In this document: one piece after another, positions 1 through 64,000 of the stretch
Position numbering within the stretch: the first letter of the stretch is position 1
How the letters are laid out: the number at the start of each line of letters is the position of its first letter
Assembly: GCA_029262235.1 (NCBI GenBank)
Contig: JAJCZU010000003.1
Location: forward strand, 248,001 to 312,000
Reading direction: 5' to 3'
Length of the DNA stretch: 64,000 bases
From: Candidatus Eiseniibacteriota bacterium
GTDB lineage: Bacteria > Orphanbacterota > Orphanbacteria > Orphanbacterales > Orphanbacteraceae
The notes under the pieces: generated by a model
The model's database searches: none
What the model was told of the DNA's origin: nothing
Seen by the model: the letters and a program-made list of their open reading frames with translations, nothing else
Program-made: the position numbers and the translations under genes

Positions 1-2
1 AC

Positions 3-257
3 GCTATCTTCGTAAATCAATGGTGGAACCCTTCAGCCAATGCTCAGGCTCGCGATAGAATTAATCGAATCGGCCAGCAGAGGGTTGTGTACAGCCACAC
101 ATTTATCTGCGTTGATACCGTTGAGGAGTACCTTCAGGAAATCCTCCGAGAGAAGGGACAAACTGTGGCGGAGTATATTGACAGAATCGCTTCCGTTGGG
201 GGTACATTTGATAGCGAGGAAATGAGGTTCATTTACACATTAAGAGGTCATGCGTAG
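3..257 (+). CDS. SNF2-family helicase, C-terminal fragment (cut by window edge)
   Basis: The open frame runs in from the left edge to TAG at 255-257 and encodes the last 84 residues. It begins with WWNPSANAQARDRINRIGQ, the motif V/VI block of SWI2/SNF2 helicases (QARDR.xRIGQ, with the arginine finger). The typical VYSHTFICVDTVEEYL stretch and a short helical tail follow. The family uses ATP to translocate along duplex DNA; in bacteria such proteins are common in defence loci and restriction-like systems. The coding sequence is visibly AT-richer than most of the window. The next gene starts 32 bp downstream on the same strand, so the two are probably co-transcribed. Which SNF2 system it belongs to cannot be seen because the N-terminus is missing. 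Confidence 0.85.
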   Translation, partial: AIFVNQWWNPSANAQARDRINRIGQQRVVYSHTFICVDTVEEYLQEILREKGQTVAEYIDRIASVGGTFDSEEMRFIYTLRGHA

Positions 258-289
258 GCAGATCGCAGGCCAAATCTGAGGCATGAGCT

Positions 290-1234
290 ATGGGAAAATT
301 CAGTGTCAGAGTTGCCTTGAGACGGGTCGTATCGGAAGGCGATTCGCGATTGGCGTGGGGTAATCTGGAGTTTGCGATAGAGCGTCCAGTTGCCTTTCTT
401 CGTGTTAGAAAGCAGGTCTCCAGAAAAGCTCTGAAGGGCTTGTTGCTAAGCATTGAGAGAAGTAAGACTGTGAGGCAATTGGAGTGGGGTGCCCTGGGCC
501 GTCCAGCTCAGAGCATGCTCCAGGCTGTCCATCGCGACCTGGTCATGGGCCTGAGAGACGTATTGTACCAGGTGCGAGCAGGTGCGGATCTCCTGTACGC
601 TGGCGTGCGGGGGGATCTAGTCGACCAAAGACACGTTGTGTTGGAATTTGAGGACAACGAGCGGGCTATTCTTCAAGAGAGTGCGCCCACAAAGGAAATG
701 AGTAAGTATCTTTCAAACGTTCTCCGGTCCGGTCAGATTAGGCTACCACTACCCCCCGCAAACTACGTCTCACGAATAGGGTTCTTGACCGTAGCAAAAC
801 TCTCCGAAATCGAGAAATCTCTGAATGACGGTGTGGAGGAATCGCCGGCATTTTTGGACTTATTCGAAACTGCTCAATCGAACTATGACATGGCGGCTCA
901 TGGAGCTGCTGTTGTCTGTTTGACAATAGCGGCTGAGACAGCAACAAAGGCTATGCTAAGCGTTGACGGGCCGATTGCAGAGTACATATTGACAAGGATC
1001 AATTCACCGCCCATCGCCCAATTGATAAAGTGCGCTAGAACCGAGTTGAATCTACCGCTCAGCACAAGTGAGCAGGAGTCTCTAGCACGGATGGCTAGGA
1101 AGAGAAATGAAATCGTTCATAGTCCGAGAAAGATATCCATTGACGAACAAGAGCTGGCTGATTGGTTCGAAATTGTTGCTAGGGTTATCCGATACGCCTG
1201 CGTCATGATTGGTAGTGAAAGAGCGGACACTTGA
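290..1234 (+). CDS. Uncharacterised protein with HEPN-like C-terminal domain
   Basis: This 314-residue protein starts at ATG 290, 8 nt after a GAGG ribosome site. I do not recognise the first ~185 residues. The C-terminal ~120 residues are all-helical in appearance and contain RKRNEIVHS near residue 271. That fits the R-x4-H motif of HEPN ribonuclease/toxin-type domains, which also usually sit in such a helical bundle. It lies 32 bp behind a SNF2 helicase gene on the same strand, and an IS element starts 83 bp downstream. Codons such as AGA, AGG and ATA are frequent, unlike the neighbouring GC-rich genes, which suggests horizontal acquisition. A defence-related RNase role is inferred only from the motif and context. 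Confidence 0.7.
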   Translation: MGKFSVRVALRRVVSEGDSRLAWGNLEFAIERPVAFLRVRKQVSRKALKGLLLSIERSKTVRQLEWGALGRPAQSMLQAVHRDLVMGLRDVLYQVRAGADLLYAGVRGDLVDQRHVVLEFEDNERAILQESAPTKEMSKYLSNVLRSGQIRLPLPPANYVSRIGFLTVAKLSEIEKSLNDGVEESPAFLDLFETAQSNYDMAAHGAAVVCLTIAAETATKAMLSVDGPIAEYILTRINSPPIAQLIKCARTELNLPLSTSEQESLARMARKRNEIVHSPRKISIDEQELADWFEIVARVIRYACVMIGSERADT

Positions 1235-1316
1235 GTCGCCATAGAATGATGCGATGGCGTTGTTGCCGAGGACGAGGGCGTATTCGTCATTTCTGGCAAG
1301 GGTTCTACACCGTCCC

Positions 1317-1354
1317 TGATCTTCCCCCATCTTCTGTACCACTCATTCCTGGAC
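1317..1354. repeat. IS3 element left inverted repeat
   Basis: It pairs with 2481-2519. Both ends begin TGATCTTCCCCC, share CTGnnCCAC in the middle, and end TTCCTGGAC; one base of length difference makes the pair imperfect. The orfB stop codon lies inside this repeat, which is usual for IS3 elements. Confidence 0.85.
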
Positions 1355-2152
1355 AATTCCCTGGCTACGTAACTGTTCGAACTTCTCCTCGGGCGTAGCC
1401 CCACCGAGGGATGAATGCGGGCGAAACGAGTTGTATCTCGTCCGCCACTTCTCGATCTTGTCCCGCGCATCTGTCAGGTCCGTGAACCAGTGCTCGTTCA
1501 GGCATTCGTTCCGAAGCGTGCCGTTGAGGCTTTCCACGTGACCGTTCTCCGTCGGTCTCCCGGGTGTTATGAAGCGAAGAAGAACATCGTTTTCATGGCA
1601 CCACTTCACCAAGGCGCGACTCCGGAACTCGGGACCGTTGTCGAGTTGAAGCTCTCTGGGTTTTCTCCCGAGGTCCGCCAGCTCGGTGAGCACATCAACG
1701 ACATGCCCGCTGCCGACCGAAACGCCCACTTCGACTCGAAGACATTCACGCGTGCAGTGATCGATGACCGTCAGCATGCGAAATCGCCGACCGTCGACGA
1801 ACGCGTCGTGGACGAAATCCGCACTCCAGCGATCGTCGGACGAGACGACCGGATGCTTCACACGAACCGTCGCGACGTATCTCTTGCGGCCACGTCGACG
1901 GCGTTTTACCTGTAATCCTTCTTCCCGATACACGCGCCAGATCCTCTTCTTGTTGTCCGTGAATCCTTCTCGTCTCAACACGTCGGTCAGGAGCGGTGCT
2001 CCCCACCGCCGATATCTTGCCGCAAGTTCGCGAAGGCGCTTTCTGAGTCGTGCGTCGTCACGAGGACGAGCCTGATACCGGAACGTCGATCGTTGGAGCT
2101 GCAGCAAACGGCAACTGCGCCGTTCGCTGAGGGCAAGATCATCCTGGGCCAT
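1343..2152 (-). CDS. IS3-family transposase OrfB (DDE catalytic domain)
   Basis: This 269-residue frame carries the rve/DDE integrase core. The first Asp is in WSADFVHD, the second in LDNGPEF and the Glu in ENGHVESLNG, followed by the family tail YNSFRPHSSLGGATP. An N-terminal HTH_21-like stretch precedes it. The frame stays open upstream of the ATG and overlaps the end of orfA in the -1 frame. An A4 run on the coding strand (2191-2194) would let a ribosome reading Lys-AAA slip back one base and make an OrfAB fusion, the usual active transposase of this family. No internal stop or deletion is visible, so it may be functional. Confidence 0.93.
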   Translation of the reverse strand: MAQDDLALSERRSCRLLQLQRSTFRYQARPRDDARLRKRLRELAARYRRWGAPLLTDVLRREGFTDNKKRIWRVYREEGLQVKRRRRGRKRYVATVRVKHPVVSSDDRWSADFVHDAFVDGRRFRMLTVIDHCTRECLRVEVGVSVGSGHVVDVLTELADLGRKPRELQLDNGPEFRSRALVKWCHENDVLLRFITPGRPTENGHVESLNGTLRNECLNEHWFTDLTDARDKIEKWRTRYNSFRPHSSLGGATPEEKFEQLRSQGIVQE

Positions 2153-2181
2153 GCGCGCCAGCTCTCTCCTGCGCGACGGCC

Positions 2182-2448
2182 TTAAGGCAGTTTTGACACG
2201 ATGTACTCGAGCGCTTTCTTGTCGAGCGTGAGATCCGCGACGATCGTCTTGAGCCGCCGGTTCTCGTCCTCGAGCTGCTTCAGACGCTTCGCCTCCCCGA
2301 CTTCCATCCCGCGAAACTTCTTCCGCCAGGCGTAAAACGTCGCATGGCTGATCCCGTGTTGCCGGCAGAGCTCCTTCGTCGGGTGACCGGCTTCAGACTG
2401 CTTGAGAATCGAAATGATCTGCTCTTCGGTGAATCGACCCTTCCGCAT
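2182..2448 (-). CDS. IS3-family transposase OrfA (HTH/leucine zipper)
   Basis: This 88-residue protein begins MRKGRFTEEQIISILKQ, the HTH_8/transposase_8 start typical of IS3 OrfA. A helix-turn-helix (ELCRQHGISHATFYAWRKKF) and a leucine-zipper-like segment (LKQLEDENRRLKTIVADLTL) follow. OrfA binds the terminal repeats and, by -1 frameshifting near its end, supplies the DNA-binding part of OrfAB. An AGGAGG-type ribosome site lies just upstream of the ATG. Confidence 0.92.
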   Translation of the reverse strand: MRKGRFTEEQIISILKQSEAGHPTKELCRQHGISHATFYAWRKKFRGMEVGEAKRLKQLEDENRRLKTIVADLTLDKKALEYIVSKLP

Positions 2449-2480
2449 GTGCTTCCTCCTGGATCTTTAGAGTACCGAAA

Positions 2481-2519
2481 GTCCAGGAACTTGTGGGCCA
2501 GTTTTTGGGGGGAAGATCA
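2481..2519. repeat. IS3 element right inverted repeat
   Basis: The reverse complement reads TGATCTTCCCCCC and ends TTCCTGGAC, matching the left repeat at 1317-1354 apart from the interior. It lies upstream of orfA, where the element's own promoter is expected. The 4 bp just outside (TCCC) match the bases just outside the left end. Confidence 0.85.
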
Positions 2520-2643
2520 TCCCCATGGACTGTTGAGTTAAGAGTGGTTCCTACCGCTCGAGCCTCTTTCGAATGCTGACGATTATCGACCCAGCGTTTT
2601 GGATTGTATAGATTGGTTCTGCCGGACCGATTGGGGCCGTATC

Positions 2644-3960
2644 CTACTTCTTCCCTTCCGCCACCCACGCATCAATATCATCCGTATTGACCGGCTGATG
2701 CCCCTTCGCGTCTGAGCCCGCCGCCCCCGCCGCACCACCACCGTTCGCCCCCGCGCCATTCCCCCTCCCCGCCACCATCGGCAGCGCATGCTCACCCCCG
2801 TGCCCGTTCCCACCACCCGCGCCATTCCCATTGCCGTTCTTCTTCCTGAACAAATGGTTCGCCTGGCGTCTCACCTTCAGCTTCATCCACTCGTACGCCA
2901 TCTTGGGCAGCATCTCGGGCGTGAACAGCACACTGTTCGTCAGGTAGTTCTCGAAGGTGCAGAAGCACTTGGTGTCGCGGATCATCTTGCGGACTTCTTC
3001 GGTGCGGTCGCTGAACCAGATCTCGCGGAAGTCGTAGTCCACGTCGCGCAGATTCCCGAGTGACTCTTCGAGGATCTCGCAGGGGTAGACGTCGCCGCCG
3101 GCGTAGATGATGCCGGCCATGTTGGCGGCGTAGCACGGCAGCTGGTACTGGCCGGTGCGCACGGTCTCGGAGATGACGTCCTGGCGCACGTTCTTCATCG
3201 CGTTGATGACGTCGGCGCCGGGGTAGTTCGTGTATCCCATGTCGGAGTTGTTCTCGGTGTCGTGCCGCAGCTCGGCGACCCACTCGAGGTACTTCTCGCG
3301 GTCGACGTCGAGCGCGTGCGCGGCGCGGGCGCCCTTGCGCGCAATGAGATTGTTGACGTTCTTGACGCCGTGCTGATCGCGCAGCGTGCGGTACGTCTTC
3401 ATGACGTTCTCTTGATTGAAGCCGCTCATGGTGGTCGCGATATTGGCGTTGAAGCTCGGGTATTCCTTCTCGAGCTTCTGCAGCTCCTGGAACGTCCAGA
3501 TGCACTTCTCGAAGAGGCCCGGGATCGCGCGCAGGCGGTCGTGGTCCTTGCCAATGGCGTCAATCGAAACGTCGATCGCGAAGTCGACGCCCGGGTTCTG
3601 GTCGAGCATCGTGCGCACCTGGTCGATCACCTTGGTCGTCAGCGACCCGTTCGTCGGGATGCCGACGTTACGGACGTTGTTGTTCTTGCAGAAGATGTGC
3701 ACGATCTCGGAAATGTCGTCGCGCAGGAACGGCTCGCCCCCGGTCGGCAGCAGGAACAGCAGGTCGCCCATGCTCTTCGAGATCTTCTCGTACTCGTCGA
3801 CCGTCAGTTCGTTCGACGACGGATTCACCCAGCCGAGCAGGCAGTGCCCGCAGTGCGCGTTACAAACATCGGTAATAAACAGAATGAGGTAGTGCGGATC
3901 GACTTTCGTCTTGTGAAAGATCCGCGTCGCGTATTTGGCGTATCCCATGAAGGTGCTCAA
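2644..3960 (-). CDS. Radical SAM/SPASM-like protein with Gly/Asn-rich tail
   Basis: This protein of about 438 residues belongs to the radical SAM superfamily. CNAHCGHC at residues 33-40 gives the CX3CX2C cluster ligands, and GGEPFLR is the SAM-binding motif. Later cysteines (CYAANMAG, VYPCEILEE, CFCTFE) resemble a SPASM-type auxiliary Fe-S site. I chose TTG at 3960 because AGAGGA lies about 10 nt before it; ATG 3948 is the alternative. The gene starts 13 bp after the B12-type radical SAM gene, so the two form an operon. The last ~60 residues are a low-complexity Gly/Asn/Ala tail. The substrate is unknown; SPASM proteins usually modify peptides or proteins. The IS element sits about 125 bp beyond the stop. 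Confidence 0.85.
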   Translation of the reverse strand: MSTFMGYAKYATRIFHKTKVDPHYLILFITDVCNAHCGHCLLGWVNPSSNELTVDEYEKISKSMGDLLFLLPTGGEPFLRDDISEIVHIFCKNNNVRNVGIPTNGSLTTKVIDQVRTMLDQNPGVDFAIDVSIDAIGKDHDRLRAIPGLFEKCIWTFQELQKLEKEYPSFNANIATTMSGFNQENVMKTYRTLRDQHGVKNVNNLIARKGARAAHALDVDREKYLEWVAELRHDTENNSDMGYTNYPGADVINAMKNVRQDVISETVRTGQYQLPCYAANMAGIIYAGGDVYPCEILEESLGNLRDVDYDFREIWFSDRTEEVRKMIRDTKCFCTFENYLTNSVLFTPEMLPKMAYEWMKLKVRRQANHLFRKKNGNGNGAGGGNGHGGEHALPMVAGRGNGAGANGGGAAGAAGSDAKGHQPVNTDDIDAWVAEGKK

Positions 3961-3973
3961 AGCGTGGTGTCCT

Positions 3974-5536
3974 CTACTTCTCGGGAGCGGCGTTGGGTGC
4001 GGGGGCGCCGGTTTCCTGCGCGGCGCATCCGCCGCCACCCGAGCCGCCGGCTGATTCGGCCTCCGGTCCCGCGCCGTTCTTGCCCTCGCCGACCTTCTTA
4101 CGCTTCTTCGCGTTGCCGCCCATGTAGTCGGCAAACGCTTTCACGCCGTGGAACTTGCGCTTGATGTCGCCGATCGAGCGAATGTTCGTCGCCATGCTCA
4201 GCATCTGCTTCGGCCGCAGGTAGAACTCCTTGAGGCCGGTGTCGATCAGTTCGTCGATGCGGTCCTTCGAAAGCTGCGGGTAGTCGAGCACCGTGACTTG
4301 CTCGTGATTGTCGTCGAGGTACTCGCCCCAGTCCTTCGGAATGAGGTGGCCTTCTTTCTTCGCCCAGTCGTAGATCTCGGTGCCGGGGTACGCCGCGACG
4401 CCCGAGATCTGAATCGTGTCGAGCGGGAGGGACTTTGCGAAGTCGATGGTCTGGCGCGCGGTCTGCTCGGTCTCGCCGGGCGCGCCGATCATAAAACACC
4501 CGTGCACGGTGAAGCCGAGCTCGCTGGCGTTCTTCGCGAATTCGCCGGCGCGGCGCAGGTTCATGCCCTTCTTGACGCCGTCGAGCGCCATCTGGCTCCC
4601 GAACTCGAAGCCGACCATGAGCATTCTGCAGCCGGCGCGTTTCATGAGTTGTAATAGGTCGCGCTTCACGTCGCTCCGCGCGTTCACACTCCAGCGCAGT
4701 TTCGTGTCGAGCCCGCGCTTCAGGATCTCGCGACAGACGCCTTCGACGTGCTCGCGATTGGCCGTGAACGTGTCGGTTTCGATCATGACCTCGCGCAGAG
4801 CCGGGAAGAGCGCGAGGTCGTATTCCATTTCGTCGACGACGAGCTTCGGGTCGCGAAAGCGGTTCTCGTGCCCGTACATGAGCTGCGGATCGCGACAGTA
4901 CGTGCAGCGCGCGAAGCAGCCGCGCCCTGACAATAGCGTCATGAACGGGTGCAGCTTGCCGCCGTCGTAGTACCAGTCGGCGTCGATGAAGTCCCACGCA
5001 GGGAAGGGGAGCTCGTTCACGTCGATGAACGGCCGTCCGCCGGTGCGCACGGGCTGCCCGAGTTCGTCGATATAGAAGAGGCCGGGCGTCGTCTTCGGAT
5101 CGCCGCCCAGAAACAGGTCGCGGATCGTGTAGTCGTATTCGCCGAGCGCGATGTAGTCGAGCGCGCCGAACGCCCGCGCGAACGTGTCGTCGGGCACGGC
5201 GGTCACGTGCTGGCCGACGAGAATCGTCTTCGCGTCGCACACCTCTTTGGCGAGCGCGCAGTACGCGATGTCGTTGTCGATCGCGGGTGTGCTCGCGTGC
5301 ATCACCACCCACGCGGGGCGCTCGCGCTCGAGCAGCGCGCGCACGTCTTCCTTCGACCAGTTCTGCGCCGCGGCGTCGACGAAGCGCACGTCGATCCCGG
5401 CTTCGCGCTGCACGGCCGTCGCGACGCAGATGTAATCGGGGTGCCGCTGCACGCGCCCGCGCGATCGCGCGTCCCAGCGCGCGCTGCGAACGAAGTCGTC
5501 GACGTAGGGCGGATTCAGTATGAGAACGTGGGCCAT
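3974..5536 (-). CDS. B12-binding-domain radical SAM protein
   Basis: This 520-residue protein begins HVLILNPPYVDDF, the start of a cobalamin-binding Rossmann domain (about 1-140, with GQHVTAVPD and ALGEYDYTI). CFARCTYC at 207-214 supplies the CX3CX2C radical SAM cluster, and the TIM-barrel region reaches ~440. The architecture matches class B methyltransferase or ring-cyclase type enzymes (HpnJ/BchE-like group), but the exact reaction cannot be read. The final ~50 residues are Gly/Ser/Ala-rich with a GGSGGGG stretch, echoing the tail of the next gene. It is the first gene of a two-gene operon behind a near-perfect sigma-70 promoter (5699-5727). Confidence 0.88.
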   Translation of the reverse strand: MAHVLILNPPYVDDFVRSARWDARSRGRVQRHPDYICVATAVQREAGIDVRFVDAAAQNWSKEDVRALLERERPAWVVMHASTPAIDNDIAYCALAKEVCDAKTILVGQHVTAVPDDTFARAFGALDYIALGEYDYTIRDLFLGGDPKTTPGLFYIDELGQPVRTGGRPFIDVNELPFPAWDFIDADWYYDGGKLHPFMTLLSGRGCFARCTYCRDPQLMYGHENRFRDPKLVVDEMEYDLALFPALREVMIETDTFTANREHVEGVCREILKRGLDTKLRWSVNARSDVKRDLLQLMKRAGCRMLMVGFEFGSQMALDGVKKGMNLRRAGEFAKNASELGFTVHGCFMIGAPGETEQTARQTIDFAKSLPLDTIQISGVAAYPGTEIYDWAKKEGHLIPKDWGEYLDDNHEQVTVLDYPQLSKDRIDELIDTGLKEFYLRPKQMLSMATNIRSIGDIKRKFHGVKAFADYMGGNAKKRKKVGEGKNGAGPEAESAGGSGGGGCAAQETGAPAPNAAPEK

Positions 5537-5579
5537 GGTGCGCGACTACCTCGGGTGCCTGGTGCTGACGATGCCGTTT

Positions 5580-5610
5580 AAAAAGCCGCGGGACGATTTC
5601 CGCCCAGCGG
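5580..5610 (-). terminator. Leader terminator-like hairpin (possible attenuator)
   Basis: Reading the minus strand, CCGC(T)GGG pairs with CCCGCGG across a 10-nt loop and is followed by C then TTTTT. It lies in the 5' leader, between the promoter at 5699-5727 and the first radical SAM start at 5536. This position suggests attenuation, but no leader peptide or ligand-binding fold is recognised. Confidence 0.45.
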
Positions 5611-5698
5611 TCCGGATCAGGGTGAAATGCGGGCGCGGCGCGTCAAGACTCCGATTGAGCCCTTTCGGGCGCGTATTTCCGCAGGTTTCGACTTCGCT

Positions 5699-5727
5699 AT
5701 TATACTGAGGGACGGCCGGAATGTCAA
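5699..5727 (-). promoter_or_regulatory. Consensus sigma-70 promoter for the radical SAM operon
   Basis: On the minus strand, TTGACA (5722-5727) is separated by exactly 17 bp from TATAAT (5699-5704). Both hexamers are perfect consensus. It faces the radical SAM operon and predicts a leader of about 155 nt before the ATG at 5536. Confidence 0.85.
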
Positions 5728-5880
5728 TTCGTACCAGAGCGGTCCTGTATGCAGAAACGCTTGATTTCGATAATCTTAGCAAACCGAGAACGATCCGTCT
5801 TCCGGCGCCCCGGATGCGCGCACCCCTTGCCGCGCCGCCTCACGTCTTCTATACTTTGAGCAACGAAAGGGGGCCATCAC

Positions 5881-6456
5881 ATGGTCACGCTGACGGACGC
5901 CGCGATAGAGCGGGTTCAAAAAGTATTGGAAATGCAGGGGAAAGAGGGCCACCAGCTCCGCGTACGCATCGCGGGCCGGGGTGCCTCCGGATATAAGCAC
6001 GAGCTCGGATTCGTGGCGCCCGGGGCCGAAGAAGCCGACGACAACGTGATCGACGCCGGCCCGTTCAATGTGCTGATCGACCCCGGCAGCGCCGAAAACA
6101 TCAAGGGCACGAGCATCGACTACGTCGAAAATCTGCAGGGCGCCGGCTTCGTCTTCGAGAATCCGAACACGATTGCCTGGTCCGACCAGGAGCAGGGCGA
6201 CACGATCCAGGAGCTGATCAATAACACGATCAACCCGGGCCTCGCGTCGCACGGCGGTTTCGTCGAACTGCTCGACGTCAAAGAGAACGCGGTCTACGTG
6301 AAGCTCGGCGGCGGCTGCCAGGGATGCGGCATGGCGAACGTCACGCTGCGCCAGGGGATCGAGCGCATGATCAAGGCCGCGGTGCCCGAGATCGAAGAGA
6401 TCATCGACACCACCGACCACGCGGGCGGCAAGAACCCGTACTACGCGGCGCAATAG
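5881..6456 (+). CDS. nfuA: Fe-S cluster carrier, NfuA-type (degenerate A-type + NifU C-terminal domain)
   Basis: This 191-residue protein has two parts. The N-terminal ~100 residues follow the A-type (IscA/HesB) fold but lack its cysteines, as in NfuA. The C-terminal NifU-like domain has GGGCQGCGMA with C146 and C149 in the CX2C that holds a bridging [4Fe-4S] cluster in a dimer. The family delivers Fe-S clusters to apo-enzymes under stress. The nearby radical SAM and HemN enzymes would be plausible clients, but that is inference. The start is ATG 5881 after AAAGGGGG. It stands as a single gene. Confidence 0.92.
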   Translation: MVTLTDAAIERVQKVLEMQGKEGHQLRVRIAGRGASGYKHELGFVAPGAEEADDNVIDAGPFNVLIDPGSAENIKGTSIDYVENLQGAGFVFENPNTIAWSDQEQGDTIQELINNTINPGLASHGGFVELLDVKENAVYVKLGGGCQGCGMANVTLRQGIERMIKAAVPEIEEIIDTTDHAGGKNPYYAAQ

Positions 6457-6457
6457 G

Positions 6458-6541
6458 GTGGCGGGGCGCCACTGAGCGCCGGGGAGCGCCACGGAAGCGT
6501 CGCCGGCCGCCGGCCGCCGGCCGCCCGGTGCGGACGCTTCC
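6458..6541. repeat. Two GC-rich stem-loops after nfuA, one with GCCGGCC heptamers in its loop
   Basis: GTGGCG-GGG-CGCCAC (6458-6472) folds right after the nfuA stop. Further on, GGAAGCGTC (6493-6501) pairs perfectly with GACGCTTCC (6533-6541). Its 31-nt loop holds three tandem GCCGGCC heptamers (6502-6522). Neither stem is followed by a T-run, so these are not classical terminators; they may protect the 3' end of the mRNA. Confidence 0.6.
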
Positions 6542-6603
6542 AATCCGGATGTCCTCGATTGGGCGTGCCATCCAGCCGATTATTTGAAATTCACCATGGG
6601 GGC

Positions 6604-6643
6604 AATTAACTCGGGGGGCAATTAACCCGAAGGTTAATTAACC
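6604..6643. promoter_or_regulatory. Putative operator: AATTAAC at 16-bp period with palindrome
   Basis: AATTAAC occurs at 6604, 6620 and 6636, exactly 16 bp apart. The last copy lies inside the perfect 12-bp palindrome GGTTAATTAACC (6632-6643), 14 bp before the ArsR start. It is a likely binding site for the regulator itself (autoregulation by inference). Confidence 0.6.
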
Positions 6644-6657
6644 GAAAGGTGAACTCC

Positions 6658-6993
6658 ATGGAAAACGAATTTTTGAAGGCCCATCGCCTCACCGCGACAC
6701 TCCGAGCCGTTGCCCATCCCACGCGCCGCTCGATCCTGCGCTCGCTGAGCAAGGGAGAGGCAGTCGTATCGTTTCTTGCCCTTGTAACGCACATCACACC
6801 CCCGATGCTGTCGAAACACCTCAAGGTGCTCGAGCGCGCCGGCCTGATTCATCGCGAGGTGCAAGGCCACTATCGCTTCATTTCGCTACGCATGGCACCC
6901 CTGCTGGAAATCATCGACTGGATCGAGACCCTCCGTGCCAGCGTGGATGCCCGCGACCACCGAAAGCACCCTAAAAGAAGGCAGCTCAGCTAG
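6658..6993 (+). CDS. ArsR-family transcriptional regulator
   Basis: This winged-helix protein of 111 residues shows the ArsR pattern: LRAVAHPTRRSILRSLSKGE, then the recognition helix ITPPMLSKHLKVLERAGLIHRE and the wing GHYRFISLR. The metal-binding ELCVCDL motif of ArsR/SmtB is absent, so it probably belongs to the non-metal SdpR-like branch. I chose ATG 6658 because AGGTG lies 6 nt before it; an in-frame ATG at 6649 has no such site. An AT-rich array of AATTAAC repeats just upstream suggests that it controls its own promoter. The downstream gene (7072) could be a target. The effector is not visible. Confidence 0.85.
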   Translation: MENEFLKAHRLTATLRAVAHPTRRSILRSLSKGEAVVSFLALVTHITPPMLSKHLKVLERAGLIHREVQGHYRFISLRMAPLLEIIDWIETLRASVDARDHRKHPKRRQLS

Positions 6994-7071
6994 TTCCGCC
7001 CGCCCGCCCATCTGTACAGAAAGTTCTCACTTTTGATCTGAATCGTGCTAATATGACCGATAACAGATTCA

Positions 7072-7488
7072 ATGATTCATGCCCGGACCATATCCGAAAG
7101 AGGGTCGATCAACCCAATCCTGCCTCGGAGGATCGCTCTGCTGAACGCGTACGAACAGAACGGCACGGCCCCGATTTCGGTGCAGACGCCCGCCCGGCGG
7201 CGAAGCCCCGACCGTCGCTGGATCCCCGCTCTTTTCTACGGCGCGCTCTGTATCCTGAACCTGCTGTTTCTGGTGGTGTTCGGTGGAACGTCGTTCCGGT
7301 CTGATCTCGCGAATCTGTACTCCCGAATCACTCCGCCGTCGGAGGCCGCTGCAAGCTCTGCCCCCCTCCCTGAAGTGGAACCATTACAGTTCCCGCCCGG
7401 GGAGAATTACAGCGGCCAGTCGGCGGAGGATTATCGCCAGCAACAGGTGGCGACGAGTCGAAAAGGAGATCGTGTAGACGTGGAATGA
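7072..7488 (+). CDS. Small single-pass membrane protein, unknown function
   Basis: This 138-residue frame has one clear transmembrane segment (ALFYGALCILNLLFLVVFGG, about residues 53-73). It is preceded by an Arg-rich stretch and followed by a Ser/Pro/Glu-rich tail, so the C-terminus is probably outside. I do not recognise a family. No good ribosome site precedes ATG 7072. GGAGG at ~7128 would fit an in-frame CTG near 7138, so the real N-terminus may be shorter. It lies 78 bp after the ArsR gene on the same strand and may be its target. It converges on thyX. Confidence 0.5.
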   Translation: MIHARTISERGSINPILPRRIALLNAYEQNGTAPISVQTPARRRSPDRRWIPALFYGALCILNLLFLVVFGGTSFRSDLANLYSRITPPSEAAASSAPLPEVEPLQFPPGENYSGQSAEDYRQQQVATSRKGDRVDVE

Positions 7489-7588
7489 GTCAGCGGCCCG
7501 TCTCTCCCGACGGGTTGCCCGCGCCCGCGCGAACGCTTCGAAAATGGATTGCGCTCCCGTTTGCGAAGCCGAGTGAAGAGCGGTCGCC

Positions 7589-8284
7589 CTATGAAGGGGT
7601 GGCCGCTTCTTCCTTTTCACCCAGGTAGATTTCGCGGTATGCCGCGGCCGTCCACGGCATCTTCTCGAAGAACATGTCGCGGATCGCTTCGGCGTAGACG
7701 CGGATTTCGTACTGCGCGTGCACGTCGCAGCGCAGCTTCAGGAAGTTCATGAGCGCGCGCGCATTCACGGTCCAGTAGAACTCGGTGTACATATTCTGCG
7801 GCAGCAGAATGCGCGCGACCTCTTTCGCCGTGCCCTGCTCGAGCAGCTCCTTGTACGCGTCGACCGAGCGCCGGCACTCGGCCTCGACGCGCGTCCGGAA
7901 CGCCGCGTGCTCTTCGTCGCTGATCGCCGCGACCTCGCTGCCCTGCTTGTTCACCTTCTCTTTGACGCGCTTGTGGTCGGGCACGTAGAACTCGCCCTCG
8001 TCGAACACGGTGTAACGCCCCGAGATCTCGTTGAAGCTCGACCATCTGTGCCGGAACCACTGCCGCGCCACGAAGATCGGGCACTTCACGTGAAACTGAA
8101 ACACGGTGTGTTCGAACGGCGTCTCGTGCCCGTGCGCCATCAGATAGCGAATGAGCTTCCGGTCCTTCTCTTCGCCCTTCGACCCGCTCCCGAACGACAC
8201 GCGCGCCGATTTCACAACCGTGACGTCGTCGCCGAGCGCATCCACGAGCTTCACGAATCCCTTATCGAGCAAGGCCGTATCCAT
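7589..8284 (-). CDS. thyX: Flavin-dependent thymidylate synthase
   Basis: ThyX makes dTMP from dUMP using methylene-tetrahydrofolate and FAD/NADPH. The signature [13 protein letters not shown] is at residues 78-90 (RHRxxSxNxxSxR), and the FEH region and a C-terminal [20 protein letters not shown] block are also typical. At 231 residues the length is normal for the family. It starts at ATG 8284 after AAAGGA, 9 bp downstream of the PLP-enzyme gene on the same strand, so the two are likely co-transcribed. A GC-rich hairpin (7579-7608) overlaps its stop, although no long T-run follows. Confidence 0.97.
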
Positions 8285-8293
8285 GATCGTCCT

Positions 8294-9436
8294 TTACTTC
8301 GCGAGCGCCTGCTTGAGGTCCGCGATGATGTCGTCCTTGTGTTCGATGCCGACCGAGATCCGCACGAGCCCGTCGGTCAGCCCGCGCGCCATGCGATCCT
8401 TCTTCGGCACGCTCGCGTGCGTCATCGTGGCCGGGTGCGTGATCATCGTCTCGACGCTCCCTAGGCTCTCGGCGAGTGCCGCCAGCTTCACGCTGTTCAT
8501 GAGCTTCTTGCCCGCCGCCAGGCCGCCCTTCAGCTCGAACGAAATCATGCCCGAGAAGCCGCCCTTCATCTGGCGCTTCGCGATGTCATGCTGCGGGTGC
8601 GACTCGAGTCCCGGATAGAAAATGTTCTTCACCTTCGGATGCGCTTCCAGAAACTCCGCGACGGCCATGCCGTTTTCGCTGTGGCGCTCCATGCGGAGCG
8701 AGAGCGTCTTCAGCCCGCTCAAAACCAGCCAGCAGTCGAACGGGCTCGGAATCGCGCCGACCGACTTCTGAATGAAGTGAAACTTGCTGTGCAGGTCTTT
8801 CGAGTTCGTGATGAGCGCGCCTGCGATGACCTGATTGTGGCCCGACAGATACTTCGTGACCGAGTGCATGACGATGTCCGCGCCGTATTCGAGCGGGCGG
8901 AGCAGCGCCGGCGTCGCAAACGTCGAGTCGACCGCGTAGAGCAGCTTGTGCTTCTTCGCGATCTCGCCGATCGCCGCCAGATCGGTCACTTTAATGAGAG
9001 GGTTCGTGGGCGTTTCGATCCAGATCATCTTCGTCGACTTGCGGATCGCTTTCTTGACCTGCGAAGGATCCGACGAATTCACGAACGAAAACTTGAGCCC
9101 GTATGTCTTCAGGATGTTGTCGAACAGGCGATAAACGCCGCCGTACACGTCGTCGGAGCAGACGATATGGTCGCCCGGCTTGAACAGGCGAAGCACCGCG
9201 TCGACCGAGGCCATTCCCGACGAGTAGCAGTTCGCGTACTTGCCGCCTTCGATCGCCGCCAGGCACGTCTCGAGCTGCGAGCGGCTCGGGTTCGATGCGC
9301 GCGTGTAGTCATAGCCGCGGTCGCGCCCCACTTCGTGCAGCACGAACGTCGTGCTCTGATAAATGGGGGGGACGATCGCTCCGGTATGGGGCTCCGGCTT
9401 GATGCCGGCCCGCACCACTTTCGTTTCGAACTTCAT
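8294..9436 (-). CDS. Cys/Met-metabolism PLP enzyme (cystathionine gamma-synthase/lyase-like)
   Basis: This 380-residue fold-type I enzyme has YDYTRASNPSR, SSGMAS, and the PLP lysine K195 in HSVTKYLSGHNQ. These are hallmarks of the MetB/MetC/CGL family, which interconverts cystathionine, cysteine, homocysteine or activated homoserine by gamma- or beta-replacement or elimination. The alignment blocks alone do not separate gamma-synthase from lyase. The start is ATG 9436 with AAGGA about 11 nt upstream. It is followed 9 bp later by thyX, which gives a small sulfur-amino-acid/one-carbon unit. Confidence 0.93.
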   Translation of the reverse strand: MKFETKVVRAGIKPEPHTGAIVPPIYQSTTFVLHEVGRDRGYDYTRASNPSRSQLETCLAAIEGGKYANCYSSGMASVDAVLRLFKPGDHIVCSDDVYGGVYRLFDNILKTYGLKFSFVNSSDPSQVKKAIRKSTKMIWIETPTNPLIKVTDLAAIGEIAKKHKLLYAVDSTFATPALLRPLEYGADIVMHSVTKYLSGHNQVIAGALITNSKDLHSKFHFIQKSVGAIPSPFDCWLVLSGLKTLSLRMERHSENGMAVAEFLEAHPKVKNIFYPGLESHPQHDIAKRQMKGGFSGMISFELKGGLAAGKKLMNSVKLAALAESLGSVETMITHPATMTHASVPKKDRMARGLTDGLVRISVGIEHKDDIIADLKQALAK

Positions 9437-9544
9437 ATGATTGTGATCCTTCTGAGCATTAAGGGATGGGCTGTTCGATTCCGTATTTCTGAAGAGTATC
9501 AGAGGGATTCTGGACGCGCAAGATCACGCCTGCGGCCGCCAGGG

Positions 9545-10936
9545 TCACGCGCCGGCCGGCTTCTCCTCCGGGAACTCGACACGTGTCAGCAGCGCGCCGC
9601 CGAGCACGAAGAACACCACGAGCAGCAGGATCGCGTTTCGGCCCGTGCCCGTCGCCTGGGCGACGAGCGCGAAGGCGAGCGGCCCGAAGATCCCCGCGAA
9701 CCGGTGGCTGACCGAGAAGAAGCCGAACCATTCGCCGCTCTTTTCAGGCGGCGTGAGGCGCGCGAAGAGCGAGCGCGAAAGTGCCTGCGTGCCGCCCTGC
9801 ACCATGCCGACGACGAGCGCGAGGATCCAGAAGTGCGCCGCGGTCTGCAGGAAGTAGCCGCCGATGGCGATCCCGGTGTACACCGTGAGTCCGGCGAGCA
9901 CGGCGGGGCGGGCGCCGATCTTTCTGGCCCACCGCCCGAAGAGCAGCGTGAACGGAATCCCCACGAACTGCACGAGCAGCAGCGCCCCGATCAGCGCGTC
10001 GCGGTCGATGCCGATTTCGGTGCCGTAGATCGTGGCCATCTTGATGATGGTCCCGATGCCGTCGTTGTAGATCCAGAACGCGAACAGAAACAGCATCGCG
10101 TTCCGGTGCGCGCGAATATCGCGCATCGTCCGCCCGAGCCGCACGAACGTCTCTTTCACCACCGCCGCGAAAGTGATGGCGGAATTCGACCCGGGTCCTG
10201 TCGCGCCCGGACACCCCGTCCTCGACGGGGCTCGGCCGGGGTCCCCGCCCGGCGCGCCACCCGGGTCCGATTCTGCCCCGGACGCGGCGGGCCCCGCAAT
10301 TGTCTCCGCGACGGGCTCGCGCACGTGCCGTATCAGCGGAATCGTGAAGAGTGTCCACCACACGGTCACGGTCACGAACGTCAAGCGCACCGCAACCCCC
10401 GCGCTCGGAATCCCGAGTTTTTCGGGGAACAGGATCATGGCCATGTTCACGGCGAGCAGCAGGCCGCCGCCGAGGTAGCCGAGCGCGTAGGCGCGGGTCG
10501 AGATGCGGTCGAGATTGCGTCCGCGGGCAACATGGGGGAGAAGGGCGTCGTAGGCGACGTTCGCAATCACGAAGAAGAGCTGCGCCGCGATGAAGATGAG
10601 CGAGGCCTTGAGCCACTGGCCGTGCCCGACGGTGGCCAGAAGCCCCGTGATCGCGGCCCCGATCAGGGCGCCCGCAACGAGCATCTTCTTCCTGGCCCGC
10701 GCGGCATCGGCCGCGGCCCCCGCGATGGGCGAGAGAACGGCCGCCAGCGCCAGCGCCAGCGCCGTCGTATAGCCCCAGTACGCCGTCGCCTGGTGCTTCG
10801 GCAGCTCGGCGCCGGCCACGTTCGCATAAAAGATCGGCAGCACTGCCGCCATGATCGTCGTAGCGAACGCGGAATTCGCCCAGTCGTAAAAACACCAGGC
10901 CCGAATCGCCCTGTCTTGATCGTGAATTGGTTGCAT
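9545..10936 (-). CDS. MFS transporter, UMF1/Atg22-like family
   Basis: This 463-residue integral membrane protein starts with CFYDWANSAFATTIMAAVLP, the diagnostic opening of the UMF1 (vacuole effluxer Atg22-like) group. It shows about 11-12 hydrophobic spans. The family is thought to export small solutes, but the substrate is unknown here. A Gly/Pro-rich low-complexity insert (about residues 215-255) sits in the central cytoplasmic loop and looks like a local expansion. It may share transcription with the PLP enzyme 108 bp downstream. Confidence 0.88.
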   Translation of the reverse strand: MQPIHDQDRAIRAWCFYDWANSAFATTIMAAVLPIFYANVAGAELPKHQATAYWGYTTALALALAAVLSPIAGAAADAARARKKMLVAGALIGAAITGLLATVGHGQWLKASLIFIAAQLFFVIANVAYDALLPHVARGRNLDRISTRAYALGYLGGGLLLAVNMAMILFPEKLGIPSAGVAVRLTFVTVTVWWTLFTIPLIRHVREPVAETIAGPAASGAESDPGGAPGGDPGRAPSRTGCPGATGPGSNSAITFAAVVKETFVRLGRTMRDIRAHRNAMLFLFAFWIYNDGIGTIIKMATIYGTEIGIDRDALIGALLLVQFVGIPFTLLFGRWARKIGARPAVLAGLTVYTGIAIGGYFLQTAAHFWILALVVGMVQGGTQALSRSLFARLTPPEKSGEWFGFFSVSHRFAGIFGPLAFALVAQATGTGRNAILLLVVFFVLGGALLTRVEFPEEKPAGA

Positions 10937-11459
10937 AAGACTGTGCGGATTGTATCAGGGGGGACCGCCCGGCCCGCCACGCTTTTTGAACGGATCGTCG
11001 CGAAATGCGCCCCGCCGCCCTCACCTCTCTTTCCCTTCCTTCCTCTCCTTCCTCTCCTTTCCTCTCCTTTCCCCCTGTTCCGTCAACGATCGGGACCGGC
11101 GAATTCGTTGTTTCCCGGAGGCCCCGAGACCCATTGGCTGGTTCAGCCAGGACGAGGGGCCGAAGGGGAATGACGAATTTGCCGGCCACCCGAACGTTGC
11201 CGACGATTTTTAACTGGATCGAATTTCGATTGGATCGATTGAGTTGGATCAGTTGGAAGCGCAGCGGAATGAAAAGTAGAAGGCCGTCCCCGCGGCCCAG
11301 GGTATTACCTACGGGGACGGCAAAGAGAGGTTTGAGATACCGCCGGACGAATTGCGACGAGAGACCCCCATCCCGGTCCTCTACATCCTCGCCGACAAAA
11401 GGTCAGCAGCAGAAATCCTCTCTCTTCTGCTTATGAATACGGATCAAGGGGGGAACACC
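10937..11459. other. 523-bp noncoding gap with a 53-nt homopyrimidine tract
   Basis: I see no convincing gene. On the plus strand, 11024-11076 is pure C/T with repeated TCCTCTCCTTT units, the sort of tract that can form triplex (H-) DNA. Later, 11216-11256 contains repeated TTGGATC/GATTGGATC motifs. The segment separates the divergently oriented transporter leader from the 3' end of the ECF sigma gene. Confidence 0.6.
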
Positions 11460-12011
11460 CTACGTTTTCGTGTCGCTCTTTTCGTAAATTTCCCGGCGCA
11501 ATGTTTTGAGGGCGTCGCTCATGCGCTTCTCAACGGTCTTGACGCTGACGCCCATGACTTCGGCGATCTCGCGGTACGAAACGCCCTCGAAACGGTTCAT
11601 CGTGAAGACCTCGCGCTGGGGCTCGGGGAGGCCGTTGATGGTCTTCTCGATCTCCCTGGCGAGCATGCCGGAGTGGTCGGGCTGGGAGACGCGGGGGGCG
11701 GCGCTCGCTTCGTACTCTTCGTAATCGCGCCGCACCTGCTGCTTACGATAATGATCGATCAGCAGGTTCCGGGCGGTGCGATAGAGGTAGGCTTTGACGG
11801 ATTTTTCGGGGTCGAGCGCCTCGCGCTGGGACCAGAGACGGACGAACGTTTCCTGGCTGAGATCCGAGGCGAGTTCGCGGTCGGACGCGCGTGCCACGAA
11901 AAAATGATGCAGGATCCGGTAGTACCGGTAGAAGAGTTCCTGGAACGCGCGGTGATCGGACTTCCGGACGCGCTTGGCAAGTTGATCGTCGGTCGCACCC
12001 TGGATCGCCAT
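11460..12011 (-). CDS. ECF sigma factor (FecI-like)
   Basis: This 183-residue protein has sigma-70 region 2 (FQELFYRYYRILHHFFVARA, DLSQETFVRLW) and region 4 (LPEPQREVFTMNRFEGVSYR, then IAEVMGVSVKTVEKRMSDAL). It would direct RNA polymerase to surface-transport promoters when released by its FecR partner. It starts 3 bp after the fecR stop codon and is the last gene of a receptor-fecR-sigma operon. Known iron and polysaccharide systems normally place the sigma gene first, so the order is unusual. Confidence 0.93.
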   Translation of the reverse strand: MAIQGATDDQLAKRVRKSDHRAFQELFYRYYRILHHFFVARASDRELASDLSQETFVRLWSQREALDPEKSVKAYLYRTARNLLIDHYRKQQVRRDYEEYEASAAPRVSQPDHSGMLAREIEKTINGLPEPQREVFTMNRFEGVSYREIAEVMGVSVKTVEKRMSDALKTLRREIYEKSDTKT

Positions 12012-12014
12012 GCG

Positions 12015-12989
12015 TTACGGGCTGATGATGAAGCGTGACGAGTCGATCGTGAGTGTCAGGTCGAGCGATACGCAAACCTGATCGAGGATGGTCGAAACGG
12101 CCTTCTTCTCGAAGGTGCCTGAGATCGTGCGGCCGGCGATGCCTTCTCCGCGCACTTCGATGTGCGCGTCGTAGATGCGCTCGAGCTCTGTGATGGCGTC
12201 GGCGAGCGTGGCGTCCTGAAACACGATGCGTCCGTTGATCCAGCCGAGCGTGGCGCCGAAGTCGATGGGGGAGGGGGCGTCGTCGCAGCCGCCGTCAGTG
12301 CAGTCGATGCGGGTGTCGGGAAGCAGTTCGCGCGCGGATTCGCGCGTCTCTTCGGGGTTCCATACGGCCACGCGGCCGCTCTTGACGGCGACGCGGCTCG
12401 TGCCGCGGCTCCACACGTTGAACTGGGTGCCGAGCACCTCGACCGACGCATGGTCGGTGCGCACGACGAACGGGCGCGACTCGTCGCGCGCCACATTGAA
12501 GTAGGCTTCGCCGTCGAGAATGACTTCGCGCTTGCCGTTGCCGCGCACGTGATAACGAATGCGGGTGTCGGCGTTCAGCCGCACGGTGGAGCCGTCGACG
12601 AACGTGATGGTGCGCGTTTCGCCGCGGGCGGCTTCGGCCGTTTCCATTTTGCCGCCGGGCGTCAGGAGCGTAACGATTCCGAGCGCGAGGCCGACGATCC
12701 CGGCTGCGGCGGCAAGCGGCCACACGAAGCGCCGGGACGGGCCGCGCAGTCCGCGTTCCTGATCGATGCCGGTTCTGACGGCCACGCCCTGCCAGGCGCG
12801 ATCGACTTCGTCGCGTTCGAGGTGGGGAACCACGGGCTCCGATCGTTCGAAGATTGCGCGCAGCTGCGCCACCTGTTTCGCGTTGCCGCCCGAGCGGCGT
12901 TCCCACCGTTTCAACTCTGCCTCCTCATCCGGACTCAAATCGTGATTCGCCTCTTTTTCGATCAGCTCGAAGAGCCTCGATTCATTCAT
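12015..12989 (-). CDS. FecR-type anti-sigma factor/sensor
   Basis: This 324-residue protein has a cytoplasmic N-terminal domain with the DEEAELKRWERR stretch, one transmembrane segment (VWPLAAAAGIVGLALGIVTLL), and the periplasmic FecR core. The core includes TITFVDGSTVRLNADTRIRY, GEAYFNVARDESRPFVVRT, and GTQFNVWSRG. The last ~70 residues form an STN/DUF4974-like domain that can contact the receptor's signalling domain. It relays receptor occupancy to the sigma factor encoded 3 bp downstream. The start is ATG 12989, only 2 bp after the receptor stop, with GGAGAG as ribosome site. Confidence 0.93.
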   Translation of the reverse strand: MNESRLFELIEKEANHDLSPDEEAELKRWERRSGGNAKQVAQLRAIFERSEPVVPHLERDEVDRAWQGVAVRTGIDQERGLRGPSRRFVWPLAAAAGIVGLALGIVTLLTPGGKMETAEAARGETRTITFVDGSTVRLNADTRIRYHVRGNGKREVILDGEAYFNVARDESRPFVVRTDHASVEVLGTQFNVWSRGTSRVAVKSGRVAVWNPEETRESARELLPDTRIDCTDGGCDDAPSPIDFGATLGWINGRIVFQDATLADAITELERIYDAHIEVRGEGIAGRTISGTFEKKAVSTILDQVCVSLDLTLTIDSSRFIISP

Positions 12990-12991
12990 CG

Positions 12992-15535
12992 TTACTCTCC
13001 ACCACCGAGTTCGAAACGAAGCGAAACCGCGGGCGTGATCGACGAGATCGAACCGTCGGCCGCGGACGGCACTTCGTGATCGAGACCGCGCAGGTAAACC
13101 CAGGTCGACACGTTGTCGCGGTCGTACACGTTCAAGAGCGAAAACGAAAGGGACGCGTTGCGGCCGGCGCCGGTGAACGAACGCGTGAGCGCGAGGTCGA
13201 GCCTGTGATAGGCGGAGAGCCTGTCGCGTACGCCGTCTGCGTCTTCGTAATACGATTGCGGGCCGTTGATCCAGACCCAGTTACCCGAGAATTGCCAGGA
13301 ACCGAAGCGGAGCGAACCGACAGTCTTCACCTCGTGCCGGGTGTCTTGATACGAGGAGACGAGCGTGCCAGGCTGCGATGTCGACTCGAAGCGGTACGAG
13401 AGAGGCGCGTAGGCGATCCATCCCCGCAGCGGTCCCCGGTTTTTCGAAAGCGTGAATTCGGCGCCGCGGATTTCGCCGCCGCCGTTTTGAATGAGCTGCA
13501 CGAGATCGGCGCCGCTGTCGGGCGTGAAGCCCGGGATCGACTCGAGCAGGTGCGAGAAGTTCTTTTCGAAGCCGAGCGCTTCGGCGCGCCATCCGCGGCC
13601 GTCGTATGCGACGCCGATGCTGCGATGTTCGGCGCGTCCCGGCGGCAGCTCTTCGTCGGCCAGCACCCAGAACGAGCGCGATCCGAACGGCGCGTCGTCA
13701 TAAATGAAGCGGTGCACGTACTGGCGATAGCGGCCCCAGCTCGCTTTCAGTTCGAGCCGCGCCAGGGGCCGCACGGAAACCGACGCGCGCGGCTCCACGT
13801 AGTTCTCGTTCGAGAGTCCGTCGTGCGTCGCGCGCATGCCGTAGGTCGTGGCCACGCGCGTTGTCGGGCGCCAGTTCTTCTGGAAGAAGAGCGAGGTCTG
13901 GTCCGTGCGTTCCTCGTGCGCGTACGAGGAGGAAGAAGAATCGGCGCCGCCATCCACGTTGTCGTAGTCGTAGGAAATGTCTATCCGTTTCTGTTCGGCG
14001 CCGAATTCGATGTCGAGTTTGCGATGCGGCCGCCACTTGCTTTCGAAGCGGGCGGCGCGATCATGAATGCGGTTGGAAAGGCGCGATTCGAATGTTTCGA
14101 TCGCGGCGCTGTCTCCTTCGATCACGCTGGCGATATCGCGCTCGTGACGATTCCGAAGCGAAGACTCGGCAAGCGTGAAGCTCATCTGGTCGCTCCGGTT
14201 GAACGATCGTGTCCACGAAAGCGACATGCCGAGCTGTTCCCAGCGTTCCGAGTCGATGTTGGCGTCGTTCACGTCCGCAACGCGGTCGATCGCGTCGTGC
14301 GACCAGAACACGCTGGCGGCCGCGCGGTCACGCTGGTTCAGCTGCCACAGGATCTTGCTGTTGGCGTCGGTGAAACGGGACCGCAGGTACAGTTTTTCGC
14401 TGAAAGCGAGCGGGTTCTCGTCGATTTCGGCCTCCGACGCGCTCCAGTCGGGCGAGGGCGCGGTCGAAGCGGTGGGCGGCTCGAAATCGTGGTCCCAGCC
14501 GTCCGCGCCGCTGCCCGCGACGTCGCTTTCGTTTCCATAGCCGTCGAGGCCCACGAAGATGTTGTCGAGTTCGGCTGTCACGGAAGAGTACGTGCTGCTT
14601 TCGGACGGCGACGTGTGCGACTTGCGACCGGTCACGAACCAGGAGAGCCCGTCCGCGATCGGCGTATGAAAGAACGCGCCCGACTCGTGCCGGTTCACGT
14701 GCCCGCCGACTTTGAGTGTGCGCGGATGCCGGTCGTGCCCGAGCAGTTCGACCACGCCCGATGTTCTGCCGCCGAATCGCGCGGGAAACACATCCTTATA
14801 GATACGGATCTCCTGGATCGCGTCGGGGTTCAGCGGACTGAACGATTCCTGCAGGCGCGCGGGACGGAAGATCGTATAACCGTCGAGCATCACGAGGTTC
14901 TCGGCGGTCGCGCCGCCGCGGATCGAAAGGTCGTGTTCGATTCCCGATTTCGTTTGAATGCCGGGCATGAGCGAAAGCGCGGAGTACGGGTTCGCGGATC
15001 CGGCCGCGGGAAGGGCGAGATAGTCGGAGCGCATGAAGCCGAGTTCACGGTAACCGAAGAGCGGGGTTTCGCCGCGCACCGGAATGCAGCGTGCGATCCG
15101 GACCTGGCCGGCCGGGAATCCGTCCGAGGCCCGCAGGTCGTCTGTTTTTAATATGATGACTTGTCCGTCTTCCATAACGCGATATGTGAGCTCCGAGTCC
15201 TTCAGGACCTGGTCGAGAGCCTCGCGCGCGGTGACGTCTTCGCAGTTGCAGTTCGCCACTCGCCCTCGTGCGAGGCCCGCCTCGAAAAGAATGGGGATGT
15301 GGGCGGCGGAGAAGATACGCCAGAGCGCATCATCGAGTCCCAGGTTCTCGAAGGCCAAGTGGACGCGAGTAGTATCGAGAGTCTGTCCCGGGTCCGCCGC
15401 CACACAATCCTCAACAGATGTCAGCATCGGCACAGCGCATGCGCAAAGCGCGATCACGGTGCGCACGTGCCGGGATGAGCTGAGTGCGTTTCGCAGAATG
15501 TTGAGATGCATCTCGATTATGCTTACGGGCTTCAT
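12992..15535 (-). CDS. TonB-dependent transducer-type outer membrane receptor with STN domain
   Basis: This 847-residue protein has a signal peptide (about 1-45) and an STN signalling domain (about 55-125). The plug follows (LMPGIQTKSGIEHDLSIRGG, MLDGYTIF) and then a long beta-barrel with alternating aromatic strands. STN receptors signal through FecR to an ECF sigma factor, and both partners follow in the same operon. The ligand is not evident; siderophore, heme or oligosaccharide are possible. The STN domain carries an odd Cys-x-Cys (VANCNCEDVTAREAL). It is divergent from hemE with about 100 bp between starts. An in-frame ATG at 15511 is an alternative start. Confidence 0.92.
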   Translation of the reverse strand: MKPVSIIEMHLNILRNALSSSRHVRTVIALCACAVPMLTSVEDCVAADPGQTLDTTRVHLAFENLGLDDALWRIFSAAHIPILFEAGLARGRVANCNCEDVTAREALDQVLKDSELTYRVMEDGQVIILKTDDLRASDGFPAGQVRIARCIPVRGETPLFGYRELGFMRSDYLALPAAGSANPYSALSLMPGIQTKSGIEHDLSIRGGATAENLVMLDGYTIFRPARLQESFSPLNPDAIQEIRIYKDVFPARFGGRTSGVVELLGHDRHPRTLKVGGHVNRHESGAFFHTPIADGLSWFVTGRKSHTSPSESSTYSSVTAELDNIFVGLDGYGNESDVAGSGADGWDHDFEPPTASTAPSPDWSASEAEIDENPLAFSEKLYLRSRFTDANSKILWQLNQRDRAAASVFWSHDAIDRVADVNDANIDSERWEQLGMSLSWTRSFNRSDQMSFTLAESSLRNRHERDIASVIEGDSAAIETFESRLSNRIHDRAARFESKWRPHRKLDIEFGAEQKRIDISYDYDNVDGGADSSSSSYAHEERTDQTSLFFQKNWRPTTRVATTYGMRATHDGLSNENYVEPRASVSVRPLARLELKASWGRYRQYVHRFIYDDAPFGSRSFWVLADEELPPGRAEHRSIGVAYDGRGWRAEALGFEKNFSHLLESIPGFTPDSGADLVQLIQNGGGEIRGAEFTLSKNRGPLRGWIAYAPLSYRFESTSQPGTLVSSYQDTRHEVKTVGSLRFGSWQFSGNWVWINGPQSYYEDADGVRDRLSAYHRLDLALTRSFTGAGRNASLSFSLLNVYDRDNVSTWVYLRGLDHEVPSAADGSISSITPAVSLRFELGGGE

Positions 15536-15636
15536 GCGGCGAACCCTATGAGGTTTTTCGAAAAAATGCGCCCGGAAGGGGGAACGGCCGGGCAGGTGGC
15601 CTTTGCATTGCTTGTATGGAATGCTACGATCAACTC

Positions 15637-16671
15637 ATGACAGAAAACCCTCGATTTGTAAAGGCGTGCCGCGGGGAAGCGACCGACCGCACGCCGATCT
15701 GGATGATGCGTCAGGCGGGCCGATTTCTGCCTGAATACCGCGCTCTGCGCCAGAAACACGATTTTCTGGCCGTTTCGCGCACCCCCGAGCTCACGGCGGA
15801 GGTGACGCTGCAGCCCGTGCGAAAACTGGGCGTCGATGCCGCGATCCTGTTCGCGGACATCATGACGCCGGTCGTCGGGCTCGGCCTGCCGCTCGATTTC
15901 GCCCCCGGCCCCGTGATCGAGACGCCGGTGCGGACGGAAAAGGACCTCGACGCCCTGACGCCGTTTTCGGCCGAGGAGTCCGTGGGGTTCGTGATGCAGG
16001 GGATCCGCCTGATCCGCGGGGAACTGCCCGAAACCGTGCCGCTGATCGGTTTCGCGGGCGCGCCGTGGACCGTGGCCGCGTATCTTACGGAAGGGCGTTC
16101 GTCGCCGAGTTTCTCGCAGCTGCGCACCATGCTGTACGAGTCGCCGGCCACGCTGGCGCGGCTTCTGGACGTGCTGACGGACATGACGTGCAAGTATGTC
16201 GAAGCGCAGGTGGGGGCGGGGGCGCAGGCGGTGCAGCTCTTCGAAAGCTGGGCGGGCCTGCTCGACGCGCCGCAATATCAGGCGGTCGCGCTTCCGGGCG
16301 TCAGAAAGATTCTAAAACACGTGCGCGGACTCGGCGTTCCCGCGATCTTCTATGTCGGAGGCGGGAGTCACTTGTACGAAGCGATCGCGGACTGCGGCGC
16401 CGATGTCGTGAGCGTGGACTGGCGAACGCCGATTCACGAAGCGCGCACGCGGCTCGGCGGGAAGTATGCGATGCAGGGGAATCTCGATCCCGCGGTGCTG
16501 CTCGGCGATCGCGCTACGATCGCGCGCGAGGCGAAGCGGGTGCTCGCCGACGCGGGCCCCGAGCCGGGGCACGTGTTCAACCTCGGCCACGGCATTCTGC
16601 CGACCACGCCGTGGGAGAACGCGAAGTTCCTCGTCGAAACCGTGCACGAACTTTCGGAGAAGGGCGCATGA
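15637..16671 (+). CDS. hemE: Uroporphyrinogen decarboxylase
   Basis: HemE converts uroporphyrinogen III to coproporphyrinogen III in heme synthesis. TPIWMMRQAGRFLPEYR is the family's first signature, and GFAGAPWTVAAYLTEG the second. The usual HemE start is MTENPRF at 15637; an upstream in-frame ATG at 15616 would add seven residues. At about 344 residues the length is normal. Its stop overlaps the hemN start (ATGA), so translation is coupled. It is the first of three heme genes. Confidence 0.96.
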   Translation: MTENPRFVKACRGEATDRTPIWMMRQAGRFLPEYRALRQKHDFLAVSRTPELTAEVTLQPVRKLGVDAAILFADIMTPVVGLGLPLDFAPGPVIETPVRTEKDLDALTPFSAEESVGFVMQGIRLIRGELPETVPLIGFAGAPWTVAAYLTEGRSSPSFSQLRTMLYESPATLARLLDVLTDMTCKYVEAQVGAGAQAVQLFESWAGLLDAPQYQAVALPGVRKILKHVRGLGVPAIFYVGGGSHLYEAIADCGADVVSVDWRTPIHEARTRLGGKYAMQGNLDPAVLLGDRATIAREAKRVLADAGPEPGHVFNLGHGILPTTPWENAKFLVETVHELSEKGA

Positions 16672-18050
16672 CTTCCGGAATGAAAAAGCTCGACGTTCTG
16701 AAGAAGTACGACCGCCCGGGGCCGCGCTACACGTCGTACCCCACCGCGGTCGAGTTTCATGAAGAATACGGCACAGGCGCCTATGAAAAGACGCTGGCGC
16801 ACGCGAACAGCGAGCCGAACGAACCGCTTTCACTTTATACGCACCTGCCGTTCTGCGAAGAGCGCTGCACGTTCTGCGGCTGTCACGTCATCATCACGAA
16901 GAAGCGCGACGTAACGAGCAAGTACCTGCAGTACCTCGACCGCGAAATCGCGATGGTCGCCGCGCGCCTGCCCGACCGCCGCGGCGTGATCCAGTTCCAC
17001 TGGGGCGGCGGCACGCCGTCGTACCAGAGCGTTGCCGAAATGGAACACCTGTTCGAAACGTTCCGCACGCACTTTCAATTTCTGCCGGGCGCCGAGATCG
17101 CGCTCGAGGTCGACCCGCGCGTTACGACCTTCGAACAGATCGACGTACTCGCGAAGCTCGGCTTCAACCGCATCAGCATGGGCGTGCAGGACTTTACGCA
17201 TAAAGTGCAGGAGACGATCAATCGCGTCCAGAGCGTCGAACAGACGCGCGCACTTTACGAGCACTGTTTGAAGCGCGGGTTCGAGTCGATCAACATCGAT
17301 CTGATCTACGGGCTGCCGCATCAAACGGAAAGTTCGTTCGCGGAAACGGTCGACACCGTGATCGCGATGCGGCCCGGGCGGGTGGCCGTGTACTCCTTCG
17401 CGTTCGTGCCGTGGAAGAGCGGCCAGCAGAAGGCGTTCGACGAGGGCGACCTGCCCGGTCCCGAAACGAAGCTGCGGCTTTTTCACGGCGCCATGGAGCA
17501 GTTCATGGCCGCGGGGTACGAGCAGATCGGCATGGACCACTTCGCGCTGCCCGACGACGAACTCGCGCGGGCGCGCAACAAGCACGAGCTCCATCGCAAC
17601 TTCATGGGCTACACCACGAAGCCGGCGAACGGCATGCTGGGCTTCGGGATCTCGTCGATCGGCGACATCTCGGGCGCGTTCGTGCAGAACGAAAAGAAAC
17701 TGAGCCGCTACTATCAGGCAGTCGATGCGGATCGTCTGCCCGTGCTCAGGGGCTTCGAACTGAGCGATGACGACAGGATCCGGCGCCATGTGATTTCGGA
17801 ACTCATGTGCAACTTCCATCTCGATGTGCGCGCGCTCGAAAAGCGGTTCGGGATCGTTTTCGCGAGCTACTTCGCGCGCGAGCGGGACGAGCTGCGGGAA
17901 CCGGCGCGCCACGGTTTTCTCTCGATCGCGGACAACGCGATTCAGGTCTCGGAACTCGGCCGTCTCATCATTCGGAATATCTGCATGGTGTTCGATATCT
18001 ACCTGCGTGAGAAAAGCGACGACAGCCGCGTTTTCTCGAGGACGATCTGA
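16668..18050 (+). CDS. hemN: Oxygen-independent coproporphyrinogen III oxidase
   Basis: This 460-residue radical SAM enzyme oxidatively decarboxylates coproporphyrinogen III to protoporphyrinogen IX. The motif CEERCTFCGC has C63, C67, C70 and the fourth Cys C72, as in E. coli HemN. FHWGGGTPSYQ and INIDLIYGLPHQT are also diagnostic, and the C-terminal HemN domain is present. It starts at ATG 16668 behind GGAGAAGG inside the hemE end (4-bp overlap), and its TGA shares one base with the next ATG. Confidence 0.96.
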   Translation: MTSGMKKLDVLKKYDRPGPRYTSYPTAVEFHEEYGTGAYEKTLAHANSEPNEPLSLYTHLPFCEERCTFCGCHVIITKKRDVTSKYLQYLDREIAMVAARLPDRRGVIQFHWGGGTPSYQSVAEMEHLFETFRTHFQFLPGAEIALEVDPRVTTFEQIDVLAKLGFNRISMGVQDFTHKVQETINRVQSVEQTRALYEHCLKRGFESINIDLIYGLPHQTESSFAETVDTVIAMRPGRVAVYSFAFVPWKSGQQKAFDEGDLPGPETKLRLFHGAMEQFMAAGYEQIGMDHFALPDDELARARNKHELHRNFMGYTTKPANGMLGFGISSIGDISGAFVQNEKKLSRYYQAVDADRLPVLRGFELSDDDRIRRHVISELMCNFHLDVRALEKRFGIVFASYFARERDELREPARHGFLSIADNAIQVSELGRLIIRNICMVFDIYLREKSDDSRVFSRTI

Positions 18051-19399
18051 TGCCTGCCCCCGTTGTCGTTGTCGGCGCCGGAATCGCCGGCCTCTCTTTC
18101 GCGCTCGGCCTTCGTACGAAGCGGGACGTGGTCGTGCTCGAGGCGGGCGACCGCGCGGGCGGCCTGATCCGCACCGACCGCGAAGAGGGCTACCAGTGCG
18201 AATGGGCCGCCAACGGATTCCTGTTCGACGGGGATTTCACGAAGGGGCCGGGGCTCGTGCTGAAAGAGCTCGGGCTCGAAAACGAGATCGTGACGAGCGC
18301 GGATGCCGCGCGTAAACGCTATCTGATTCATCGCGGTGCGCTGACACCGCTTCCCACCGGCCCGCTTGCGTTCTTTCGCTCGCCGCTGCTCTCCGCCGGG
18401 GCGAAACTGCGCACGTTTCGTGAACCGTGGGTCAAAACGCCGCCTCCCGCAGACGGCAACGAGTCGGTGCACGCGTTTCTCGCGCGCCGTTTCGGGGTGG
18501 GCATTGCCGACGCGTTCGCCGACTCGATCGTGTCGGGCGTGTTCGCGGGCGACGCGAAGGCGCTTACGATGCGCGGAGCATTCCCGCGCGCGACCGACGC
18601 CGAAGCCGCGGCCGGAAGCGTGATCAAGGGGATGAAGAGCGGCGGGAAGCCGGGCAAGCTGACGTCGTTCCGCGGCGGCATGCAGACGCTCATCGACCGC
18701 ATGGCGGGCGACCTGGGCAACTCGCTGCGACTGCATGCCGAAGTGAGCGCGATCGAGCCGCACGAAAACGGTGTGACGGTTCGTGTGAACGGGGACGCGA
18801 TCGAGGCCTCGGACGTCGTGCTCGCGACGCCGCCCGGCCGGACGGCGTCGCTGATCGCGCCGATCAACCAGGACTCTGCGCGCGATCTCCGGAGCATTCG
18901 TTCTGCGCGCGTGGCAGTTCTCGTGACGGGGTTTCGCAGGGAACAGGTGCGGACGCCCGTCGACGGTTTCGGATTTCTCGTGCCGCGCCGCGAAAAGATG
19001 CGCATTCTCGGTTCGCTCTGGACGTCGAGCATTTTCCCCGGCACCGCCCCCGAGGGACGCGTGCTGTTCCGGACGATGATCGGAGGGATGCACGACCCGA
19101 AGGCGCTCACGCTGCCCGGGCGCGCGCTGCTGCCGATCGCGCTCCGCGAGCTGCATGACGTGATGGGGATCGACGGCGACCCCGAGTTCATGAGGGTCTA
19201 CAAGCACGACCCGGGGATTCCGCAGTACGAAGCGGGACACGAAGAGATCGTGAAGCGCGTGGCATCGCGCCTCGGTCCGCGCGTTTCGATGATCGGGAAC
19301 GGGTGTGACGGTGTGTCGGTGGCGAAACTGCTTCTGCTCTACGAACGCGGGCTCGCGTTTCAGACTCAGGCGGGGACGCGCGCCGGGGTTGCGGGCTGA
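18050..19399 (+). CDS. hemY: Protoporphyrinogen oxidase (FAD-dependent)
   Basis: This 449-residue flavoprotein opens with PVVVVGAGIAGLSFALGLR, the dinucleotide-binding GxGxxG, then VLEAGDRAGGLIRT. The rest follows the amine-oxidase/HemY layout, including the SVIKGMKSGGKPGKLTSFRGG block typical of protoporphyrinogen oxidases. It catalyses the step after HemN, giving protoporphyrin IX. The ATG at 18050 overlaps the hemN stop by one base. The 3' end overlaps the convergent selenophosphate synthetase gene by 34 bp. Confidence 0.93.
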   Translation: MPAPVVVVGAGIAGLSFALGLRTKRDVVVLEAGDRAGGLIRTDREEGYQCEWAANGFLFDGDFTKGPGLVLKELGLENEIVTSADAARKRYLIHRGALTPLPTGPLAFFRSPLLSAGAKLRTFREPWVKTPPPADGNESVHAFLARRFGVGIADAFADSIVSGVFAGDAKALTMRGAFPRATDAEAAAGSVIKGMKSGGKPGKLTSFRGGMQTLIDRMAGDLGNSLRLHAEVSAIEPHENGVTVRVNGDAIEASDVVLATPPGRTASLIAPINQDSARDLRSIRSARVAVLVTGFRREQVRTPVDGFGFLVPRREKMRILGSLWTSSIFPGTAPEGRVLFRTMIGGMHDPKALTLPGRALLPIALRELHDVMGIDGDPEFMRVYKHDPGIPQYEAGHEEIVKRVASRLGPRVSMIGNGCDGVSVAKLLLLYERGLAFQTQAGTRAGVAG

Positions 19400-21687
19400 G
19401 CTCGTGCCGCGCCCTTCTGCGATTCGACTTCGATCACGCCTTTCCGCTTCGTAACATTCCCGACTACGCACGCCGACTCGTAACCCGCCGCCTTCAGCTG
19501 TTCCACCACGCGCGCGGCGTCGCTTTCACTGACCGCAGCGAGAAGACCGCCCGCCGTCTGCGGGTCGAAGAGCAGCGTGCCGAGCGGCTCCGTGCCGCCG
19601 ACCACGCTCCAGCGCGCCAGTACGCGTTCCCGATTCGCGGGATCGATCGTGCTTTTCGTGCCGCGCAGCGACGCCATGCGCGCGCCTTCGAGCACGGGAA
19701 TTGCCGATCCGATGAGCCGTGCCCCGACGCCGTCGTTTGCATCCGTACCGCGGCCTGCGTCAGTACTCCGGCTCGCCTCGAGCATCTCGGCCAGATGGCC
19801 GAGCAGGCCGAACCCGGTGACGTCCGTAAGGGCGTGTGCGGTTCCGCCTGCCAGTACGCCCGCTGCGGCTTCGTTCGACTGCAGCATCGACGCGAGCGCC
19901 CCTTCGATCGTGCGCCCCGGCGCTTCCGAGCGCATGTCGGCCGCCCAGAGCACGCCGGTGCCGATCGATTTCGTGAGGATCAGGGCGTCGCCCGGTCGGG
20001 CCCCCCCCTTGGTCGCGACGCGCGCCTCTTCGATCAGGCCCGTCATCGAAACGCCCACGGTGATCTCACTTCCCTCGGTCGTATGGCCGCCGACCAGCGT
20101 GGCGCCCATGCGGTTCAGCTCCTCCACGATCCCGGTCATCACGAGCCGGAAGTCTTCCTGCATGAGCGCATTGCTCGCGAACGGAATCGTGACGTTCGCG
20201 AGTGCCGTGTCGGGCGTCGCGCCCATCGCGAAGAGATCGGACGCCGCGTGCAGTGTCGCGATGCGCCCCATGAGATACGGGTCGTCGACGAACGCGCGAA
20301 ACGAGTCGACGGTCTGGACCGTCGCGAAGCCCTCGGGAATGCGCACCACGGCCGCGTCATCCGGCGTGTCGAGCCCGCGCAGCACGCGCGGATTCTCGTG
20401 AAGCGTGAGGGTGCGCAGGGTGTCGGCGAGCAGGAGGCCGCTCACTTTCGAACCGCATCCCGCGCAGCGCATACCGTCGGTTCTATCAGAGTCCCTGTCA
20501 GAATCCTCGTCGGCTGGCGTTTCTCCCGCGCGCATCATGACGGGAGACGGCCCGAGCGTGGCCGGGTCGAACTTGCGCATCCACCGGCGATCGATCCAGT
20601 CCTTTAATTTCCAGACCCAGCGGCCCCGGGGCGCAAACCCCTTGTAGCTTCCGATGGCCGACCCGTCGCCCGTCATGAGCAGCGCCAGGAAGCCGGACTG
20701 CGGTTCATACGCGCGAAGCGGGCTGTCTGTCACCATGGCCGCGAGGTTTTCCGCGAGCACGGGGCCCTGGCGCACGGCATAGACGCCCGCTTTCGGGACG
20801 GCGGGATGTTCGTCGATGTGAATCATGTCGCCGGCGGCGAAGATGGCCTCGTCGTCGATCGACTGCAGCGTTTTCTTCACACGAATGAAGCCGTGGGGAT
20901 CCTGCGCGAGACCGAACGCGTTCTGCGCGGGCTGCGCGCCGCCCCCGGTCGCCCAGAGGAGCAGATCATACGGAACCGCGTCGCCGTCCTCACAGGCGAT
21001 GGCGCCCGGCTTGACGCGCTCGATCACGGCCCCGAGCCGGAGCGTGATGCCGTGCGAGGCGAGCGCGCGTTCGATCGCCCGACGAACGGCCGTCGGCTGA
21101 TCGGGGAGCACCTGCTCGCCGCGGTCGATCAGAGTGACCGCCGTGTCGGCGATTCTTCGCCCGAAGCGCGCGCGCATCGCGAACGCGAGTTCCACGCCGG
21201 CCGCGCCGGCGCCCACCACAACGATCCGGATCGCGTTCTGATTCGCGAAGTTCTTTTCGAAGGTTTCCACTTTGTCGAGGAGAAGCCCGATCGGGCGGGT
21301 CAGGATCGCGTTTTCGCGAACGCCGGGAATGTCCGTGCCTCGCGTGACCGAACCGATGTCGAGCGACAGGAGATCGTAGCGAAGCGGCGGGCGGCCTTCG
21401 ATCTGCACATGGCGCCGGCTGCGGTCGAGCCCCGTCACGCGGCCCTGCACGAACCGCACGCCCGCCCAGCGCGTGAGCTGCACGAGATCCACTTCGGTCT
21501 CGCCGGCCTTGTAGAGTCCCGCCAGAGCGCCCGGGAGCATGCCGGAATAGAACGCCGTGGGCCCGTCCGAAACGAGCGTGATCCGGAGCGTGCGCGGCCC
21601 TTTCATGGCCAGCGCCTTCAGAACCTGCACATGCGCGTGGCCGCCGCCGACCAGCACGAGTTCCCTGTTTTTCTTCACGGTACGCAT
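19366..21687 (-). CDS. selD: FAD/NAD oxidoreductase fused to selenophosphate synthetase
   Basis: This 773-residue protein has two enzymes in one chain. Residues 1-~375 form an NDH-2-like pyridine nucleotide-disulfide oxidoreductase (LVLVGGGHAHV, IVVVGAGAAGVELAFAMRAR, AIFAAGDM). Residues ~400-750 are SelD, which makes selenophosphate from selenide and ATP. The catalytic pair is C411 and K414 in AGCGSK, so Cys replaces Sec. I chose ATG 21687 (MRTVKKNREL); longer in-frame starts would run into the upstream terminator. Such fusions are known in several bacteria, where the flavoprotein may supply reduced selenium. The tail end overlaps hemY. Confidence 0.92.
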   Translation of the reverse strand: MRTVKKNRELVLVGGGHAHVQVLKALAMKGPRTLRITLVSDGPTAFYSGMLPGALAGLYKAGETEVDLVQLTRWAGVRFVQGRVTGLDRSRRHVQIEGRPPLRYDLLSLDIGSVTRGTDIPGVRENAILTRPIGLLLDKVETFEKNFANQNAIRIVVVGAGAAGVELAFAMRARFGRRIADTAVTLIDRGEQVLPDQPTAVRRAIERALASHGITLRLGAVIERVKPGAIACEDGDAVPYDLLLWATGGGAQPAQNAFGLAQDPHGFIRVKKTLQSIDDEAIFAAGDMIHIDEHPAVPKAGVYAVRQGPVLAENLAAMVTDSPLRAYEPQSGFLALLMTGDGSAIGSYKGFAPRGRWVWKLKDWIDRRWMRKFDPATLGPSPVMMRAGETPADEDSDRDSDRTDGMRCAGCGSKVSGLLLADTLRTLTLHENPRVLRGLDTPDDAAVVRIPEGFATVQTVDSFRAFVDDPYLMGRIATLHAASDLFAMGATPDTALANVTIPFASNALMQEDFRLVMTGIVEELNRMGATLVGGHTTEGSEITVGVSMTGLIEEARVATKGGARPGDALILTKSIGTGVLWAADMRSEAPGRTIEGALASMLQSNEAAAGVLAGGTAHALTDVTGFGLLGHLAEMLEASRSTDAGRGTDANDGVGARLIGSAIPVLEGARMASLRGTKSTIDPANRERVLARWSVVGGTEPLGTLLFDPQTAGGLLAAVSESDAARVVEQLKAAGYESACVVGNVTKRKGVIEVESQKGAARAQPATPARVPA

Positions 21688-21703
21688 TTCACTCGAGTCT
21701 AAC

Positions 21704-21734
21704 AAAAAAAGGGGTGTGCCCGAAGACACACCCC
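21704..21734 (-). terminator. Intrinsic terminator after the cohesin-like gene
   Basis: On the minus strand, GGGGTGTG (21734-21727) pairs with CACACCCC (21718-21711) around an 8-nt loop and is followed by seven Ts. It ends the M36/cohesin operon. It lies only 17 bp before the selD-fusion ATG, so that gene needs read-through or a promoter inside this element. Confidence 0.85.
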
Positions 21735-21758
21735 CAGCGATCCGAACGGGATCGTGAT

Positions 21759-22535
21759 TCAGCGAATCAGCGTCATGCGCCGCGAAATGCGGGCGCCGTC
21801 GCCTTCGAAGCGATAGAAATAGACGCCGGAAGAGACCGCGTCGCCGCTTTCGTCGACGCCGCGCCATTCGGCCGTGTGCGTCCCGGCTTCCCGCGTTTCG
21901 TTGACCAGGCGCTTCACATGGCGACCGGACACATCGTAGATGTCGATGCGGACCGGGGCCGCGTTCGCGAGTTGATAGCGAATCGTGGTCGTCGGATTGA
22001 ACGGATTCGGCACATTCGCGAGAAGCGCCGTACGACTCGGAATCGTTTTCAGCGTGACCGGATTCTCCGCGCTTACCTGCGTATCCGGCTGCCAGTTTTC
22101 GTCCCCCGTCTGGAACGAAACGAGCGCCACGTCGGTGCGCGCCGGATCCAGAACCCGGAACGTCACGGTGCCGACCTCGGCGCGGTCCACAGCACGGGGA
22201 CCCGCGCTCGTGGCGGTCGTGATGTCGACGAGCTTCTTGTCGGTCCGTACGAACGGCCCGAGCACGAGCGGGTCGGCGAACAGGTCGCCGGCTTCGAAGC
22301 CGACGAACTCGAGCGCGTCCGTGTCGTACGCGAGATCGAAATGAACGGCCTGCACGGCGGCAAGATCCGCTGCCCCGATCTGCACCGTCATCGTGGCGCC
22401 GCGCTCGAACTTGAGCGCCGCCTCATCGGGGGCGCCGGCCGTAACGAACGGGCGTGCCGCGCTGTTGGAGCCCGCGAACGCGGTCCCGGCAAGGACCGTC
22501 ATGCAGGCGAGTATGGTGATCTTCGTATATTTCAT
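21759..22535 (-). CDS. Secreted cohesin-like domain protein with FlgD-type C-terminal sorting domain
   Basis: This 258-residue protein has a signal peptide (1-~22). Residues ~40-150 look like a cohesin domain (VQAVHFDLAYDTDALEFVGFEAGDLF, then VGTVTFRVLDP). The C-terminal ~85 residues are a FlgD-like Ig module (NVPNPFNPTTTIRYQLANAA, GRHVKRLVNE, GVYFYRFEG) used for surface attachment or secretion in FCB-type bacteria. The start is ATG 22535, with GGAGG overlapping the stop of the upstream peptidase gene 9 bp away, so the two are translationally coupled. Cohesins bind dockerins, and the upstream protein ends in a dockerin-like pair of loops. A matched anchor/client pair is the natural reading (inference). 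Confidence 0.82.
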   Translation of the reverse strand: MKYTKITILACMTVLAGTAFAGSNSAARPFVTAGAPDEAALKFERGATMTVQIGAADLAAVQAVHFDLAYDTDALEFVGFEAGDLFADPLVLGPFVRTDKKLVDITTATSAGPRAVDRAEVGTVTFRVLDPARTDVALVSFQTGDENWQPDTQVSAENPVTLKTIPSRTALLANVPNPFNPTTTIRYQLANAAPVRIDIYDVSGRHVKRLVNETREAGTHTAEWRGVDESGDAVSSGVYFYRFEGDGARISRRMTLIR

Positions 22536-22544
22536 GATGTCCTC

Positions 22545-25500
22545 CTACGGGCACTTCGCGTTGTTGAACAGGAGCGGCAGATACTTCAGCGTGTCGAAGA
22601 AGTTCACATCGTTCGCGGGGTCGCGATCGAAGTTTCCGCACGTTCCGGTACCGACGTTCAGTTCCGGCAGGTAGAGAAACGTATCCATGAAGTTCGTCTC
22701 GTTGTCGCCGTTCAGGTCGTTCGACGTCATGAACGAATTCGTTCCGGCCGCAAGCGCCGTAGACTCCACGGTGGCCGTGATCGCGAGGTTACCACATCCG
22801 GCGATGTTCGCGATCTGAATGACCGTTTCTCCGTTCAAGTCCGTGGCCGCGGTCGAAGCGAACGACGCCGTGTTCGTGCCCGACGCGCAGAAACGAATGG
22901 CGCCGCCGTTGCTCGACGCGCCCACGATGTCCACCGTGACGTCGCCCGCCGCGATGCCCTGCATCGGGTTGTTCGCGCCGTCGCGCACGGTCACCGTGAT
23001 CGTGAGAGTCGAATCGCCGTTCCCGTCCGGGCTGATGAACAGTCCCGTGTTGGCGCTCACAGAAGAATTCGACGCGCTTACGACAGCACCGGCCGCCGAA
23101 CAGATCGAGAAGTCGTCGAGCGCGGCTTCGACGAGCGAACCGTCGCCTTCGTCGCTTGCGATGTACCGGAACTGCACGGTGCTCGTCAGCGAGATGTAGT
23201 CGTTCAGCCGGAACGTATGTTCGGTCCAGCTGTTCGCACTTGCGGTGGTGTTCTCGAGATCGACCCAGCCGCCCCCGTCGTTGACGGAAACCTGCCAGAT
23301 GTCGTTTCCGGGCGAGCCGCCGAGATTGTTCGTGTACCAGCGCCAGTATGTGACGATCGCGATCGTGCTGCCGGACAGATCGAACACCGGCGAATAGAGC
23401 GATGTCTTGCCGCCGTCGATGTCGAACGATCCGGCGCTCGTGCCTGCCGCAAGCTGCGTTGCCCAGCAGTCGGTCCCCGCTGCGGTGTGATCGTCTTCCG
23501 TCTGACACTGGCCGCCGTTCGTCGTCCCCTGCGGGTCGCCGCGTTCCCATGCGCCCGTTGTGGCGTCGTCGGTCGCTTCGTTATCGACTGTCCACCCCTG
23601 GTCGGTTTCGAAGTCGTCCGTAATCGAACAGACGAACGTGCCGACGAGGAAGCTGTGGAAGTTTGTCGGCGCCAGCGTCGGATCCGTCGTGTTCGCGGCG
23701 TTGTTGTCTTCCGCATAGATGTAGTAGTCGACCATCGAGCCGACGGCCTGCGCCGGGATCTGGCCCGTGTAGCTGTCGCCGCCGTTCGCTGTAACGCCCA
23801 CGCTCGTGAACGCTCCGCCGTCGACACGGTAGAACACTTCTGTCGCGCCGACGTTGATCGCCACGTCACTCGTGATCGTCGCCGTGATGTCGATCGGAAG
23901 CGTCGCGTTCAGGTGTTCCGAAACCGGCGTATGCACGATCGAAACGGGCGTCACGATGGCCGGGCACGAGAATCCGTGATTCGAAGCGCCGACGCACCAT
24001 GCGGCGTAGTTCGGAACGCCGTTCGTGAGGTCGCCGTCGTTATCGACGGCCATGAAGGTCCAGAGAACCTGGTCTTCTTCGGTCTGCGGAAGCCCGAGGC
24101 GCCGCGCGAAGTGCCAGCCGAGCGCCGCGATACTGTCGGCTTCGGCTTGCGGCAGCGTGCTCTGGAGCTCCTGCCAGGAATCCCAGATGAACCCGGCGAT
24201 GATCTGGCCGCCCGTGTGCGTGTTCGACCAGTCGCCCGGATACTGCAGCGTGTTATCGGCATTGCGAATGCCAGAAACGCAGTTCCCGGTGAAGAAGCCG
24301 AGTCCGATGATGCTTTCGCGCGTCAGCAGAATCGCGGCACAGTCGCCGTTCCCTTCGTGAAGTGAAGAACGCGGCTGCGACGCGCTCGGATAGATCTGGT
24401 CCGTGATGCCGTGGCCGTATTCGTGATAGCCGACGTCCGCGAGCTGACCCGTGTTGCCGTAGGTCGCGCTTTCTTCGCAGAAGTTGATGCTGCGATCGCC
24501 GAACGAGTACCACGCGTTCCCGGGGCAGAAGCCGTCGGTGCGTTCGACTACGCACGGCGCCTGATAGTCCATCTCCGTGAACGTGGGGTCGACGTTCAGC
24601 AGCCAGTCGTGCTGACGGTTGATGTGATGGAACATGTCGCGTTCCGATGCGAGCGAGTTCGCGTCGTCCCAGTCGATCGTGAGGGGCGTGCCGGGCGTGA
24701 TCGTGCCCGCCTGCGAGCCGTTCGCGCCGGCGCCCGTAAAGCGATCGATCGCGATCCAGGGCCCGTCGAAGGTCGTCGTGAACGAGCGGTCGTCCGTGCC
24801 GCCGTACGTAAGCGAAAAGTCGCCGTTCGCGTCACTCGTTGCCGTACCGACGCCCGTAACGGCGACGTCCTGATGCGGCATGACCGAAGCGGGCGTATTC
24901 GGATCGCACCCGCCTACGTAAATGTGGGCGTCGCCCTGCGTATTGCCTGTGATATCGAGCGTCTGGATCATGTTGTAACGCCAGAGGATCTCGCCGTTCT
25001 GCGCGTCGACGTAGGTGACCCAGTTGCCGAGCGGGCTCATGACATCGAGGTCGAATCGCCACGCCAGCCTGTACTGAAGCGCGCGCTCTTCGCCCGTTTC
25101 TTCGCGAACGGGAAGGATCACGAGCTCTTCATAATAGAGGCGGTCTGTGGGCGCGCCGAAATTGATATCGTTCTGCGCGATCAGCAGTGCGGTGTTCCTG
25201 TCGACCGAGGGCGTGGTCGTGATGTCGACGTCCGGGAACAGGTCAGCCCCCGCCGCGAACACGCGTCCGCTCTCCATGAAGAGCGAGTAGGCGCGACCGC
25301 CGACGACGCGGATGTCGTTTTTCGTCTGGTCGTAGTGCACGGCGTACTTGCCGAGGCCGTTTCGCACGGTGCTCTCGCGCAGTTCGTTCGCCGCGACCGG
25401 GTAGATTTCGGGATGCGCGTTCACGAACTGGCGTGATGCCGCGCTCGCTTCGAACTCGCTCGAGAGCGGGCTTGCGAACTGCGCGCCCGATCCGTACACA

Positions 25501-25769
25501 TGGTGCAGCGTTCCGGTGAGCGCGTTCCGGCGGAAATGCCATTCGCCGCCATGCATGCTTTCCATCGCCGCCATCGGCGATGCTTTTGCCTGCGCCGGCA
25601 TCGCGTCGACCGGTTCGATCCACAGGTCTTCGTTCGCGATCCAGCCCGGGCGCGGGATCTCGTAGGGACTTCGGGGCGCATTCTCCGGTTCCGTGAACGC
25701 AAGCGCGCCCGTGGCGGAAGCGAGTAGAAGTACGCCCGGGATGCCGAGCCTCGATAACGAGAATTTCAT
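22545..25769 (-). CDS. Secreted M36 (fungalysin-type) metallopeptidase ending in dockerin-like repeats
   Basis: This protein of about 1074 residues starts at ATG 25769, right after AAGGAG, with a signal peptide to ~24. An FTP-type propeptide precedes the catalytic domain. HEYGH at 449-453 gives the zinc ligands and catalytic Glu, and HEGNGDCAA (E472) the third ligand, as in M36. A beta-rich jelly-roll (about 770-930, starting DDFETDQGW) and an Ig-like domain follow. The last ~60 residues carry two Ca-binding loops, DLNGDNETNFMD and DRDPANDVNFFD, as in type I dockerins. There is no FlgD-type sorting domain of its own; the next gene encodes a cohesin with one. Confidence 0.88.
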   Translation of the reverse strand: MKFSLSRLGIPGVLLLASATGALAFTEPENAPRSPYEIPRPGWIANEDLWIEPVDAMPAQAKASPMAAMESMHGGEWHFRRNALTGTLHHVYGSGAQFASPLSSEFEASAASRQFVNAHPEIYPVAANELRESTVRNGLGKYAVHYDQTKNDIRVVGGRAYSLFMESGRVFAAGADLFPDVDITTTPSVDRNTALLIAQNDINFGAPTDRLYYEELVILPVREETGEERALQYRLAWRFDLDVMSPLGNWVTYVDAQNGEILWRYNMIQTLDITGNTQGDAHIYVGGCDPNTPASVMPHQDVAVTGVGTATSDANGDFSLTYGGTDDRSFTTTFDGPWIAIDRFTGAGANGSQAGTITPGTPLTIDWDDANSLASERDMFHHINRQHDWLLNVDPTFTEMDYQAPCVVERTDGFCPGNAWYSFGDRSINFCEESATYGNTGQLADVGYHEYGHGITDQIYPSASQPRSSLHEGNGDCAAILLTRESIIGLGFFTGNCVSGIRNADNTLQYPGDWSNTHTGGQIIAGFIWDSWQELQSTLPQAEADSIAALGWHFARRLGLPQTEEDQVLWTFMAVDNDGDLTNGVPNYAAWCVGASNHGFSCPAIVTPVSIVHTPVSEHLNATLPIDITATITSDVAINVGATEVFYRVDGGAFTSVGVTANGGDSYTGQIPAQAVGSMVDYYIYAEDNNAANTTDPTLAPTNFHSFLVGTFVCSITDDFETDQGWTVDNEATDDATTGAWERGDPQGTTNGGQCQTEDDHTAAGTDCWATQLAAGTSAGSFDIDGGKTSLYSPVFDLSGSTIAIVTYWRWYTNNLGGSPGNDIWQVSVNDGGGWVDLENTTASANSWTEHTFRLNDYISLTSTVQFRYIASDEGDGSLVEAALDDFSICSAAGAVVSASNSSVSANTGLFISPDGNGDSTLTITVTVRDGANNPMQGIAAGDVTVDIVGASSNGGAIRFCASGTNTASFASTAATDLNGETVIQIANIAGCGNLAITATVESTALAAGTNSFMTSNDLNGDNETNFMDTFLYLPELNVGTGTCGNFDRDPANDVNFFDTLKYLPLLFNNAKCP

Positions 25770-25908
25770 CCCTGCTCCTTTCTCTGGGGTGCAGCCCGGC
25801 CGGCCGAACGGAGTTCGCCGCAACCGATCGGGACATAGTGATACTGATTGCACGGGAGAGTGCAGATTCCGTTTGCCCGGGGGATGGCAGAAAGGATATG
25901 CTTCAACC

Positions 25909-26412
25909 ATGTCAGAATACCACGAAACCTCAATGGGGTCAAAGACTTCGCCCGTTCGGAACGAAGCGCTGTACGAGGAGATCGGGCGGGAACTTTCGTC
26001 CCTTTTTGACGGAGAACACGACTGGATCGCGAACCTGGCCAATGCCGCCGCGGTCCTTTACGAGCGGCTGGGTTATTCCTGGGTCGGTTTCTATCGCGTG
26101 GAGTCCGGGGCGCTCGTTCTCGGGCCGTTCCAGGGGAGCACCGCCTGCGTGCGCATGGCGCGCGGAAAGGGCGTGTGCGGCACCGCATACGACACGGATA
26201 CCGTGCAGGTCGTGCCTGACGTGCACGCGTTCCCCGGCCACATTGCGTGTGACGCGCGGTCGAATTCGGAAGTCGTCGTGCCGCTTCACGCGGGGGGCGG
26301 GGTCTGGGGCGTTCTCGACGTCGACAGCCATCTCCCGAACGACTTCAGCCCCACCGATGTGGCAGGGCTGAAGTCACTCGCAAAGTTGATCGAAGGCGTG
26401 CTTCCCGGCTAG
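25909..26412 (+). CDS. msrC: Free methionine-(R)-sulfoxide reductase (GAF domain)
   Basis: This 167-residue GAF-fold enzyme reduces free Met-R-sulfoxide and protects against oxidation. LVLGPFQGSTACVRMARGKG, GVCGTA and FPGHIACDARSNSE are family signatures. Cysteines 80, 90 and 114 have exactly the spacing of the three catalytic cysteines of E. coli fRMsr (84/94/118). I chose ATG 25909 over the longer frame because AAAGGAT precedes it. It is divergent from the M36 peptidase gene and stands alone. Confidence 0.95.
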   Translation: MSEYHETSMGSKTSPVRNEALYEEIGRELSSLFDGEHDWIANLANAAAVLYERLGYSWVGFYRVESGALVLGPFQGSTACVRMARGKGVCGTAYDTDTVQVVPDVHAFPGHIACDARSNSEVVVPLHAGGGVWGVLDVDSHLPNDFSPTDVAGLKSLAKLIEGVLPG

Positions 26413-26462
26413 AAATTCATTCGCCGGCCGGGCACTCAGTGCGTTCAGCGCATGCAGCGCGC

Positions 26463-27905
26463 TCAGTCGAGCGTCACCTTACGAACCGGATAGCCGAAGT
26501 CTTCCAGCGGCACGTCGAATTTCGCCTCGTCACCCACCACCAGAATCTTCAGTCCGTCCGTTTTCAGGTCGCGCGCGATCGCTTCGTTCAGCGTCTTGCG
26601 ATCCGCGCTCTGATACACGGCGAACGGTGCTTCGTAGTGATTCTCCGGCAGGCCGTAGAAGTCGATGTCGACGAGACGCTGCACGATGTTCTGCGCGTTT
26701 TCGTATTCGAATACTTCGCTGTTCACGAGCGCGTTGCGCGCGACTTCGAGTTCCTCAGCACTCACGCCCGCCTCGTCCATCTTCTTCACTTCCTCGAGCA
26801 GAATCCCGAGCACTTCGCCCGTGCTCTCGCCCTTCGTGCCGGCGTAGGCGCCGAACAGGCCGTCGTAGAGATACGGCGTACTGAACCGGCTTCCGGTCGC
26901 GTAGGCGAGTCCCCGTTTGTGACGGATCTCGGTGATGAGTCGCGACGTGGAGAAGCTGCCGCCGAGCACGTGATTGGCAAGGCGCATGAGAGCCCAGTCG
27001 TCATCGGTCCGGCGCATCGAGAGATGGCCGATCGAAACGATGCTCTGGTCGGATTCCTTTTGAATGTGAACCATTTCCGGCGTGCTGTTCCCCGCGACTA
27101 CGGGCACCTCGGGGTATGTCACGGTCTTCGATTCCCAGTCACCGAACGCTTCGTCGACAAGCGCCCGCGCTCGCGCCGGCGTGATGGCGCCCGCGAAGGC
27201 GATCCACATCTCGTTCGGCGCGAAGTAGCGCTCGTGGAACGCCACGAGATCCTCGCGCGTAATGCGGTCGAGCGATGCTGTCGTCGGGAAACGCGCCGCG
27301 GGATGTCCTTCGCCGTACAGCAACTTGCGGAATTCGCGCTGCCCGATCTGCTGCACGCTGTCGTTCTGTCGGCGGATCTGCTCCCGGAGCTGCGCCATTT
27401 CGACGGCGTACCGTTCGGGGTCGAACGCGGGATGGCGGAGCGCGTCGGCAACGAGCTGCACGCCGTCTTCGAGCCGATCCACATGTACGTTGAGAAGCGC
27501 GCCGCCGCTTTCGGTTCCGACCCAGGTCGAGAACCGGGCCGCAATCGCGTCGGCCTTTTCATCCACATCCGTGAAGTGCATCGACTCCGTGCCGCCCGTT
27601 CGGAGCAGCGTGCCGGTGAGTTCCGCCAGTCCTGACTGGTCCGCCGGTTCGTAAAGCGAACCCGCTTTCACAATGACGACCATGTCGACGAGCGGAAGGC
27701 GATGATCTTCGAGTGTGAATACGCGTATGCCGTTCGGCAGCGTCTCGCGATGCGGCGTCTGCTTCGTGACCTCGATCGGCTCGAACGTGAGCTTCTGAAT
27801 CTTCTCTCTTGCCGTAAGCGCGCTTGCCGGCGTTACCGCGAGTGTCACCGCGATTGCGATGGCCAGTACGGCTGCTCCGGCTCTCCATGAGTTCTGCAAG
27901 GTCAT
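26463..27905 (-). CDS. M16-family peptidase, non-catalytic subunit
   Basis: This exported protein of about 480 residues has a signal peptide (MTLQNSWRAG..PASA) and the duplicated M16 fold (RETLPNGIRVFTLEDHRLPL, then LADHVLGGSFSTSR-like C-domain). The zinc motif HxxEH is missing: that position reads GLAELTGTLLRTGG. It is therefore the inactive partner in an M16B heterodimer, like the mitochondrial alpha subunit. Its ATG overlaps the stop of the active partner by one base (TAATG), so the two are made together. An upstream in-frame ATG at 28037 lies inside the partner gene and is not used. Confidence 0.92.
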   Translation of the reverse strand: MTLQNSWRAGAAVLAIAIAVTLAVTPASALTAREKIQKLTFEPIEVTKQTPHRETLPNGIRVFTLEDHRLPLVDMVVIVKAGSLYEPADQSGLAELTGTLLRTGGTESMHFTDVDEKADAIAARFSTWVGTESGGALLNVHVDRLEDGVQLVADALRHPAFDPERYAVEMAQLREQIRRQNDSVQQIGQREFRKLLYGEGHPAARFPTTASLDRITREDLVAFHERYFAPNEMWIAFAGAITPARARALVDEAFGDWESKTVTYPEVPVVAGNSTPEMVHIQKESDQSIVSIGHLSMRRTDDDWALMRLANHVLGGSFSTSRLITEIRHKRGLAYATGSRFSTPYLYDGLFGAYAGTKGESTGEVLGILLEEVKKMDEAGVSAEELEVARNALVNSEVFEYENAQNIVQRLVDIDFYGLPENHYEAPFAVYQSADRKTLNEAIARDLKTDGLKILVVGDEAKFDVPLEDFGYPVRKVTLD

Positions 27906-29452
27906 TATCGTGTGCCTCCCATGGCGCTCTCGAGCTCTTCTTTTTCGGGTTTCACCGTGTAGCCGACCGTGCGCGTCTTCTTCGTAAAGTAGGTTTTCGC
28001 GACGCGCTGTACGTCCTCGGCCGTGACTTCCCGGCATGCCAGAATCTCTTCGGGACGCCGCTTCCAGTTGCCGAGAACGGCCTCTTCGTAGGCGATGTTG
28101 ATCGCGCTCCGCATGTTGCTGCCGAAGCTGCGGACATACGCCGTTTCGATCTGTGTCTTCGCTTTCTCGAGTTCGGCGGCCGTTACGGGTTCGGTCTTCA
28201 GCCTGTCCATCTCGAACAGGATGGCGCGTTCCACGTCGGCCACCGTATGCGGTGACTGCACCGCGGCGCTCACGGTGAACAGATTCGGATAGCGCTCGCC
28301 CGGGTTATCGACGCTGGCGCTGATCGACGCGGCGATTCCCTTGTTCACGATGTTGCGTTCGAAGCGGCTCGACAGGCCGTTGTCCAGAATGTTGCGCGCC
28401 ACGGTCAGCGCGGCGTTGTCCGGATGACCCACCGTCGGTTTGTGCCACGCCATCAGGATGCGCGGTTCGGCGTCGTATTCCACTTCGAGCCGTTTCTCGC
28501 CGAGCTGCTCCGGCTCTTCCGTCTGCACCGGATGCGGCGGCGGCTGGCGTTTGTAATCGCCGAAGTACGCGTCGATCATCGCCACGGTTTTCTCCGGATC
28601 GACGTCGCCCGATATGGCAATGATCATCTGGTTCGGCGCGTAGTAGCGACGATAGTAGTCTTCGACTTCGCTCCGGTTGATCGTGCGGATCTCCGAGTCC
28701 CAGCCGATGATTTCGACGCCGTAGCGGTGCGCGTCGAAGGCCGCCGCGGTCAGGCGCTCGTACAGAAGCGCGCCGGGGCTGTCTTCGACCGACCGCCTGC
28801 GCTCTTCGCGCACGTTTTCGACTTCCGTGTAGAACTCGCGCAGAACCGGTTTCGTATAGCGGTCGGACTCGAGGATCGTCCAGAGCTCGAGGCGGTTCGC
28901 AGGCAGAGACACGATGTAAGCCGTCGCGTCGTAGCTCGTGAACGCGTTCAGCCCGCGCGCGCCGTTCTCGGTCAGGATCGTGCCGAACTCCCGCCCGTTC
29001 GCGAGTTCCTTGGCCGCCTCGCGGAGCTGCATCCATTCTTCCGTGAGCTTCGCGATCTTCTCTTCATCGCGGTGAAATCGCACGGACTGTTCGGCCTGAA
29101 TCTGCAGCCGCACTTCTTCGATCCGGGCCTGCAGAAAGCGTTCTTCTTCCCAGTCGATCGTACCGATCGATTCCGTCCCCTTGAACAGCATGTGCTCGAG
29201 GATGTGGGAGACGCCGCTGACGCCGTCCCATTCGTCGACCGATCCTACTTTGAACGCGGTACAGAAGCCGATCGTCGGCGCGGTGTGGTTCTCCATGATG
29301 AGAACCGTAAGGCCGTTCTTCAATACTTCGCGCGAAACGGTGATTTCGGCGCCGCCGATTGCGACGACTTCTTTCTGAAGCGCTTCGGCGCTCCACGGGA
29401 TCGCCAGCAGAATCAGGGCGATCCACGACATGGCATGCGAGGTAAGGCGCAA
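27905..29452 (-). CDS. M16-family zinc metallopeptidase, catalytic subunit
   Basis: This 515-residue exported protein has a signal peptide (to about 24) and the active inverted zinc motif HILEH (H83, E86, H87). A downstream Glu in ENVREERR is the likely third ligand. Between them lies an unusually long charged coiled-coil insert (about residues 98-155). The second half has the inactive-domain repeat (RILMAWHKPTVGHPDNAALT). It probably degrades periplasmic or outer-membrane peptides with the protein encoded next. It starts the two-gene operon. Confidence 0.93.
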   Translation of the reverse strand: MRLTSHAMSWIALILLAIPWSAEALQKEVVAIGGAEITVSREVLKNGLTVLIMENHTAPTIGFCTAFKVGSVDEWDGVSGVSHILEHMLFKGTESIGTIDWEEERFLQARIEEVRLQIQAEQSVRFHRDEEKIAKLTEEWMQLREAAKELANGREFGTILTENGARGLNAFTSYDATAYIVSLPANRLELWTILESDRYTKPVLREFYTEVENVREERRRSVEDSPGALLYERLTAAAFDAHRYGVEIIGWDSEIRTINRSEVEDYYRRYYAPNQMIIAISGDVDPEKTVAMIDAYFGDYKRQPPPHPVQTEEPEQLGEKRLEVEYDAEPRILMAWHKPTVGHPDNAALTVARNILDNGLSSRFERNIVNKGIAASISASVDNPGERYPNLFTVSAAVQSPHTVADVERAILFEMDRLKTEPVTAAELEKAKTQIETAYVRSFGSNMRSAINIAYEEAVLGNWKRRPEEILACREVTAEDVQRVAKTYFTKKTRTVGYTVKPEKEELESAMGGTR

Positions 29453-29552
29453 GATTGCCTCCTTGAATGGGACGGGGAGAGTCGGTTTGGAATTCGAGAA
29501 TTACACGCTAAAAGATACAGGAGGTTCGGCGTGCGGTCAAAAGGAGGCGGGG

Positions 29553-31610
29553 TCAGGGGGCGCGGAGGTCGCGCGCGCGCCGGAGCTGCTCCGCCAGACG
29601 GGGGTAGTCGGGGTCGAGGCGCGCGAGGCGCTCCCAGAGGGCGATGGCGCGCGCGAGGTCGCCGCGCCGGGCCGCGATCGAGCCGGCGTTGAAAAGCGCC
29701 CGCGGGTCGTTCGGGGAGAGCAGCAGGAGCGCGGTAAAGAGCGAATCGGCTTCGGCCGTGGCATTCCGGCGGGCGGCCAGGAGCGCGGCGTTCAGGAGCG
29801 CGGACTGATCTTCAGGGTCGATCGCGAGTGCCTCGCGGAGGAGCGCATCCGCTTCCGCATCACGCCCCTGCTGCATCCGAATGCCGGCGCGCACGGCCAT
29901 CGCGGCCGGCGTGCGATCCTGGCCGGGAAGCGCCGCGAGCAGCGATTCCGCCGCCGCCAGATCCCCCGACTCGGCGAGCATGGCCGCCCGGCGGATCGTG
30001 GCCGACGGTGGAACGCGCCGGCCGCCGCTGATTTGAGAGTAAAGTCGCGCCGCCTCGTCCGCCCGTCCGCTCTGCTCGAAGAGTGCCGCCAGGCCGAGCT
30101 TCGCCTCGGTCATATCCGGTTCGATCGAAAGCGCCTCCCGAAAGAGAGCTTCCGCCTGTTCGGTTTGCCCCGCCTGCGCATACGAGTCCGCCAGGCGTGC
30201 GAGCGGCGCCGTTTCGTCGAAGCGATACGCGGGCTGGTTGCAGAACACGATGAGCGCCACGAGAAGCGCAAGCGGTATCACGCGCCGGCCGCGCACGGCG
30301 TCCAGCAGAGCGGGAACGGCCGCCGCCGTCAATAGAATGAGGGGGATGTGAGCCGGCAGCCGGTAGCGCCCGGTCACGAAGAAGAGGACGGCGCCCGCGA
30401 AGGAGGCAACGACGGCGGCCCCCAGAACACTGCGATCAATTCGACGCATGCGCGCGAAGAGAAGCCCGAAGAGGCCGAGCGGCGCCAGCACGCCGAACAC
30501 GGGGAGCGGGAGACCGAGTCCGCGCGTGCGTGTACGGAGAAAGTAGAGATCTTCGTTGTTCGGGATCTCGTATTCGTTCCAGAAGAGCGTTCCCTTGCGC
30601 ACGAGAAGACGAAACCAGCGCACGGGTTCGTCCCCTATGGCGTCGCGGGCGCGGCCTGACCAGTACCGGTTCACTTCCGACGGCGTGAGCGTGCGGCCCG
30701 ATTCGCGTTCGGCAATTCGCTTCGCGTCGCGACGGAAGCCGGCGGGTGACGGTTCGATTTCGGCAGGAGGGCTGAGCCATCCGCGGGCTTCGGCATGATT
30801 TCCGACGTAGAGATGGATGCCGCCATGCGCCGTCAGCGGCACGAAGCCGCCCGCGCGCGCACTCATCAGAATCGTGAACGGAAGAATCGGGATGAGGGCG
30901 ACCACGGCGAAGCGCAGCGACGCGAGCGGCGCGTGAAACAGGGCAATGGCGACGGCGATCAGCGCGAGCATCGGCAGTGCGTCGGGGCGGAGCAGTACGA
31001 ACAGACCGGTTACGAAGCCGGCGGCGGCGAAGCGGGGCCGCGCGCCCGTCGCGAGAAACGCGATGGCTCCCATGAAGACGGGAACGAGCGCCGCGCTCTG
31101 GAGCGTCCCTTCGTACAGAATGAAGAGCGGGTTCAGCGCCGCGAGCAAACCGGCCAGAACGCCGGCGCCGCGGCCCGCGAGCCGCTCGCCGGTACGCGCG
31201 ACGAGAAAAACGGCGAGCGCACCGAGCGCCGCCTGCGCGAGGCGTGGCGCCCACGGATTGCCGGGGGCGAGCGTCTCGAACATCGCGAGCCAGTAAGCGT
31301 AGAGGGGAGCGGCATGCAGAAGCGCGTCGGGAGCGATTTCGCCGCCCGCAATGCGGCGCGCGAGACCGGAGTAGAGATCGGCGTCGAGCCCGCGGTACGG
31401 AAACGTGAAAGCAGGGAGCTTCGCGAGGCTTGCCACGTGCAGGAGGCGCAGCAGAAGTCCGCCGATCGCCAGGCCTACCGCGATGGCGAGTCCCGGCCCG
31501 CGTTCACCCGGCCCGCGATCGTACCCACGGGCGCGTGCGCTTTCATCCGCCCCGCCCGCGCTCACGGCGTCCGTTCCTGGCTTTCGCTCCCTTTCCATTT
31601 CGTCTACCAT
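29553..31610 (-). CDS. PMT/GT-C-type membrane glycosyltransferase with C-terminal TPR repeats
   Basis: This 685-residue protein has about 10-12 transmembrane segments in its first ~460 residues. A short acidic motif, GLDADLYSGLARRI, lies in the first periplasmic loop, as in GT-C enzymes (ArnT/PMT type) that take sugar from polyprenyl phosphate. From about 475 on it is a TPR array (DSYAQAGQTEQAEALFREAL and following). Two other window proteins (59642, 61505) share the same membrane-plus-TPR plan. The acceptor is unknown. No clear ribosome site marks ATG 31610; a start at the fifth codon (MERERK) is possible. Confidence 0.82.
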   Translation of the reverse strand: MVDEMERERKPGTDAVSAGGADESARARGYDRGPGERGPGLAIAVGLAIGGLLLRLLHVASLAKLPAFTFPYRGLDADLYSGLARRIAGGEIAPDALLHAAPLYAYWLAMFETLAPGNPWAPRLAQAALGALAVFLVARTGERLAGRGAGVLAGLLAALNPLFILYEGTLQSAALVPVFMGAIAFLATGARPRFAAAGFVTGLFVLLRPDALPMLALIAVAIALFHAPLASLRFAVVALIPILPFTILMSARAGGFVPLTAHGGIHLYVGNHAEARGWLSPPAEIEPSPAGFRRDAKRIAERESGRTLTPSEVNRYWSGRARDAIGDEPVRWFRLLVRKGTLFWNEYEIPNNEDLYFLRTRTRGLGLPLPVFGVLAPLGLFGLLFARMRRIDRSVLGAAVVASFAGAVLFFVTGRYRLPAHIPLILLTAAAVPALLDAVRGRRVIPLALLVALIVFCNQPAYRFDETAPLARLADSYAQAGQTEQAEALFREALSIEPDMTEAKLGLAALFEQSGRADEAARLYSQISGGRRVPPSATIRRAAMLAESGDLAAAESLLAALPGQDRTPAAMAVRAGIRMQQGRDAEADALLREALAIDPEDQSALLNAALLAARRNATAEADSLFTALLLLSPNDPRALFNAGSIAARRGDLARAIALWERLARLDPDYPRLAEQLRRARDLRAP

Positions 31611-31669
31611 GCCACGAAAAGGGCGGCATATGAAACGGATTGTGGCGCGGCGCGCGCGGAGGAGGCGAG

Positions 31670-32092
31670 ATGAAAGGCTGGACGACCAAAGGGAAAGAGG
31701 CGATCTGCCTGCGGTTCGACAAAGGGGAAGAAGTCTGGAGCGGGATTCAGCAGGCGGCGCGCGACTACGGTCTCACGGCAGGATCGATCACGGGCATCGG
31801 CGCCCTCGAAGAGATCGAGCTTGCCTATTATGATGTAGAAACAAACGAGTACGAGCGCGTGCAGCTCACCGAAAGCTACGAACTTCTTTCGTTGACGGGC
31901 AACCTGACCTTCAAAGACGGGGAACCGTTTCCTCATCTGCATGCCGTTTTGAGCGATCGCGACTGCGCTTGTCGCGGTGGCCACTTCTTTCGCGGCATCG
32001 TAAGCGTGACGGTCGAGGTCTATGTGACGCCGTTCCCGGTGTCGATCGTGCGCGAACTCGACCCCGTCGCCGGCGTTCCCACGATGCGGTGA
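31670..32092 (+). CDS. PPC/DUF296-domain protein
   Basis: This 140-residue protein matches the PPC (DUF296) fold: GYGLTAGSITGIGALEEIEL-like start, SYELLSLTGNLTFKDGEPFPHLH and GGHFFRGIVSVTVEVYV. The PHLH...GGHF histidines line the trimer's usual metal/ligand site. The family occurs in plants fused to AT-hooks and in bacteria as a single domain; its bacterial role is unclear. It starts at ATG 31670 after a strong GGAGGAGG. It is divergent from the glycosyltransferase gene, only 59 bp away. Confidence 0.9.
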   Translation: MKGWTTKGKEAICLRFDKGEEVWSGIQQAARDYGLTAGSITGIGALEEIELAYYDVETNEYERVQLTESYELLSLTGNLTFKDGEPFPHLHAVLSDRDCACRGGHFFRGIVSVTVEVYVTPFPVSIVRELDPVAGVPTMR

Positions 32093-32314
32093 TCCGCACG
32101 GATTGGTACGACCCGGGCCCCCGGACGTACGATCTGGTCCACGCGCCTCCGGCCCATGGATGCTCCCCCCATTCTCACTTTTCGTTAACCGATTGATTCT
32201 GTGTTCTTTAAGTCCTGGCCGGCTCGCCGGCACCGGAGTGGAACGCCTCTTGCGAAACCAATCCCGCAGAAGCAGCCTGCTTCACACCCAAGGACACCGG
32301 CAGGAGGAAAGAAC

Positions 32315-33508
32315 ATGTTTCAGAAACACGCCCGTCTCTTCTGGCTCCCGCTGCTCATCGCGTTTGCGATGGTCGGCTGCTCCCGGAACGACAACCCGAT
32401 CGTGGCCGACGGCTCGAACGATCCGCAGGAAGAAGCGCTCGATCTCGAAGCTTCGTTCGGCGGCTACTCGTACAAGGACGAGCTGCCGGCATTCGGTGAC
32501 GACGAACTTCTCGACGAAGAGAACGACGGCATCGAAGCGCGCGACGCGCTCGAAGAAGATCCAGCCGTGATCGATCTCGGTGCCCGCCCCGGTACGAAGG
32601 TGTACTCGGTACGTCTCGCCTGGGGAATGCTCGAAGGTGACTCCACGGTGACCGACGGACGCGACTGGTCCGGCGACATCTCGGTCATCACCGGCGCCGT
32701 CATTGTGAACCGCATTCTTCAGTTCGAAGACAGAGACTACATCGAAAGACCGCGCGACGACCGCAAAGTCATCAGCGTCGTCTCGCATACCGCGCCCGCA
32801 TGGGACGGCCTTCTCCTTACGATTCTCGAACCGGAGTCCGACGTGGCACCGGCAGTTGTGAACGAACTCGTCATCGCACTCGGCGACTTCGAAATGCGCT
32901 GGACGGTGGGTGATCTCGATTCGCTCGAGGAAATCATCGACGTCGACGATCGCGGCAACCAGTTCTCGATCACGGCGTTCGAAGTGGACGACATGATCTG
33001 CCCGAGCGGCTTCATTCACGGACGCTGGGCGAACACGCGCGACAACGGCGGCGTGTTTCGTGGCCGCTGGACCTCGCGCTACGGCCTTTCGCACGGATGG
33101 CTCAAGGGACATTTCGGCGTGAACGACGAAGGCGACAACGTCTTCTTCGGTAAATATATCGGCCAGGGCGGCGAAGTGCGCGGCCTGTTCCGCGGTCACT
33201 GGGGCGCTTCGGACGCGGTCGACAACAGCGGCTGGTTCCGGGGCAAGTGGCACAACCGCAATGACGTCGGTGGCGCCCTCGGCGGCAACTGGTTCACGCG
33301 GGATCGCATGATGCCGCCTTCGGTTGACGAAGCGACCGACGGCAATGCACGGCCCGAATTCGCGCAGCGCCCGAACATGGGATTCTTCAGCGGTCGCTGG
33401 ATCAAGAACTGCGACGGCTCGATGGATGAGGAGACCGACCCGTCGGATGAGAGCGGTGAAGACGAAGCAGGCACGGACGCCGTTCCGGACGAAGTCCAGG
33501 GATTCTGA
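32315..33508 (+). CDS. Lipoprotein with GxFxGxW tandem repeats
   Basis: This 397-residue protein starts after a strong AGGAGG. A lipobox (AFAMVGC, Cys22) predicts a lipoprotein. Residues ~25-75 are strongly acidic. From ~230 to ~380 there are about eight short repeats with the core aromatic-x-G-x-aromatic (FIHGRW, VFRGRW, WLKGHF, LFRGHW, WFRGKW, ALGGNW, FFSGRW), each about 18-25 residues. The end is acidic again. I recognise no named family; the repeats suggest a beta-solenoid or sheet. It is monocistronic with its own terminator (33546-33576), the pattern of an abundant surface lipoprotein. Confidence 0.8.
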   Translation: MFQKHARLFWLPLLIAFAMVGCSRNDNPIVADGSNDPQEEALDLEASFGGYSYKDELPAFGDDELLDEENDGIEARDALEEDPAVIDLGARPGTKVYSVRLAWGMLEGDSTVTDGRDWSGDISVITGAVIVNRILQFEDRDYIERPRDDRKVISVVSHTAPAWDGLLLTILEPESDVAPAVVNELVIALGDFEMRWTVGDLDSLEEIIDVDDRGNQFSITAFEVDDMICPSGFIHGRWANTRDNGGVFRGRWTSRYGLSHGWLKGHFGVNDEGDNVFFGKYIGQGGEVRGLFRGHWGASDAVDNSGWFRGKWHNRNDVGGALGGNWFTRDRMMPPSVDEATDGNARPEFAQRPNMGFFSGRWIKNCDGSMDEETDPSDESGEDEAGTDAVPDEVQGF

Positions 33509-33545
33509 TCGATCGAAGTGCGCGCCCATCGAGGGGCGGCAAGGG

Positions 33546-33576
33546 AGGGCGTCCTTCGGGGCGCCCTTTCTCTTTG
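33546..33576 (+). terminator. Intrinsic terminator with UUCG loop
   Basis: AGGGCGTCC pairs with GGGCGCCCT around a TTCG tetraloop (9 bp with one G-T pair) and is followed by TTCTCTTT. It closes the repeat-lipoprotein gene, 38 bp after its stop. Confidence 0.88.
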
Positions 33577-33610
33577 TATATGGTCCGTTGCCCGCGTTAC
33601 TGTTCAGCAT

Positions 33611-36139
33611 GTGAAGCCACTCCCGCACATTTTCGTATTTCTCGCCATGATTCCGCTCGCTTTCGGATGCGGGCGGGAGTCGGAGAACGCGCCGGCCACG
33701 AACGCGGGCGATTCGTCCGGGATCGAAGCCGGCGCACCGGCGGAACACCAGCAGCTGTTCGCCGAGCTTGCGCCGCTCGCCCGGCGCGCGTTCGCGCACA
33801 ATGTTCTGTTTTCGAGCTTCGATCGCGACGGGGGCAATGACGACGGCTTCTCGAGCCGCTTCTCATACATTCGCAGGGAGAACGACGAGTTCGTGGTGGC
33901 CGAAACCGCGGGCGCCGGCGCAGTTCGTCGCATCTGGATGACATGGCCGGGGCGCGACGTCCGGCTGCGCGTCTATCTCGACGGATTTCCCGAACCGCGT
34001 CTCGATCTCCCCGTCTCCCAGCTCTTCTCGGGGAACGGCGCCACGTTTCAGAAGCCGCACGTCGGCTCGTTCGAGGAACTGGGGGGCGTTGGTTACTGCT
34101 ACGTCCCGATCCCGTTCGCGAAAAGTGTGCGCATCACCACCGATGCGCCGCTTCGCTTCTATCAGATCGACATCGAAATGGAGGAAGCACGCGACGGAGC
34201 GACGACTCCCGAGACAGCGTCTCCCGGCCCGGGCGATGCGAAGGGTGATCACGCGCGCTCCGACAGCCGCCAGGAATGGTGGCGCATCGCACCTGGCGAG
34301 TCGCACACTCTCGCGACTACGCTCCCCGGCCCGGGTGTCGTGCGCAGCATGACGATCGAAGTCGAGGGCGACTCCCCGCCGCTTCGCGAGCTCGTGTTCC
34401 GCATCTATTGGGATGGCGCGCGGGACCCCGCGATCTCCGTGCCTCTCTCGGAACTGTACGGAAGCGCGTTCGCGCCGACCGGGCTGCGGTCGACTCCCGT
34501 TTCGAGCGAAGGGGGGAAGATCACGGTCACGTTTCCCATGCCTTGCGAGTCGATGCGCGCCGTGATCGAAAACGCGTCGCAGAACGAAGTCAGCGGCGCA
34601 TTCGGCATGTGGTTCGAAGAACGCGCCCCGGGCGAGAACGACCTCAGACTTCACGCGCGGTGGCAGCAGCTCGAAAGTGAAGCCGGGAAGCCGCTCGAAG
34701 TCATGGATGTAAATGGATACGGTCATTACGTCGGCACGCTCATGAGTGCCACAGCCGCGCGGGGCGACGGGTTTCTCGAAGGGGACGAGATGTTCTTTGT
34801 CGACGGCGACCCCGCGCTCACACGAAACGGAACGGGCACCGAAGACTACTTCAATTCGGGCTGGTATTTTGCGGGCGGCGTGCGGCACTTCCCGTGGCAC
34901 GGCGTGACGTTTCAAAGCGACGCGGGTGCGCCCCGCTTCTCTGCGTATCGGTGGCACGTTCCCGATCGCATTCCGTTTCAGAAATCGCTGCGTCTCGCCT
35001 GGGAGCACGGTGAGTGGAATAATCAGCCGGGCGCTCTCTATTCGATCACGTCGTTCTGGTACGAGGGGGGCGCGGCCGGCGAACCGGCTCAGGCCGCGCC
35101 ATCAGGCTGGCTTCCGCGCCGCATACGCTTCCCGAAGAACACAGTAGCGCTCGGCGATCGTTTTCACTGGAACGACCGCGTGCTCGATGTGGGCCAGGCG
35201 CATTGGAGCGATGTGACCGATGAATGGAGCGCACCTCCCGCTTCGATCGCAACCGACAAAGTGATCCCGTTTCTCGAAGGGAAGCGCGGCGGCGTGGCAC
35301 GCTTTCGAACGACCATCACGATTCCGGCTGACGGCGAGTACGCGGTATCGCTCGCCGTGGCGCGCGGGCCCGGCTTCGGCCGCCTCGACGCCGCGTTCGA
35401 ACGCGATCGGATTCTGCAGGGGTACGATTGCGGCGCCGATACGCTTGAGCCCGTGCACATGACCCCGGGGTCCCTGCATCGCCTGGAGGCCGGCTCGCAC
35501 GAACTGCTGCTGTTCATGCGGCAGCCGGTCGACACGGTGCGCGCGTATCCATTGCCGGCCGGTTCCCCGATTCGTGAGACCGAGCGCCGGCTTCTGGGCG
35601 TCGTTTCAGGGATTCAGATCGAGCCGCGCGGACCGTTCATCGAACCGTGGCGCATCGTGGGGCCGTTTGAAGGCAACGCGCTCGACCGTACCGCCGCCGT
35701 GCATCCGCCCGAGGAGGCAATGCGGGGAGGGCAGGGGATCGATCCGGCCGGAGGCTATCAGGGGCGGGGGGCAGGCATGGTGTTCTGGAAAGAGACGCGC
35801 GCGGACAGCGCCGGTTACGTCGATCTTCGCGCGGGGCTCGCGCCCGGCACGCATCATGTGGGGTATGCGCTCACTTACTGTTACGCACCCACGGCGCGTA
35901 CGGTGGTGCTTTCGCTCGGCAGTGACGACGGCATCGTCGCGTTCCTGAACGGGCAGGAGGTCTGGCGGAATCGAGTGAATCGCGGGTTTACGGAAGGCGA
36001 GGACCGCATCGTCGTTCGTCTCGACCGCGGATGGAACGACATCCTGCTCAAGGTCGATCAGTACATCGCGGGTTGGGGATTTTCGGTGCGCGTTACGGAC
36101 CCCGAACGCGCGCTTACGTTCGCGACCGTGAAAGACTGA
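33611..36139 (+). CDS. DUF2961/GH172-like glycoside hydrolase, lipoprotein
   Basis: This protein of about 842 residues starts at GTG 33611, which gives VKPLPHIFVFLAMIPLAFGC with a lipobox Cys20. DUF2961 runs across the first ~500 residues. The family block GTGTEDYFNSGWYFAGG and the FPWHG and RWHVPDRIPFQKSLR motifs are clear. DUF2961 is now CAZy GH172, whose known members act on fructofuranosyl or arabinofuranosyl linkages; the substrate here is not known. The C-terminal ~200 residues (EPWRIVGPFEG...) look like a beta-sandwich accessory domain. Its stop lies 3 bp from the convergent egtB stop. Confidence 0.87.
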   Translation: MKPLPHIFVFLAMIPLAFGCGRESENAPATNAGDSSGIEAGAPAEHQQLFAELAPLARRAFAHNVLFSSFDRDGGNDDGFSSRFSYIRRENDEFVVAETAGAGAVRRIWMTWPGRDVRLRVYLDGFPEPRLDLPVSQLFSGNGATFQKPHVGSFEELGGVGYCYVPIPFAKSVRITTDAPLRFYQIDIEMEEARDGATTPETASPGPGDAKGDHARSDSRQEWWRIAPGESHTLATTLPGPGVVRSMTIEVEGDSPPLRELVFRIYWDGARDPAISVPLSELYGSAFAPTGLRSTPVSSEGGKITVTFPMPCESMRAVIENASQNEVSGAFGMWFEERAPGENDLRLHARWQQLESEAGKPLEVMDVNGYGHYVGTLMSATAARGDGFLEGDEMFFVDGDPALTRNGTGTEDYFNSGWYFAGGVRHFPWHGVTFQSDAGAPRFSAYRWHVPDRIPFQKSLRLAWEHGEWNNQPGALYSITSFWYEGGAAGEPAQAAPSGWLPRRIRFPKNTVALGDRFHWNDRVLDVGQAHWSDVTDEWSAPPASIATDKVIPFLEGKRGGVARFRTTITIPADGEYAVSLAVARGPGFGRLDAAFERDRILQGYDCGADTLEPVHMTPGSLHRLEAGSHELLLFMRQPVDTVRAYPLPAGSPIRETERRLLGVVSGIQIEPRGPFIEPWRIVGPFEGNALDRTAAVHPPEEAMRGGQGIDPAGGYQGRGAGMVFWKETRADSAGYVDLRAGLAPGTHHVGYALTYCYAPTARTVVLSLGSDDGIVAFLNGQEVWRNRVNRGFTEGEDRIVVRLDRGWNDILLKVDQYIAGWGFSVRVTDPERALTFATVKD

Positions 36140-36142
36140 TTT

Positions 36143-37465
36143 CTACGCGTCGTCGGCCAGCCTGATTCCACCGAACATCCAGCGGCTGTGAGCGGGGAAG
36201 AAGTTCCGGTACGTGCTTCGAATGTGCGTTCGCGAAGTGCCGAACGACCCGCCACGCAATACATATTGATTACACATGAACTTTCCGTTGTACTCGCCGA
36301 TCGCGCCCGGCGCCGGTTTGTAGCCGGGATACGCCGCGTACGAACTCTGCGTCCATTCCCAGACGTCGCCGAACATCTGCTGCAGCCCTGAACCCGTGCC
36401 GGCGCTCCCCGCAGGCAGCGCGCGAGGCTGCAACTCCTCGTCTTCGACGAAATTCCCGTCGATCGCAACGCCGCGCGACGCCACTTCCCATTCCGCTTCC
36501 GTCGGCAGCCGCCGGCCCGACCAGCGCGCGAAGGCGTCGGCTTCGAAATAGCTCACGTGACAAACGGGGCGGGCGAGGTCGAGCGGCACGAGCCCGGCGA
36601 GCGTGTATTCGTGCCAGGCGCCGTCGACCAGGCGCCAGTAGAGCGGAGCGCGCCACGCGTGTTCTTCGACCGTGGCCCATCCTTCGCTCAGCCAGTGCAC
36701 CGCGTTTTCGTAGCCGCCGTCGTTCAGGAACGCGAGATAGTCGCCGTTGGTCACGAGACGATGAGCGAGCGCGTAGGCGCGCAGGTACGTTTTGTGTCGC
36801 GGCGACTCGTTGTCGTATGAGAATGCGTCACCCTCGTGCCCGATTTCGTACGTGTCTGCGTCGAACGGCACGAAGCGCGGGGCGCCCTGCGGGGCCGGCG
36901 ACTTCTGCGCGGCGGCACGGGTCGCGGCGGCCGGCGTCGCTTCGGCACGCGCCGCGCCGGCACGATACGCCGGGTTCAGCGGATTCTCGCTCAGCACGTG
37001 CTTCAGATCCATGAGCACGAGTTCCTGGTGCTGCTGTTCGTGATGAATGCCGAGTTCCACGCGCTCGAAAACCTCCGGCGTCGCCTGGTCGCTTTCGAGC
37101 AGCGCCGCGATCCCGGCGTCCACGGCTTTCCTGTACGCGTAAACCTGCCGCACCGTCGGGCGCGTCAGGAAGCCCCTCTTCGTGCGCGGGAACGGTTTGC
37201 CCACCGCGTTGTAATACGAATTGAACAGAAACTCGAATTCGTCGTGTTCCGGTTTGTAGTTCGCGGCGAACGGCCGGAGCACGAACGTTTCGAAAAACCA
37301 CGTCATGTGAGCCAGGTGCCAGCGCGTGGGGGAAACGTCGGGCATCGACTGCACCACGTAATCTTCGGTTTCGAGCGGCTCGCACAGCTTCTCGGTGAAG
37401 GCGCGCGTCGCGCGGAAGCGTGCCGCCAGTTTCGCCGCCTGATCAGGCGCGTGTATCGTACCCAT
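36143..37465 (-). CDS. egtB: EgtB-like ergothioneine/selfoneine sulfoxide synthase family
   Basis: This 440-residue enzyme has an N-terminal DinB-like helical domain with iron ligands in HLAHMTWFFE and HHEQQHQE (HX3HXE), then a FGE-sulfatase domain. Typical blocks are RRLPTEAEWEVASRG, GDVWEWTQSSY and VLRGGSFGTSRTHIRSTYR. EgtB joins a thiol to hercynine using O2 and Fe(II). EgtD is not in the window, so the methyltransferase must be elsewhere or the enzyme does another sulfoxide synthase reaction. I prefer ATG 37465 because CGAGGA lies 8 nt before it; an in-frame ATG at 37504 has no such site. Confidence 0.9.
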   Translation of the reverse strand: MGTIHAPDQAAKLAARFRATRAFTEKLCEPLETEDYVVQSMPDVSPTRWHLAHMTWFFETFVLRPFAANYKPEHDEFEFLFNSYYNAVGKPFPRTKRGFLTRPTVRQVYAYRKAVDAGIAALLESDQATPEVFERVELGIHHEQQHQELVLMDLKHVLSENPLNPAYRAGAARAEATPAAATRAAAQKSPAPQGAPRFVPFDADTYEIGHEGDAFSYDNESPRHKTYLRAYALAHRLVTNGDYLAFLNDGGYENAVHWLSEGWATVEEHAWRAPLYWRLVDGAWHEYTLAGLVPLDLARPVCHVSYFEADAFARWSGRRLPTEAEWEVASRGVAIDGNFVEDEELQPRALPAGSAGTGSGLQQMFGDVWEWTQSSYAAYPGYKPAPGAIGEYNGKFMCNQYVLRGGSFGTSRTHIRSTYRNFFPAHSRWMFGGIRLADDA

Positions 37466-37682
37466 ACTGGAATTCCTCGTTTCGAAGGGATCAATCCCGC
37501 TCATTTTGCCACAGATGCGCCCCGATCCGCCACCCGTCGGCGCCGGCGTGCCCGCAGGTCGCCTTCCGCGTCAGCCCTCGACCTGCCCCCGGCACGGCCC
37601 GCCGCCGCTTGAGCGTCACGTGGTCTCACGGTAGTATGGCGTTGATTCCAGACCACGTTTCACGAACCGGAGACCTTCGCAC

Positions 37683-40097
37683 ATGCAGCCTTACGAAAAG
37701 ATCGGCGCGTTTTACCTCGGTCGCAAATACGACCCCAAGACGCGCAAAGTCGTAGACGAAACCATTCTCTACGACGCGAAAGACCTGACCACGCATGCGG
37801 TGTGTGTCGGCATGACGGGGAGCGGAAAGACGGGCCTTTGCGTGTCGCTTCTCGAAGAGGCGGCGCTCGACGGCATTCCCGTGATCGCCATCGACCCCAA
37901 GGGCGATCTTGGGAACCTGATGCTCACGTTTCCGAATCTGGCGACGGCCGATTTCAAGCCGTGGGTGGACGAAGGGGAAGCTGCGCGCAAAGGCATGACG
38001 GTCGATCAATACGCGAAGCGGACCGCGGACCTCTGGAAGAACGGGCTCGGCGACTGGAATCAGGACGGCGACCGGATCAAGCGCCTGCGCGAGAGTGCGG
38101 AGATCGCGATTTACACGCCGGGAAGTTCGGCGGGGATTTCGCTCTCGGTGCTTCGTTCGCTGCAGGCACCCCCCGAGGAGCTGCGCGGCGACATCGAAGC
38201 GATGGGCGAGCGCGTGACGAGCGCGGTTTCGGGGCTGCTCGGCCTGCTCGGGCTCGACGCCGATCCGCTGCAGAGCCAGGAGCACATTCTTCTCTCGAAC
38301 ATTCTGCAGCGCGCGTGGGCGGAGGGGCGCGACATCGAAATCGCGGGTCTCATCCGCGAAATCCAGTCGCCGCCGTTCGACCGCGTGGGTGTGCTCGACC
38401 TCGACACGTTCTTCCCCGCGAAAGAGCGCGCCAAGCTCGCGATGCGTCTCAATAACCTGCTCGCCTCGCCCGGATTCGCGCAGTGGATGGAAGGGGAGCC
38501 GCTCTCGATTCCGAAACTGCTCTACACCGAAAGCGGCAAGCCGCGCATTTCCATTCTTTCGATCGCTCATTTGAATGACGAACAGCGCATGTTTTTCGTG
38601 ACGCTCGTATTGAACGAGCTCGTGGCCTGGATGCGTACGCAGCCGGGTACGACCTCGCTTCGGGCCATTCTTTATATGGATGAAGTGTTCGGCTATTTCC
38701 CGCCGAGCAAAAACCCGCCGTCGAAGACGCCGATGCTGACGCTCCTGAAGCAGGCGCGGGCGTTCGGATTAGGATGTGTGCTCGCGACCCAGAACCCTGT
38801 CGACCTCGATTACAAAGGGCTTTCGAACACCGGTACCTGGTTCCTCGGGCGCCTGCAAACCGAGCGCGACAAGATGCGCGTGATCGACGGACTCGAAGGG
38901 GCCGCGGCGGCAACGGGCACGGCGTTCAAGCGAAGCGAAATCGAGACGATTCTGAGCGGGCTCGGGTCGCGCGTTTTTCTCATGAACAACGTGCACGAAG
39001 ATGCTCCCGTTCTCTTTCACACGCGGTGGGCGATGTCGTATCTGCGCGGGCCGCTTACGCGCTCGCAGATCGACGTCCTCATGAACGACAAGAAGGCCGC
39101 GCTCGCGAAGAGCGGGGGGGCGAAGGCCGGCGGGAAGAAGAAGAAGGCGAAGGACAAGACCGGCGAACGCCCTGTGGTGCCCGCGGAAGTCGAAGAGCTC
39201 TTTCGTCCGATCACGAGAAGCGTTTCCGCGGACGACCGCGTGCTCTATCGGGCGAATCTCATCGGCGTTTCGAAGCTTCACTACGTGTCGGCGACGAACA
39301 AGATCGACGTCTGGAAGACCGTCGCCGTTCTCGGGACGCCCGGCGATGAGAACCCGTGGGCCGAGATGGAAGATGCGCTGGTCGACTGGAAAGCGCTCCC
39401 CGAAGAACCGGATGCGCGCGCCGCGTTTGCCACGCTTCCGAGTGAGGCGCTCAGCGCGAAGAGCTACGCCACATGGGAAAAGCAGCTGACGAGCGCGCTC
39501 TATCAGAGCAGGGCGATGACCGTATGGAAGAGCGCCGCGCACAAAGTCAGCTCGATGCCGGACGAGACCGAAGGCGAGTTCCGGGCGCGTCTTGTGACGC
39601 TCGCGCGCGAAGACCGCGATCTCGACAAAGAGAAGCTGCGCGTTAAATTTGCTCCGAAACTTGCGCGTCTCGAGGACCGGAAACGCAAAGCCGAGCAGGC
39701 GGTCGAAAAGGAAAAGGATCAGTTCAAGCAGCAGACGATGCAGGCTCTGATTTCAGCCGGTGCTGGCATCCTCGGTGCCGTGTTCGGGCGAAAGTCGTCC
39801 GGTATCACGAAGGCGACGACTGCTGTGCGCGGGGCCGGTCGCGCAGCGCGCGAACGGGGTGACATCGGGCGCGCGGAGGAGAATGTCGAGGCGTTTCAGG
39901 AAGATCTGAAGACACTGAACGCACAATTCGAAGAGGAGATCGCCGCGCTCGACGAGCCCGTCGACCCGGCTGACCTCGAACTCAAGGAGACGATCCTTCG
40001 TCCTCGCAAAACCGATATCGAAATCGCGAAGTTCGGCCTGCTCTGGCGGCCATGGAAGGTAGACGCGGACGGCATTGCGGAGCCGGCAGACGCGTAG
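37683..40097 (+). CDS. HerA/FtsK-superfamily ATPase with coiled-coil C-terminus
   Basis: This 804-residue protein has a Walker A motif GMTGSGKT (43-50), IDPKGDLGN, Walker B ILYMDEVFGYFPP (~325), and the sensor LATQNPVDLDYKGLSNTGTW. These are characteristic of HerA-like hexameric DNA translocases/helicases. After about residue 480 there is a Lys/Gly-rich linker, then a long charged coiled coil (~640-700). A hydrophobic GAGILGAVFGRKSSG stretch and a terminal coiled coil follow. No NurA or other partner gene is adjacent, so the role is uncertain. It faces the M4 peptidase gene tail to tail. Confidence 0.85.
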   Translation: MQPYEKIGAFYLGRKYDPKTRKVVDETILYDAKDLTTHAVCVGMTGSGKTGLCVSLLEEAALDGIPVIAIDPKGDLGNLMLTFPNLATADFKPWVDEGEAARKGMTVDQYAKRTADLWKNGLGDWNQDGDRIKRLRESAEIAIYTPGSSAGISLSVLRSLQAPPEELRGDIEAMGERVTSAVSGLLGLLGLDADPLQSQEHILLSNILQRAWAEGRDIEIAGLIREIQSPPFDRVGVLDLDTFFPAKERAKLAMRLNNLLASPGFAQWMEGEPLSIPKLLYTESGKPRISILSIAHLNDEQRMFFVTLVLNELVAWMRTQPGTTSLRAILYMDEVFGYFPPSKNPPSKTPMLTLLKQARAFGLGCVLATQNPVDLDYKGLSNTGTWFLGRLQTERDKMRVIDGLEGAAAATGTAFKRSEIETILSGLGSRVFLMNNVHEDAPVLFHTRWAMSYLRGPLTRSQIDVLMNDKKAALAKSGGAKAGGKKKKAKDKTGERPVVPAEVEELFRPITRSVSADDRVLYRANLIGVSKLHYVSATNKIDVWKTVAVLGTPGDENPWAEMEDALVDWKALPEEPDARAAFATLPSEALSAKSYATWEKQLTSALYQSRAMTVWKSAAHKVSSMPDETEGEFRARLVTLAREDRDLDKEKLRVKFAPKLARLEDRKRKAEQAVEKEKDQFKQQTMQALISAGAGILGAVFGRKSSGITKATTAVRGAGRAARERGDIGRAEENVEAFQEDLKTLNAQFEEEIAALDEPVDPADLELKETILRPRKTDIEIAKFGLLWRPWKVDADGIAEPADA

Positions 40098-40187
40098 GGC
40101 GAGTCGATGCGCCTGGGTGCGGATGGGGCAACGCTTCCTCGCCGGGCCTGGTTCAAGCTCAGCCCGTGACAACATCCTCGAAGACGT

Positions 40188-40212
40188 GGCCCTCCATCGG
40201 CCCGGACTGCGG
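40188..40212. repeat. 25-bp repeat, inverted copy at 45290-45314
   Basis: GGCCCTCCATCGGCCCGGAC plus TGCGG is identical to the reverse complement of 45290-45314. Matching continues imperfectly for ~30 bp more. A degenerate same-orientation copy (TGCGGAGCATCGCCGCATCC) lies near 42720. The copies bracket the two M4 peptidase genes. Confidence 0.85.
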
Positions 40213-40283
40213 AGCGTCGCCCCATCCACACCTGCGATCGGCTCGCCACTGTAGTGACGCGGCGTGAAAGAGGTCAGCTTCCG

Positions 40284-42647
40284 TCAGCGCACCAGCGTGA
40301 CTTTGCCAAGCTCGTTCCCGCGCATCGACTCGATCCGATAGAGGTAGATCCCCGAAGCGACGGGATTGCCGCTATTGTCCCGCCCATCCCACTCATAGCT
40401 ATAACTGCCAGGCGGCAGCGCGTTCTCTTCCACAAGTGTGCGCACCTGGCGACCGACCGAAGTGAATACGGTCAGGCGGAGCCGTGTGGTTTCTGCCAGT
40501 CGAAGCGAAAAGGTCGTTGTGGGATTGAATGGGTTGGGCCGTACCGATTGGAGAAGCCTGGCTGTCGGGACAGTGCCCGCTTCCACATCGGTAGCAACTC
40601 CCGAGACAACAATCGTGGCCGTCTCGTCTGCCCAGGGCTGGTAGTAGCCGTCCCGGTTGCCGTCCACGATCACATCGAAAGTGTCTTCGACGGAAGGCGT
40701 GAAGAAGTAGACGAACAGCGCTCCCGTTGAATCCAATGTACCGCTGGATTGCTCCAGCGCCTGTCCAGCCAGGTCGTCCCAGATCGGCCGGGCCGGATTG
40801 TGTGGCAGGAGCGCGAAGTCGACCGTGCGGCCGGGCGTGCCGTTTGCAAGAGAGGCCCAGACCGACTCACTCACCTGGAAAGTGGAATCCGGGCTGGTGT
40901 CGGACCGAACCGTTTCCAGGTCGCCTCCATGAGATTCCGCGCAGGGAGGGGCAGACTCACCGAGCGCGCCCAGCGGATCGTCGCAGATTCCAACCTGATC
41001 TGCCTCCACAGCCTGGAGTGCTTTGGCCAGTTCACCGCAGGCAGTGGGACTGTAAAGGTCATTGCATGCTTGCAGGATTCGGTCGTCCGCAGTGTTGAAG
41101 TTCTGTGAAGATGAGAAATAGGTTTTCCAGGCACGGTGGTACACTTGATGGGCGAATTCCATCCCCTGGCCCTGGATCTCGCAGCCGTTGAACTGATTGC
41201 CCTCAGCTGCAAGATAGAAGGCATGGGAGTAGACAGTCGAGTTTTGGTAGAATCCCGCAGTGTTGATCGACGTATCGCAGTTGAACCACTGATCATAGAA
41301 TCTGGCGGCATATCTCGCGCCCCAATCACCAATCAGATCATTCGGGTTTGCCAGGTTACGCCAGGGTGGATTATAGCCGATGAGACTCCCGCTCATCCAA
41401 TCAGTCATGCCGGTCTGGTCAAATTCGAATGCCTCTCCCAGGACATCCGAGTGCGATTCTTCTAATGCCCTGGTCTCCACATCATAAAAGTCCGGCCCAA
41501 AAGGAACGCCTCCGCTCGTGAATGCCCATTTGAGGATGGCATGGCCGTATTCATGGCCGATGATGTCCTCATGAGAAGCATCGCCCACACAGAGCGCGAT
41601 ACTGTTGGTGGGACCTATGAGCGCACTGTGAGGACAGACCTGAGGGTAGTAATCATAATGAACGTAGTACCGCGATTCGTTTGTTTCTGCGACTAAAGTA
41701 CGCGTCCCGCCTTGATTGTTCGCACCGTTCAGGTTGTACTTGGTCTGAACAAACGAGTGGATAGCACCGGCATGCACATACATCGAGTCCACATCCGTGC
41801 TTCCAAACTGCAGCATGCCGGGAATGTTGTGTGGACCCCGAGCCGGTTGCCCCTCGGACCTGCCGTGGATGTATCCGTTGATTCCCGGTAAGTCAAGACC
41901 GCAGCTCCCGTCATCTGGCTGCAAGGCACAGTCGTAAACTCTGCGGTCAAGTCCTTTAAAGTCATGAACAGCGAACAGGACCTCGGCGGTTCTTGCATCA
42001 ATGGAAACGTACGCGCCGAGCACCGGACATTCTCCGTGAGCGCACCTGGGGAACTGCACATGGAATTCCCATGCCAGTCTGGTGTCGTCCGCGATTCCGT
42101 TTTGACTCAGGCCGAGAGATCGAAGTACAAGCGCAGGGCTATCAATGCTTGCTTCTACTTCCGCGAAAGCGGGCAGCAATTCCCTCGCACTCTCTTCCGC
42201 GATCCGGCGAAGATCATCTCCCGAGAAAGATGGTGTGGTGCTGGCCGGAAGATCCACAACAACGGTAGGTGATGCAAAGTAGACCTCTCCCACCTGGTTG
42301 ATATGGACGCGCACTTCGGCCCCGAGTATCGGCAGGCCCTGGTGCTCCTGGTGGTAGATGACATGGGTGAGACCGAGATCGTCCTGCCGGGTCTCTATAT
42401 GCTTCAGTTGCGTGAACGGGGAGACAAGGCCTGCTTGAGCGCCATTTTCGGCCAGGAACGCATCCGCAATCAACAAGGCATCAGCCTCGCTGATCTGGCT
42501 ATGGGGGGCAGCCTTGGAGCTGATTCCCGCAGGCCGGAACTGGATGACTCGATCCCCGGCAGGGTTCAGGATCGTGTCCGCGAGAAGGCTTTCGGACGGC
42601 AGCAAGTGCAACAGAAGGGCGGCGCAAAGAGCGAGCTTGAAACGCAA
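40284..42647 (-). CDS. Secreted M4 (thermolysin-type) metallopeptidase, copy 1
   Basis: This 787-residue protein starts at TTG 42647, 7 nt after GGAGGT; ATG is not used. It has a signal peptide to ~22 and an FTP/PepSY-like propeptide (HVIYHQEHQGLPILGAEVRV). The catalytic domain has HEYGH at 365-369 and EESHSDVLGE supplying the third zinc ligand, followed by YSHAFYLAAEG. Residues ~560-700 form a beta-rich C-domain and the last ~90 a FlgD-type sorting module (SVRPNPFNPTTTFSLRL). A tandem paralogue lies just upstream. The C-terminal halves of the two genes are nearly identical in DNA. Confidence 0.9.
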   Translation of the reverse strand: MRFKLALCAALLLHLLPSESLLADTILNPAGDRVIQFRPAGISSKAAPHSQISEADALLIADAFLAENGAQAGLVSPFTQLKHIETRQDDLGLTHVIYHQEHQGLPILGAEVRVHINQVGEVYFASPTVVVDLPASTTPSFSGDDLRRIAEESARELLPAFAEVEASIDSPALVLRSLGLSQNGIADDTRLAWEFHVQFPRCAHGECPVLGAYVSIDARTAEVLFAVHDFKGLDRRVYDCALQPDDGSCGLDLPGINGYIHGRSEGQPARGPHNIPGMLQFGSTDVDSMYVHAGAIHSFVQTKYNLNGANNQGGTRTLVAETNESRYYVHYDYYPQVCPHSALIGPTNSIALCVGDASHEDIIGHEYGHAILKWAFTSGGVPFGPDFYDVETRALEESHSDVLGEAFEFDQTGMTDWMSGSLIGYNPPWRNLANPNDLIGDWGARYAARFYDQWFNCDTSINTAGFYQNSTVYSHAFYLAAEGNQFNGCEIQGQGMEFAHQVYHRAWKTYFSSSQNFNTADDRILQACNDLYSPTACGELAKALQAVEADQVGICDDPLGALGESAPPCAESHGGDLETVRSDTSPDSTFQVSESVWASLANGTPGRTVDFALLPHNPARPIWDDLAGQALEQSSGTLDSTGALFVYFFTPSVEDTFDVIVDGNRDGYYQPWADETATIVVSGVATDVEAGTVPTARLLQSVRPNPFNPTTTFSLRLAETTRLRLTVFTSVGRQVRTLVEENALPPGSYSYEWDGRDNSGNPVASGIYLYRIESMRGNELGKVTLVR

Positions 42648-42684
42648 GGGATGGACCTCCGGTGGCTGAATGGCGACCAGCTAC

Positions 42685-42690
42685 ATTATA
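42685..42690 (-). promoter_or_regulatory. -10 element of M4 peptidase copy 1
   Basis: TATAAT on the minus strand, about 38 nt before the TTG start. No good -35 hexamer lies 16-18 bp upstream. The paralogue has a TATAAT at the same relative distance (45207-45212). Confidence 0.5.
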
Positions 42691-42785
42691 CATGAGATAC
42701 ACGATACATGAGCGGGTTGCGGAGCATCGCCGCATCCGTTACTACGTGTCACGCCGCCGCGGGTAGAGCGGGGTGTCAGCTTCGG

Positions 42786-45167
42786 TTACCGAACCAGCGT
42801 GACTTTGCCAAGCTCGTTCCCGCGCGCCGACTCGATTCGATAGAGGTAGATCCCCGAAGCGACGGGCTTGCCGCTATTGTCCTGCCCATCCCAGTCATAG
42901 CTGTAACTGCCCGGCGGCAGCGCGTTCTCTTCAACAAGCGTGCGTACCTGGCGACCGACCGAAGTGAATACGGTGAGGCGGAGCCGTGTGGTTTCTGCGA
43001 GGCGCAGCGAGAAGGTCGTGGTCGGGTTGAACGGGTTGGGCCGGACCGACTGAAGCAGCCTGGCTGTCGGTACGGAACCGGCTTCTACGTCAGTAGCAAC
43101 TCCCGAGACAACAATCGTGGCCGTCTCGTCTGCCCAGGGCTGGTAGTAGCCGTCCTGGTTGCCGTCCACGATCACATCGAAAGTGTCTTCGACTGAAGGC
43201 GTGAAGAAGTAGACGAACAGCGCTCCCGTTGAATCCAATGTGCCGCTCGATTGCTCCAGCGCCTGTCCAGCCAGATCGTCCCAGATCGGGCGGGAAGGAT
43301 TGTGCGGCAGGAGCGCAAAGTCGACCGTGCGGCCGGCCGTGCCGTTGGCGAGAGAGATCCAGACCGACTCACTCACCTGGAAGGCGGAATCAGGGCTGGC
43401 GTCGGACTGTGTAGTCGCGAGGTCGCCTCCATGAGAGACCGCGCAGGGCGGGGCTTGCTCACCGAGCGCGCCCTGTGGATCGTCGCAGAGGCCGCCGCCG
43501 TACGGCGCCTCGGCCTGATTCGCTTCCACGGCCTGCAGTGCCTTGTCGAATTCCGCGCAGGCCGTCGAGTCGTAGAGGTCGTTGCAGGACTGCATGAACA
43601 TGGTGTACGCGCCGTCGAAGCTTTGACCGCGACTGAAGTAGGTGCGCCACGCACGATGGTAAATCTGAGTCACGAACTCCATTCCCTGCCCGACAATCTC
43701 ACAGCCGTTCATCTCGCCGCCCTCGGAAGCGAGGTACATGGCGTGAGAGTACACTGTAGACTGCGAGTAGTAGTCACCGCTTCCGACGCCGCCACATGTG
43801 AAATATTCATCATAAAGCCGCTGGGCGAAACGTTTGCCACCGTCGTTCACAAATTCATGCGGGTTCGTCAGGTCTCTCCAGGGCAGGCCGTTTGACCCTG
43901 TGCCGGCGATCCAGTCGGCTGAGCCTGTCTGGTCAAAGTCAAATGCTTCCCCCATGATGTCTGAGTGAGATTCACTCAGGGCGCGGGTACTGGGCTTTAA
44001 GTTGTCAATGCCATTTGCCTGATCACCAGCTGGAGTTGTGAAACTCCATTCAGCGAGTGCATGTCCATATTCGTGCCCGACCGCATCATTTATTATCTCA
44101 CCGTGACAAAAGCGCATGCTATATAGGGTCGTTAAATATGCTGACCCGGGACAATAGTTCGCTTGATTCCCATCCCAACCTTCGCCGTGCACAGTCAATA
44201 CTGTCAGGTGCTGGTTCCCTAACTCATTTCTGGTGCCGCCCAGATTATTCGCACCATTCAGTCCGAACTTCGTTTGGACGAAGTTGTGCATCTGGGCAGT
44301 GATATCGAAAGCGTAATCAACATCCGTGCTCCCGAACTGGGGCACGGCGGGGTTGTTGTGAGGCCCTCGGACAGGCTCGAGTTCGCTTCTTCCGTGCACG
44401 TAGCCGCTGATTCCGGGCGAGTCGATATAACAGGTCACGTCGTTCGGTTCCTTGGAGCAGTCGTATACTTTGCGGTCGAGGCCGTGGAAGTCGTGCACGG
44501 CGTATTGCACCTCACCACTGACTGCATCCACGCCCACCCAGGCTCCGAGTCGCGGGCAGTCGTCGCCGTTGCACTTCGTAAACGTGACATGCACTTCCCA
44601 GGAAAGGCGCGCCTCGGAATGACTCGGGCCGCCTTCCGGCAGAATCTCCAGCCGGGGTCGTGCGATCGAAGCGGAAACGTCCGCAAAGGCGGGCAGGATT
44701 TCGCGCGCCGCTTTCTCTGCGGTCTGCATGGCGGCGCGCTCGCTGATGACGGGAAAAACGGATGACGGCAGGTCTCGTACAATCTCTGCGGATGCGAAGT
44801 AGATCTCCCCGACTTGATTGATATGCACGCGGCAACCGGAGCTGCGGACAGAGACGCCGTGATGTTCCTGTTTGTAGATCACGTGTGAAAGGCCGAGGTC
44901 GTCCTGCCGTGTCTCCATGTGCGTGAGCTGAGTAGAGGGGGAGACGAGCCCGTCACGTGTCTCGTTCTCGGCCAGGAAAGCATCCGCGATCGATCGGGCT
45001 TCCAGTTTGCCGGTCATGCCCTGTGAGGCTGCTTGTGAGCTTACACCCGCGGGCTTGAACAGGATGACCCGATCTCCGGTCCTGCTCAGTTGATTCTCTG
45101 CGAAAGCGTTCTCGGTCAGCAGAAGTGACAGGAGCAGTGCCACGCAAAGCACGAGCTTTAAACGCAA
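42786..45167 (-). CDS. Secreted M4 metallopeptidase, copy 2 (paralogue)
   Basis: This 793-residue protein has the same layout as its neighbour. It has the TTG start with GGAGGT, a signal peptide, and a propeptide with HVIYKQEHHGVSV. VGHEYGHALAEW carries the zinc motif and SESHSDIMGE the third ligand. A beta-rich C-domain and FlgD-type module (PNPFNPTTTFSLRLAE, GIYLYRIESARGNELGKVT) follow. The catalytic half differs clearly from copy 1, but the last ~200 codons are almost the same in DNA. That points to recent partial gene conversion or duplication with diversifying catalytic domains. Each copy has its own promoter-like element. Confidence 0.9.
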   Translation of the reverse strand: MRLKLVLCVALLLSLLLTENAFAENQLSRTGDRVILFKPAGVSSQAASQGMTGKLEARSIADAFLAENETRDGLVSPSTQLTHMETRQDDLGLSHVIYKQEHHGVSVRSSGCRVHINQVGEIYFASAEIVRDLPSSVFPVISERAAMQTAEKAAREILPAFADVSASIARPRLEILPEGGPSHSEARLSWEVHVTFTKCNGDDCPRLGAWVGVDAVSGEVQYAVHDFHGLDRKVYDCSKEPNDVTCYIDSPGISGYVHGRSELEPVRGPHNNPAVPQFGSTDVDYAFDITAQMHNFVQTKFGLNGANNLGGTRNELGNQHLTVLTVHGEGWDGNQANYCPGSAYLTTLYSMRFCHGEIINDAVGHEYGHALAEWSFTTPAGDQANGIDNLKPSTRALSESHSDIMGEAFDFDQTGSADWIAGTGSNGLPWRDLTNPHEFVNDGGKRFAQRLYDEYFTCGGVGSGDYYSQSTVYSHAMYLASEGGEMNGCEIVGQGMEFVTQIYHRAWRTYFSRGQSFDGAYTMFMQSCNDLYDSTACAEFDKALQAVEANQAEAPYGGGLCDDPQGALGEQAPPCAVSHGGDLATTQSDASPDSAFQVSESVWISLANGTAGRTVDFALLPHNPSRPIWDDLAGQALEQSSGTLDSTGALFVYFFTPSVEDTFDVIVDGNQDGYYQPWADETATIVVSGVATDVEAGSVPTARLLQSVRPNPFNPTTTFSLRLAETTRLRLTVFTSVGRQVRTLVEENALPPGSYSYDWDGQDNSGKPVASGIYLYRIESARGNELGKVTLVR

Positions 45168-45206
45168 GGGATGGACCTCCGGGTTTGCTGGGAAGCGGCT
45201 CTATGC

Positions 45207-45212
45207 ATTATA
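45207..45212 (-). promoter_or_regulatory. Extended -10 element of M4 peptidase copy 2
   Basis: TGCTATAAT on the minus strand is an extended -10 (TGn-TATAAT), about 40 nt before the TTG start at 45167. The -35 region is poor, which an extended -10 can tolerate. Confidence 0.55.
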
Positions 45213-45289
45213 GCATGCCGGAATCGCCCTTGCCGCGCCCCTTCCCATCGCCCCACAGGGTGGCTTCTCGCGTGTGGTTGCGCGGCGCC

Positions 45290-45314
45290 CCGCAGTCCGG
45301 GCCGATGGAGGGCC
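45290..45314. repeat. 25-bp repeat, inverted copy of 40188-40212
   Basis: Perfect reverse complement of 40188-40212, with imperfect similarity extending to about 45250. It lies upstream of M4 copy 2, so the tandem pair sits between inverted copies. Confidence 0.85.
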
Positions 45315-45411
45315 CCGCTACCGCTGACTTTGTTGCTGGTCTCCCACGGATCAGCCCGACCGCAGGCCCGGCGAGGAGCGCTGCGCAATCACAACGCGGT
45401 GAGGTCACCAC

Positions 45412-45442
45412 AAAAAAACGGGGACCGCTTTCGCAGCCCCCG
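45412..45442 (-). terminator. Intrinsic terminator of the DUF4332 gene
   Basis: On the minus strand, CGGGGGCTGC-GAAA-GCGGTCCCCG forms a strong stem with a GAAA loop, followed by seven Ts. It lies 29 bp past the stop of the gene at 45471-45878. Confidence 0.88.
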
Positions 45443-45470
45443 CTCTCATCTAAAATTCCGAAGCGTACGA

Positions 45471-45878
45471 TTAGTACGTGATCTTCGGATCCATCGTCTT
45501 GGCAGCCGTGATCCAGCCTTCGACCACGCTGTCGGCCGGCGTCGCGTTGGCAAGATTCTTCACGTCGTTCACTTCTTTCATCTTGGCGGCGAGGTTGTCG
45601 GCATTCCGGTTACGGAGTTCCTTGACCGTGTCGACGCCGGAAGCTTCGAGAAGCTCGGCGAACTGGCGACCGACGCCTTTGACGCGCATGAGATCGGCCA
45701 TGTTCGCCCACTTGAGAAGGTGGCTTTCGCCGACACCGGTTGCCGCGGCCGTCGACTTGCGACCGGCGGGCGTGGCGCATTTCTCGAGCAGGTGGTCGGT
45801 GTCGGAGATTTCGGCCTTGGCGAGTTTATCCGCGTAGGACGGTCCGATTCCTTCGATTTCGTTGATTTTGTAGCTCAT
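45471..45878 (-). CDS. DUF4332 (helix-hairpin-helix) protein
   Basis: This 135-residue protein begins MSYKINEIEGIGPSYADKLA, a helix-hairpin-helix, with a second copy at LMRVKGVGRQFAELLEASGV. That pair is the DUF4332 pattern. HhH motifs bind DNA backbones, but no enzymatic domain is present. ATG 45878 follows TAGGAGG closely. The gene has a strong terminator and stands alone, the pattern of a well-expressed small protein. The function of the family is unknown. Confidence 0.85.
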   Translation of the reverse strand: MSYKINEIEGIGPSYADKLAKAEISDTDHLLEKCATPAGRKSTAAATGVGESHLLKWANMADLMRVKGVGRQFAELLEASGVDTVKELRNRNADNLAAKMKEVNDVKNLANATPADSVVEGWITAAKTMDPKITY

Positions 45879-46032
45879 GGTTTTTCCTCCTAGATTTTCG
45901 TAAACGATTCGGCTGAAGCCGTTACCGGTAAAGCGGTCCCCTCCGTCGGAGCGGCGCTGTGGGGTCAATCTGCGGACAACAAAAGTGTACGAAAAGTCAC
46001 ATATCGCCACAAGGGGAAACGCCGGAGGGCAT

Positions 46033-46497
46033 TCACTCGTACAGTTTCCCGTCGTGACGAAGCCAGCCGCCCTGGCGTTTGCCGCGCGGGTCGTGGTGCG
46101 TCCAGTGGACGACGCCCCCCTGCTCGTTCCACTCGTACTGCCCCCGGAACTGCACCGGATCGCCCCGTTCGAGCGGCACGCGCGGCGCGAGATCGATGTT
46201 GTGTGCCACGAGGACGGTATGCCCGGACGTGAGTTTCAGGATGAAGCGCTGATGGCGTGAACCTTCGCGATCATCGGGCAGAATCTTGTCGACGATCCCG
46301 AGAGCTTCGAAGACCGCGCCGCTGACTTCATCGCGATACGCCTGCTCGATCGTGCCTTCGGCCGCGCTCATCGTCGACGCGCGATCCGCGAGAAAGCGAC
46401 CGCCGACGATCAGGAGCATCACGACAATGGTAATGAGCCGCCCTTTCGGAATCGGGAAGCGGCCGGGTCTCTTGATGGTGGTCGGGTTTCGGTTCAT
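46033..46497 (-). CDS. DUF3465 membrane-anchored protein
   Basis: This 154-residue protein has one transmembrane helix near the N-terminus (LITIVVMLLIVGGRFLA). The DUF3465 core follows: HQRFILKLTSGHTVLVAHNI, GDPVQFRGQYEWN and GGVVHWTHHDPRGKRQGGW. The core is exported and histidine-rich; its role is not known, though nuclease-like OB-fold activity has been suggested for relatives. It is divergent from the beta-lactamase-fold gene, with about 127 bp between starts. Confidence 0.88.
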   Translation of the reverse strand: MNRNPTTIKRPGRFPIPKGRLITIVVMLLIVGGRFLADRASTMSAAEGTIEQAYRDEVSGAVFEALGIVDKILPDDREGSRHQRFILKLTSGHTVLVAHNIDLAPRVPLERGDPVQFRGQYEWNEQGGVVHWTHHDPRGKRQGGWLRHDGKLYE

Positions 46498-46624
46498 GAC
46501 GTTTCCCGCCGGCTCCTCGCGCCTCCTGGCGCGCCCTGCTGGCTCCTGCTCAATAGTGGTTGGCGCGCCTGTGCTACGCTTCGGGGAACGGTATCACAGG
46601 ACGGCGGAAGGAGGTACCGGGCGC

Positions 46625-47416
46625 ATGGAATGGATCGTTCTCGGCAGCGGCAATCATAAGCCGAACGGGGAGCGCGGCTCATCGGGGCACGTGCTGCGGG
46701 GCGAGGGCTCGCCGGTGCTTGTCGACTGCGGCGCCGGCTCTTTTCACGCGCTCGGCGCGGCGGGCGTCGACCCGTGGTCGATCGAAACGGTATGGATCAC
46801 GCATCTCCATCCGGATCATGTCGCGGACCTCGTGCCGCTTCTCTTTCGTCTGCGCGTCGAAACGAAAGCGCGCGGCGCGAAGCCGCTCGCACTCTATGGA
46901 CCGCGCGGTCTGGAACGGCACGTGCGGCTGCTTTACGATCTGCATGCGCCCCATATCGAAGTGCCGGAGCTTGCGGTTACCGTGTACGAACTGGATGACG
47001 ATTTCCTCGCAAGCGAAAGCGCGATCGCGTGCGGGGCGTACGACGTGCGCCCGGTGCGCATGGACCATGGCACGATGCTCGCGTACGGGTACCGTTTCAC
47101 GAACGCGGCCGGGCGGTCGGTCGCGTACACGGGCGACACGGGTCCTTCGGACGCGATTCTGGAGCTTGCGGCCCTCGCCGACCTGCTCGTGATCGAAGCC
47201 ACGGCGCGCGAGCGCGGAACGTGGCCGCAGCACCTGACGGCGGGAGAAGCGGGCGAGTTCGCGTCGAAGGCGGGAGTGGGCGGCGTGATTCTCGTGCATC
47301 TCGAACCGGACCGCGACGAAAAGGAACTGCTGGAAGAAGCGGGGCGCGCCTATGGCGGGCGGCTCTTTGCGGGCTCCGATGGTCTGGCCGTTACTGTGGT
47401 CCCACCGAAAGTTTGA
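46625..47416 (+). CDS. Metallo-beta-lactamase-fold hydrolase, RNase Z-like
   Basis: This 263-residue protein has THLHPDHVADL (HxHxDH zinc motif), SGHVLRGEGSPVLVDCGAGS, MDHGTMLAYGYRF, and the ADLLVIEATARE block. These are found in the ribonuclease Z/ElaC-like branch of the superfamily. Substrate could be tRNA 3' trailers or small phosphodiesters; the sequence does not decide. The start is ATG 46625 after GGAGGT with 9 nt spacing. The Gfo/Idh gene follows 61 bp later on the same strand. Confidence 0.87.
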   Translation: MEWIVLGSGNHKPNGERGSSGHVLRGEGSPVLVDCGAGSFHALGAAGVDPWSIETVWITHLHPDHVADLVPLLFRLRVETKARGAKPLALYGPRGLERHVRLLYDLHAPHIEVPELAVTVYELDDDFLASESAIACGAYDVRPVRMDHGTMLAYGYRFTNAAGRSVAYTGDTGPSDAILELAALADLLVIEATARERGTWPQHLTAGEAGEFASKAGVGGVILVHLEPDRDEKELLEEAGRAYGGRLFAGSDGLAVTVVPPKV

Positions 47417-47477
47417 GTCGAACGTCTGGAATCGAAAGCGTGAATTGAAAGCGCAAATCGAAGGGGTAAAGCAAGCG

Positions 47478-48440
47478 ATGTTGCGACTGGGGCTCCTGGG
47501 AACGGGAAGGCACGGCGTGCGCTACGCGGGGCACCTGTGCGCGGGCGATATTGCGGGCGCGGAACTGCGCGCGATCGGCCGGCGCGATCATGACGCGGGT
47601 CGTGCGCTGGCAGCCGAGTGGGGCGTGGCTTATTGCGCGAGCGCCACGGAGATGGCGGAGCGCGAAGACATCGACGCGCTGCTGATCGTTTCGCAGTCGC
47701 ATCATCATCTGGACGCGGTGCGGGCCGCCGCTGCTGCGGGGAAGCCGGCGCTCATCGAAAAGCCGCTCGCAATGACGGTGGCTGAGTGCGACGAGATCGC
47801 GGCGCTCGTACATGACGCGAAGATTCCGGCCATGGTGGCGCAGACCACGCGCTACGAGGGACCGGTCGCCGGGCTGCTTGCCGCGCTCCCCCGGATCGGG
47901 AGCATTCGCCAGATCAGCTTCGTTCTCACGAGCGAAGACCGCACGCACGACGAGTCGGGCGCGTTCGCGGAGCGGCTCGATGACGGCGGGGCGATTCTCG
48001 ATTCGGGCGTTCACTACTTCGATCTGCTCGGCCTGCTCGTTGACCCTGTTGCGTCTGTGTGGGCGTCGCCGCTGCACGTGCGCGGAACGCATCTCGACGA
48101 CGGCTACTCGGCCGTTCTCGCAACGCGCGCGGGCGTGCGGGTCACCATTAATATGGGGCGGTGGGGGAAGTCGCGGCACGAGTTCGTGGAGGTCGCGGGC
48201 GACGAGGGGATCCTGCACTTCTCGCGCACGCCGCCGTCGCTCGCGCTGATCGAGGGGCGGAAACGTGTGGAGCTTCCGTTCCCGGACGTGCCGGGCACGA
48301 TCGTGCCCACACTCGAAGACTTCGTGCGTGTCGCGCGCGGCGAAATCGAGTCGCCGATCCCGATCGAGGCCGGACGGGAGGCCGTGCGGATCGCCGAGGC
48401 ATGCTGCCAATCTGGCGGACGCAGGGTCGACCTCGATTAG
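47478..48440 (+). CDS. Gfo/Idh/MocA-family NAD(P)-dependent oxidoreductase
   Basis: This 320-residue protein opens MLRLGLLGTGRHGVRYA, the Rossmann GxGxxG. SQSHHHLDAVRAAAAAGKPA with LIEKPLAM (EKP motif) and a C-terminal Gfo/Idh domain with DSGVHYFDLLGLL follow. The family oxidises or epimerises sugars, often in glycan or inositol catabolism. The start is ATG 47478, with AAGGGG 11 nt upstream. A second family member occurs at 53313, but they are not close copies. Confidence 0.9.
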   Translation: MLRLGLLGTGRHGVRYAGHLCAGDIAGAELRAIGRRDHDAGRALAAEWGVAYCASATEMAEREDIDALLIVSQSHHHLDAVRAAAAAGKPALIEKPLAMTVAECDEIAALVHDAKIPAMVAQTTRYEGPVAGLLAALPRIGSIRQISFVLTSEDRTHDESGAFAERLDDGGAILDSGVHYFDLLGLLVDPVASVWASPLHVRGTHLDDGYSAVLATRAGVRVTINMGRWGKSRHEFVEVAGDEGILHFSRTPPSLALIEGRKRVELPFPDVPGTIVPTLEDFVRVARGEIESPIPIEAGREAVRIAEACCQSGGRRVDLD

Positions 48441-48511
48441 GTTTCTGCCACTCCTGCTCGGGCTCTGCCAATGTGACGCATGATGATTCTGCCTTGCGCT
48501 CCCCCTCGATC

Positions 48512-48546
48512 TTGCGTATTCTGTGAGGTGGTTGGTATACAACCAC
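48512..48546 (+). promoter_or_regulatory. groESL promoter with overlapping inverted repeat
   Basis: TTGCGT (48512-48517) and TATACA (48536-48541) are 18 bp apart. The -10 sits in the loop of GTGGTTG-GTATA-CAACCAC (48528-48546). An operator overlapping the -10 suggests repressor control. It is not CIRCE, the usual HrcA site, which I do not see. Confidence 0.55.
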
Positions 48547-48716
48547 TTACGGCGAGTGAGCGCGTTTGGTACGGCAATTGCGATCAACGCGCATGGATAG
48601 AGGAAAGCGAGCCCCGATTCCGGCGGTTTCGCACGATTTCCAACCTCATTATGTAGAGAGAACCCGTCGGCAGTGGCCGGCGCGTATGCCCAGCAATGGG
48701 AAAGGAGTCAAAGAGG

Positions 48717-50664
<1,948 letters not shown>

Positions 50665-50698
50665 GCCGTAAAGCCATCGACTGTTCGTAAGTCAGAAG

Positions 50699-50733
50699 GC
50701 CCGCATCTCTTCGGAGGTGCGGGTCTTTTTTTG
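50699..50733 (+). terminator. Intrinsic terminator of groESL
   Basis: CCCGCATCTC-TTCG-GAGGTGCGGG forms a long stem with a TTCG loop and is followed by seven Ts. It lies 34 bp past the groL stop. Confidence 0.9.
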
Positions 50734-50758
50734 TGCTCTTACGGAGCGCGGCCCGAGA

Positions 50759-51787
50759 CTACCTGCCGGCGAGCGGATGTTTTATCGTAAAGGAATCGAG
50801 AAGCGCGCCGGACGTATCGATCACGTCCGCATGAAAGCGGTCTTCGGTGACGCGGCAGAGCAGGAAGAAGTAGTGGTCCTTGAAACCCGTTTCGTAAGTG
50901 TCTGCGGGGAGTTCGTGAAGCGCGGGAAACGCGAGCGGCGGCTTGCGTTTCGAGCCGCGGTTGATGCGTCCGCCGGCGCCGCCGCAGGTCAGATACACGG
51001 TAGACGGCTCGCCCGCCTGTGCAGGGCCGCCGCCACGAATCGCGCGCGATCGCGTATAGCAATGCTGGTCGCCGTTGAAGAACACCGCCACGCCCGCGTC
51101 TTCCATCACGCGGCAGATCGCGTCCTGGCCGGTCCGCCCTTCGTACACGTTTTTCCGTCCCGAATACCCTTCCGCGCCATAGTACGAGCGATGCCCGAAC
51201 CCGAACGTCCAGCGCGTGTCCGGGGGGCGCCCCGCGAGATCCGCGTCGAGCCAAGCCCGCTGCGGTGAACCGGGCGTGTTGATGCCCCCGTTCGGCCGGC
51301 ACGTTCTGTACCCGCGCAGCGTTGAATCGGAAGCGTCGGAGTTGTTCTCGATCACGAAGAAATGCGCGCGTTTGTGGTCGAACGAATACCATCCGCCGCT
51401 GCCGAAGTGATCCGGATAGAGGTCCATCGAGTATGTGTAGTCTTCGTAATCGCCTTCGTGATTGCCGAGCACGGGGTAGAACGCGATCGCACTGTCGAGA
51501 ATGGCCGTGTAGGTCAGAAACGTGTCGGCGGTCGCGTCACCCGCGCGATCGTACGACGGTCCGACGATCCAGTCGCCGCAATGAACGAGCAGGTCGGGCC
51601 GGCGTTCGTTGATCTGCTCGAGGAGCCGCTTGTAGACGAGCTTGCCGGTTTCGAGCGTGCCGCCCGTGTGGCTGTCGCTGACCACGGCGAACGTGAAGCC
51701 CGGGTCGTCCTTCGACGCGCACGAAACCAGCAGCGTGAGCAGGAACAGAGGAACAAAAAAACAGGATGGACGACGGGCGGTGCGCAT
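50759..51787 (-). CDS. Calcineurin-like metallophosphoesterase lipoprotein
   Basis: This 342-residue protein has a lipobox (LLTLLVSC, Cys23) and the metallophosphoesterase motifs FAVVSDSHTGG, VHCGDWIV, VLGNHEGD (GNHE) and FNGDQHCY (GDxH). It is an outer/periplasmic-facing phosphatase or phosphodiesterase; purple-acid-phosphatase-like enzymes share this layout. The substrate is unknown. It is the last of three minus-strand genes, 33 bp after the previous stop. Confidence 0.88.
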   Translation of the reverse strand: MRTARRPSCFFVPLFLLTLLVSCASKDDPGFTFAVVSDSHTGGTLETGKLVYKRLLEQINERRPDLLVHCGDWIVGPSYDRAGDATADTFLTYTAILDSAIAFYPVLGNHEGDYEDYTYSMDLYPDHFGSGGWYSFDHKRAHFFVIENNSDASDSTLRGYRTCRPNGGINTPGSPQRAWLDADLAGRPPDTRWTFGFGHRSYYGAEGYSGRKNVYEGRTGQDAICRVMEDAGVAVFFNGDQHCYTRSRAIRGGGPAQAGEPSTVYLTCGGAGGRINRGSKRKPPLAFPALHELPADTYETGFKDHYFFLLCRVTEDRFHADVIDTSGALLDSFTIKHPLAGR

Positions 51788-51820
51788 GCCGCATGATAGC
51801 AGTCCGGCCCGCGCGAAGCG

Positions 51821-52354
51821 CTAGCGAAGTTCGATGTTGTCGATGTAGAAGTCGACGGCGTGCCCGGGATGGCTCAGAAAGATCAGGAACTGTTTGATCC
51901 GCGTCAGGTCGAGCGGGCGTGTTTCCGGGCCGAGCGCCACGGTCGAAGTCAGTACGAGCACGGACGTCGGCCCCGGCGGCGCGAGGAACGATTGATTGAA
52001 GCGGTCGGAGTGTTCGGGCGTCGCCTCTTCATCGTCGACGCGCACGACAACGGTCAGCGTGTCGGCGCCCGGGTTGTAGAAGTCGAACGTGAGCGACCCC
52101 GCTTCGGACCAGTCCGTAGGGAAGTCGTGGAACGAGAGTCCGGGCCAGTCGCTTTCGGGGAACCAGCAGTGCAGGGACCAGGTACCGGTGGTCGCGAACT
52201 CCTCCACGCGGAGAAAGCGCGTTCTGCAGTTCCAGACGAGGCGATCGAGGTCGGCTTCGGACTCGAAGTCGATCGTGGTCTGCTTCGGTTCCTGCCCGCC
52301 GCAGCCCTGGCAGAGCGCCAGCGAAAAGAAGAGGGCGGCGCATGCGTATTTCAT
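51821..52354 (-). CDS. Small lipoprotein with carbohydrate-binding-like beta-sandwich
   Basis: This 177-residue protein starts at ATG 52354, which overlaps the upstream stop by one base (TGATG), so it is coupled. The start is hydrophobic with Cys15/Cys18, likely lipidated. The body (TIDFESEADLDRLVW, SLTFDFYNPGADTLTVVVRV, the closing HPGHAVDFYIDNIELR) resembles the jelly-roll of CBM11/CIA30-type domains. It lies between two metallophosphoesterases. A role in surface polymer binding is possible, but family assignment is tentative. Confidence 0.75.
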   Translation of the reverse strand: MKYACAALFFSLALCQGCGGQEPKQTTIDFESEADLDRLVWNCRTRFLRVEEFATTGTWSLHCWFPESDWPGLSFHDFPTDWSEAGSLTFDFYNPGADTLTVVVRVDDEEATPEHSDRFNQSFLAPPGPTSVLVLTSTVALGPETRPLDLTRIKQFLIFLSHPGHAVDFYIDNIELR

Positions 52355-53193
52355 CACCGGCCCTCCTCCCGGAACTTGAGCACCACGATCTCGGGCCTCA
52401 CGCCGATCCGGACCGGGACTTCGTTCCATCCGATCCCCGAGCTCACGTAGAGCGGGATCTCTTCCGCTTCGAAAAGGCCGCGCGGATAGCGCATGTCTTT
52501 CGTCGGGTTCAGCTTCGCGAGTGTCGATCGCGGAAGCGCGATCTGACCGCCGTGCGTGTCGCCGGCGAGATAGAGATCGGTCCCGCGCTGCGATACGTCT
52601 TCGAGGTAATGCGGCGTGTGGGCCAGCACGATTTTCGGCAGCGCGTAGGGCGCGTTTCGAATCGCGTCCCGGGCGTACGATCCGCCCTTCGCTTCGTCGT
52701 AGCGATCGAGACCGACGAGCGCGAGCTCCCTGCCGTTCCGCTTCAGCCGGATCGTTTCGTTCCTGAGCATGCGGATCGGCCCCTCGCGGAGCGTCACCAG
52801 ATCGCTTTCGTGGCAGAGAACGCAGACGTTGCGCCGTTCATTATAGTCGGTGTTCCCGAGTACTCCGAAGATCCCCTCGGTCGCCGGGATCTCTTCGAGA
52901 AGGCGCATGACGGGTTCGTACGAGTCGGAGCCCTGCGCAAAATCGCCCGTTATGAACACGTAGTCGGGCGCGAGCTTCGTGAGAAGGCCGGCGACCTGCA
53001 TCTCGCGCAGTCCCCAGCCGCGGCTTTGAAAATCGCTCAGATGTACGACCACCGCGTCGCCGAAGAATTCCGCAAGGCGCGGCGCGGGGATCACGACCTC
53101 TTTCACGATCACGCGGCTCGGTTCGATCAGAAAGCCGTAGGTGAGCAGGAAGATGAGCGCCAGGAGAACCGTGAGCAGTATATTTTTGAGCAT
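52354..53193 (-). CDS. Membrane-anchored metallophosphoesterase (YkuE-like)
   Basis: This 279-residue protein has one N-terminal transmembrane helix (LLTVLLALIFLLTYGFLI). Motifs VVHLSDFQ, YVFITGDFA, VLGNTDYNER and LAGDTHGGQ define a calcineurin-like phosphoesterase. The third motif is GNTD where most have GNHD, as in the YkuE/YaeI type that acts on lipid-like or membrane substrates. It is the first gene of the minus-strand triplet. The promoter should lie in the 119-bp gap to the divergent Gfo/Idh gene. Confidence 0.87.
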   Translation of the reverse strand: MLKNILLTVLLALIFLLTYGFLIEPSRVIVKEVVIPAPRLAEFFGDAVVVHLSDFQSRGWGLREMQVAGLLTKLAPDYVFITGDFAQGSDSYEPVMRLLEEIPATEGIFGVLGNTDYNERRNVCVLCHESDLVTLREGPIRMLRNETIRLKRNGRELALVGLDRYDEAKGGSYARDAIRNAPYALPKIVLAHTPHYLEDVSQRGTDLYLAGDTHGGQIALPRSTLAKLNPTKDMRYPRGLFEAEEIPLYVSSGIGWNEVPVRIGVRPEIVVLKFREEGR

Positions 53194-53312
53194 GTTGCGG
53201 CGTCCTCCTGTAAGCTTCGGGGGAGCTTACGACGGAGTCCGGGAGCGTTCAAGACGACGCTCGGCACCGGGCGGAACGGACCGGAACGCGCGGAACGCGG
53301 AGGAGATCGCAC

Positions 53313-54326
53313 GTGACTCGCATCGGAGTAATCGGCGCCGGATACTGGGGACCGAACCTGATCCGGAACTTCGCGGAGATGGACGAAGTGGAACTCGTCG
53401 CGGTTGCGGACAGGGATGCGGACCGCCTTGCCGGGGTTCTCAAGCGATACCCGTCGGTCCGGGGCGAGAGCGACGGCGCGGCGATTCTCGCGGACGATTC
53501 GATCGAAGCGGTCGTGATCGTGACGCCGGCCGAGACGCATCATGCGATCGCGAAGCGGGCGCTCGAAGCCGGCAAGCACGTTCTCGTCGAGAAGCCGCTC
53601 ACGATGAAGACGGACGAGGCGCGCGACCTGATCGCCCTCGCGGATCAGAAGAAGCTCGTTTTAATGACGGGGCATACCTTCGAATACAATCCGGCCGTGC
53701 GCCACCTGAAAAAGATCGTGCGCAGCGACGATTTCGGCGGCATCCGCTACATCTACGCCACGCGCGTGAATCTCGGCGTGTTTCGCGCGGGGATCAACGC
53801 CATGTGGAACCTCGCGCCGCACGATCTCTCGATCGTGTTCTACCTTCTCGAAGAGGAGCCGATCGCGGTGCGGGCCCTCGGGCAGTCGTTCCTGAAGCCG
53901 GGCATCGAAGACGTCGTGTTCCTGTATCTGGAGTTCCCGTCGGGCAAGATCGCCCATGTGCACGTGAGCTGGCTCGACCCTTCGAAGGTGCGCCGCGTGA
54001 CCGTGGTCGGCGGGAAGAAAATGGCGATCTACGACGATCTCGACAGCGAGCAGAAGCTCAAGATCTACGATCGCGGGTTCGACAGCGTGCTGTTTGAAGA
54101 AGGCGGAATCCGCGACTATCAGGTGCGGCTGCGGGGCGGCGACATTCACGCGCCGAAAATCGAGGGAACCGAGCCGCTGCGCGTCGAATGCGCGCATTTC
54201 ATCGAATGCATACGCGACGGAAAGACACCGCTCAGCGACGGCCGCTCGGGGCTCCGCGTCGTAGCCGGACTCGAAGCGGCGGCCGAGTCTCTCGCGAACG
54301 GCGGGAAACGCGTCCTGATCCCGTAA
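53313..54326 (+). CDS. Gfo/Idh/MocA-family dehydrogenase (sugar-nucleotide type)
   Basis: This 337-residue protein starts at GTG 53313, 7 nt after GGAGGAG. IGVIGAGYWGPNLIRNFAEM with VVIVTPAETHHAIAKRALEA and VLVEKPLTM form the Rossmann and EKP parts. LAPHDLSIVFYLLEEEP contains the catalytic His region. The closest general type is the WlbA/UDP-sugar dehydrogenase branch used for glycan building blocks, but the exact reaction is unclear. No glycan cluster adjoins it directly. Confidence 0.88.
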   Translation: MTRIGVIGAGYWGPNLIRNFAEMDEVELVAVADRDADRLAGVLKRYPSVRGESDGAAILADDSIEAVVIVTPAETHHAIAKRALEAGKHVLVEKPLTMKTDEARDLIALADQKKLVLMTGHTFEYNPAVRHLKKIVRSDDFGGIRYIYATRVNLGVFRAGINAMWNLAPHDLSIVFYLLEEEPIAVRALGQSFLKPGIEDVVFLYLEFPSGKIAHVHVSWLDPSKVRRVTVVGGKKMAIYDDLDSEQKLKIYDRGFDSVLFEEGGIRDYQVRLRGGDIHAPKIEGTEPLRVECAHFIECIRDGKTPLSDGRSGLRVVAGLEAAAESLANGGKRVLIP

Positions 54327-54367
54327 GCGCCCGCGATTCTGTAAGCCAAACCCCACAAGATTTTTAC

Positions 54368-54396
54368 TTCAAGATAATTCCCGCATACCGTACGAT
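54368..54396 (+). promoter_or_regulatory. Putative promoter of the di-heme peroxidase gene
   Basis: TTCAAG (54368-54373), 17-bp spacer, TACGAT (54391-54396). Moderate match to sigma-70, about 43 nt before the GTG start. AAAGGAG ribosome site follows. Confidence 0.4.
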
Positions 54397-54438
54397 GCTG
54401 CCGGTCCATCCATGCAACTCACAACAAAGGAGCGAGTC

Positions 54439-55743
54439 GTGAGACGATTCACCCAGGAGGCGTGCCAACCCCGGCGCCTCATCTTTCTGCTCCTTCTGCT
54501 TGTCTTTGCCGGCTGCGGCGATGACGACGACAGCAACCCCGTCGCCGTCAATGAAGACTTGCGGGAGAAACTGAACCTCCAGCCTTTGCCCCCCGTCATG
54601 TACCCGCCCGACAACGAGCCGCGTCAGGAACGCATCTCGCTCGGCAAGCTGCTCTTCTTCGATCCGATCATCAGCGGCGAGAAGAACATTGCCTGCGGTA
54701 CGTGCCATCACCCGAACTTCGCATTCGCGGATCGTCGCCAGTTCAGCGCCGGCGTGAGTGGCGAAGGCCTCGGGCCCGACCGTGTGCTCACGAATGCCAC
54801 GATCTCTCTCGAACCGCGCAACTCGCCGACCATTCTGAATGCGGCCATGAACCTCGACGAGTCGGGCCTCGTGACTCACGAAGGGTTTCAGTTCCTCGAC
54901 GGCCGCGTACGCGGTCTCGAAGAGCAGGCTTCGCGGCCGATCACGTCGCGCGTCGAGATGCGGGGCGACGGCTTCGGTGGCGCTACGGATCGCGCCGTGA
55001 TCGTCGACTCGGTGCTGGCCCGCCTGCGCGAGGTCCCCGAGTACCTCGAGCGCTTCAAGGCGGCATTCCCGGTCGAGGCGGTCGAAGTGGAGGACGGAGA
55101 GCGAGCGAGCATCATCGACTCCTCGACCTATGCCCGTGCGATCGCTTGCTACGAGCGCGAGCTCGTGACGCGGAATTCCGCCTACGACCGCTACGTCTCC
55201 GGCGATGACAACGCGCTGAACGCGACGGAACTGCACGGCCTCGAGCTCTTCTTCGGTAAAGCGAAGTGCGGGGTCTGCCATGCCGGTCCGATGTTCAGCG
55301 ACTATCGTTTCATCGTGCAGGGCGTTCCGCAGGAGGGCGGCGGAAAAGACATCATGCCGGGCGACGACACGGGGCGCGAAGAGCACACGCTTGACACGCG
55401 TGACCGCTACGCGTTCCGGACGCTCACGCTTCGCAACGTGGAACTGACGCCGCCGTACATGCACGATGGCTGTTTCGAAACGCTCGAAGAAGTCGTGCGC
55501 TTCTATAACGTGGGCAGTTTCCCGCGCCATCCGGCGGTTACGAACGACCTGCTCGATCCGGATCTTCGGGATCCGCTCGGCCTCGATGACGAGGAGGTCG
55601 ACGCGGTCGTTGCTTTCATGAAGACGCTGACGGACATGGGAACGGGGCTCGACCCCTATCTGCTCCAGGTGCCGAAGCAGGTGCCGAGCGGACTGACGCC
55701 CGTTTTCGGACTGAATGACGGTGGTTCTGGGAAGGGGCGCTAG
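54439..55743 (+). CDS. Di-heme cytochrome c peroxidase/MauG-like lipoprotein
   Basis: This protein of about 434 residues starts at GTG 54439, 6 nt after AAAGGAG. Lipobox LVFAGC (Cys26) predicts a lipoprotein. The first heme site is CGTCH (86-90) and the second CGVCH (~275-279). SLGKLLFFDPIIS and the late block LRNVELTPPYMHDGCFETLE are typical of the CCP/MauG family. It reduces H2O2 in the periplasm with electrons from cytochrome c, or acts as a MauG-type oxidase. Its stop lies in GCGCTAGCGC and overlaps the convergent tyrA stop (CTAG shared). Confidence 0.93.
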   Translation: MRRFTQEACQPRRLIFLLLLLVFAGCGDDDDSNPVAVNEDLREKLNLQPLPPVMYPPDNEPRQERISLGKLLFFDPIISGEKNIACGTCHHPNFAFADRRQFSAGVSGEGLGPDRVLTNATISLEPRNSPTILNAAMNLDESGLVTHEGFQFLDGRVRGLEEQASRPITSRVEMRGDGFGGATDRAVIVDSVLARLREVPEYLERFKAAFPVEAVEVEDGERASIIDSSTYARAIACYERELVTRNSAYDRYVSGDDNALNATELHGLELFFGKAKCGVCHAGPMFSDYRFIVQGVPQEGGGKDIMPGDDTGREEHTLDTRDRYAFRTLTLRNVELTPPYMHDGCFETLEEVVRFYNVGSFPRHPAVTNDLLDPDLRDPLGLDDEEVDAVVAFMKTLTDMGTGLDPYLLQVPKQVPSGLTPVFGLNDGGSGKGR

Positions 55744-56837
55744 CGCTCTTCGTCGAAAAACGCGCGGCCCCGGTCCATCAGTTTCGTGAAGGACCGCGGG
55801 TCGCGACTCGAGGCGGCCTTCTTGAACGTGGCGAGCGACTGCTCGAAGAGCGCGAAGACTTCGGGCGAGTAGCGGTTCAGGTGCTGAATGTCGTAGTAGA
55901 GCCGCGGGTTCTCACGGGCCACTTCGGACGCGGTTGCGCTCTGTTTCTTGTAGGTCGTCGTGGCGACCTTGCGGAGCGCAGCCGCGGAGAGCCCGCTTCG
56001 CGCCAGCGCTTCCGTGAACACGAAGTTGACGCCGTGTGAGAGGCCGAGCACGAGCCCCATGGCACGGTCATGTTCTTCCACGGGCATCGTGACGATTTCG
56101 AGGCTCGTATCGGCAAACAGCTCGGCCACGCTCCTGTCCGCCTCTTCGTCGCCGCAGCTGGCGAGCAGCAGAATGCAGTCGGACAGCAGGTAAACGTCGG
56201 GGCCGAACAGCGGGTGAAGGCTCGTGACGCGAAGTCTGTCGGCGCGGGCACGCTCGATCTCGGTCACGATCGGACTCTTCAGGCTGAAGAGGTCCACGAT
56301 GATACCGGCCGGCTTTGCGCGGCGCACGGTGCGATAGAAGTCTTTCGCATCGGCCAGCGGGACGGCCACGATCAGGATCTCGCATTCCGCCAGCACCTTG
56401 TCGAGCCGGCTCGTGTTGCGAAAGCCGGGCAGGCGCCCGGCGATGTCGTGAACGAGCACGTCCTGGCCGCGCGAATACAGGTAGCGCGCCATCCACGCCC
56501 CCATCTTTCCGCGACCGCCCAGAATGCCGATACGTCGTTTCGATCCGTGAAACCGGCGCTCCCGAATCTCTTCCTGCACTTTCACTGCGCCCCCGATCAG
56601 CGCGCGGATGATTTCGCGGCCGAGCGTCGGTTCGAGGCCGAATTCGACGCAGATCCGTTCCGCGTTGGCGAGCACCTCGCGCTCGGTCTCGAAATCGCGC
56701 ACGGGGAGGCTGTTCTCGAGCTTCCATTGCCCGACCTCTTCCGCCAGTCGGACGCGCTCGTCCGCGAGTGCAAGAATCCTGCGGTCGATCGCACGAATCC
56801 GTTTGCGCAGACGATCGAGTTTTGCCTTCTTGTTCAC
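55740..56837 (-). CDS. tyrA: Chorismate mutase/prephenate dehydrogenase (T-protein)
   Basis: This 365-residue bifunctional enzyme starts at GTG 56837. Residues 1-~90 form an AroQ chorismate mutase domain (LRKRIRAIDRRILALADERV, LPVRDFETEREVL). From ~100 the prephenate dehydrogenase follows (IGILGGRGKMGAWMARYLYS, VTSLHPLFGPD, LGLSHGVNFVFTEAL). It turns chorismate into 4-hydroxyphenylpyruvate. The start overlaps the hisC stop (GTGA), so the two are coupled. E. coli-type T-proteins have the same domain order. Confidence 0.95.
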   Translation of the reverse strand: MNKKAKLDRLRKRIRAIDRRILALADERVRLAEEVGQWKLENSLPVRDFETEREVLANAERICVEFGLEPTLGREIIRALIGGAVKVQEEIRERRFHGSKRRIGILGGRGKMGAWMARYLYSRGQDVLVHDIAGRLPGFRNTSRLDKVLAECEILIVAVPLADAKDFYRTVRRAKPAGIIVDLFSLKSPIVTEIERARADRLRVTSLHPLFGPDVYLLSDCILLLASCGDEEADRSVAELFADTSLEIVTMPVEEHDRAMGLVLGLSHGVNFVFTEALARSGLSAAALRKVATTTYKKQSATASEVARENPRLYYDIQHLNRYSPEVFALFEQSLATFKKAASSRDPRSFTKLMDRGRAFFDEER

Positions 56838-57931
56838 CGGCCCTCTCTTTCGAAGAAGCGACGGGCGGCGGCAACGAGGGCGCTGTTCTCGCGGTTCTTC
56901 CCGATCGAAATGCGCAGGCAGTTCCTGAGCAGGGGCGGCGCGGTCGGCGCGGTCCCCACGGCCCGGATCAGAATGCCCTGCGCGAGCAGATACTTGTAGA
57001 AGCCGGCGGCGTTTTCCGCGCGGATCAGAAAGAAGTTGGCGCGCGAAGGGAACACTTCGACGCCGGGAAGCGTCGCGAGCGACTTCATGACGCGGGCTCT
57101 CTCCCGCTTGACGCGCGCGATTTCGGCGCTCAGGATGTCGCCGCTCGCCAGCAGCGTTTCCCCCGCGATCTGCGCCGGGACGTCGATCGAATGAGGCGGC
57201 TTCGCCCGTTCGATCCGTGAGAGCACCTCCGGGTCGCCCACGAGATAGCCGATGCGAAACGCGGCCAGGCGCGAAGCCTTCGAGAGCGTGCGGAGCAGCA
57301 CGAGGTTCCGAAACTGTTTTAGAAGCGACTGGATCGCGACGCCCGAGAACTCGCGGTACGCTTCGTCGATCATGACCAGGTTGCCGGTCGCCGAGCAGAT
57401 GCGCGCGACGTCATCGCGCGACAGCGTCGAGCCGGTCGGATTGTTCGGCGAGGGGAGAAAGACGAGACGGGGATCGTGTTTTCGAATCGCGGCCACGATC
57501 GGCCCGACTTCGTACTGGAAGCGCGCGTCGGCGGGCACCTCCACGATTCGCCCGCCCGCGAGTGTGGCCGCCAGCTTCGCCACGGGGTAGCCGGGAGCGC
57601 CGGTCACCATCGTTTTTCTGCGCTCGAGCGTCGCGAGCGCGGTGGCGTATAGGAGCTCGTTCGAAGCGTGGCCTGCCATCACGCGGGCCTGGGCGACACG
57701 AATCCGTTTCGCGATCAGTCGCTCGAGCGAACGGGCCGGATAGTCGGGATAGCGATGCCACGGGGCCTCGCGCAGGCGAATCAGGATCTGTTCGCGAAGG
57801 CCGGCCGGAAGATCGATCGCCGACTCGTTCTGATTCAGCTTGATCTCGTGCGCGGGCGTGTCGACGCGATAGGGCGGGATGCGCTCCAGTTCACGGCGAA
57901 ACGCGGGCAGTATGGGGCGCTTCTCTTTCAC
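56834..57931 (-). CDS. hisC: HisC-like aminotransferase (histidinol-phosphate/aromatic)
   Basis: This fold-type I PLP enzyme of 365 residues starts at GTG 57931 (VKEKRPILPAFRRELERIPP). EIKLNQNESAIDLP, LPSPNNPTGSTLS and LLRTLSKASRLAAFRIGYLV (PLP Lys in TLSK) are HisC signatures. Next to tyrA it may mainly transaminate 4-hydroxyphenylpyruvate and phenylpyruvate, as HisC-like AroAT enzymes do (inference). Longer in-frame starts up to 58801 would overlap the methyltransferase gene and are not supported. tyrA is translationally coupled to it. Confidence 0.92.
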   Translation of the reverse strand: MKEKRPILPAFRRELERIPPYRVDTPAHEIKLNQNESAIDLPAGLREQILIRLREAPWHRYPDYPARSLERLIAKRIRVAQARVMAGHASNELLYATALATLERRKTMVTGAPGYPVAKLAATLAGGRIVEVPADARFQYEVGPIVAAIRKHDPRLVFLPSPNNPTGSTLSRDDVARICSATGNLVMIDEAYREFSGVAIQSLLKQFRNLVLLRTLSKASRLAAFRIGYLVGDPEVLSRIERAKPPHSIDVPAQIAGETLLASGDILSAEIARVKRERARVMKSLATLPGVEVFPSRANFFLIRAENAAGFYKYLLAQGILIRAVGTAPTAPPLLRNCLRISIGKNRENSALVAAARRFFEREGR

Positions 57932-58024
57932 GGCGGGATCGTACTCTCCCGCGCGGAATCGGGTCAACGAAATGCGCCGCGGCGCGTCTGGACGCGCGAA
58001 GTCCGCCTCTCGTATCATGATCTC

Positions 58025-58690
58025 ATGAAACCGAGCGACTGGAACGGCTACTGGAAGCAGGCGAAGGGCGGGCGATTCACACGCGTGAGCTGGTCGAAGC
58101 GCCGCATGGAACGCATCCTGCGCCCGCATATCGCGCCCGGGAAGGACGTTCTCGACGCCGGGTGCGGGTCCGGCTACTTCAGCGCGTTCTTCCAGAGTGA
58201 AGGGTGCCGCGTGACGGCGCTCGACCGATCCGAAGAAGCGCTCGCCATCGCGCGTGAGGTCACCGGGAACGCGGCAGCCGAGTACACGACGGACGATCTG
58301 CTCGACCCGGCGTTCGGCGCGGCGCGCAGGGAGACTTTCGACATCGTGTTCACCGACGGACTGATCGAGCATTTCGAGCCGGACGTGCAGCGGCGCCTGG
58401 TCGGGAATCTGATCGCGTCTCTCCGGCCGGGAGGCCTGCTCGCGACGTTCGTCCCGAACCTCTATTCGTGGTGGTCGCTCGCCCGCCCGCTCGTCATGCC
58501 CGGCATTTACGAGAAGCCGTTCCGGCGCGGTCCTCTCCGCGCCCTGCACGAAGGGGACGGCCTCGCGCTCGTCGAGGAAGGGGGGCTTTCCGTGTTTCCG
58601 TTCGCCCTGTCGCCCGAGTTTCTCGCTCCGCAGGTCGGCATGATCCGTTACGTGCTCGCGCAAAAAGAGAGAAGCGGAGCGCGTTCTTGA
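58025..58690 (+). CDS. Class I SAM-dependent methyltransferase
   Basis: This 221-residue protein has VLDAGCGSGYFSAFF (motif I, SAM binding), VTALDRSEEALAIAR, and FDIVFTDGLIEHF. It belongs to the methyltransf_11/25 type that acts on small molecules or lipids. Its TGA overlaps the TTG start of the next gene. It opens an operon with a flippase-like membrane protein and a TPR glycosyltransferase, so a glycolipid or polyprenyl-linked substrate is plausible. Confidence 0.88.
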   Translation: MKPSDWNGYWKQAKGGRFTRVSWSKRRMERILRPHIAPGKDVLDAGCGSGYFSAFFQSEGCRVTALDRSEEALAIAREVTGNAAAEYTTDDLLDPAFGAARRETFDIVFTDGLIEHFEPDVQRRLVGNLIASLRPGGLLATFVPNLYSWWSLARPLVMPGIYEKPFRRGPLRALHEGDGLALVEEGGLSVFPFALSPEFLAPQVGMIRYVLAQKERSGARS

Positions 58691-59655
58691 CAGCGGGGAA
58701 GCTGATTCAAATCGCGCTGGGACTTCTTCTTTTCGCGTATATGGAACACAGGCTGGGCTGGCGCGAAACGCTCGATGCGCTGGCGGAAACGAACCCGGCA
58801 CCCCTGGCGCTGGCCGTTGTCGTGTTCGCGCTCGCCCAGTTCGTTCGTATCGTGAAATGGGAGCGCCTCTGCGCCCTGGCCGGCATTCCGGCGACGCGCC
58901 GCCGGGCCACGGGGCTTTATTTTCGCATCAAATTCTTCGGGCTCGTGACGCCCGGTCGCGTCGGCGAGTTTCTGCCCGCGGCGACCGCAGGATCGGAAAC
59001 GCGCGCGCCGCTCCTTTCGCTGACCGCGTTCGATCGCATTCTGGAGGGCGTGCTGACACTCGCGCTCGCGCTTTTCGCGGGCCTCGCGCTCGCGCGGGGG
59101 CATGTACCGGCCGGCTGGCTCGTTTCGCTCGGCCTCCTCGCTCTCGCGGGCATTCTGCTGATGGGACTGCTCTACAAGAATCGATGGATGACGCACGCCG
59201 GCCGCATGGGCGTCCGGGTCGTGGGAAAACTGGAAGGGTGGGGGCCGGCCGACAGGCTGCTCCGTTCCCGCACGCGCCTGGCAGAAGAGGTCGGGCGCAT
59301 GCAGGCGGCGTTTCGTACGCTGTTCGCGCCGGGGCGGCTGGTGTGGTTTCTCGGACTCACGCTTGTGGCCGTCGCGATCGACGTCGTCTTCTGGGGCGCT
59401 CTCTTCGCCTCGGCCGGGATCCCGCTCCACCCGGCGGAGGTCGTCGCTTCGATCGGGCTCTTCAATACGACCGCGTTCTTCGCCCCGACGCCGGCCGGGA
59501 TCGGCGTGGCCGACTCGGTGTTCGCGCTCTTTCTGAAGAGGCTTCATCCGGGCGCGGCAATCGGCTCCTTTCTGATAGTGTTGCGTTTCGTGCAGTTCGC
59601 GCTGACGACGATTTCGTACTATGCGTTCCGGAGGTGGGATGATGCGCGATCGTAA
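58687..59655 (+). CDS. LPG_synthase_TM (UPF0104) integral membrane protein
   Basis: This protein of about 322 residues has 7-8 transmembrane segments. RIVKWERLCALAGIPATRRR, FFGLVTPGRVGEFLPAATAG and the terminal FFAPTPAGIGVADSVFALFL are hallmarks of the UPF0104/aglD family, thought to move or flip polyprenyl-linked or lipid substrates. It starts at TTG 58687 (GGAG 5 nt before), overlapping the upstream TGA as TTGA. The start overlaps in this operon indicate tight coupling. Confidence 0.88.
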   Translation: MTAGKLIQIALGLLLFAYMEHRLGWRETLDALAETNPAPLALAVVVFALAQFVRIVKWERLCALAGIPATRRRATGLYFRIKFFGLVTPGRVGEFLPAATAGSETRAPLLSLTAFDRILEGVLTLALALFAGLALARGHVPAGWLVSLGLLALAGILLMGLLYKNRWMTHAGRMGVRVVGKLEGWGPADRLLRSRTRLAEEVGRMQAAFRTLFAPGRLVWFLGLTLVAVAIDVVFWGALFASAGIPLHPAEVVASIGLFNTTAFFAPTPAGIGVADSVFALFLKRLHPGAAIGSFLIVLRFVQFALTTISYYAFRRWDDARS

Positions 59656-61498
59656 AGCCATGTGGATCGTGATCGCTGTCGCCGTGATTGCCGGTGCCTT
59701 GAATCTCTGGCTGCTGCGCGGCGAACCGTTCCTCGACCATCCGATCATCGACGCGGCCGAGTATATCGCCGAGGCGCGCGCACTGCTCGCCGGCCTGCCG
59801 CTTCACGAATCGCTTCCGATTCACGGCCCCGTATATCCGTTGCTGCTCGTGCCGCTGCTGGCGCTTTTCACCACGTCATTTCTGACGGCCGTCTACTGGA
59901 CGAACATCCTGCTGACCGCGATCGCGGTGCGGCTGATTTTTCCGTGCGCGGAAAAGGCGTTCGGTCCGTGGGGCGGCATCGCGGCGGGTACTTTCCTTGC
60001 GCTTTCGCCGATGGCGCTTCACTTCCAGGTGCAGGCGCTGCCCGTATCCCTCCAGATCGCGCTTCATGCCGGGCTCGTCTACCTCATCGTGTTCGACGAG
60101 AAACGCACACCGCGGCGCGCCTTTTTCGCGGGCGTGCTTGCGGCGCTCTCATATCTCACGCACCCGGGTTCGCTGCTTTCGATGGCCCTGATCCTCGCCG
60201 TTTTCCTGCTGACGCGGGATCGCCGTTTCGTGCCGCGGGTCGTGGCTGCGGCGCTCGGCGCGGCGCTCGTTCTCGCGCCGTTCGCGTTCTGGTCGCATCA
60301 GGCAGGCGAGGGCCTGCTTCCCGTGCAGGGGAACGCGGGGATGAACGTCTATATCGGGAATCGTGCGGCGGGGAACGGAACGGCCGATGTGCGTCCCGGA
60401 TACGCCTGGCAGAAACTGACGTCGATGCCGCGCGTCGCGGGTGTGGAAGGGAGCCGGGCGGAATCGCGCTTCTTCCTCGAGAAGACGCGGGACGAAATCG
60501 CGCACGACCCGGCGGCGTTCGCGCGCAGGCTGTGGGACAAGGCGCGGCTCTATCTTGCCGATCGCCGGATCGATGCCAACCTGGACCCCGGCCGGCTCAT
60601 GGGACGCTCGTTTCTGCTGCGCAATCTGCTGTTCGACGCGCCCGGCCTTCTCGCACTCGCCCTCACGTCTCTGATCGTCATGAAGAGGCGCACCCGCACG
60701 TGGCGCGTTGCCCTCGCGGGCGCCGCCGGTTCGTTCGTCTTCATCGTGCTTACCGTTTACTCGGTCCGCTATCGCGCGCCGGCGCTCCCGTTCCTCGCGC
60801 TCCTCGCGGCCGCGCCGGTCGGGCTGTTCGCGTCGTGGGGCGTTTCCCGCCGGGTGCGCGGCGTGCTTCTCGCGGGCGCCATTCTGCTCGCGATTCTCTT
60901 ACTTGGTGCGCGCCTCGCGATCCCGAATCCGGTCAGGATCGACTATCTCGAAGGTCGCATGCGGCATACGCGCGGTGATTTCGAAGGGGCCATGCGCGCG
61001 TTCGAGCGGGCGGAAAAGCTTCGTCCGCAAGATCCGGACATTGCGAACGGAATGGGCGCCGCGCGGCTCGGGCAGAAACAGACGCTCGAGGGGATGAGGC
61101 ATTTCCGTCGGGCGATCACGATGGCCCCGGACTACGCCGACGCCTGGTTCAATCGTGCGCTGGCGATTGCCGAAACGGGCGACTTTGTCGAAGCGCGGCT
61201 CTCCGCCCGCAAAGCGCTCGACTACCAGAGCGACCACGCGCCCTCGCACTATATGCTCGGCATTCTCGGGGAGCGCCTCGGGGAGGAACCCGGCCAGGTG
61301 GAAATTCACTATCGCCGCGGCGTCACATACGACCCCACGTTGCGCGAAGGGTGGAATGCGCTCGGCGTGATCTATGCGAAGACCGGGCGCCTCGAAGAAG
61401 CGGAAGAAGCGTTCCGGCGCGCCAGACTTCTCGACCCGGACGCCGAAGATACGAAGCAGAACATCGAGAAGCTCCGGGCCATCATGCGCAAGCCTTAG
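59642..61498 (+). CDS. PMT/GT-C membrane glycosyltransferase with C-terminal TPR repeats
   Basis: This protein of about 618 residues starts at ATG 59642, 7 nt after GGAGG, overlapping the previous gene by 14 bp. It has about 10-12 transmembrane spans, with HPIIDAAEYIAEARALL in the first loop (acidic GT-C motif). From ~440 a TPR array runs to the end (GDFEGAMRAFERAEKLRPQD, ...MHFRRAITMAPDYADAWFNR). It resembles 29553-31610 in plan but not in sequence. It likely glycosylates a membrane or secreted acceptor, with the flippase-like protein supplying substrate. Its stop is 6 bp from the convergent DUF2723 gene. Confidence 0.85.
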   Translation: MRDRKAMWIVIAVAVIAGALNLWLLRGEPFLDHPIIDAAEYIAEARALLAGLPLHESLPIHGPVYPLLLVPLLALFTTSFLTAVYWTNILLTAIAVRLIFPCAEKAFGPWGGIAAGTFLALSPMALHFQVQALPVSLQIALHAGLVYLIVFDEKRTPRRAFFAGVLAALSYLTHPGSLLSMALILAVFLLTRDRRFVPRVVAAALGAALVLAPFAFWSHQAGEGLLPVQGNAGMNVYIGNRAAGNGTADVRPGYAWQKLTSMPRVAGVEGSRAESRFFLEKTRDEIAHDPAAFARRLWDKARLYLADRRIDANLDPGRLMGRSFLLRNLLFDAPGLLALALTSLIVMKRRTRTWRVALAGAAGSFVFIVLTVYSVRYRAPALPFLALLAAAPVGLFASWGVSRRVRGVLLAGAILLAILLLGARLAIPNPVRIDYLEGRMRHTRGDFEGAMRAFERAEKLRPQDPDIANGMGAARLGQKQTLEGMRHFRRAITMAPDYADAWFNRALAIAETGDFVEARLSARKALDYQSDHAPSHYMLGILGERLGEEPGQVEIHYRRGVTYDPTLREGWNALGVIYAKTGRLEEAEEAFRRARLLDPDAEDTKQNIEKLRAIMRKP

Positions 61499-61504
61499 GA
61501 CCTT

Positions 61505-63493
61505 CTACCGCGGTTCGGCCATCCCCGCGCGCACCGACTCGTCATCCGGCACTACCTGCAGAATGCGGGCGCGGAGGCGCGCGGCCGACTCCCCGTCATC
61601 AGCACGTTCGGCCACGCGCAAGGCGAGCCGAAGCGCATCCTCATCGTACGGATCATCGGCAAGCGCCGATTGCAGCAGTTCTTCCGCTCTCTCGTTTCGC
61701 CCGGCCATCGCGAACAGCCGCGCGGCCCACACGCGCTCGGTCCGGCCCCACGAATCCGCTGCGGCAAGAGGCGCGAACAGCTCCGCGCCCGCCCGCCCGT
61801 TTCCGATCGTGCGAAGGCGAAGTTCGATCGCCAGCAATGTTTCGCGCGGCGAACGCGGCGCGGATTCGCCCGGGCGCCCCTCGAGTACCGCGATCGCTCC
61901 GGCGACATCGCCGCGATCGCTCAACACAGTCGCCCGTGCGAACGACGCGCCGTACACGACGCCCGGTTCCTGCAGCGCGAGCGCTTCTTCACGAAAACGC
62001 ACGGCCCGTTCCGGGTCGGTCGCGGTCTGCGTCAGCGTCTCGAAATAGTTCACCCACAGCGTGCGCAGGTGATCGTCGCGCGCAATGCGCGCGCGCTCGG
62101 GACGCGGATCGAGAACGTCGGCCGCCTTCGCGTCCGGCGCATCGGGCGTCTTGAACACGACTCCGTCCGGTGAAGGTTCTCCCATCGGCGCGTTCGAATA
62201 GCACGGCGGCTCGAACGCGGGGTAGAAGTACACGGTTCCTTCGGGATTGCGGATCGAAACGTCGGTCCGGAATTCTTCGCACTGCTGCAGATAGAGCAGA
62301 GGGAAGAGGAGGTCGTCCCCCGCTGCGTAAAGCCTGGCGGAATCCGGGAGCGTGGAAAGAACTTCGCGCGCGTATGCCTCGGGCAGACGGACGTCGCGCA
62401 TGCGATGCGCGGGAATATCGCGCATCGCCCCCCCGAGCGCCACCAGCAGAAACAGCGCAGGAACGAACCGCCCCGCGCGCCCGAGGACAATGGCGAGGCG
62501 ATCGATTCCGACTGCCGCGCCGACGGCAAGAAGGATCAGAACCGGGGTGAAGAAGACGGCGTTCGTCTGTGTTTCCCGCACGGTCGGAGGAAAGCGGAGC
62601 AGCAGAACGAGAACCGGCCCGTAGAGCGCGATCCCCGCCAGAAAGAGACGCCGGGGAATGCGCACCACGCCGGAATGCGAGCCCGCCGCCATGCCGGCCG
62701 CCGCGAGCGGAAGCAGCAGCAGAAGCGCGCTTCCGCGCATGAGTTCCCGCGCGAGATCCGACGCGTTCCGCACGAGCAGCTCCCACGAAAAAGCCGGTCG
62801 CGCCACGATTCCGTACTGCGATCGCGTAACGTGGTCGAACAGCCCCGTGAGCGTATTCGGCTCGCCCCAGTTCACGAACGGATCCTGCTGCGAGCGCACC
62901 ATCAGCACAAACAGAAGCGTAAACGCGACGACACCGGCCGGGATCGCGAAGGCGAGAGTACGCCGCACGCCCGCGCGAAGCGCGACCAGGATCCACGTTC
63001 CGGCCCCGAGCGGGTGGGCGAGCGTCGCGAGAGCGGCGCCGTATCCCGCGACCGGCGCGCTGCGATCTGACCGGCCGGACAGGAGTGCGAGCAGCACGAG
63101 CGCGAAAAGAAGAGAGTGCAGTGCGTAGACCTCGGGCATCACGGCCTGCTCCCAGTAGAGCGGGCTCGTTCCGAGCAGCGCGAGTGCCGCAAACGCGGCG
63201 CCCGGAGTCGCGAAACGAATCGCCACCTTGTGCAGAACCGCCAGCGCGGCGGCGCCCGCGACCGCCGAGAGCAGCGCCACCCGCCACGCGGAAGTGGCGA
63301 ACGGGAGCATGTCGAACAGCCGGGCGATCAGGAGCCAGAGCGGGTAGCCGGGAGGATGGGCGATGTCGAGCGTGTGCGCCGCGGCGACGAGTTCGCCGGA
63401 GTCGCCGAGATAGATGCGGGCGCCGAGGCACGAGAGATAGATGGCGGCAAAACCGAGCCCGAAAAGGGCCGAGGAGTGGCGTCTGGCGATCAT
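61505..63493 (-). CDS. DUF2723 membrane glycosyltransferase with C-terminal repeats
   Basis: This 662-residue protein has the DUF2723 signature YLGDSGELVAAAHTLDIAHP with PPGYPLW, an O-mannosyltransferase-like family. It has about 11 transmembrane spans, then an alpha-helical TPR-like tail (~470-660). I chose ATG 63493 (MIARRHSSALFGL), which follows GGGAGG; a longer in-frame start at 63607 adds an unlikely leader. It is convergent with the TPR-glycosyltransferase gene. Together with 29553 it is one of three such proteins in the window. Confidence 0.87.
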   Translation of the reverse strand: MIARRHSSALFGLGFAAIYLSCLGARIYLGDSGELVAAAHTLDIAHPPGYPLWLLIARLFDMLPFATSAWRVALLSAVAGAAALAVLHKVAIRFATPGAAFAALALLGTSPLYWEQAVMPEVYALHSLLFALVLLALLSGRSDRSAPVAGYGAALATLAHPLGAGTWILVALRAGVRRTLAFAIPAGVVAFTLLFVLMVRSQQDPFVNWGEPNTLTGLFDHVTRSQYGIVARPAFSWELLVRNASDLARELMRGSALLLLLPLAAAGMAAGSHSGVVRIPRRLFLAGIALYGPVLVLLLRFPPTVRETQTNAVFFTPVLILLAVGAAVGIDRLAIVLGRAGRFVPALFLLVALGGAMRDIPAHRMRDVRLPEAYAREVLSTLPDSARLYAAGDDLLFPLLYLQQCEEFRTDVSIRNPEGTVYFYPAFEPPCYSNAPMGEPSPDGVVFKTPDAPDAKAADVLDPRPERARIARDDHLRTLWVNYFETLTQTATDPERAVRFREEALALQEPGVVYGASFARATVLSDRGDVAGAIAVLEGRPGESAPRSPRETLLAIELRLRTIGNGRAGAELFAPLAAADSWGRTERVWAARLFAMAGRNERAEELLQSALADDPYDEDALRLALRVAERADDGESAARLRARILQVVPDDESVRAGMAEPR

Positions 63494-63704
63494 CGCTGGC
63501 GAGTCCTCCCGTGCAAAATCGAACGCCTCCCGTTGCAGGAACCGAAATCGGCCTGGTCCGCAGAATACCGGGAGAACGGGGCGGGCTTCTACCTCTAACA
63601 GTACCAAGGGATTGGAAGCATCCGAGGAGATGGCCGGTTTCTGGCACTACTTTTGCAATTCTACTTAGTAGGGAAACGTGGGGCGACGCATGGAGGTCAA
63701 GTTG

Positions 63705-63911
63705 ATGAAAAGCGTAACATGGGGACTCCTGTTCGGCGCCCTGCTGCTCCAGAGCTGTGCGATCTATTCGCGGCCTTCGCCGCCGCCGTCACGGGCGGAA
63801 ATCCGGGTGGCGGCCCCGTGCCCCGGCGCGCAGTGGGCGTCCGGCAACTGGCGCTGGGAAGGGAAACGCAAAGGGTACCGCTGGGTCCCCGGCCACTGGC
63901 GCTGCCCGTAG
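63705..63911 (+). CDS. Small YXWGQX/BcpO-like lipoprotein
   Basis: This 68-residue protein starts at ATG 63705, 7 nt after GGAGGT. Lipobox ALLLQSC gives Cys18. The mature part has two W-rich repeats, ASGNWRWEGKRKGYRWVPGH then WRCP, like the YXWGXW repeat lipoproteins. Such proteins sit in the envelope; function is unknown. The frame upstream (from 63678) adds residues without a better start. Confidence 0.72.
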   Translation: MKSVTWGLLFGALLLQSCAIYSRPSPPPSRAEIRVAAPCPGAQWASGNWRWEGKRKGYRWVPGHWRCP

Positions 63912-64000
63912 ATCCTGTCCGGTTTCCGGATCGCGGCGGTCGACGAAGATGCGTGCGCAGGGAGCGGCGCGCTTGCCCGTTTCGCGGGGAACGTCTACCG

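Follow-up and report, generated by a model that had tools for sequence, protein, structure and literature searches.

A dockerin-like-tailed M4/M36-type metallopeptidase and its adjoining cohesin-FlgD adaptor as a putative two-subunit surface protease with a plug found genome-wide

Two adjoining minus-strand genes in the window (the whole 64,000-nucleotide stretch of DNA analysed, G000:C3:248001-312000, from the 4.47 Mb source genome G000) encode a metallopeptidase with a dockerin-like tail and a small adaptor in which a cohesin domain is joined to a FlgD-type sorting domain. The peptidase reading frame runs from an ATG at 25769 to a TAG stop at 22545-22547, and the adaptor starts 9 bp past that stop. 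The features of the two genes are as follows.

22545..25769, minus strand: gene for a dockerin-tailed M4/M36-type metallopeptidase, 1074 aa (ORF and translation; homologues in 7 genomes)
25698..25769, minus strand: peptidase Sec signal peptide, about residues 1-24 (sequence, by eye)
24411..24425, minus strand: zinc-binding HEYGH, residues 449-453, with the third ligand E472 at 24354-24356 (20-relative alignment)
22725..23084, minus strand: Ig-like domain preceding the tail, residues 896-1015 (alignment and a beta-sandwich model of low-to-moderate confidence)
22548..22724, minus strand: dockerin-like tail, residues 1016-1074 (identity to a second copy; profile-profile match to dockerins)
22683..22718, minus strand: tail loop 1, DLNGDNETNFMD, residues 1018-1029 (sequence; conserved in 44 tails)
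22593..22628, minus strand: tail loop 2, DRDPANDVNFFD, residues 1048-1059 (sequence; conserved in 44 tails)
22541..22545, minus strand: Shine-Dalgarno GGAGG, overlapping the peptidase stop (sequence)
21759..22535, minus strand: gene for the cohesin-FlgD adaptor, 258 aa (ORF and translation)
22473..22535, minus strand: adaptor signal peptide, about residues 1-21 (sequence, by eye)
22107..22403, minus strand: cohesin domain, residues 45-143 (Pfam 34.9 bits over 24.1; fold matches)
21774..22010, minus strand: FlgD-type / T9SS type A sorting domain, residues 176-254 (FlgD_ig 37.8 over 27; TIGR04183 35.6 over 23)

Neighboring genes were assigned by eye. Just downstream of the adaptor gene lies a pyridine nucleotide-disulfide oxidoreductase (NDH-2 like) fused to a selenide water dikinase (SelD, with Cys; 19366-21867, minus strand). 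Upstream of the peptidase are two overlapping M16-type peptidase genes (26463-29452, minus strand), and on the plus strand, 25693-26412 encodes a protein with a GAF domain that is similar to free methionine-R-sulfoxide reductase.

The peptidase comprises its signal peptide, an FTP-like propeptide, a gluzincin catalytic domain (HEYGHG, then LHEGNGD), beta-sandwich domains, the Ig-like domain, which has two conserved cysteines, and the 59-residue tail. Across an alignment of 20 relatives, H449, E450, the glycine, H453 and E472 were invariant, and the tyrosine was nearly so. Neither Pfam M36 (PF02128) nor Pfam M4 matched the window protein. Among the 20 relatives, weak Pfam matches were obtained to M36 in 11 and to M4 in 7; the FTP propeptide, weak in the window copy, was detected in 15; and the T9SS-dependent M36 model NF038113 matched 19 alignment members weakly, far under its cut-off of 885 bits. 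Given an HExxH motif, a downstream glutamate and an FTP propeptide without a Pfam M36 match, we place the protein in the M4/M36 superfamily and not in M36 itself. It is a secreted thermolysin/fungalysin-type (M4/M36-type) gluzincin, and the label "M36" is approximate only. That prediction also held that the peptidase has no FlgD-type sorting domain of its own, and profile searches found neither a FlgD nor a Por_Secre tail on it.

The tail carries the two calcium-binding-type loops that had been described. Loop 1 fits D-x-N-x-D-x-x-x-N-x-x-D in full over its 12 residues, loop 2 (12 residues) has D, D, N and D at positions 1, 3, 9 and 12, and helices are predicted after both loops at low model confidence. 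Pfam Dockerin_1 (PF00404) gave no match to the window tail and weak matches to 19 of 44 distinct tails, those scored individually falling below the cut-off (best 19.7 vs 22.9 bits). When a profile of all tails was compared with the PDB, dockerins came top (best match 2y3n_B, E=0.0045), and profile-profile comparison with four solved dockerins gave a probability of 92.5% with both loops spanned. Because the Pfam scores are sub-threshold, yet the profile-profile comparison reaches solved dockerins, we regard the tail as dockerin-like by sequence and not as a PF00404 member. The homology searches proposed at the outset were thus positive for cohesin and, for dockerin, positive in part.

The assignment of the adaptor domain as a cohesin is solid. 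Besides the Pfam score, all 50 PDB matches listed by Foldseek for the cohesin model were cohesins (type II first, best E=1.1e-6), including the non-cellulosomal cohesins of A. fulgidus and C. perfringens, and the cohesin part of the model was mostly at pLDDT 60-87. Pfam detected a single cohesin and no CBM in the adaptor, which thus lacks the features of a cellulosome (a multi-cohesin scaffoldin and a cellulose-binding module), and Pfam cohesin matches were few across G000. The predicted secreted cohesin with a FlgD-type anchor, encoded 9 bp on and coupled by a GGAGG that overlaps the stop, was confirmed in each of these respects.

A restriction of the pair to the window was considered and rejected, as a second copy was found in G000 and further pairs in related genomes. 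The second pair lies on contig C4 (peptidase at L011:3822-7085, adaptor at 7100-7855) and is 42% identical to the window copy in the peptidase, 50% in the cohesin protein and 75% in the 59-residue tail. Tails and pairs were surveyed in a sample of seven genomes of the phylum. By its matches, the related genome G001 is identical with the MAG SS_bin_27 (JABDJQ), and the phylum is probably GTDB JABDJQ01, for which PMC11382960 lists seven genomes. An intact tail was present on nine M4/M36-type peptidases. For eight of them, a cohesin-FlgD gene began 9-20 bp downstream, and all eight of these adaptors had their own N-terminal signal sequence and Shine-Dalgarno. Downstream of the ninth tailed peptidase (G004:C84) lay a C25 peptidase bearing the same tail, after which the contig ended. 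Six paralogous peptidases ended in their own FlgD domain, with a cohesin gene absent from the flanks examined. The adjoining gene is accordingly kept, as the original prediction required, in eight of nine cases where the peptidase has the tail, and the relatives without it carry their own FlgD. The tail profile recovered 11 tails in G000 and 45 in the seven phylum genomes, all one family, vs none in the 91 other genomes of the same search. Together with 75% identity in the tail vs 42% in the peptidase, this distribution points to a similarity among tails beyond that expected by chance.

Tails were also found joined to a cohesin within a single chain. Two of the 45 tails sit on FlgD-bearing proteins, and both have a cohesin or cohesin-like stretch between tail and FlgD: L113:4536-6437 (G005) has the tail, a clear cohesin and FlgD, along with FG-GAP and ASPIC/UnbV domains, and L117:5120-8575 (G003) has the tail, a cohesin-like stretch (marginal score only) and FlgD. 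In four long surface proteins (L012, L141, L142 and L143), a single chain combines cohesin and FlgD with a preceding dockerin-like stretch of another kind, and a one-chain dockerin-like/cohesin/FlgD architecture is common in the phylum. In the window, the peptidase TAG (22545-22547) is in frame with the adaptor, and read-through would yield a natural fusion; this is unlikely to be the normal route, since the adaptor has its own signal peptide. An adaptor that is merely the second half of a read-through or frameshift product was rejected, given its own signal sequence and Shine-Dalgarno and the fact that only some pairs share a frame.

A wider search for peptidase relatives covered 386 genomes, and most relatives outside the phylum ended in FlgD. 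In G092, a genome of another phylum, the relative ends in a near-threshold dockerin (21.1 bits), and directly upstream lies a gene for a 189-aa predicted lipoprotein with a cohesin (26.4 bits vs a cut-off of 24.1). At this locus (L134, G092:C90:32000-39500), the features are as follows.

1597-2163: lipoprotein cohesin
2157-5696: dockerin-tailed M4/M36-type peptidase

Among the four genomes examined of that phylum, the peptidase was present only in G092. As anchor type and gene order differ from those in the window, the G092 pair suggests an independent assembly of the same logic. Relatives in G202 and G333 had a dockerin-like tail, and the cohesin gene was not adjacent.

The same tail occurs on other secreted proteins. 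C25 peptidases carry it (L095, L096, L101 and L112 by Pfam C25; L110 is a close orthologue of L112), as do many small secreted Ig proteins. An adjacent cohesin gene was absent for L095, L096 and L110/L112 and mostly absent for the C25 and Ig carriers overall. In nine small proteins of the source genome, the tail accompanies an Ig-like domain; six are arrayed as two tandem triplets, and none has an adjacent cohesin gene (C2:120416-122312, C2:175293-176994, C2:39295, C6:13302 and C11:12905; L030-L034). Each of the nine has 14-22 extra residues past the tail, and they are possibly structural clients of the same adaptors. With the same tail on C25 peptidases and small Ig proteins, the plug would be a genome-wide standard part and one adaptor would probably serve several clients.

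Trees of the catalytic, middle, cohesin and FlgD parts separated paralogues a and b across genomes, whereas the tail tree grouped sequences by genome or genus and not by paralogue. At the helix position after loop 1, all 10 distinct tails of one genus (g4) had Ala and all 34 others had Leu, Ile or Gln; the Ala signature spans M4/M36, C25 and small Ig hosts. The Ig domain plus tail was 98% identical between the paralogues of G004. Gene conversion could partly explain such clustering by genome, and less easily fits the change shared with the small Ig proteins of genus g4. These patterns are most simply explained if all tails of one genome recognize the same partner surface. We read the system as one shared plug with several sockets, the plug apparently not being private to the window pair.

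The tail-cohesin interaction was also approached by modeling and by distance correlation. The in-frame TAG was read as Gln, giving a single chain of tail, linker and cohesin, in which AlphaFold2 placed the tail at pLDDT below 50 (four-row alignment); modeled with the Ig domain alone, the tail was again of low confidence (three-row alignment). Mirror-tree distances of tail and cohesin were correlated (r=0.73, Mantel p=0.002), and after correction for the catalytic domain, the partial correlation of the tail was 0.67 with cohesin and 0.66 with FlgD, a correlation that is not interaction-specific because the tail tracks the FlgD domain equally well. Mean identity across pairs was 65% for the tail, 56% for the catalytic domain and 48% for the cohesin, and this highest value within the pair argues against the tail being a useless leftover.

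We propose, with a probability of roughly 70%, that the products of the two genes make up a surface protease of two subunits, a plug-bearing peptidase and a cohesin-T9SS adaptor, the plug being a genome-wide standard part. The first subunit, a metallopeptidase of M4/M36 type, would be exported via Sec; it lacks a sorting tail and closes with an Ig-like domain followed by the dockerin-like plug. The second would be a small adaptor whose single cohesin serves as the socket and whose FlgD-type tail directs T9SS sorting. Calcium would take part in the joining of plug and socket, probably while both are still in the periplasm, after which the adaptor tail would carry or fix the complex at the cell surface via T9SS, either through export of the peptidase with the adaptor or through its capture at the surface. 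SprA (TIGR04189) scored over its cut-off in all seven phylum genomes, which makes the adaptor a plausible T9SS cargo. The noncovalent joint would replace the covalent FlgD tail of the paralogous peptidases, and one adaptor would probably serve several clients. From domain content and gene distribution, we infer binding, calcium dependence, co-export, surface location and proteolytic activity of the pair. The two-part, non-cellulosomal surface protease of the original prediction is supported by the pairing in eight of nine cases, the FlgD swap among paralogues and the fusions, with binding as the inferred step; the plug, however, is shared with C25 peptidases and small Ig proteins. An extension of this proposal, in which sorting by the type IX system occurs in trans and a cargo with the common plug but no sorting tail reaches the surface or crosses the outer membrane only via the cohesin adaptor, is possible but doubtful. 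If true, T9SS cargo selection would be modular in the phylum, with one tail-bearing adaptor and many clients.

Exclusive one-to-one pairs, in which each tail binds only the cohesin of the adjoining gene, would account for the tight operon structure of all eight pairs and for the long retention of two distinct paralogous pairs. Such exclusivity is improbable, as tails cluster by genome and cohesins by paralogue, G000 holds 11 tails and only two adaptors of the window type, and the tail signature of one genus is common to unrelated host proteins. The frequent lack of a cohesin gene beside tailed small proteins and C25 peptidases, along with the sub-threshold Pfam dockerin score, could instead indicate an autonomous calcium-binding tail for stability or sorting that binds no cohesin, the cohesin-FlgD gene being merely a co-regulated neighbor. 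Covalent FlgD tails and cohesin neighbors are, however, distributed in complementary fashion, fusions of tail, cohesin and FlgD exist, and G092 has an independent dockerin and lipoprotein-cohesin pair, all of which makes this reading equally improbable.

The pair might also be the fission product of a one-chain dockerin-cohesin-FlgD protein, with the cohesin-like domain as a spacer and halves that need not meet. One-chain versions are common in the phylum (including the four with a different dockerin-like stretch), and the window genes share a frame with one TAG between them; in every pair, nevertheless, the adaptor has a signal sequence and a Shine-Dalgarno of its own, and no other part of the pair is conserved as well as the tail, leaving fission very unlikely.

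A two-subunit protease with a shared plug, its modules familiar chiefly from machinery that degrades cellulose, would represent a minimal cohesin-dockerin system, in an uncultured phylum, that serves proteolysis and is remote both from cellulose and from multi-cohesin scaffolds. The occurrence of covalent and borrowed sorting tails among paralogues makes it testable whether a T9SS signal acts in trans on a folded partner, and the genome-specific tails would provide naturally occurring, orthogonal sets of plugs and sockets.

Several known systems resemble the one proposed here. In Candidatus Stygibacter (Cloacimonadota), dockerin-tailed C25 and S8 peptidases and a cohesin scaffold with a T9SS-type C-terminal domain, which attaches to the producing cell, have been proposed, and polypeptide degradation was inferred (PMC8542988). 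That system relies on a single scaffoldin of 3,755 aa, which carries tandem cohesins as well as CBMs, unlike the window pair, in which the adaptor is 258 aa long, has a single cohesin, lacks a CBM and forms an operon with an M4/M36-type peptidase bearing a divergent dockerin-like tail. The proposed planctosome of Nemodlikiaceae (Planctomycetes) is likewise a non-cellulosomal cohesin-dockerin assembly for peptidases (M12B, M14); the accessible part of that report describes a lamin-tail anchor and an adaptor scaffold, and does not describe an operon of two genes in which a single cohesin comes with a T9SS tail (PMC6461901). Dockerin peptidases or glycosidases are also joined through cohesins outside cellulose degradation in the Limousia mucinolysome (PMC12997984) and in Clostridium perfringens complexes, but these organisms are Gram-positive and use multi-cohesin scaffoldins, or cohesins on glycoside hydrolases, with sortase anchoring. 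The T9SS-dependent M36 family metallopeptidases (NF038113) are secreted members of the same superfamily with T9SS type A sorting, their sorting domain being covalently attached, unlike in the window peptidase. A partial literature search did not find an M4/M36-type peptidase whose partner, encoded by a second gene, is a T9SS adaptor with a single cohesin. Non-cellulosomal dockerin peptidases are already known, and the two-gene arrangement with a single-cohesin T9SS adaptor would be the new part.

Follow-up and report, generated by a model that had tools for sequence, protein, structure and literature searches.

How did two adjacent peptidase genes come to share a nearly identical C-terminal module while their catalytic halves differ, and what part does the inverted repeat around them play? 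The pair, here called A and B, lies in a window of 64,000 nucleotides (the whole stretch analysed) from contig JAJCZU010000003.1 of a Candidatus Eiseniibacteriota bacterium. The answer that we consider likely is that five close paralogs, A and B among them, recombine non-reciprocally, that their tail has been homogenised in two groups, and that the bracketing repeat belongs to a dispersed family of hairpins. Coordinates of all features are collected in Table 1.

Table 1. Features of the A/B locus, its paralogs and the related site in a same-genus genome. Plain coordinates refer to the window; L numbers denote fetched loci.
Feature	Position	Strand	Description
Left hairpin element	40115..40233	-	119 bp; 18 bp past the stop codon of a HerA-like ATPase gene; holds the left 25-bp arm (40188-40212)
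Gene A	40284..42647	-	787 aa; signal peptide, FTP propeptide, M4-type catalytic domain, C-terminal module ending in a FlgD-like Ig domain
Gene A C-terminal module	40284..40988	-	Codons 554-787; DNA 90% identical to the gene B module
Gene A 5' part	42270..42647	-	Groups with B
A-B spacer	42648..42785	-	Upstream region of A and 3' flank of B
Gene B	42786..45167	-	793 aa; domain architecture as gene A
Gene B C-terminal module	42786..43490	-	Codons 560-793
Gene B catalytic-domain end	43473..43760	-	Groups with paralog C6; window support 0.83-0.96; EAPYGG insertion common to both
Gene B catalytic part	44085..44336	-	Groups with paralog C2; support 0.98-0.99 in 60-codon windows; low GC3
Gene B 5' part	44790..45167	-	Signal peptide and front of propeptide; groups with A
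Right hairpin element	45270..45397	+	128 bp; 74 bp past the stop codon of a DUF4332 gene; holds the right 25-bp arm (45290-45314)
Paralog C4	L027:671-3211		Other contig than A/B; close paralog
Paralog C2	L028:401-2803		Other contig than A/B; close paralog
Paralog C6	L029:1327-3750		Other contig than A/B; close paralog
Paralog C4b	L030		Distant sixth M4_C gene
Probable M4 scar	L200 (G001:C528)		Intergenic region before tgt, between two hairpins

A and B are tandem open reading frames on the minus strand, and both are present where the first-pass annotation had placed them. It had also given them TTG starts and GGAGGT sites; the TTG starts are confirmed, and GGAGGTCCATCCC lies immediately 5' of each gene. 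The common -10 position that it described holds less exactly, as TATAAT precedes both genes at similar rather than identical distances from the start (37 nt in A, 39 nt in B). The spacer between the genes contains a 20-bp block that resembles the 3' flank of A at 18 of 20 positions. The codon usage of the pair stands apart from its surroundings: GC3 is 0.64 in A and 0.69 in B, all 39 other window genes tested are higher (mean 0.81, minimum 0.74), and values drop to 0.48-0.50 in portions of the centre of A and B. Elsewhere in the window, two short ORFs (1343-1729 and 2182-2448) read like what we take to be pieces of an IS3-type transposase.

Like members of thermolysin family M4, A and B possess an FTP propeptide, a Peptidase_M4_C domain above the Pfam gathering cut-off of 24.4 (61.8 and 50.9 bits) and the HEYGH zinc motif with its downstream glutamate ligand (the Glu of E-S). 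The genome, G000 (4.47 Mb in 11 contigs), holds six M4_C genes, namely A, B, C4, C2, C6 and C4b; the zinc motif and the glutamate are invariant in all six when aligned with thermolysin. Unlike that family, the five close paralogs A, B, C4, C2 and C6 have a tyrosine at the position equivalent to thermolysin His231, and they end in a C-terminal module with a FlgD-like Ig domain. C4b keeps the histidine, as do all 10 relatives in which the motif was found (13 examined, 39 fetched). The predicted active-site change from His231 to tyrosine is thus common to the whole mosaic family. The regions around this site span window positions 41001-41936 and 43521-44465.

The FlgD_ig domain scores above its Pfam cut-off in both A and B. 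G000 contains 149 FlgD_ig matches, so this type of tail is common in the genome; in a DNA search with gene A, strong matches to the C-module DNA are confined to the M4 family. The module, an Ig-like stretch followed by the FlgD-like Ig domain, probably serves as a sorting or anchoring tail. The type IX secretion sorting domain TIGR04183 (NCBIfam cut-off 23 bits) gives no listed match in A or B, 20.1-21.8 bits in C4, C2 and C6, which is under the cut-off, and 31.2 bits in C4b, which is over it. A different tail resembling TATEESSWGxVKxLFR occurs at the very end of 14 distinct proteins in the fetched loci, at L187:2364-2897, L120:137-751, L173:2599-3150, L180:1971-2705, L198:2478-2993 and L121:510-1031 among others. 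Scans of six of these proteins returned nothing from Pfam and no credible family from NCBIfam; the tail looks like an unlabelled short C-terminal sorting signal.

Relatives outside the genome are distant. A first scan for close named relatives returned none, and a second returned 39 distant loci, the best at 40% identity. The catalytic domain of B has no match at E 1e-15 in six other genomes of the phylum, and a viral origin was set aside after no relative was found among viral contigs.

The 25-bp perfect inverted repeat reported around the pair is present. The similarity between the two flanks extends well past it and covers entire hairpins of about 120 nt, of which the 25-bp repeat forms the conserved core. 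Folding z-scores are -6.0 for the left hairpin and -4.4 for the right. In a common structure of 30 pairs, the right copy breaks four, one of them through a gap, and four differ on both sides between the copies. A further copy of a 22-base part of the repeat, allowing up to 3 mismatches, is found neither in the window (chance expectation 0.00) nor in the genome. A covariance model of the hairpins, searched at E values up to 1, recovers two further copies in G000 and two in G001, a second genome of the same genus, and these show the core AGCCCCATTGG. With one mismatch, this core pattern gives 54 matches in G000 compared with 5 in the control and 22 compared with 4 in G001; five other genomes of the phylum stay at control level. 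The hairpin family is therefore dispersed and restricted to the genus. The repeats flanking C4 and C6 carry the other subtype of the core. At nine sites orthologous between G000 and G001 the hairpin is preserved; in 393 pairs, 28 changes are two-sided and 39 are one-sided, a count in which 'broken' is zero by construction because the structures were chosen on the same alignments. No known RNA family was recognised, as nine hairpin loci gave no Rfam match at gathering score; three sub-threshold matches fall in the window part.

Most of these elements lie near gene 3' ends. The position table starts from 66 elements, of which 8 are omitted (5 at the edges of contigs, 3 within called ORFs); 51 of the remaining 58, with elements at orthologous sites of the two species counted twice and genes called by a home-made codon model, adjoin at least one gene 3' end. 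Convergent genes flank 22 of them and divergent genes 7. The hairpins around A and B are best read as 3'-end repeats of the neighbouring genes, because each lies a short distance beyond the stop codon of an outer gene (Table 1), and we infer a 3'-end role for the family. The inverted repeat had been taken as a mark of duplication, with many copies elsewhere without M4 genes named as what would speak against this. Such copies are numerous for the hairpin family and absent for the exact 25-mer. A specific role of the repeat in duplicating A and B was set aside, since each arm belongs to a diverged hairpin of this dispersed family, close to the stop codon of an outer gene.

The C6 site of G001 adds a second species to the comparison. 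The flanking genes, whose proteins are 91% and 92% identical to their counterparts, are adjacent there; no M4 gene separates them, and hairpins lie to either side. A stretch of 34-37 bases matches C4 and C6 where their coding sequences end, and a CT-rich tract follows it. The scar score is reached in 0 of 2000 shuffles for C4 and for C6 and in 1 of 2000 for C2, and is no better than shuffles for A and B. An M4 gene was probably once present at this site and then deleted, so that the absence of M4 genes in relatives is not simply late gain. The sites of A/B, C4 and C2 were not found among the 79 loci retrieved from G001 (465,767 of about 3.9 million bases, fetched partly blindly by contig). At another locus, L173:2471-3870 and L191:1571-2079 are orthologous hairpin pairs in the two species with orthologous outer genes and unrelated DNA within; the interval is 1.4 kb in L173, with small genes bearing SW..FR tails, and 0.5 kb in L191.

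Paired hairpins raise the question of whether A and B are the cargo of a composite transposon or cassette ended by inverted hairpins, with transposition having made the arrangement. C4 and C6 are also bracketed by hairpin pairs, and at one site orthologous hairpins enclose different content in the two species. The orientation of adjacent cores within 3 kb is likewise suggestive, with 13 of 17 pairs in the '-+' order seen in REPIN inverted doublets, 0 '+-' and 4 on the same strand (two orthologous pairs being counted twice). Genes between '-+' pairs have low GC3, in a set of eight that was picked after the pattern had been seen, that includes four M4 paralogs and in which the L179 ORF overlaps a hairpin. 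However, no transposase lies between the A/B hairpins, both of these lie behind the stop codon of an outer gene, like the majority of the family, and the G001 C6 site, with its hairpins on both sides and its M4 3'-end scar, looks like a gene deletion and not an empty target. Transposition is thus a very unlikely source of the arrangement. A looser reading, in which inverted hairpin pairs mark chromosomal slots where odd-codon genes for secreted proteins are gained, lost and copied, and in which the hairpins help exchange or bound conversion tracts, is unlikely too. If it were true, the mosaic M4 family would be residents of such slots, and the hairpins and outer genes would stay put.

The relationship between A and B themselves changes abruptly along the genes. 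The best change-point falls at codon 554 of A (window position ~40988) and codon 560 of B (~43490), with a log-likelihood gain of 134. DNA identity is 0.564 ahead of it and 0.902 beyond, so that differing catalytic halves and a near-identical C-domain and FlgD module (90% in DNA and 92% in protein) are found as first described, and the recombination breakpoint sought as the alternative to uniform divergence appears as a sharp step. It lies just past the catalytic domain. AlphaFold models were too poor for fold searches (mean pLDDT 47 for A and 58 for the C module); that of A places the end of the last catalytic helix near residue 551 with low confidence. A second more similar stretch, with an identity of 0.672, covers codons 18-126. 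In a column-permutation test, the A-B segment score was equalled in 0 of 1000 permutations.

One explanation without recombination would be a recent tandem duplication, after which diversifying selection drove the catalytic halves apart quickly and constraint held the tail. The same 5' leader, orientation, spacing and architecture in A and B would fit such a history. Four-fold synonymous sites, which lie beyond the reach of amino-acid selection, nevertheless step equally: A-B identity at these sites is 0.43 in the 5' part, falls to 0.34 centrally and rises to 0.74 over the C module, the last two values differing with a Fisher p of 6e-10. Protein constraint is therefore not the cause. The other paralogs step in the same way from centre to C module (C4-C6 from 0.35 to 0.74, C4-C2 from 0.40 to 0.67, C2-C6 from 0.32 to 0.65), and identity in the C module between {A,B} and {C4,C2,C6} is only 0.36-0.47. 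Judged from these alignments, protein constraint cannot account for a step in synonymous sites that depends on the group. Catalytic trees, moreover, place B with C2 and C6 and not with A, which leaves the duplication-only history highly improbable. That the similarity is an artefact of assembling or binning repeated modules in a draft genome of 11 contigs is scarcely credible, given copies that are 90% and not 100% alike, scattered differences, ORFs that are all open and flanks that differ.

For each segment, the 15 possible trees of A, B, C4, C2 and C6 were compared. The 5' part prefers A+B, and trees without this grouping are 10.9 log units worse (best AU p 0.019). Across the catalytic region (columns 300-624), B+C2 is the favoured grouping, supported at 0.98-0.99 in windows at columns 348-433, and A+B costs 17.1 log units (best AU p 0.007). 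At the end of the catalytic domain (columns 540-639), B+C6 is preferred, the AU p of A+B is at most 0.027, and the EAPYGG insertion is found in B and C6 alone. In the C module, A+B is 149 log units ahead of any tree without it. FastTree groupings for the catalytic region and the C module agree with these segment tests.

Permutation results are given uncorrected for ten pairs. The observed score is reached in 0 of 1000 permutations for C4-C2, C4-C6 and C2-C6, as for A-B, and in 6 for B-C4, 12 for B-C2, 38 for B-C6, 57 for A-C6, 181 for A-C4 and 392 for A-C2. Homogenisation of the C module is accordingly strong and the central exchanges are moderate. Synonymous sites in the centre are nearly saturated. 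In the catalytic region A, which joins the outgroup C4b in FastTree, is possibly a long branch, and this could split A+B without exchange.

We read A, B and their three close paralogs as shaped by gene conversion that occurred repeatedly and is most sharply delimited at the edge of the C-terminal module. The earlier proposal of duplication with gene conversion confined to the anchor fares well in its first part, duplication followed by recombination that homogenised the C module. It fails in its restriction to the anchor, as B joins not A but C2 in its centre, and C6 where its catalytic domain ends. Nor is the process private to the tandem pair, since the dispersed C4, C2 and C6 form a second homogenised group with the same module.

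In the proposed mechanism, secreted zinc peptidases would be kept as a set with one common tail and differing catalytic parts. Non-reciprocal recombination between homologous but separate loci, presumably gene conversion carried out by recombination proteins, would overwrite segments, the tail most recently and completely. The C module would be homogenised within {A,B} and within {C4,C2,C6}. Because the catalytic halves would have both diverged and traded segments, each gene may be regarded as a mosaic. C4 and C6 remain alike beyond the stop codon and through the 3' hairpin, and the hairpin at the G001 C6 site is of the other subtype, which suggests that the 3' end of C6, hairpin included, may have been overwritten by a C4-like copy. 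The case for conversion comes from the single genome that carries the mosaic family.

The process is of a known kind and the instance is new; literature searches gave no report of the A/B peptidase family or its hairpins, an absence that carries little weight. Paralogous secreted proteases that have downstream modules in common are known to recombine, as described in PMC5266723 for the gingipain and haemagglutinin genes rgpA, kgp and hagA of Porphyromonas gingivalis. Gingipains are cysteine proteases that share adhesin modules between the catalytic domain and the sorting tail and are compared among strains of one species. Unlike these, the genes described here encode M4-type metallopeptidases, and the shared part is the C-terminal module itself.

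The hairpins recall REP and BIME/REPIN palindromes, which PMC3733652 and PMC3116915 describe as dispersed, extragenic, mostly 3' of genes and often next to oppositely oriented neighbours. A/B-type hairpins match them by place and pairing. Unlike these palindromes of 20-40 bp with an unpaired GTAG or CGTC tag, they are longer, at 65-130 bp, combine a conserved core with outer stems particular to each locus, and show no tag enrichment: GTAG occurs in 17 of the 66 elements and CGTC in 51, below shuffled means of 44 and 59. In a little-studied phylum represented by 7 genomes, a protease family would thus retain a common tail even as divergence and recombination reshape its catalytic parts, a pattern resembling that of gingipains. 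The locus adds a hairpin repeat family whose sites are conserved between two species of the genus and which does not fit the known REP tags.
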